Origin: Chrysochromulina parva
Lineage: Eukaryota; Haptophyta; Prymnesiales; Chrysochromulinaceae
Direction of reading: 5' to 3'
DNA: 12,893 bases
NCBI GenBank assembly: GCA_002887195.1
Contig: PJAB01001681.1
Span: forward strand, 1-12,893
The position numbers and the translations under genes are program-made. The first letter of the stretch is position 1; every line of letters starts with the position of its first letter. This document shows positions 1 through 12,893 of the stretch, one piece after another. The notes below the pieces were generated by a model. The model did no database searches and had not been told where the DNA came from. It saw only the letters and a list, made by a program, of their open reading frames with translations.

Positions 1-159
1 TTCTTTTGGGAGTTTTCGGCCAACGAGGTCGAGTTCTCGGCGAGGTCGGCCTTCTTCTTTTGGGAGTTTTCGGCCAACGAGGTCGAGTTCTCGGCGAGGT
101 CGGCCTTCTTCTTTTGGGAGCTTTCGGCCAACGACGTCGAGTTCTCGGCGAGGTCGGCC
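1..159 (-). repeat. 54-bp coding tandem repeat (18-residue unit) at the window edge
   Basis: Nearly three copies of a 54-bp unit lie at about 1-51, 52-105 and 106-159. Read on the minus strand in the exon 12 frame, each encodes ADLAENSTSLAENSQKKK or a one-residue variant. The two copies nearest the edge look identical where they overlap; the inner copy differs at a few bases. The array probably continues beyond position 1. Confidence 0.85.
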
Positions 160-3100
160 TCGCGTTTGGGGGAGGAGGTCAAGAGGCCGCCGCTGCCCGA
201 CACGGCGCTCTCCTCGCTTCGCCCCTTGGCATCGAGCATCAGTTGCGTGGGCGGCGCTGGCAGTTGAGGCAGCGCGCCGCGCGAAGAGGAAGTGGGCATG
301 GCGAAAGCGATGGCGCGCGAAAAGAGGTCATGCGGAATCGCCAAAATAGGGTCTCCTCGGGCGGAGCTCACAAAGGAGGACGGTAGCTGTTCGGTCGACA
401 TGGAGGACTTGACCTTCGAAGCGCCGGAATGCGCCGGATTGGCGCTCGAGGCGGCGCTCGAGGCGGCTACGGTCGAGGAAGCCTCGGCGCTCGAGGCGGC
501 GCTCGAGGCGGCCTCGGTCGAGGAGGCCTCTGGCGGCGAGGGCGGGGGCGAGAAAGGGTAGGGGGCAACACGAGTGCGGGCGACGGTGGATGAGGAGGAG
601 GTGGTGGTGGCGGCGGGGCGGCGGCCGGAGATGAGGCCGAGATCGCCGTGATTGACCATCGTCTGCCACTGGAATTCGTCAAACCACTCGAGGGCCGCCT
701 GGCGTAGCGCCGATGGCGGCGGCGGAGGCGCGGGCGGCGAGGGCGGCGGCGAGGCGGGCGGCCCGGGCGGCGGCCTGGCTCGAGGGTCGGCTCGGCGGTC
801 GGCGAGTGCGGCGAGCGAATCGTCGAACGACTCTGCGCGCCTGCCGAGCATCGGGCGACTCATCAGCTTAGCGGCAATCAGCGGTAATCAGCGGCAATCA
901 GCGGCAATCAGCGGCAATCAGCGGTCATCAATGGTCTCGGCGCGCCTGCCGAGCATCGGGCGACTCATCAGCTTAGCGGCAATCAGCGGCAATCAGTGGT
1001 CTCATCCGTGTCTAGCAGCGGTCAGAGTGGCAATCGGACGCACTCAGAGGCAATCACCTGGGGAGCATTGGGCTCTCCCGGACGGACGGATGCTGGGAAG
1101 GCTGATGAGAGTGCGATCTCGAGGCGCGCAGATCGTCGAGATGGTCCCTCGAGCCAGGGACAGTGTCCAGATGCGCAAGGTGCTGCGAGGCGGAGGATAA
1201 CGTCGACAAGCCGCGCCTGCCGATCACGGGACTCTCGTCCCCGGGGGTCAGTGATCCAAATATGGACGAGAGAGACGCGCTCGATAACTGCCGGTGCAAG
1301 CTCGGGCCGGCGAACGCTTTCGGGTCTCGTCTCCTCGTCGAGTGGGTTGGGCTCATCTCCTCGTCGTCATCAGAGGCGTCCTCGAGTGGGCTCTTGGCCA
1401 TGCGCGACTCCCGCTTCGATGTGCGCGTGGCGCCCTCGAGCAAGAGCTGCGCGGGAAGCGGTGGCCATCAGAGGGACATTAGAGGGTCATCAGTAATGGC
1501 CGAACCATTTCGAGGGTCATCAGAGGGGCATTAGAGGGTCATCAAAGGGACATTCGAGGGTCATCAAAGGGACATTCGAGGGTCATCAGAGGGGCATTAG
1601 AGGGTCATCAGAGGGGCATTAGAGGGTCATCAAAGGGACATTCGAGGGTCATCAAAGGGACATTCGAGGGGCCATGTATGCACCTGCTCTGCCGTGTGCG
1701 CCTTCGCTTCCGGTACCGACTCCCAGCGTTTCTTCTCCACTTCGGACGCGACCTCGAGGAGCTTCTCCTCGGCCGCCACCTGATGAGGGACGCAATCATG
1801 TGCACTCAGACGCAATCAGAGCTTCTCCTCGGCCGCCACCTGATGAGGGACGCCATCAGACGGCATCAGACAGCATCAGACAACCATCAGACGCCATCAG
1901 ACGCCATCAAGCACCATCAAGCACCGGTCACCTCGTTCCGTTCTCGCTCGCGCGAGATTTGCATGTACGGGAGCAGCGAGGCAGTATCGACTTGGATGAC
2001 GTCCTCCACCGAGGCGGAGATGTTGATGCGTTGAAGCAGCATGTGCATCCGCTTCTTGAGGTGGTTCACGTTCACACCCGTCTCGGTGATCAAGTGGAGG
2101 CGCACGTGGCAGTGGCGCCACACCTTGTGCTTCTTGAGCATGTGGGTGATGAGGAGGAGAAGCCCACCGTCGTGCTTAATCCACCACACATCGATGTAGC
2201 CCGCCTGCGGCTCGTGGTTCGTGGGGAAGTCTTTGACGTTGTGGCACACGAGCATCGCCTTCTGGCGGAGCGTCGCCTGAGGAGGAAGGCAATCAGAGCT
2301 CATCCGAGGCAATCAGAGCATCGTCTTCTGGCGGAGCGTCGCCTGATGAGGGAGGCAATCAAAGCTCATCCGAGGCAATCAGAGCATCGCCTTCTGGCGG
2401 AGCGTCGCCTGATGAGGGAGGCAATCAAAGCTCATCCGAGGCAATCAGAGCATCGCCTTCTGGCGGAGCGTCGCCTGATGAGGGAGGCAATCAGAGCTCA
2501 TCCGAGGCAATCAGAGCATCGCCTTCTGGCGGTGCGTCGCTTGGTGGAGCGGGAACTCAGGGGCAGGTGATGAAACACGGGACAGTGACGAAACTCGGGA
2601 CAGGTGACGACACAATCCGAGATGCAATGAGAAGCAATCCGAGATGCAATCCGAGATGCGAATCAGTGTGGCTCTCACCTGGTGAATGGTGGAGAGGAAC
2701 TCGGGCACGTGCTTGGACGGATTGTTCTTCCAGTACCACGGCCAGCCCATGAGGATCGTATTTGGCTTCAGGGAGCCAAGCCCCGCGCACCTGCATGCAT
2801 GCAATGGGTGGCAGTCGGAGGCGATTAGGGGCCATCAGTGGCAGGCGCAAGCCGACTGGTGAGGGAGCCTAATTAGGAAGCCAGGGGAGCCTAATTAGGG
2901 AGCCTAGTGAGGGAGCCTAATTAGGGAGCCAAGCTCCGCTCACTGTATGGCATAGGCCTTGCCATCGCTTGTGTTATGCGAGAGGATCGCCATGGGAAAG
3001 CCTTGCAACCCAATATGCTTCATGAGGCTCGCCATCACGCGCTCCTCCTCCTCCGCCGCGAGCACAGGCGCGATATCGTGGATCGCCTGATGAGGGAGGC

Positions 3101-6074
3101 AATCAGAGCTGATCGAGGCACTTGGGGGCAATCCAAGGCACCCTGCTGATGAGGGAGGCAATCAGAGCTGATCGAGGCAATCAGGGGCAATCCAAGGCAC
3201 CCTGGGGTGCTTACCTCCCCCTTGCGCAGTGCACAATGGCAATCAGTGGCAATCAGTGGCAATCAGTGGCAATCAGTGACAATCAAGGTACCTCCCCCTT
3301 GCGCAGAGGCACAATGGCCGCCGCGACGATCAGTCCCGTGCCGTGACGAAGTTGATGCGCCACGGAGAACATCATCGTGTGCGTGTGCCCGACCCCGAGG
3401 ATGGCGTCGTCGCAGATCTCACCGATCTCGCCGTCCGGGGCGGCGGCCGCGGCGCCGGCAATCGCAGCCTCCTGTGCCTGCAAGCTCCGCAGCTGTGCTA
3501 CTCGTGGATCCTCTGAGCCCAACATGGCGCCGACACGGGCGCCGTGTTGGGCGCCATGGCCCAAGCTAGCACCCACGCCGCCGGCCTGGAGCGCACTCGA
3601 GGGCGCGCGCGCCTTTGCCATATTAGTCGACTCGGCGACTCGGCGCATTGCCATATTAGGCGACTTGGCCGAATCTTCGGCGAGAGAGACGTCCTCGGGC
3701 GCCGTCGTGGGCGCCGCCGTGGGCCGATCGGCAGTCCGGTCGACCTCCTGCAGGGAATAGAGCAGCGGCTTCGAGCATCAAGAGGTATGTGCGTCAGAGG
3801 TAAAGAGCAGGGTTATATAAGCACCTGCAAGGTATAGAGCAAGAGCAGCTGCGGCTTCCAATTCTTATCCAAATGCGCGGCCATGTCGATCGAGAGGAGC
3901 GACTTGACAGCCACGCGAAAGCGCAGGCCGTGTATTGCCGAGCCATAGTCCACGGAGGCAGTGGTGCGCACCTGTGGGGAAGCGCAGGCGCCGTGGTGAG
4001 CGATGGTTGACGGAGGCAGAGGTGCGCACGATGACGATGAGAAGGACGAGCCACAGGAACCCACCCCGAGGCCATCAGAGGCCATCAGAGGCCATCAGAG
4101 GCCATCAGAGGCCATCAGACGCACGATGACGATGAGGAGGACGAGCCACAGGACCCACGCAATGATCGCGTAGATCCAATCGATGAGGAACTGTACGGTC
4201 ACGCACAGCACAAAGCCTGCGAGCCCACTCGACCAATGAAAGTACTTCCAGCGGGGCCGCCAGGTGGGATCCTTGAGGTAGTCGAGGAAGAAGCAATTGA
4301 GGTTCATCGAGGCATAGGTCAACAGGAAGCACCTGTGGGGAAGCGCGGGCGCCGTGATGAGCAAAGGCGACGTGGTGAGCGCCCGCATGCTGGGCAAGGC
4401 GGCTTCAGGTGCTTGCTTACATAGAGAGGAGCGGCGCGATCAGGTTGAGCTCGCCCAGCATCACGAGGAGAGCCCCAATGAGCCAGGAGAGGCCAAGGGC
4501 ACGCTTGGGCTCCCCGTCAGTGAGGACGGCGAAGGGCTTGAGGTAGCGGATCGTGCCCGAGGCAGAGATAGAGGCGAGGAGCATCGGGGCTACTGTTAAG
4601 CATTGCATCGCCTGCCCGAGGCTCGAGACGATAATACCAACCTGCGACGCGGCCATCCGAGGCCATCCGAGGTCATCAGAGATCATCCGAGGCCATCCGA
4701 GGTCATCAGAGATCATCCGAGGCCATCCGAGGTCATCAGAGATTCGAGCTGCGGATGCCAACCTGCGCGGCAGCCACCGAGGGATAGAGGAGCGTGTTGA
4801 TCTGGCCATGGTCCTGCTGCAGGTACGCGCGGGAGCCTACGCCCGCCCAGAGGAACATGAAGGACATGTACATGACGTAGCTGCCGCAGATGGCGCCGAG
4901 CGTGCCCACGGGGATCGAAGCCACCTGATGAAGGATGCAATCAAGAGCTGTCAACAGAGATCAGATGAGGTCATCAGTTGTCATCAAGCTATCGGATGAG
5001 GGAGGCAATCAAGAGGTGTCCTCAGAGGTCCTATGAGGTCATCAGGTGTCATCAAGCTACCGGATCGCGCAGCTTGGCGGCGCGGTTGGCGCCCGAGAGG
5101 ATGCCCGTGAAGCAAGGGAAGAAGATGGCGAGGCACGTCGAGAAGTCATACTCGCCACCAAAATTGGGTCCAAAGTTGTTATAGAAGTTGGTGGTCGAGA
5201 GGCCAGATGCTTTAATGTAGCCCCCTGGGGCTAGGCGCCGGCCAACTATACCGGAACCGGTGCCGGGGTAGGAGGCGTTGATGGCACTGCTGTTGGTGTA
5301 GCTGCTGTTGGCGTAGCTGCTCATGGCGTCGCTGCTGCTGCCTTCGAAGACCCCGAGCGACATATCATACGACTCGAGATTTGGAGCTCCGATGAGCGAG
5401 ATATAGAACGAGATCAGCGTGTACAGCACGATGATGAAGAAGAGGACCCCGATCTGCGAGACGATCTTGGTGCCCGCGTAATTGGAGAGGGCGCAGAAGA
5501 GCATGAAGATCGAGCCCCACAGACGCACATCGAAGTTGCGGAAGCGGAAGCTCCCGGTCAGCTTGAGGGTTTCGTCAAGCGCAAAGAGCTCCTCGCATGC
5601 ACCGAGGCACTCTAGGACAGCAAGGCAGACGAACCCTAGGAAGTAGACGATGCCAGTAGCCGTGGCGATTTCCTTGCCGAGGGCCCGCACGAGCATCATG
5701 TAGACACCATGGGCAGTGTGTGAGCCGCACGTGGCGATCGCCGACATGGCCAGCGCGGTCGTCAGTGCGACGCCGAATGAGAGCGTCACGATCAGGATCG
5801 TCAGGCCGAGGCCCGCGTAGCCGACGATCAAGTAGAAGCGCAAGAAGATGATGACGCCCCACATGTTTTCGCACGTGGGCACGAGCACGCCCTTGAACAT
5901 GCCCAGCTTGTGCTCGACGCTGTGCCCTTTGTGAGCCTCGCTCGTATTCTCAGGCTTGCTCATTGGCAATGGCAAGTTGGCCTTCGTTTCTCTGCCCCTG
6001 GTTCGCGCAGCGCGAAGCCGTGCGGCATCCGAAACGGGCGCGGCGGGCCGCGCATTGGTCGCGGTCTTCGACAT
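1..6074 (-). CDS. Cation-chloride cotransporter, KCC-like (SLC12 family), 12 exons, 3' partial
   Basis: This gene encodes a membrane carrier expected to move K+ and Cl- together. Exons (minus strand): 6074-5061, 4924-4763, 4641-4421, 4332-4125, 3971-3825, 3747-3292, 3086-2944, 2790-2679, 2276-1932, 1779-1684, 1446-1058, 840-1. Every intron is GT-AG and every join keeps the frame, giving at least 1377 residues against roughly 1100 for typical KCCs. The start at 6074 is the first ATG in the open frame and has G at -3. Family marks are the TM1 segment around N70, a TM6 motif FFPCFTGILSGAN (318-330), WRPRWKYFHW (490-499) after the last helices, and the C-terminal IDVWWIKHDGG (849-859). The large loop lies between TM5 and TM6, as in KCCs rather than NKCCs. 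Splice sites are predicted by eye; family assignment is secure, the K-Cl subtype less so. Confidence 0.9.
841..1057 (-). repeat. Intron 11 of the cotransporter gene, with decamers and a duplicated acceptor region
   Basis: A 217-bp intron that splits an Arg codon (AG|G). It holds four tandem decamers, sense CTGATTGCCG, at about 885-925. The acceptor plus exon 12 start (about 832-885) is repeated inside the intron at about 931-980. The 3' end also resembles the end of exon 11 (both contain ATGCTC..CAG), as if the junction had been duplicated and spliced from one copy to the next. Use of the inner acceptor would reach TGA within nine codons. Confidence 0.75.
1447..1683 (-). repeat. Intron 10 of the cotransporter gene, with 20-22 bp minisatellite
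   Basis: A 237-bp intron with donor CAG|GTGCAT and acceptor GCGCAG, phase 0. From about 1480 to 1670 it is almost wholly a minisatellite whose units alternate between 'gggcattagagggtcatcag' and 'gggacattcgagggtcatca' on the plus strand. I did not find a clear copy of flanking exon sequence here, unlike most introns of this gene. The 3' end CGCTTCCC..CAG partly resembles that of introns 3 and 4. Confidence 0.65.
1780..1931 (-). repeat. Intron 9 of the cotransporter gene, with a copy of the exon 10 start
   Basis: A 152-bp phase 0 intron. The last bases of the intron plus the first 21 bases of exon 10 (VAAEEKL) are repeated once inside the intron, at about 1825-1855. Splicing to that inner acceptor would give VAAEEKL followed at once by TGA. 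The 5' half is made of decamer-like units, sense CTGATGGCGT and variants. Confidence 0.75.
2277..2678 (-). repeat. Intron 8 of the cotransporter gene, carrying a 66-bp satellite that includes exon 9 sequence
   Basis: At 402 bp this is the longest intron. A 66-bp unit begins at 2251, 2317, 2383, 2449 and 2515 (plus strand); the first is true exon 9 and the other four lie inside the intron. Each unit contains an acceptor-like CATCAG, about 27 bases of the exon 9 start (ATLRQKAML) and then TGA in the same frame. The outermost copy (2514-2558) lacks the acceptor and instead continues into exon 8-like sequence, so it is a junction copy without an intron. The 5' part has degenerate CGGATTGC-type repeats. 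Confidence 0.85.
2791..2943 (-). repeat. Intron 7 of the cotransporter gene, with palindromic repeats
   Basis: A 153-bp intron splitting a Gln codon (CA|G). Its first 24 bases after the donor repeat the start of exon 8 with few changes; both read GCTTGGCTCCCT. The middle contains three exact copies of the 10-bp palindrome CCTAATTAGG at 2868-2877, 2890-2899 and 2916-2925, each next to GGCTCCCT-like sequence. A CTGATGGCC element lies nearer the 3' end. Confidence 0.75.
3087..3291 (-). repeat. Intron 6 of the cotransporter gene, with five decamers and a copied donor
   Basis: A 205-bp phase 0 intron. Five tandem decamers, sense ACTGATTGCC, fill about 3238-3288. Just beyond them, 3211-3240 repeats the end of exon 6 together with a donor that is closer to consensus (GTAAGC) than the one required by the frame (GTACCT). 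The 3' part is a tandem repeat with two acceptor-like ends, at 3087 and 3146. The first 22 bases of each (3087-3108 and 3146-3167) are identical. Confidence 0.8.
3748..3824 (-). other. Intron 5 of the cotransporter gene, bounded by a direct repeat
   Basis: The shortest intron, 77 bp, phase 0. The last bases of exon 5 (CTCTATACCTTGCAG) recur as the last bases of the intron (CTCTATTCCCTGCAG), so the donor lies at the end of one copy and the acceptor at the end of the other. This is the layout expected when a segment containing AG|G is duplicated in tandem. Confidence 0.8.
3972..4124 (-). repeat. Intron 4 of the cotransporter gene, with five decamers and an intronless junction copy
   Basis: A 153-bp phase 0 intron with donor ATC|GTGCGT. 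Five decamers, sense CTGATGGCCT, lie at about 4072-4119. Next comes 3999-4064, which matches the last ~35 bases of exon 4 (one base change and one inserted base in about 39) and runs without a break into a copy of the first ~30 bases of exon 5 (about five changes). The last 30 bases (3972-4001) match those of intron 3 with two changes. Confidence 0.85.
4333..4420 (-). other. Intron 3 of the cotransporter gene
   Basis: An 88-bp intron with consensus donor GTAAGC and acceptor CCCCACAG, splitting a Met codon (AT|G). It has no decamer array and no clear copy of flanking exon sequence, so it looks the most conventional. Its last 30 bases (4333-4362) are nearly identical to those of intron 4, which shows the two share a source for the 3' end. 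Confidence 0.8.
4642..4762 (-). repeat. Intron 2 of the cotransporter gene, 30-bp repeats and a 10-bp flanking duplication
   Basis: A 121-bp phase 0 intron. Three 30-bp units (plus strand 'gaggccatccgaggtcatca' then 'gagatcatcc') fill about 4650-4742. The 10-mer CCAACCTGCG occurs exactly at both edges, 4637-4646 and 4758-4767, straddling each splice site. This looks like a target-site duplication around AG|GT and also leaves the exact splice point ambiguous by sequence alone. Confidence 0.8.
4925..5060 (-). repeat. Intron 1 of the cotransporter gene
   Basis: A 136-bp phase 0 intron, donor CCG|GTAGCT and acceptor CATCAG|GTGG. Its edges share an imperfect 12-mer (ATCCGGTAGCTT against ATCAGGTGGCTT, 10 of 12). 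Inside is an imperfect tandem duplication of about 65 bp; each unit contains 'gtcatcaagcta' on the plus strand. The 3' end GATTGCATCCTTCATCAG is a variant of the end shared by introns 6, 8 and 9. Confidence 0.75.
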
Positions 6075-6314
6075 GACGCCGGTAAACTCTCCGTTTGTGA
6101 GTCGCTTTGTTTTTGCGATCGAGGGGTCCGCATGAATTAACGAAACTGCCAGGCGTCGCCAGGGGGTTCTTACTAGTACAAGCCCATGGGCGGTGGTTGA
6201 CGAAGCCGCATTCCCACAGAACTTGACTTGACTTGACTTGACATACTCTTGCGACTTATCAACGGCATTCCGCCGACACCATCCGTGCGGGTGTTTGTTT
6301 GCCCTCTCGTCGCC
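6075..6314. promoter_or_regulatory. Divergent promoter region between cotransporter and ankyrin genes
   Basis: The two start codons face away from each other across 240 bp, so this stretch must hold both 5' UTRs and core promoters, or one bidirectional promoter. The only clear structure is four head-to-tail copies of ACTTG at 6221-6240, followed by ACATAC. I see no convincing TATA box. The role is inferred from position only. Confidence 0.4.
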
Positions 6315-7061
6315 ATGCTCAAGCCAAGCCAAATGAAGCTTTGGGCGGCATGCGAGGCCGGTGATGTGGCCGAGGTGCGGCGGTGCTACGAAGACGGCGC
6401 TGATTACAAACAGAAGAATCGATTTGGTTGGACGGCGCTCCACCGCTCGTGCATGGGCGGCAGCTCGGAGTGCGTGGAGCTTGCGCTGCCGCCGGAGCCC
6501 GAGGCGCGCGCTCTGGCTCTGGCACGGCCCGACACGGAGGGCAATTCACCGCTGCACATTGCCGCGGGCTGCGCACATGCAGCTGTCGTCACGCTGCTGC
6601 TGCGAGAGGGCGCCAAGCCTGGAGTGCGAAAGGGCACCGCGGAAGAGTTGAAGGAGGATGGCGCGACGCCGATGCACACCGCGTGCAAAGCGCTTGCGGA
6701 CACGAAAGATCCGCAGCGGCAGGAGCGGCTCATAGACACCATCATCGCGCTGCTCAGCGGCGGAGGCCTGCTCGAGGCTACCGACGAAAAGGGCAAGTTG
6801 GCGGCCGCCTTCTTGCCCAAGCCGCTGTTGTTTCGGCTGCTCACAAGAGTGAAGCAGGAGGAGCTGGGCGGCTCGAAGGCTCCCGCGCCGCCGCCGACCC
6901 CTCTGGCGGAACTCGCGCAGCCGCCGCCAACCCTAACGGCAGAGTCCCAGTCGCCGCCGACCGGCGAGAACCCACTCGTGGCACCGCAGCCGCCGCCGAC
7001 CCCAGCAGCACCGGCGGAACCGCAACCGTCCAGGCAGGTGGATGAGGTCGCGGAAGCCTAG
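6315..7061 (+). CDS. Ankyrin-repeat protein with Pro-rich tail
   Basis: A 248-residue intronless protein. The start ATG at 6315 sits in a good context (cgccATG) and is the first ATG in frame; ATG at 6333 is an alternative. About four ankyrin units occupy residues 8-165: KLWAACEAGDVAEVRRCYEDGAD, WTALHRSCMGG, SPLHIAAGCAHAAVVTLLL and ATPMHTACKAL are typical first- and second-helix sequences. An insertion of acidic/Ala-rich sequence separates the second and third. Residues from about 180 on are Pro-rich with several PPPTP-type motifs and no recognisable domain. Ankyrin repeats bind other proteins; the partner cannot be told. There is no signal peptide or membrane helix, so it is probably cytosolic. 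Confidence 0.85.
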   Translation: MLKPSQMKLWAACEAGDVAEVRRCYEDGADYKQKNRFGWTALHRSCMGGSSECVELALPPEPEARALALARPDTEGNSPLHIAAGCAHAAVVTLLLREGAKPGVRKGTAEELKEDGATPMHTACKALADTKDPQRQERLIDTIIALLSGGGLLEATDEKGKLAAAFLPKPLLFRLLTRVKQEELGGSKAPAPPPTPLAELAQPPPTLTAESQSPPTGENPLVAPQPPPTPAAPAEPQPSRQVDEVAEA

Positions 7062-7232
7062 GGTGGAGAGACGCGCGCTGCATCGCGCGCATCATGGCTC
7101 ATCAGAGGCTGTAAATAAAAAATTTCATTAATATTCCGCATTCTTCTATTCATTCCGATACCGTTACATGAATTCCTCAAAACTGAAATCTCCGAATCGT
7201 TTTCATCAGACATCTTCATTCCAGAGCTAAGC
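7062..7232 (+). other. Short AT-rich spacer between ankyrin gene and repeat-protein gene
   Basis: Only 171 bp separate the stop codon from the next ATG on the same strand. From about 7110 to 7215 the sequence is AT-rich, in sharp contrast to the GC-rich genes around it. It must hold the 3' end of one gene and the promoter of the next. Confidence 0.6.
7114..7119 (+). terminator. Possible polyadenylation signal of the ankyrin gene
   Basis: AATAAA occurs 52 bases after the stop codon in an AT-rich stretch. It overlaps TGTAAAT, the type of signal used in some algae. No transcript evidence is available. Confidence 0.35.
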
Positions 7233-10200
7233 ATGGCCATGGACTTCATGTTCGACACTGGGGCTCCACCAGCATGGCAGACGGCCATCAGCTCCATGCT
7301 GGATATGAACGACGAGAGCGGAGGCCCAACGTCCAAAGCACAACGAAAGCTGAGGGCGGCCATGGAGCTAGGCCTCATCGTCGACGGCGACGGCCTGAGG
7401 AGTGACGGCACCAGAGGCGCGCCCCAGGCGAGCATCCCCGAGCACGAGCCGTTTTGGCATTCGCTCATAGTCATGCTCGAAGAAGCTACCCAGATGCACG
7501 AGTCTTTCGGCTTCGAGATTGAGGCGTGCGGCGTAGCGGCCTCCCACGCGTATGATGCTCGAATGGAGGCGGCGCGCAAGCTCGTCGGTAACCACGAGGC
7601 CCTCCTCTATGACCTGTCGCACCCGCAGCCGCGCACGCAGCAAGTGCTCGAGCGCGTGCCCGAAGGCAGCCGCATCTACGCCGACCAGGCGCTTCTCGAG
7701 TGCGCGCGCCGGCTGCTTGGCCCGCGGCGAGGTTCCGAGACGCACGAGGTGCGCTGCGAGATGAACAATCCGACGCAGGCGAACGCGTGGGCGACGGTGT
7801 GGCGCTACCTCCAGACTCGCATCCAGTCGAAGCCTGAGCAGAAGCCTGGCCGCCCTCCAGACATGTCCCCCGAGGCTGCGGCCTCCATGCTCGCGGTGCT
7901 CGAAGAGATCGCGGGCAGCAGCCTGACGTTGGCGCACAAGCTCTCGACGCCTCATTGGCTGATGCTTCAAGATGCGCTCGAGGAGCGAGAGAGCTCAGGC
8001 GCACCGGCAGAGGGCGCTGCAGCGGCTCATTCGCAAGCGGCGCGCGAGGCGGCTGCGCGAAAGCTCATTGGAAACCATGATCGCGTGCTGCGCGATCTGT
8101 GTAACCCGTCCCCGATCACCAACATTGAAGGCAAGCCGCTCACGCAGCTCGAGCTCGTGCGCGTCGACGTGGGGTGCGCGCCGTACGCGGACGAGGTGCT
8201 GCGCGAGACGGCGCGTCGGCTGCTCGGACGGCGCGCGGGACTGGAGCTGCTCGAGGTACACCCCGATCCGAGCAACGAAGCGCAGACGGCGGCGTGGGGC
8301 GCAACGGCATATTACCTGTGCGGGCGGCTGCAGGCGACGGACGATGAGAGGCCCGGGCGCACACCTGATATGCCTCCTGCCGCCGCGGCGGCGATGAAGG
8401 CGGTGCTTCGGGAGGTGGCCGGGCCACGCGCCCGTCTCGACGCGTCGCGAGTCTGGGCAGGTCTCGATTTGCTGCTTGAACAAGGCGCCGGGTTTGATTC
8501 GGTGGCCGACGGCCGCGCGAAACCATTTCCCCACATGGCGAGGCAGGAGGCCGCCGAGAGGCTGCTCCGCAACCGGCACAAAGTGCTGGCCGACGTGTGC
8601 AACCCGTCCACGACACTCAACATCTACGGCAAGCCGCTCACGCAGCTCGAGCTTGGGCGTGTCGACCCTCGCCTGTCGCCGTACGTGGACGAGCTCATGC
8701 AGGAGACAGTCCGACGGCTGCTCGGCAAGCGCGCAGGTTCAGGTGCCCTTGAGGCGAAATTGCATCTGAACAACCATGAGCAGTGCACCACGTGGCACAA
8801 GGCCGCCACGTACCTCATCGGCCGAATCCAGTCGACGCCGGAGCAAAAGCCCGGGCGCGAGCCTGACATGAGCTTCATTGCCGGCAACGCAACGCTCGCT
8901 GTGCTGGCCGAGGTCGGGCAGTCGGCCCTGACCGCAACCATCGCTGCGACGGCGCCGCACTGGGCGATGCTGCGCAAGGCGCTGGGCAAGGGATCAACGA
9001 CGGCAGCTACACGTGAAGCTGTGGACTTGACGGCGGCGGGTAACCCCTTACAGTATCGCGAGGCGGCTGCGCGTAAGCTCATTGGAAACCATGTCAATGT
9101 GCTGTGCGACGTGTGCAATCCGTCCACGACCCTCAACATCTACGGCAAGCCGCTCACGCAGCTCGAGCTCGTGCGCGTCGACGTGGGGTGCGCGCCGTAC
9201 GCGGACGAGGTGCTGCGCGAGACGGCGCGTCGGCTGCTCGGACAGCGCGCGGGACTGGAGCTGCTCGAGGTACACCCCGACCCGAGCAACGAGGCGCAGA
9301 CGGCGGCGTGGGGTGCAACGGCAGAGTATCTCTTGGGTCGTATCCAATCGACGCACGCGCAAAGGCCTGGGCGCACACCCGACATGGAGGTACAGGCGCA
9401 CGCCGCAATGAAGGAAGTACTCATGCAGCTGCTGCTGCAAACCAGCCCATGGTCAGCAGTGCGGCAAATGTCAGCAAGAATGATCCACCCGCCTTCAGAC
9501 TCCCCCAGCGAAATACGCGCGCCACGGCGTCACCGGCAGAACGCGAAGTTTCACGAGCTGCCACGCGAGCACGGAGCCGACAAGTACCATGCAGGGGAGG
9601 GGGGCGAGTACCATGCAGGGGAGGGGGGCGAGTACGGCAAGCACGGCTACGAGGGTGGTTACGAAGGCGGCTACGAGGGAGGCTTCGAGCATGGCATCGA
9701 AGAAGGTGAGCAGGAGGGCGGAGGCCCGTTGGCTTCCCTCGCCGCCGCCCTGGCCTCCTTGGACAAGGCAGTGGCTAACGGCCAGGCAGACGAAGGCAGA
9801 CCAGACGACGATCCGATGCAAGCGAATGAGCCGATGGTGGACCAGTTTGAGGATGTGCTCGGTGACCTTGCTTCGACTCGCTTGGAAGCCCGGCGCATGC
9901 TCTTCGAGCAAGCGGCCACCCGACTCTCGCGTCTTCATGCGGCCGTGGCGCCGACAGACCCTCGTCTCCTTTCAGTGTCTCTGGCGCCTGTGGCGGCTCG
10001 TGCGGAGCGCCGTGCCGAGCGTTCAGGCGAGCACTTCGCGCCCCTTCCACAGGTGCCCCCGCCACCCCGCGCCCCACGGGTGGTGGCGTTTGCTTCAAAC
10101 CAGGAAGAGGCGAGGGAGGCTGTGTTGGAGAGAGTGAAGGCGGCGGAGGCGAAGGCGAGGGAGGCGGAGGCGAAGGCGAGGGAGGCGGAGGCGAATTATC

Positions 10201-10412
10201 TGAGATCGATGCCGCAACCAAGGCTAGAACCTTCATCGGAACATTCGTCACCCTCGATCTATGACGCACCGCCGCCGAATGAGCCGCCGAAGGTCCTCGT
10301 GCCGGAGGAAGTGCGGCCGTTACCCGTCGTAAGAGACACCGCGAAATCCGTAGTCACTTCCGTGAAAGTGATGAGTGCGTTCGGCTGGGGACGGAGCAAG
10401 GCGACGAAGTGA
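7233..10412 (+). CDS. Unrecognised 1059-residue protein with four copies of a ~165-residue domain
   Basis: I do not recognise this family. The start at 7233 (aagcATGGCC) has a strong context, and the frame is open for 3180 bases without introns. After an N-terminal segment of about 110 residues come four related domains starting near residues 110, 271, 436 and 608. The core reads N(I/E)xGKPLTQLELxRVD, PYxDE, RRLLGxRAG, W..A..YLxGRxQS and PGRxPDM; it looks helical and hydrophilic. Copy 1 is the most diverged. Residues about 785-820 are Gly/Tyr/His/Glu-rich (YEGGYEGGYEGGFEHG). A short AKAREAE heptad repeat near 973-988 suggests a coiled coil. The C-terminus is Pro-rich. No signal peptide, membrane helix or catalytic motif is visible. 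It could be a scaffold or structural protein, but that is a guess. Confidence 0.8.
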   Translation: MAMDFMFDTGAPPAWQTAISSMLDMNDESGGPTSKAQRKLRAAMELGLIVDGDGLRSDGTRGAPQASIPEHEPFWHSLIVMLEEATQMHESFGFEIEACGVAASHAYDARMEAARKLVGNHEALLYDLSHPQPRTQQVLERVPEGSRIYADQALLECARRLLGPRRGSETHEVRCEMNNPTQANAWATVWRYLQTRIQSKPEQKPGRPPDMSPEAAASMLAVLEEIAGSSLTLAHKLSTPHWLMLQDALEERESSGAPAEGAAAAHSQAAREAAARKLIGNHDRVLRDLCNPSPITNIEGKPLTQLELVRVDVGCAPYADEVLRETARRLLGRRAGLELLEVHPDPSNEAQTAAWGATAYYLCGRLQATDDERPGRTPDMPPAAAAAMKAVLREVAGPRARLDASRVWAGLDLLLEQGAGFDSVADGRAKPFPHMARQEAAERLLRNRHKVLADVCNPSTTLNIYGKPLTQLELGRVDPRLSPYVDELMQETVRRLLGKRAGSGALEAKLHLNNHEQCTTWHKAATYLIGRIQSTPEQKPGREPDMSFIAGNATLAVLAEVGQSALTATIAATAPHWAMLRKALGKGSTTAATREAVDLTAAGNPLQYREAAARKLIGNHVNVLCDVCNPSTTLNIYGKPLTQLELVRVDVGCAPYADEVLRETARRLLGQRAGLELLEVHPDPSNEAQTAAWGATAEYLLGRIQSTHAQRPGRTPDMEVQAHAAMKEVLMQLLLQTSPWSAVRQMSARMIHPPSDSPSEIRAPRRHRQNAKFHELPREHGADKYHAGEGGEYHAGEGGEYGKHGYEGGYEGGYEGGFEHGIEEGEQEGGGPLASLAAALASLDKAVANGQADEGRPDDDPMQANEPMVDQFEDVLGDLASTRLEARRMLFEQAATRLSRLHAAVAPTDPRLLSVSLAPVAARAERRAERSGEHFAPLPQVPPPPRAPRVVAFASNQEEAREAVLERVKAAEAKAREAEAKAREAEANYLRSMPQPRLEPSSEHSSPSIYDAPPPNEPPKVLVPEEVRPLPVVRDTAKSVVTSVKVMSAFGWGRSKATK
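7560..9440 (+). repeat. Four tandem domain repeats inside the 1059-residue protein
   Basis: Copies start near 7560, 8043, 8538 and 9057, spaced by about 161-172 codons. Copies 2 and 4 are 176/180 identical in DNA over 8130-8309 and 9144-9323; three of the four differences are silent. Copies 3 and 4 share 60/62 bases over 8592-8653 and 9108-9169, where copy 2 is different. Copy 1 aligns only at protein level (EAARKLVGNH, ADQALLECARRLLG, PGRPPDM). Confidence 0.85.
9585..9632 (+). repeat. 24-bp coding tandem repeat, two copies
   Basis: Two identical 24-bp units encode YHAGEGGE twice, leading into the Gly/Tyr-rich segment (YEGG repeats) of the 1059-residue protein. Such identical short units usually come from replication slippage. 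Confidence 0.85.
10149..10190 (+). repeat. 21-bp coding tandem repeat encoding a heptad
   Basis: Two identical 21-bp units encode AKAREAE, exactly one coiled-coil heptad each. Partial units flank them. The segment should extend a short helix in the C-terminal part of the 1059-residue protein. Confidence 0.75.
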
Positions 10413-11053
10413 ACAAGCAAAGTACGCATGTAAAGTACGGGACCACTGCTGCGGCCCAGCCGGCGGGACCCCATCCGCCCTCGGGCGGGACACCCGCCCC
10501 CGCGTACATGTAAAGGCTTCATTACGTCACCAATCGTGTACTCCTACCGTCGTGTTTGAAATTTCAGTTGACACAGTGTGTGTACACGGAGTCGAGACTC
10601 GAGTGTCGCTCGGACCTCGGCTCGCCGACCCTCGGCCCTCGCGACTGCCGTGCGCGCCCGCGCGCTTGCACTTGAAATAATAAGCGCTCGATGTGTGGGG
10701 ACAAATCGTCTCAGAACACGCGAGGAGAGGTGAGGAGAGTCACGCTGCTGCTCGCGGGGGAGACGGCACCGCGGCGCGCGCGCGTGCGCGCTGCCGCGGC
10801 GGCAGCCGCAGCTCACAGTGGCCCCATCCCCTTGGCCCCATCGGTATACTATCGGGTTACATTAGGGGGGAGGGTCACCCCTTCCCCCGCCCCCCGGAGA
10901 GCGTGCGGGTTGTGTGAACGTTAACACGACAGACGCGACAACCGGTGCTACGGCACTGTTACTGCCCGCGTTGTGTGTTTCACAGCAGCAGCAGCAGCGT
11001 CGCAGAAGTACGCAGAAGAGACAGAAGACACGCGGCAACGGCCAACCACCACG
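10413..11053 (+). other. Spacer between the repeat-protein gene and the TPR gene
   Basis: I find no supported gene in these 641 bases. TGTAA appears at 10429-10433 and 10509-10513, each inside a related GTAC..ATGTAAAG context, and could mark 3' ends of the upstream gene. The middle is GC-rich with CG/GC runs (10775-10810). A CAG trinucleotide run at 10983-10997 lies in what is probably the 5' UTR of the TPR gene. The open frame reaching left of 11054 has no ATG before that point. Confidence 0.5.
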
Positions 11054-11524
11054 ATGCCGACACCGAAGATGGACGCCCGCGACGCGTGGCTGGCCTCCTC
11101 GACAACAGGCAACGCGCGCCGTCGCGCCAGCGGCGGCCTCGACTATAAAAAGTTCGACAAGATCGTCGACTCGGACGACGAGGACGAAAGCCGAAAGCCG
11201 CAGCCTCCTGCACAGATGCTGGGCATGCCGCCGGAGCTCAAGCTCGCGCTCGCCAAGGTGGAGGCCGCCAAGGAGCGCGGCGATCAAGCGGGCACCATGC
11301 TCGCCATGGCTGAGCTCGAGGCGCGGCTCCAGGATCAGCCAGCCGATTTCAAGCGCATGTTCCTCGACGGTGCCGGCCTTCCCGGCCGTGCGGGGAAGAA
11401 GTTGAGCGCGCTCGATCGGAAGCTTGCCGAGATCGACGATGTGGCCGCAAGCATCAAGGCGCTCACATCCCCAGTGAGCCAGCCACCAGGTAGCGCCGCC
11501 AACGGCACGGGCGGCGGCGGCGGC

Positions 11525-11557
<33 letters not shown>

Positions 11558-12893
11558 TCCGCCCTCGACGTTGCGGCGCTCGACGCCGCGAACGCGAAGA
11601 CGAAGTCGATGCTGGCTGAGCTGCAGGCGTCCAAGGAGAAGCTCGCGGCGCAGCTGGCCGAGGTGGAGAAACACAAGGCGGCCGCGGCCGAGGCGGCGGC
11701 TGCCGTCGCGCAGCGCAATAAAGACCTGCAGGAAGCGCAAGAGAAGAAGCAGAAGCAGGGTGAGATCGTCGACAACACGGTGCACGTCGCACGCAAGGCG
11801 ATGGTTGAGCAGGCGAAGATCTATCAGGAGGAGGACAAGCTACGCGCGGAGATGTTCCTCTCACTCAAGGTAGCCGTACTGAGTGCCGGACTGAGTGCGA
11901 TTGATTGAGCTGCGCGCGGAGGTGTTTCTCTCATGACCCTGACGAGTCTCATTATCAGTTGACCCCAGACACCCTCTCGCACACCCTCTCGCTCACCCTT
12001 TCACCCTCCCTCTGCAGGAGCGAGGCAACCTGGCGATGCAGAAGCAGGACCTGACCGCCGCGCGAGCGTTCTACTCGGAGGCACTCGAGATCACGCAGAT
12101 TGCGGACCTGGAGCGCGCTAAGCTCCTCGGCAACCGCTCGGTGTGCTACACACAGCTGGGCTACTCGGATCTGGCTAAGGCGGACGCGGAGGAGGCGGCA
12201 GAGCTCGCTCCCGAATGGGGCAAGGCGCACTACAGGCTCGGATGCCTGCGGCTGCAGGTCACTCATCACCACTCATCACCACTGATTACCACACGCTTTC
12301 CCCCACAATGCGGCTGCATGCCAGCGAGCTCTCCGGTGCTCTCGACCTCTCGATGGCCTCCCTTGATAGCAACTGATGGGCTCTGATTGCCTCGCTCATC
12401 AGGCCAACGAGCTCTCCGGTGCTCTCGACTCGATGCGTACCGCGAAGGAGCTGATGCCCGAGATGCCCGAAGTCGGTGCGAAGCTGCTTGAGATTGAGGC
12501 CGCGTGCGAGGAGGCGGAGAAGGTGAAGGCGGCGGCAGCGAAGGAAGAGGCGGCGGCTGCGAAGGCGGCGGCGCCAGCGCCATCGCCTGCGCAGGCAGCG
12601 TCAGCGCAGGCGGCAGCTGCACCAGCGCAGGCCGCGGCGGCTGCGCTGGTGGCGGCTAGGCAGGTGGCGGCCGCACAGGAAGACGATGACGACGACGTGG
12701 ACGGCGACGTAGCTTCCGGAGAGGCACCTGCAGATGCAAAGAAGAAGAAGAAGAAGAAGAAGAAGAAGGACAAGGCGGTAGTGCCGTCCGGGGTGGCGGC
12801 GGCGACGACGACAGCGGCGGCGGCGACGACAGCGGCGACGACAGCGGCGGCGGCGGCGGCGGCGGCGGTAGTGGCTCGGGTGGGGTACTCTGC
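11054..12893 (+). CDS. TPR co-chaperone-like protein with coiled coil, three exons, 3' partial
   Basis: Exons are 11054-11869, 12018-12257 and 12403-12893 (runs off the window); both introns are GT-AG and phase 0. The start is the first ATG in frame, with A at -3. Exon 1 (272 residues) has KKFDKIVDSDDEDE, helical segments, a Gly6-Ser11 linker and an Ala/Lys/Glu-rich coiled coil. Exon 2 and the start of exon 3 form three TPR units. K272, N276, N311, K341 and R345 fall at the five carboxylate-clamp positions known from HOP/STI1-type TPRs, so binding to the EEVD tail of Hsp70 or Hsp90 is likely. Exon 3 continues into Ala-rich, acidic, Lys10 and Ala/Thr low-complexity sequence. It is not a full HOP: the long N-terminal coil is different. 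The exact orthologue is unknown. Confidence 0.8.
11509..11558 (+). repeat. GGC/AGC trinucleotide run coding Gly-Ser linker
   Basis: An uninterrupted GGC run passes into an AGC run, coding six Gly and about eleven Ser in the TPR protein. It probably acts as a flexible linker before the coiled coil and is likely to vary in length between strains. Confidence 0.85.
11870..12017 (+). other. Intron 1 of the TPR gene, with a copy of the exon 1 end
   Basis: A 148-bp phase 0 intron, donor CAAG|GTAGCC, acceptor CTCTGCAG preceded by a long CACCCTCTC-type pyrimidine tract. Bases 11908-11933 repeat 11838-11863 near the end of exon 1 with three changes in 26. CTGAGTGC is also doubled just after the donor. 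Retaining the intron gives a stop at 11906-11908. Confidence 0.85.
12258..12402 (+). repeat. Intron 2 of the TPR gene, with decamers and an intronless junction copy
   Basis: A 145-bp phase 0 intron. It opens with decamers ACTCATCACC (twice) and ACTGATTACC. Bases 12309-12356 copy the end of exon 2 joined directly to the start of exon 3 (TGCGGCTGCA then GCCAGCGAGCTCTCC), with two substitutions and a 3-base insertion. The last 22 bases (12381-12402) match the 3' end of intron 6 of the cotransporter gene, on the opposite strand, at 21 of 22 positions. Confidence 0.85.
12739..12768 (+). repeat. AAG run coding ten lysines
   Basis: Ten consecutive AAG codons in exon 3 of the TPR gene follow an acidic stretch. 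Such a run might act as a nuclear or nucleolar signal. It is followed by an imperfect GCG/ACG array (about 12796-12870) coding Ala and Thr. Confidence 0.8.

Follow-up and report, generated by a model that had tools for sequence, protein, structure and literature searches.

The origin of new introns is an old question, and few cases have been caught in the act. Introners and introner-like elements place related sequence across many introns of one genome; in the accessible portion of the survey by Gozashti (2022, PMC9860276), duplications of 3-9 bp are given for some earlier families, and target-site duplication is not universal, any being seen in 49 of the 130 families assessed. The neointrons of Daphnia pulex, attributed to staggered double-strand breaks, combine an insert with a direct repeat of exon sequence and pass through repeated rounds within one intron; the exon-neointron repeats are 4-12 bp long, and the accessible part of that account describes no comparable shared insert family (PMC4202315). 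In tandem genomic duplication (the Rogers model), as set out in the excerpted report on potato RdRp, the splice signals come from an exon duplication and the protein is unchanged (PMC4974935). The introner elements of Amoebophrya are spread over genes and have direct repeats at the intron edges, which in the available text are 3-5 nt long, are accompanied by inverted repeats of 8-20 nt, and were defined among non-canonical introns (PMC7789003).

The introns described here resemble these systems in the features just listed, namely, related sequence across many introns, an insert combined with an exon repeat, and splice signals from duplicated exon. They differ in that the duplications, beginning at the predicted 5' splice site GT, are 11-47 nt long (23 hand-picked introns), longer than the short target-site duplication of described DNA-transposon-type introners; in that the insert is a variable decamer array that also seems to enlarge existing introns; and, unlike the potato case, in that the shared insert supplies the 3' splice site and the likely branch point. 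Among the listed titles and abstract openings of the open-licence literature, none described decamer introners with long duplications.

Intron 4 of a KCC-type gene

The window, that is, the whole stretch of 12,893 nucleotides analysed from Chrysochromulina parva, contains an SLC12 (KCC-type cation-chloride cotransporter) gene at positions 1 to 6074 on the minus strand, with its ATG at 6074 and its far end beyond the contig end. The open reading frame is kept through 11 GT-AG introns, which are predictions from frame and domain continuity. Exon 1 has an AA_permease match in Pfam, and the gene matches the transporter SLC12A4 in PDB (chain 7aip; E = 1.1e-68), the alignment being ungapped at the sites of introns 1-4 and exons 4 and 5, when joined, aligning to the chain without a gap at their junction. 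By sequence similarity, the product is likely a potassium-chloride transporter.

Predicted intron 4 (3972 to 4124, minus strand; 153 nt, GT-AG, phase 0, GTGCGT...CCCCACAG) lies between exon 4, which ends in CTCATCGTCATC, and exon 5, which starts with GTGCGCACCACTGCC; the intron itself opens with GTGCGTCTGATGG and closes with CTTCCCCACAG. An earlier note on this DNA had reported an unbroken copy of the exon 4-exon 5 junction inside the intron, and this was borne out: the joined exons aligned to intron 4 with a score of 101, against a dinucleotide-shuffle maximum of 35 (n = 2000), and positions 3998-4064 aligned to them with a gapless junction and nothing between the two parts. The first part, A' (4064 down to 4030), repeats exon 4 over its final 34 nt, apart from one substitution and one inserted base, and the second, directly abutting B' (4029 down to 3998), repeats exon 5 over its opening 32 nt, apart from five mismatches; these counts agree with those given previously, gene and copy both being read on the minus strand. 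All three matches to the exon 4-5 pair at E <= 10 in the same genome fell within the window locus, and no paralogue was found. The junction copy (A'^B') was also considered as an alternative exon and rejected, the predicted mRNA without it aligning to SLC12A4.

The elements of intron 4 follow one another in a set order on the minus strand. First comes the outer one of the two copies that make up the 39-nt target-site duplication (4120 to 4158), with the closing 34 nt of exon 4 plus GTGCG. It is followed by a 55-nt insert of five CTGATGGCCT decamers and a few further bases (4065 to 4119), an inner copy made of A' plus GTGCG, with the one substitution and one inserted base (4025 to 4064), B' (3998 to 4029), and a second 3' module, CACGGCGCCYGCGCTTCCCCACAG (3972 to 3995), which ends intron 4 and, with a copy at 4333-4356, also intron 3. 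The exon-4 duplication therefore ends 5 nt beyond the junction. Elsewhere in the genome, the insert has at least 110 matches, almost all of them to the decamer array (40 of 222 candidates scored), and CACGGCGCCYGCGCTTCCCCACAG has 117 genome copies at <=3 mismatches, with none for the reversed control. The same element order recurs at other loci of the genome.

This arrangement suggests that A'^B' probably marks where exon met intron in an older, shorter form of intron 4, an edge trapped by insertion of CTGAT decamers and the accompanying 39-nt target-site duplication across it. B' reads as the start of this older intron, of which the equivalent in the window is 58 nt long (3972 to 4029). The B' duplication precedes that of A' in the proposed order and is expected to be the more diverged; the direction fits (5/32 versus 1/34), with a difference that is not significant (p = 0.10). 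By analogy with the introns described below, B' may have arisen by duplication together with the second 3' module, the 3' end of intron 4 being a different module from theirs.

The intron 4 site in environmental relatives

Comparison of the locus in relatives, which the earlier note had proposed, was carried through on predicted proteins, and three readings were seen. The site is uninterrupted in P0005, P0038, P0049, P0054, and P0055; exon 4 runs directly into B' in P0051 (a close relative; 16 members, 10 contigs), with a short intron, no decamer array, and no second exon-4 copy; and the long form with the decamer array is found in P0053, P0057, and P0059, as in the window. Because P0051 reads from exon 4 into B' in this way, the best reading of A'^B' is as a former exon/intron edge rather than a spliced product. 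The short intron of P0051, put at 77 nt from the protein by setting the P0051 reading against the window frames, is matched by the 58-nt equivalent in the window. At the protein level, P0051 and the three long forms would represent close relatives without and with the proposed insertion.

The suggestion that a spliced RNA was copied back, making A'^B' a reverse-transcribed exon-exon junction, draws on the exactness of the junction in the copy. A junction of that origin would be absent as an exon/intron edge from shorter alleles, and P0051 reads as having precisely that edge (protein level); moreover, the exon-end copies in the composite introns are bounded by the insert and by 1-9 nt past the junction, not by intact exons. 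Copying back is highly improbable on these grounds. The other account offered earlier, in which the segment was duplicated before any intron existed, agrees with the older B' duplication, given the five uninterrupted readings (for which cDNA sources are possible), and the later decamer insertion would have met an intron already in place. An older, unrelated intron at the site, named earlier as evidence against that account, may be partly present: in P0047, a more distant relative, homology is lost exactly there, and this sequence possibly carries an intron of its own. A scan of P0051 against viral and genome contigs gave no confirmed DNA match. For the P0051 form, reversion via recombination between two exon-4 copies is an alternative to a pre-insertion state.

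Composite introns and a genome-wide module

Copies of exon edges scoring above 300 shuffles were present in introns 4, 6, 7, 8, 9, and 11, i.e., 6 of the 11 introns of the gene; introns 2 and 5, which have weak exon-end copies at their ends, scored above the 95% level of the shuffles but below their maximum, and introns 1, 3, and 10 had none by the same comparison. These introns, all on the minus strand, included the following: intron 8 (2277 to 2678), a second composite with 66-nt units of exon start plus a 39-nt element, in which an exon-end copy is joined to the first exon-start copy (by eye; B, 54 versus shuffle maximum 24; A, 28 versus 25); intron 11 (841 to 1057), with a joined junction copy (32 versus 28); intron 6 (3087 to 3291), with an exon-end copy after a decamer array, the outer copy followed by GTACCT and the inner by GTAAGC (42 versus 25); intron 7 (2791 to 2943), which starts with a copy of the next exon's start (32 versus 26); and intron 9 (1780 to 1931), in which 21 nt of the next exon start are copied exactly, together with a 39-nt element ending CATCAG (42 versus 21).

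In the composites measured (n = 9), the exon-end duplication stops 1-9 nt beyond the junction, as would follow from insertion close to the start of an intron already present. Elsewhere, an exact 26-nt duplication flanks a 60-nt decamer insert at L010, and an exact 29-nt duplication flanks a 30-nt insert at L014. When 215 kb were scanned directly for the pattern of an exon end before GT, then the joined copy, then AG before the exon start, 11 of the 822 events were GT-AG, with other dinucleotide pairs reaching 34 and hence no enrichment, a result put down to tandem arrays; six of the 11 events (5 loci) lay outside arrays (by eye). Three exon-end copies ended at the junction without GT next, and at L057 and L091 the copied "exon end" was the module itself.

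The module CTGATTGCCTCCCTCATCAG occurs 2675 times in the 45-Mb genome at <=2 mismatches (reversed control, 0), with intron placement checked in sampled loci; this amounts to the similar sequence expected of introners. The exact module with GT next occurs 471 times (control, 0), and a 5-nt CTGAT...ATCAG symmetry is visible by eye. The following exon start was copied upstream at 30 of 40 module sites (mispaired control, 3.2%) and fell below threshold at the remaining 10; 24 of the 30 copies begin precisely at the boundary, 3 start 9-23 nt in, and at one, L078, the "exon start" is itself array-like. In the 215 kb analysed, the copy was found at 28 of 56 modules (control, 3.75%), and in an evenly spaced 60-kb sample within it, at 4 of 4. 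In the simple class, an exon start beginning with GT and decamers that finish with CTGATTGCCTCCCTCATCAG or a close variant of it directly precede the same exon start, so that GT comes from the exon copy and AG from the insert. Spliced translations matched Pfam at E <= 0.01 in six of eight cases, five exceeding the curated cut-off, and by residue count the match spans the junction in four (HMA, U-box, Chromo, and methyltransferase).

Serial tandem duplication of exon sequence, of the Rogers AG/GT type or by slippage, with no mobile element and with the decamers produced afterwards as the new intron underwent slippage, would accommodate the 66-nt array of intron 8, the several module sites that are tandem arrays of element and exon start, with CATCAG directly upstream of the copy, the weak exon-end copies ending introns 2 and 5, and the potato precedent, where in the excerpted report an intron 3' end and exon start were duplicated in tandem (PMC4974935). 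The inserts of the single-element introns L019, L035, L020, and L085, which have apparent exon directly upstream of the copy, nevertheless belong to the genome-wide family, which local duplication cannot supply, and this explanation is improbable. The AG/GT route named earlier likewise found no support: the intron 4 junction reads CATC followed by GTG, without AG, and clean cases elsewhere take only the 5' GT from the duplicated exon and the 3' splice site from the shared insert.

Insertion, duplication, and intron growth

The earlier view of the junction copy as a trace of the intron's construction, with exon duplication central to it, held. A single insertion process could make both simple introns and composites. 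A duplication starting at an exonic GT would yield a new intron whose 5' splice site derives from the duplicated exon and whose branch point (CTGAT) and 3' AG derive from the element, leaving the mRNA unchanged; one spanning the start of an existing intron would lengthen it, shift the 5' splice site outward, and trap the old junction; and one starting where an exon follows an old 3' splice site would extend the intron at its 3' end. For intron 4, two rounds are likely, the B' duplication with the second 3' module coming first and the decamer insertion second, the 55-nt insert entering 5 nt downstream of the former 5' splice site.

The family would be an introner-like mini-element with unusually long duplications and predicted splicing signals, its inserts creating new introns and lengthening old ones at other predicted introns of the genome. 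As to chemistry, a variant that overlaps this explanation has micro-homology template switching during repair copy the branch-point-to-3'-splice-site region of some intron into an exon break and restart upstream, giving insert and duplication in one step. The insert does end precisely at AG and is built of branch-point-like CTGAT words, lengths vary (29-199 nt), and repeated staggered-break repair is known from the accessible account of Daphnia neointrons (PMC4202315); the micro-homology at the restart point is small, however, at 0-3 nt in all of the 23 introns but L019, which has 5 nt, and the variant is rather unlikely. A further reading, tentative and somewhat less likely than not, is an ongoing intron burst by a new introner class that is not a classical DNA transposon, in which a fragment running from branch point to 3' splice site (CTGAT decamers ending CATCAG) enters exons together with 11-47 nt duplications, introns seed introns, and insertions near splice sites trap old junctions.

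The long duplications suggest a chemistry of staggered breaks or target priming, which differs from what the accessible literature describes for introners. A junction copy within an intron can look like a retro-copy and yet be a former splice site that became trapped, and earlier states of the same intron 4 appear to be carried by environmental relatives. Young introns whose source, target duplication, and splice-site origin are directly readable likely number in the hundreds in this genome; if the burst reading is true, the birth and growth of each intron would be readable as a layer-by-layer record.

An exon junction copied within intron 4

Contig C1681 belongs to the 45-Mb assembly G000 and carries, on the minus strand of the window, an SLC12-type gene whose reading frame is open through 11 predicted GT-AG introns; its SLC12A4 match to the transport domain (E 1.1e-68) aligns without a gap at the sites of introns 1 to 4. 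The earlier note had claimed that intron 4 contains an unbroken copy of the exon 4-exon 5 junction, and this was borne out. In the predicted intron (3972-4124, minus strand, GT-AG), the end of exon 4 passes without a break into the start of exon 5 at 4064 to 3998; the joined exons align there with a score of 101, and the highest-scoring of 2000 dinucleotide shuffles reached 35. The mismatch counts given there for the copy were correct on alignment.

Along the minus strand, exon 4 is followed by GTGCGT and then by five CTGATGGCCT decamers with a few bases after them; next come the copy of the exon 4 end (A', 35 nt), the copy of the exon 5 start (B', 32 nt recognisable), sequence ending in CACGGCGCCTGCGCTTCCCCACAG, and exon 5. 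The 55-nt decamer insert is flanked on both sides by the same 39 nt, made up of 34 nt from exon 4 plus GTGCG, and the two copies differ by one substitution and one inserted base; the values 39 and 55 nt are ungapped-extension values of 34 and 61 nt corrected by GTGGG, as ungapped extension halts at the indel and GTGGG is present on either side of it in the alignment. Intron 4 and intron 3 both close with CACGGCGCC..CTTCCCCACAG (3972-3995 and 4333-4356, minus strand), a 3' end of a second recurrent kind that has 117 copies in the genome (3 mismatches allowed; control, 0).

Flanking-exon copies outscored 300 shuffles in 6 of the 11 introns (introns 4, 6, 7, 8, 9, and 11). A joined junction copy was found in intron 11 by score (32 versus 28) and in intron 8 from separate scores for the two exon edges and by eye. 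The decamer pattern had 37 matches in the window, compared with a chance mean of 0.14; 33 were on the minus strand inside the minus-strand gene, and the other 4 were plus-strand matches near 12.3 kb, at a gene read on that strand (11054-12893). That gene has apparent introns near 11870-12018, with exon-edge copies by eye, and near 12260-12402, which ends CTCATCAG and in which the start of the next exon is copied (score, 52). The window also holds a 1059-aa open reading frame (7233-10412, plus strand) in which, by eye, a module of about 130 residues recurs several times; a Pfam search of this frame gave no match. A 54-nt tandem repeat (1-162, minus strand) encodes ..KKADLAENSTSLAENSQ.. at the C-terminus of the SLC12 product and runs off the contig end.

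The intron 4 site in relatives

The site was compared in relatives through predicted proteins from environmental contigs rather than DNA, and three readings, states 0, 1, and 2, were found. P0005, P0038, P0049, P0054, and P0055, among which cDNA may be included, are uninterrupted (state 0). State 1 is P0051 (16 members, 10 contigs), which reads intron 3, exon 4, then RTTASVDHHSPRRQMLTTAPALPHR, and then exon 5 in a different frame, without the decamer array or a second copy of the exon 4 end. Comparison with the frames of the window places B' and the 3' module directly after exon 4, as a putative short intron of some 77 nt judging from the predicted protein. In state 2, P0053 stops in the array (...IVRLMASDGL), and P0057 and P0059 read the array, A', B', and exon 5; P0058 begins within exon 5 and is uninformative.

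Because P0051 runs from exon 4 directly into B', lacking array and second copy, the joined A' and B' would most simply mark where exon met intron in state 1, and state 2 would have arisen by an insertion that shifted the 5' splice site outward. A residue common to P0051 and P0053 (IFIV) is absent from the window, so P0051 is possibly a reversion instead of the pre-insertion state taken here as the simplest reading. P0047 (60% identity) departs from homology exactly at the intron 4 site, possibly at an intron of its own.

Intron 5 (3748-3824, minus strand) also varies: where exon 5 ends, P0057 and P0058 continue directly into differing sequence, and P0059 diverges close to that point. The open reading frames of P0006 and P0007 depart from homology past QALQ and past FLIQ, where the window has no intron, a hint that some intron positions are specific to a lineage.

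Exon-edge copies and putative trapped junctions across the genome

The recurrent module CTGATTGCCTCCCTCATCAG occurred 1372 + 1303 times in the genome (≤2 mismatches; reversed control, 0), and TGATTGCCTCCCTCATCAGGT had 471 exact occurrences. A 215-kb sample (the window, 20 stretches selected for an array match, and 20 evenly spaced stretches) contained 57 modules, 56 of them usable, several falling in one tandem intron. The next exon start was copied upstream at 28 of these 56 (score ≥28; mispaired control, 3.75%), and at all 4 modules in the evenly spaced 60 kb. Forty further loci were taken in list order of the TGATTGCCTCCCTCATCAGGT matches, one per cluster, with GT required after the module and all on longer contigs; C210:8099, already covered, was left out. 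Exon-start copies were present at 30 of the 40 (control, 3.2%), beginning at the first base in 24, at base 1-2 in 3, and further in in 3; at one of the 30, L078, the putative exon start is itself array-like.

In 23 introns hand-picked because an exon seems to precede the copy, one of which (L064) scored <28, duplications were 11-47 nt and inserts 29-199 nt, with 0-5 bases common before the GT. Exact duplications included 35 nt within an HMA domain (L019), 47 nt counting a common CTGAT (L035), and 24 nt within a Chromo domain (L069). Spliced translations had Pfam matches at E ≤ 0.01 in 6 of 8 tested, the exceptions at that threshold being L020 and L035, and 5 of the 8 cleared a curated cut-off for one family or more. 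Intron retention would introduce a stop in 14 of 16, with the frame picked as the longest open one.

In composite introns, a joined A' and B' lies between the GT after one exon and the AG before the next. The 215-kb sample has them at L010, L014, L021 (two copies), and L049, and the 40 loci at L056, L072, L073, and L076; L048 is a weaker case (score, 26). The same order appears in L057 and L091, yet what is copied in these two is the module; L052, L078, and L087 have an exon-end copy at the junction without GT after it. The composite intron of L021 is closed by an end similar to CACGGCGCC..CTTCCCCACAG. In nine measured composites, that of the window included and L072 left out, duplications spanned 15-34 nt when extended without gaps (for intron 4, 39 nt once its indel is counted) and ended 1-9 nt past the junction in each; all nine inserts were in sense orientation with CTGAT-type words, and L076 had a further copy within the stretch between duplicates. 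A blind dinucleotide scan of the 215 kb gave no enrichment of trapped junctions: GT-AG accounted for 11 of the 822 events and other pairs for as many as 34, a result attributed to the arrays.

A decamer element as a proposed source of introns

If a CTGAT-decamer element inserts and a long stretch is duplicated with it, this one process would probably account for the birth of introns, for their growth at one end or the other, and for the junctions trapped inside them. A branch-point consensus is CTRAY. Because CTGAT is compatible with it and the module terminates in CAG, the element would supply the 3' half of the intron, and the duplicated exon would supply the GT. The antisense decamer contains CAG, and the sense-only inserts may therefore reflect selection. 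Given how long the duplications are, widely staggered nicks or template switching may be involved.

The published cases cited here comprise duplications of 3-9 bp in some introner families, with any duplication in 49 of 130 assessable families (PMC9860276), 3-5 nt for Amoebophrya elements (PMC7789003), repeats of 4-12 bp at Daphnia neointrons (PMC4202315), repeats of 4-30 bp near splice sites (mean, 11.4) in a survey (PMC11782384), and, in potato, an intron end duplicated together with the next exon (PMC4974935). Set against these accounts, the element in G000 appears to act as introners do but differs in its much longer duplications and its decamer insert, and for this reason it would rank as an introner-like variant.
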